Shown piece by piece: positions 1-5,114 of a DNA stretch of 5,114 bases; the stretch's first letter is position 1; each line of letters begins with the position of its first letter. A program made the position numbers and the translations under genes. The stretch spans positions 1 to 5,114 of the forward strand of contig JAAZEW010000264.1 in NCBI GenBank assembly GCA_012512055.1, given 5' to 3'. Source of the stretch: Bacillota bacterium (lineage in GTDB: Bacteria > Bacillota_G > SHA-98 > UBA4971). The notes under the pieces were generated by a model. That model had not been told where the DNA came from. It made no database searches and worked only from the letters and a program-made list of their open reading frames with translations.

Positions 1-63
1 GCCGAACTCAAGCACGGCCTCTTCCACCAAGGCATAATCCTTGATATGGAGTTCAAGAAGCAT
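1..63 (-). CDS. recN: RecN DNA repair protein, N-terminal fragment (cut by window edge)
   Basis: Only the first 21 codons are in the window, reading MLLELHIKDYALVEEAVLEFG. This matches the opening beta-strand segment of RecN, the SMC-like ATPase that acts at double-strand breaks; the family typically begins M-L-x-E-L-x-I-x-[ND]-[FY]-A-L-[IV]-[DE]-E, followed by the Walker A region, which lies outside the window. The ATG at 61-63 follows a G-rich stretch (GGTGGTGG) about 5 nt upstream that can act as a ribosome binding site. It lies 42 nt after the argR stop with no hairpin or T-run between them, so it is probably read from the same transcript. The argR-recN adjacency is conserved in Firmicutes and supports the call despite the short length. 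Confidence 0.9.
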   Translation of the reverse strand, partial: MLLELHIKDYALVEEAVLEFG

Positions 64-105
64 TTAATCCACCACCAGACTGCCTTAAGAAGCAACTTGC
101 CTGTC

Positions 106-585
106 CTACTCTTCAGCTTGAAGCCTTAGCCTGTTGAACCTCTCCATAACACTGATTACAGCGGATTTCGGTTTCACGACTATGAGTATTGTATCATCTC
201 CTGCGATTGTGCCTACTATTTCAGGGATGCCCATGTTGTCAATGACTGCAGCCACCGCATGGGCGTTACCTGTCAGCGTCCTTATGACCAGAAGATTCTC
301 GCTGAAGTCAATGGATATCACAGAATCCTTAAGCAGTCGTCTCATTCTGCGCTCGGAATCTTCGAAAGCTCTCTCTTTCGGCACGACGTAACGATACCTG
401 CCGCTGCCGGTGGGTGTCTTGGTTATGCCCAATTCCTTAATATCCCTGGATACAGTGGCTTGTGTAACCTCAAAACCCTCTTTCTGCAAAGAGGCAGCCA
501 GGTCTTCCTGGGTTTCAATGGGTTTCCCCCGTATGATCTCCAACACCTTCGCATGACGCCGAGTCTTAGACAGTCTTTGTCTCAT
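106..585 (-). CDS. argR: Arginine repressor ArgR/AhrC
   Basis: This 159-residue protein is a hexameric, arginine-dependent DNA-binding regulator of arginine synthesis and breakdown. The N-terminal winged helix-turn-helix covers about residues 5-70, with the family recognition-helix signature TQATVSRDIKELG at 41-53. The C-terminal oligomerisation and arginine-binding domain covers about 85-155, with GNAHAVAAVID at 106-116 and GTIAGDDTILIV at 125-136; the Asp pair at 130-131 is the expected arginine contact. Length is a few residues over the usual 149-156 because of a short basic N-terminal extension. The ATG overlaps the nadK stop by one base (TAATG), with GGAGG about 10 nt upstream, so translation is probably coupled to nadK. 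I saw no clear ARG box near the gene, so autoregulation is not supported here. The family call is secure. Confidence 0.96.
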   Translation of the reverse strand: MRQRLSKTRRHAKVLEIIRGKPIETQEDLAASLQKEGFEVTQATVSRDIKELGITKTPTGSGRYRYVVPKERAFEDSERRMRRLLKDSVISIDFSENLLVIRTLTGNAHAVAAVIDNMGIPEIVGTIAGDDTILIVVKPKSAVISVMERFNRLRLQAEE

Positions 586-1445
586 TACACCTTGCCCTCC
601 GCAAGACGTGTCTTCAAGACTTCATAGAAATCTCTGTTGCCCAGCTTTATAAGATATGTTTTCGGAACTGCAGGTTTCACCACGACCTCATCCCGGTGCT
701 CCAATGCAAATCCCACTTGCCCGTCGATTGTCAACATTACGTCCTCGTTTTGGGCCTCAAGGACTATTCTCACATCATCCTCAGGAGATACCACAAAAGA
801 CCTTGCTCCCAGGGTGTGCGGGCAGATAAACGTCAATATCAGCATGTTCATGACAGGGTTGACAATAGGGCCGCCTGCCGAAAGTGAATATCCTGTAGAG
901 CCGGTAGGGCTGGCTACAATGGCACCGTCTGCAGGATAGGTTCCAATGAGGCTGGAGCCTACGTAAGTATCCAACCTGATCATCCTTGCAAACGCCCCTT
1001 TTGTGACGACCACGTCATTGAGCCCGATAAACTCTCCTACAACGCCTTTTCCCCCACGCCTTACTTCAGCGTGAACCATCATTCTCTCTTCCACTTCATA
1101 CCTGCCTGAAAGGATCCTGTCCAACGCATTGCCCATGCCTTTGAGCTCCACCTCGGTAAGGAAACCGAGATGCCCTACGTTGACTCCGAGGATAGGGAGG
1201 CTTGTTCCTGCCAGGCGCCGTGCAGCGTTAAGTAAAGCTCCGTCCCCGCCCAACACTACTACTACATCCAGTTTGCCTGCTAAATCCTGATCACCGAATG
1301 AAGCTTCGGGCAAATCAAGGTAATCGGCGGTTTCCGGATCCAGGAACACTTGGACACCGCGCCCGGGAAGAGTCTTTGCCAAATCATTTGCAGTTGAGAT
1401 CGCGATATCTTTTCCAAGGTGGACTATTAGGCCGAATCTCATCAT
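585..1445 (-). CDS. nadK: NAD kinase
   Basis: A 286-residue ATP (or polyphosphate)-dependent NAD kinase, the cytoplasmic enzyme that makes NADP. Motifs, numbered from the ATG at 1445: GGDG at 66-69, which binds the phosphate donor; NVGHLGFLTE at 89-98; LND at 142-144, where many homologues have NE; and SPTGSTGYSLSAGGPI at 179-194, the NAD-binding signature. DGQ at 241-243 is also typical. The frame is open to an ATG at 1469 that overlaps the tlyA stop as ATGA, but that codon has no good ribosome binding site and adds eight atypical residues. The ATG at 1445 has AAGGAG 7 nt upstream and gives the normal start M-M-R-F-G-L-I-V; a second ATG follows directly at 1442. NADP from this enzyme supports the NADPH-using step after DXS in isoprenoid synthesis, a plausible but unproven reason for the clustering. 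Confidence 0.96.
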   Translation of the reverse strand: MMRFGLIVHLGKDIAISTANDLAKTLPGRGVQVFLDPETADYLDLPEASFGDQDLAGKLDVVVVLGGDGALLNAARRLAGTSLPILGVNVGHLGFLTEVELKGMGNALDRILSGRYEVEERMMVHAEVRRGGKGVVGEFIGLNDVVVTKGAFARMIRLDTYVGSSLIGTYPADGAIVASPTGSTGYSLSAGGPIVNPVMNMLILTFICPHTLGARSFVVSPEDDVRIVLEAQNEDVMLTIDGQVGFALEHRDEVVVKPAVPKTYLIKLGNRDFYEVLKTRLAEGKV

Positions 1446-1452
1446 ATGATGT

Positions 1453-1458
1453 CTCCTT
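1453..1458 (-). promoter_or_regulatory. Ribosome binding site that decides the nadK start
   Basis: AAGGAG on the minus strand lies 7 nt before the ATG at 1445. It sits inside the longer open frame that begins at 1469, so it argues that translation starts at 1445 (or 1442) rather than at the ATGA overlap with tlyA. Confidence 0.75.
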
Positions 1459-1465
1459 GCATAAA

Positions 1466-2314
1466 TCATCCGTTCACAAGTTCCCTGTGGGCAGCATCAA
1501 CTACTTGAGATATGATCTCGGGATGATAAGGACTTAGTGTCCGCAGGCCTCTCTTTATAGCATACACTAAAAACTCGATGTTTCCTGCCGGTCCCGTTAT
1601 CGGCGAGTGTGTCAGGCCCTTGACTTCAAGGCCTTCTCCTTCCATAAATTCCACGAGGCTTCTAATCGTCTCAATGTGTACGTGCTTGTCACGCACCACT
1701 CCGCCTCTTCTTACTTCCTCCCTACCTGCTTCGAACTGGGGCTTGATGAGGATAACGAGTCCTCCGTCATCCTTAAGAAATGTCAGTAGATGACGTATGA
1801 ATTTTGACACCGATATGAAAGACACGTCCACCGTGGCCAAATCACACAGTTCAGGGATTGACCCGGGTTCAAGGTATCTGACATTCGTTCGCTCCATGAC
1901 CACCACATTCGGGTTGTTCCGGAGTCCCCAGGCAAGCTGCCCATACCCGACATCTATTGCATAAACCCGCCTGGCGCCGTGCTGTAGCAGGCAGTCTGTG
2001 AACCCTCCGGTGGATGCACCGATATCCATGACCACCTTGTCTCTTGCGTCAATCTCAAACTCCAGAAGGGCTTTGGCCAGCTTCTCCCCGCCTCTGCTTA
2101 CGAAAACCCTTTTCCCTTTCACCGGCCTTAGTTCTATTTCCGAAGCAGATTTCACAAAGGTCCCGGGTTTAGTCTCAGAAACGCCGTCAACTATGACTTC
2201 TCCCGCCATTATGGCGCGGCGCGCCTTCTCTCTGGTAACTGCCAGGCCCCTTTCGACCAGCAACACATCAAGGCGTTCCCGCCGGCGGCCGTCCACAGAA
2301 CCTCCTCTTCCCAT
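1466..2314 (-). CDS. tlyA: TlyA/YqxC family RNA methyltransferase (S4 + FtsJ-like domains)
   Basis: A 282-residue protein of the TlyA family, often labelled hemolysin but in mycobacteria shown to be an rRNA cytidine-2'-O-methyltransferase. The S4 RNA-binding domain covers about residues 14-70 (RLDVLLVERGL, then REKARRAIMAGEVIVDG). The Rossmann methyltransferase domain follows, with SRGGEKL at 73-79, the SAM-binding loop DIGASTGGFTDCLL at 97-110, DVGYGQL at 121-127, DVSFIS at 163-168, IKPQFEAGR at 190-198 and NIEFLV at 245-250. The likely FtsJ-type Lys-Asp-Lys-Glu tetrad is K78, D163, K191 and E247, so the protein looks active. Its exact rRNA target in Firmicutes is not certain. The ATG lies 2 nt past the dxs stop, but a GTG at 2296 with AGGAGG in front gives the more typical short N-terminus, so the start is unsettled. 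Confidence 0.94.
   Translation of the reverse strand: MGRGGSVDGRRRERLDVLLVERGLAVTREKARRAIMAGEVIVDGVSETKPGTFVKSASEIELRPVKGKRVFVSRGGEKLAKALLEFEIDARDKVVMDIGASTGGFTDCLLQHGARRVYAIDVGYGQLAWGLRNNPNVVVMERTNVRYLEPGSIPELCDLATVDVSFISVSKFIRHLLTFLKDDGGLVILIKPQFEAGREEVRRGGVVRDKHVHIETIRSLVEFMEGEGLEVKGLTHSPITGPAGNIEFLVYAIKRGLRTLSPYHPEIISQVVDAAHRELVNG
2301..2306 (-). promoter_or_regulatory. Candidate ribosome binding site for an internal tlyA GTG start
   Basis: AGGAGG lies within the first codons of the longest tlyA frame, 4 nt before a GTG at 2296. The spacing is shorter than ideal. The ATG at 2314 has only a weak GAGGGTG match about 10 nt upstream. A start at 2296 would give 276 residues beginning M-D-G-R-R-R-E-R-L-D, closer to the family pattern. 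Confidence 0.45.
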
Positions 2315-2316
2315 GT

Positions 2317-4260
2317 CTACGTTACACCCTCAATACTGCTTGACACAGACGATTGTTGCACCTCGCAGGCCACACTTACAGCGCCTCTGGGCTTACACAG
2401 CCTGAGTGCAGCTTCTGCAATACCCACAGGCGACAATCCGCATTTATCAAGTAGGATCTCACGCGGGCCGTGTGTCACAAAGTCGTCAGGTATACCCAAA
2501 TGGGCGAACTCCACCTTTCCCTGAGCCTTCCTGGAAATGATATCTGCGACCTCGTTGCCCAGGCCTCCGACAACGCTCGCCTCTTCAACTACAAGCAGCC
2601 TCCTGCATTTCCTTGAAATCTCCAGGATCTGAGGCTCGTCCACCGGTTTCGCAAACCTGGCATTGAAGACAGCCGCAGATAAGCCTTCCCTCCTTAAGAT
2701 TGCCGCTGCGTCCAGCGAAGGGTACACCATGCTTCCCAAAGCAATTATCGCCACGTCTTTGCCATCCTCAAGAAGCACGCCTTTACCATATTCAATAGGC
2801 GGACATGTCCTCCTTCCCGCCTTATCCATGGCAGACGCGCGAGGGTACCTGAATGCGCAAGGCCCCTCCATGTTCAAAGCGAAGTCCAGCATAGAGACGA
2901 GCTCATCTTCATCTATAGGCGCCATGACTGTCATACCGGGAATGCTTCTTAAGAACGCAATATCAAGATTCCCGTGGTGTGTAGGGCCATCCTCGCCTAC
3001 AAGCCCCGCCCTGTCCACGGCAAAAACCACATGAAGGCCGGGAAGGGCAATGTCATGAACAATCTGATCATAAGCCCTCTGCAGAAACGTGGAGTAGACA
3101 GCCACCACGGGAATAAAACCCTGGCTTGCCAAGCCCCCTGCCATCGTCACTGCATGCTGCTCCGCAATACCCACGTCAAAGAAGCGGTTAGGATATGCTT
3201 TCATAAATGCGCTGAGGCCTGTACCATCAGGCATCGCAGCAGTAATGGCAATAATGCGAGGATCCTTGGACGCCGCTTTTACCACAGCCTCACCAAATAT
3301 CGCAGATAGGCTCTTAGAATTGCCGGATGAAAGCATCCTGCCTGACGGCACATGGAACTTGCCTACCCCGTGAAAAGCCCTGGGGTCCGCCTCTGCCGGA
3401 GGATATCCCTTGCCTTTCTTGGTGACCACATGGATCAACACAGGTCCGCCTTTGGCTCTGGCTTGCTGAATTGTGCGAATAAGGAGTGGGATGTCATGTC
3501 CGTCAAGCGGCCCTAAGTAAGTGAAACCTAAGTCCTCAAAAAGCATGCTGGGGATGACTAGATACTTTAAGCTGCCTTTGAGCTTCCTTACGCTCTCAGA
3601 CACATCTTTTCCGATGATTGGGATGCTCCGGATGATCCTCTCTAACTCGCGGCGGGCACTCAAAAGATGAGGCTCTGTCCTAATGCGAGAAAGGTAGGAC
3701 GCAAGGCCTCCCACATTCCGGGAAATAGACATTTCGTTGTCGTTCAACACAACAATAATGTCTGTGCCGAGTTGCCCTGCATGGTTCAGGGCCTCAAATG
3801 CCATCCCCCCGGTAAAGGATCCGTCTCCGATCACTGCGAGAACACTGTAGTCTCCATTTCTCAGATCTCTGGCTTTGGCAATACCGAGAGCTGCAGATAT
3901 TGAAGTGCTGGAGTGTCCCGTATTATACACGTCATGAGGGCTTTCGTCCGTTCTCGGAAAACCGCTGATGCCGCCGTACTGCCTGAGAGACGAGAATTCG
4001 CTGAGCCTTCCCGTAAGGATTTTATGGGCATATGCCTGGTGGCCCACATCCCATATCACTTTATCATTGGGACTTGCAAGAACAGTATGAATGCTCAAGG
4101 CGAGTTCCACCACTCCGAGGCTGGAAGCCAGATGGCCACCGGTCTCCGAAACAGTGTTTATGATTTCCTCCCTGATTTCACCTGCAACTTGCTGAAGCTG
4201 GCCCAGTGTAAGGTGTTTGAGCCCTTCGGGCAGATCCAACGCATCAAGAAGTCTTGCCAC
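2317..4260 (-). CDS. dxs: 1-deoxy-D-xylulose-5-phosphate synthase
   Basis: DXS condenses pyruvate and glyceraldehyde 3-phosphate to DXP, using thiamine diphosphate; it is the first step of the MEP isoprenoid pathway and also feeds thiamine and pyridoxal synthesis. From the GTG at 4260 the protein is 647 residues. Motifs: GGHLASSLGVVEL at 41-53, DVGHQAYAHKIL at 71-82, GHSSTSISAALG at 115-126, the thiamine-diphosphate motif GDGSFTGG...NDN at 145-175, EDLGFTYLGPLDGHD at 242-256, FDVGIAEQHAV at 361-371 with catalytic Glu367, and DRAGLVGEDGPTHHG at 416-430. The frame is open to an ATG at 4362, but that adds 34 atypical residues over the end of the upstream membrane-protein gene. The GTG start has AAGGAG 9 nt upstream and yields the standard opening (ARLLDALDLPEGLKHL). 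The two genes overlap by 17 nt. A Ser-rich tail of about 25 residues at the C-terminus is longer than usual. Confidence 0.97.
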   Translation of the reverse strand: MARLLDALDLPEGLKHLTLGQLQQVAGEIREEIINTVSETGGHLASSLGVVELALSIHTVLASPNDKVIWDVGHQAYAHKILTGRLSEFSSLRQYGGISGFPRTDESPHDVYNTGHSSTSISAALGIAKARDLRNGDYSVLAVIGDGSFTGGMAFEALNHAGQLGTDIIVVLNDNEMSISRNVGGLASYLSRIRTEPHLLSARRELERIIRSIPIIGKDVSESVRKLKGSLKYLVIPSMLFEDLGFTYLGPLDGHDIPLLIRTIQQARAKGGPVLIHVVTKKGKGYPPAEADPRAFHGVGKFHVPSGRMLSSGNSKSLSAIFGEAVVKAASKDPRIIAITAAMPDGTGLSAFMKAYPNRFFDVGIAEQHAVTMAGGLASQGFIPVVAVYSTFLQRAYDQIVHDIALPGLHVVFAVDRAGLVGEDGPTHHGNLDIAFLRSIPGMTVMAPIDEDELVSMLDFALNMEGPCAFRYPRASAMDKAGRRTCPPIEYGKGVLLEDGKDVAIIALGSMVYPSLDAAAILRREGLSAAVFNARFAKPVDEPQILEISRKCRRLLVVEEASVVGGLGNEVADIISRKAQGKVEFAHLGIPDDFVTHGPREILLDKCGLSPVGIAEAALRLCKPRGAVSVACEVQQSSVSSSIEGVT

Positions 4261-4879
4261 TATTCGAGTCTCCTTCAGCATACTTCTTTGCCGGGCAAAG
4301 ATTCTTCTTTCTGTTCGAAGCTTTCGGGTCAGGCAGGATAACAAGGCCTGTCGAGCCTTCAAGCCAGGCCAGGACTTTACCTACGGCAAGAATGATCTGC
4401 TCCGGTTCGCTGATGGCAACGTTCTTTCCCCACGCCTTGCCACCGACTGTGAGAGCTGCAATGAATCCCACGATAACCGTACTTGCCACTGTCTCGCCGG
4501 CAGGGCTTCGCCCCGCCGGCATCACCAGTTCAAGGGCAATTGCGGCTCCTATCGCGCCGCTGACAGTACCTGTCATATCACCGATGATGTCATTGCAGAA
4601 GCTCGCCACACGGTCAGCAGATCTTGTCATACGAAGAGCCTGCTTCGCCCCGTATACTTTCTTCGAAGCCATGGCATTCAATGGCCGTTCTTTCGCTGCT
4701 GTGACAGCAGTGCCGATTACGTCAAAAATGACACCGATGCCAACTATTAAAAGCAAAACAAAAAGTCCAAGAATCAACCCCACGCGGCCAAGGAGTATCT
4801 TGGACACAAAACTTACGGATATGGCCATGACAAATGTGACAATTGCTACATAAAGGACCCGTGACACACGTGGGTTCAC
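4244..4879 (-). CDS. oapA: Probable OLE-associated membrane protein OapA
   Basis: A 211-residue integral membrane protein. Hydrophobic segments lie at about residues 8-29, 33-55, 103-120 and 131-147. The central stretch 60-155 (GAKQALRMTRSADRVASFCNDI, a Gly/Ala-rich helix, then GFIAALTVGGKAWGKNVAI) resembles the CNNM/DUF21 transmembrane domain of magnesium/cobalt transporters, which has a matching order of residues (GAK-ALRLL-DPDR, then a helix, then FGEI-PK). No CBS domains follow. The C-terminus (186-211) is hydrophilic and rich in Lys/Arg. OapA binds OLE RNA at the membrane in Bacillus halodurans and is encoded between that RNA and dxs, as here. The identity rests on that position, length and topology. 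The start is GTG, with AAGGTGG 9 nt upstream; the 3' end overlaps dxs by 17 nt. If the RNA is not OLE, this is an unassigned CNNM-like membrane protein. Confidence 0.82.
   Translation of the reverse strand: MNPRVSRVLYVAIVTFVMAISVSFVSKILLGRVGLILGLFVLLLIVGIGVIFDVIGTAVTAAKERPLNAMASKKVYGAKQALRMTRSADRVASFCNDIIGDMTGTVSGAIGAAIALELVMPAGRSPAGETVASTVIVGFIAALTVGGKAWGKNVAISEPEQIILAVGKVLAWLEGSTGLVILPDPKASNRKKNLCPAKKYAEGDSNSGKTS
4270..4275 (-). promoter_or_regulatory. Ribosome binding site that decides the dxs start
   Basis: AAGGAG on the minus strand lies 9 nt before the GTG at 4260. It is inside the 3' end of the upstream membrane-protein gene, which fits coupled translation. The in-frame ATGs at 4281 and 4362 lack a comparable site. 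Confidence 0.8.
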
Positions 4880-4885
4880 GAGCTA

Positions 4886-4916
4886 CACCCACCTTAATAA
4901 CGTATCCGGGTAGGTG
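4886..4916 (-). promoter_or_regulatory. Hairpin able to mask the oapA ribosome binding site
   Basis: On the minus strand CACCTACC (plus 4909-4916) can pair with GGTGGGTG (plus 4886-4893): 8 bp with one G-U pair around a 15-nt loop. The 3' arm contains most of the AAGGTGG ribosome binding site (4889-4895) of the GTG start at 4879, so the folded form would hide it. No T-run follows, so it is not an intrinsic terminator. The pairing is seen; the control role is inferred. Confidence 0.4.
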
Positions 4917-4920
4917 GTAA

Positions 4921-5114
4921 CATTATGGGTAAATATTGTGGCTTGAGGTCCGGCAGGTTTTCCCTGTAGTGCTCCCTTGCGTCACCACTTGGGCGGTTTC
5001 CCGTTTACGACTACAGCCCGAGGTTGCCCTTAGGACGGCCGGACTACCACTTAGCTCACACTACAATCCCCGTAATGTCCCTTTGATCCTTGGACAGTCT
5101 AGGAGTTTTCCTCA
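4921..5114 (-). ncRNA. ole: Probable OLE RNA, 3' portion (continues past the window edge)
   Basis: No reading frame is supported here; instead the minus strand folds into a nested structure. CATTACGGG (5069-5077) pairs with CCCATAATG (4921-4929) with one mismatch. A 13-nt helix follows (5055-5067 with 4935-4947; ten Watson-Crick pairs, one G-U, two mismatches). GTCCGGC (5038-5044) then pairs perfectly with GCCGGAC (4948-4954), leaving a 10-nt bulge on the 5' side. Inside are a perfect 7-bp helix CTGTAGT/ACTACAG (5010-5016 with 4964-4970) and hairpins AGG-GCAA-CCT (5021-5030) and CGG-GAAA-CCG (4994-5003). The GNRA loops exist only on the minus strand, which fixes the orientation. Its place directly before a four-helix membrane protein and dxs-tlyA-nadK-argR-recN is the known OLE locus. 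OLE RNA is usually about 600 nt, forms a membrane RNA-protein complex with OapA, and affects tolerance of short-chain alcohols, cold and magnesium stress. The family call is not backed by an alignment; the 3' limit is approximate. Confidence 0.75.

What the first reader, a model, noticed from the sequence alone, without database searches (positions are those of the whole stretch)
4921..5114. Large structured RNA upstream of a membrane protein gene and dxs: probable OLE RNA
About 190 nt with no reading frame folds into a long interrupted rod closed by three stacked helices, with an inner perfect 7-bp helix and GNRA-capped hairpins on the minus strand only. The gene order around it matches the known home of OLE RNA, one of the largest and least understood bacterial non-coding RNAs. 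A new OLE representative would help refine its conserved core.
Basis: partly seen in the sequence, partly recalled or inferred. Interest (0 to 1): 0.85.

Follow-up and report, generated by a model that had tools for sequence, protein, structure and literature searches.

The report
3' end of an OLE RNA

Summary
Window 4898-5114, minus strand, matches the Rfam OLE model (RF01071) at 159.4 bits against a cut-off of 50 (E 1e-43), over model positions 403-616; the window end cuts off the rest. The next gene (4244-4879, minus) is OapA, the known membrane partner, with a weak CNNM match and the DxxxD motif; dxs follows. All 10 loci found through OapA carry a full-length OLE of 462-499 bits at the same place. 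Across 17 sequences, 24 of 54 pairs of the 3' domain show changes on both sides, and both apical loops are GNRA in 17 of 17. Relatives also encode OapB-like proteins (13 of 13 genomes) and an L7Ae/OapC-family gene (10 of 10). Folding energy alone would not have shown the RNA (z -1.09). The relatives add a conserved TATAAT just upstream and an 11-bp helix joining the RNA's two ends, which the Rfam model leaves unpaired. It is probably the published P1, but I could not see the figure. New member of a known kind, of modest interest.

The parts
4898..5114 (-). OLE RNA, 3' part (Rfam model positions 403-616 of 616); the rest would lie beyond the window edge
   Evidence: RF01071, 159.4 bits, gathering 50, E 1e-43, cut off at 5'; 88-97% identical to the same part of L001-L007, 57-62% to L008-L010
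4919..5079 (-). Three stacked helices closing the 3' domain (5079-5069/4929-4919, 5060-5056/4941-4937, 5043-5038/4954-4949)
   Evidence: 94.7%, 80.0% and 100% of cells paired, with 7 of 11, 1 of 5 and 2 of 6 pairs showing changes on both sides
4964..5016 (-). Arm with perfect 7-bp helix 5016-5010/4970-4964 and, inside it, a GUGA-capped hairpin 4993-4974
   Evidence: in the Rfam register the two helices pair in 63.9% and 66.0% of cells
5016..5036 (-). GCAA-capped hairpin (Rfam register; base 5016 can instead belong to the 7-bp helix)
   Evidence: 6 of 8 pairs with changes on both sides, 80.9% of cells paired; loop GNRA in 17 of 17
4908..4918 (-). 3' arm of a terminal helix whose 5' arm would lie outside the window (probably the published P1)
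   Evidence: in 16 full-length relatives 175 of 176 cells pair, 15 with changes on both sides, 0 of 1000 shuffles as high
4244..4879 (-). oapA, OLE-associated membrane protein A (211 aa, GTG start), DxxxD motif at residues 97-101
   Evidence: PF01595 CNNM 32.2 bits, cut-off 28.4; D97 and D101 invariant in 12 aligned sequences, window included
2317..4281 (-). dxs, 1-deoxy-D-xylulose-5-phosphate synthase; the start at 4281 is inferred and overlaps the end of oapA
   Evidence: TIGR00204 767.5 bits, cut-off 465.95

Best explanation
This is the 3' third of an OLE RNA gene, followed by its partner gene oapA and then dxs, on a contig of what is most likely an uncultured Bacillota bacterium. Shown here: family membership, structure kept by covariation, the partner gene, and in close relatives the full-length RNA plus an OapB-like protein and an OapC-family gene. 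Inferred from the OLE literature: the RNA is made from its own promoter and also within the operon, forms a membrane-bound RNP with OapA, OapB and OapC, and helps cells cope with Mg2+, cold, alcohol and carbon-source stress. OapA probably fills the place of the CNNM Mg2+ transporter MpfA, since the CNNM search of 16 relatives' genomes found no hit other than OapA. The RNP's exact biochemical activity is unsettled in print; I think a scaffold or regulator of the OapA membrane protein more likely than a ribozyme (inference).
For: Rfam hit on the window. Full-length OLE upstream of oapA in 10 of 10 loci found through OapA, and OLE in 13 of 13 genomes of one order (7 of these 13 had been picked by OapA, 6 are independent). 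24 of 54 pairs with changes on both sides, 80.8% of cells paired against 37-41% when slid by 1-3 columns. GNRA loops in 17 of 17 while the letters vary. OapA with DxxxD, called distinctive of OapA in PMC11332333 (passage). A KOW protein between map and infA: the L032 copy matches solved OapB 7k9b at E 9.3e-9, and 13 of 13 genomes have a relative of that copy at the same place. L7Ae-family gene in 10 of 10, between rpoC and rpsL in the one genome checked (gene names read from the translations). TATAAT shortly upstream of the OLE 5' end in 16 of 16 relatives. CNNM hits at E <= 0.001 in 12 of 16 genomes, each beside ole, fitting the published MpfA anticorrelation.
Against: Only 214 of 616 model positions are in the window, so domain 1 (P3-P9, dimer contacts, k-turn) cannot be checked for this copy. 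Folding energy is unremarkable. Helices 2, 7 and 8 of the Rfam register pair in only 64-66% of cells, four of the 54 listed pairs form in no sequence, and the count of pair types is reached by 46 of 500 shuffles. In one search only 2 of 16 genomes pass the CNNM cut-off and 4 of 16 have no hit though OLE is present, so that model misses OapA and could miss distant MpfA. Three of 16 genomes (G011, G012, G014) have a weak CorC_HlyC hit. NCBIfam gives no hit for OapA. In 5 of 10 L7Ae matches the alignment reads past a stop codon; the one gene examined is an intact 102-aa frame. No expression data.
Confidence: 0.98

Rival explanations
1. A degenerate or truncated OLE remnant rather than a working gene.
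For: Only the 3' third is seen; the 5' part would lie past the window edge. [quoted passage not shown]
Against: 88-97% identity over the 3' part to seven relatives with complete OLE genes, conserved blocks kept, an intact oapA beside it, and the cut coincides with the window end.
Confidence: 0.02
2. A cis-regulatory leader (riboswitch-like element) of oapA-dxs rather than a free-standing RNA.
For: The match ends 18 nt before the oapA start codon on the same strand, and no terminator-like site was found in L001 4150-5050, which spans OLE and the start of oapA. The 3' arm of the terminal helix can also pair with the oapA ribosome-binding region.
Against: [quoted passage not shown] halodurans (PMC9723947, passage). 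The alternative pairing is not specific: three leaders that look like argR score -14.3 kcal/mol against -14.1 for oapA, though the window's own argR leader scores -11.6. It was not found in 3 of 3 more distant relatives.
Confidence: 0.04

Closest known systems
OLE RNA (Rfam RF01071)
   Same: Sequence, 3'-domain helices, GNRA loops, place just upstream of oapA, and protein partners in the relatives
   Different: Nothing essential was found. The seven closest relatives are 625-640 nt, longer than the 577-nt C. acetobutylicum RNA (PMC12286853, section 5 seen); the copy in this window is cut by its edge
OapA (OLE-associated protein A)
   Same: Small membrane protein encoded next to ole, weak CNNM match, DxxxD motif
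   Different: A C-terminal tail 12 to 34 residues longer than in the Bacillota homologues P0027, P0033, P0043, P0059, P0090, P0100 and P0117
MpfA/CorB-type CNNM Mg2+ transporters
   Same: CNNM-like transmembrane domain in OapA
   Different: OapA here is 211 aa, Pfam matched only the CNNM domain, and it has the DxxxD motif that CNNM domains lack (PMC11332333, passage)

Membership tests
OLE RNA (RF01071) | Covariance-model score above the gathering threshold | tested here: met
   159.4 bits against 50; 10 of 10 relatives 462-499 bits
OLE RNA (RF01071) | Helices kept by compensatory changes | tested here: met
   3' domain only: 24 of 54 pairs, 71 of 915 cells; 0 of 500 shuffles as high
OLE RNA (RF01071) | Length about 600 nt | tested here: inconclusive
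   217 nt in the window; 568-640 nt in 10 relatives
OLE RNA (RF01071) | Gene in tandem with oapA | tested here: met
   oapA at 4244-4879
OLE RNA (RF01071) | OapC k-turn, P4 A-rich loop and dimer contacts of domain 1 | not testable with these tools
   Domain 1 lies outside the window; relatives carry conserved 5' blocks but I did not test the k-turn in them
OLE RNA (RF01071) | OapB and OapC encoded in the genome (common, not universal) | tested here: met
   In relatives only: OapB-like 13 of 13, L7Ae family 10 of 10; the window's own genome is not held
OLE RNA (RF01071) | Membrane-associated abundant RNA | not testable with these tools
   Needs experiment
OapA | Encoded next to ole, CNNM-like domain, DxxxD motif | tested here: met
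   PF01595 32.2 bits, cut-off 28.4; both D of DxxxD invariant in 12 aligned sequences

The most novel reading that the evidence does not exclude
In this order the closing helix of OLE RNA doubles as a switch for its own partner gene: its 3' arm pairs either with the RNA's 5' end (complete OLE, oapA ribosome-binding region free) or with the oapA ribosome-binding region (5' part missing or processed, oapA silenced), so that OapA is made only together with an intact OLE RNA.
Probability: 0.06. Interest if true: 0.55.

Novelty: new member of a known kind. Interest (0 to 1): 0.22.

Why it matters
It adds one partial OLE RNA and points to a clade of uncultured Bacillota in which every genome searched of one order (13 of 13) carries OLE. 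No CNNM protein besides OapA was detected in the 16 genomes searched, and only 3 of 16 have a weak CorC_HlyC hit, which fits the published idea that OLE-OapA and MpfA can stand in for one another. The covarying terminal helix, which the current Rfam model leaves unpaired, could be added to that model. Nothing here settles what OLE RNA does.

Tried and rejected
Folding energy as evidence: not significant, so not used. Other Rfam families: four matches of 16.6-19.2 bits, far below their thresholds, taken as chance. OapA against solved structures by sequence: no match at E 0.1. Terminator-like site in L001 4150-5050: none found. NCBIfam for the OapB-like proteins: one weak L14e hit for L032, none for L034.

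The switch between the terminal helix and the oapA ribosome-binding region. The window's arm binds its own oapA leader at -14.1 kcal/mol (terminal helix of L001: -22.6). Among 59 leaders of ORFs of 150 aa or more in L001-L007, three that look like argR reach -14.3, three oapA leaders -14.1, and the median is -7.1. The other four oapA leaders did not enter as such because the script took the first start codon of each frame. The window's own argR leader scores -11.6. The arm resembles an anti-Shine-Dalgarno stretch. Exact complementarity to the ribosome-binding region is 6 nt in the window, L001-L004 and L006, 5 nt in L005 and in L018-L023, none in L007 (where G-U pairs still allow it), and none of that kind in L008-L010. 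The local minimum-energy folds show this hairpin clearly in the window, L002 and L007 but not in several others, such as L001, L003, L004 and L006. I keep it only as a low-probability reading.

Whether the terminal helix is already drawn as P1 in print: term searches in held papers gave no statement (and the listing), figures are not held, and two OapB papers are not held. P2, P3 and P4 are named in the passages seen, and Rfam's first helix appears to be P4 (inference), so P1 is probably this helix.

Full report
What was claimed.

The observation. No ORF of 60 aa or more overlaps the stretch on either strand. The stacked helices are there, as are the perfect 7-bp helix at 5016-5010/4970-4964 and the two GNRA loops. 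The minimum free energy is not unusual (z -1.09, 24 of 200 shuffles as stable; plus strand z -0.31), so the shape alone was weak evidence.

Identity. The Rfam OLE model matches 4898-5114 on the minus strand with 159.4 bits (cut-off 50, E 1e-43), model positions 403-616, cut at the 5' side by the window end. So the interval should be widened to 4898, and about two thirds of the RNA would lie outside. No whole genome is held for the window.

Neighbourhood. Downstream on the same strand are OapA (4244-4879; PF01595 32.2 bits), dxs, a TlyA-type methyltransferase, NAD kinase and ArgR. Both aspartates of DxxxD are invariant in 12 aligned sequences: the window, three loci, and 8 of the 184 proteins found. 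In L001 (Firmicutes bacterium UBA4981, 92% OapA identity), nusB, xseA, xseB and an FPP-synthase-like gene, ispA by place, come before OLE. PMC9723947 says that ole and oapA almost always lie in tandem (passage); that ispA and dxs flank ole in B. halodurans is recalled.

Relatives. A scan of genome contigs with OapA gave 10 loci, in records labelled Bacillota, Firmicutes or Clostridia except L009, labelled Desulfovibrio. All 10 hold a full-length OLE, 462-499 bits, just upstream of oapA. A genome search found OLE in 13 of 13 genomes of the order of L001; seven of these were already known from OapA, so six are independent.

Covariation. I aligned the 3' part of the window, L001-L010 and L018-L023 (17 sequences; L011-L017 left out as repeats) and counted the Rfam pairs. 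80.8% of 915 cells pair, 24 of 54 pairs have changes on both sides, and 71 cells have such changes. No shuffle of 500 reaches these three values or the covariation score; 46 of 500 reach the count of pair types. Sliding the partners by 1-3 columns drops pairing to 37-41%. Weak points: helices 2, 7 and 8 pair in 64-66% of cells, and four listed pairs form in no sequence, so the Rfam register is not right in every detail for this clade. The sequences are related, so one inherited change counts several times. Both apical loops are GNRA in 17 of 17, with changes at the free positions.

Ends of the RNA. In 16 of 16 full-length relatives a TATAAT lies shortly upstream of the OLE 5' end, and in L001 a TTGATG lies 17 bases before it (one such site found, 0.5 expected). 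The 5' and 3' ends form a helix: over 11 positions 175 of 176 cells pair, 15 with changes on both sides, against shuffle means of 162.0 and 3.5 and no shuffle of 1000 as high. The 11 positions were chosen after seeing the sequences. The Rfam model leaves these ends unpaired. The window holds the 3' arm, 4918-4908. Published work names P2 (PMC9723947, passage) and P3 (PMC12286853, section 5), so this is probably the published P1; I did not see a figure.

Partners in the relatives. A KOW protein between map and infA in L032 matches solved OapB (7k9b) at E 9.3e-9, with L14e proteins far weaker, and relatives of it stand before infA in 13 of 13 genomes tested. An L7Ae-family gene is present in 10 of 10 (in 5 of these the match reads past a stop). 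In the one genome examined it is an intact frame between rpoC and rpsL, the YbxF/OapC position (recalled). CNNM hits at E <= 0.001: 12 of 16 genomes have one each, all beside ole, only 2 over the cut-off; four have none, so the model misses some OapA. The CorC_HlyC domain of MpfA-type transporters gives weak hits in 3 of 16, one at the cut-off. Among the 14 control genomes CNNM rings in 12 and CorC_HlyC in 11. This fits the MpfA anticorrelation of PMC11332333 (passages).

Mechanism. From the literature (passages of PMC9723947, PMC12265935, PMC11332333 and PMC12054373; passages and section 5 of PMC12286853): OLE RNA can form a dimer, binds OapA, OapB and OapC and probably bS21, sits at the membrane and is needed under cold, alcohol, Mg2+ and carbon-source stress. 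Its activity is unsettled. Nothing in the window changes this.

A new reading tested. The 3' arm of the terminal helix can also pair with the oapA ribosome-binding region. It is not specific, since leaders that look like argR score the same, and it was not found in L008-L010, so I give it 6%.

Verdict. OLE RNA, partial, ordinary for its family: a new member of a known kind.

Noticed in passing
L001:4316-4344 and the same place in 15 other relatives: TATAAT shortly before the OLE 5' end in 16 of 16 relatives, with a TTGATG 17 bases upstream in L001.
   Followed up: partly
window 4244-4281: The 3' end of oapA overlaps the inferred start of dxs by 38 bases, which suggests translational coupling.
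   Followed up: no
L009 (JAGUZX010000087.1): A full OLE-oapA locus in a MAG labelled Desulfovibrio; its OLE resembles those of Bacillota L008 and L010 in the alignment, so mis-binning or mislabelling is likely, though transfer is not excluded.
   Followed up: no
G001-G016: Apart from OapA, no CNNM protein was detected in these genomes and only 3 of 16 have a weak CorC_HlyC hit.
   Followed up: partly
window pairs 5056/4941, 5009/4971, 5008/4972, 4994/4973: Four Rfam pairs that form in none of the 17 sequences (letters); the model's register may need adjusting for this clade.
   Followed up: no
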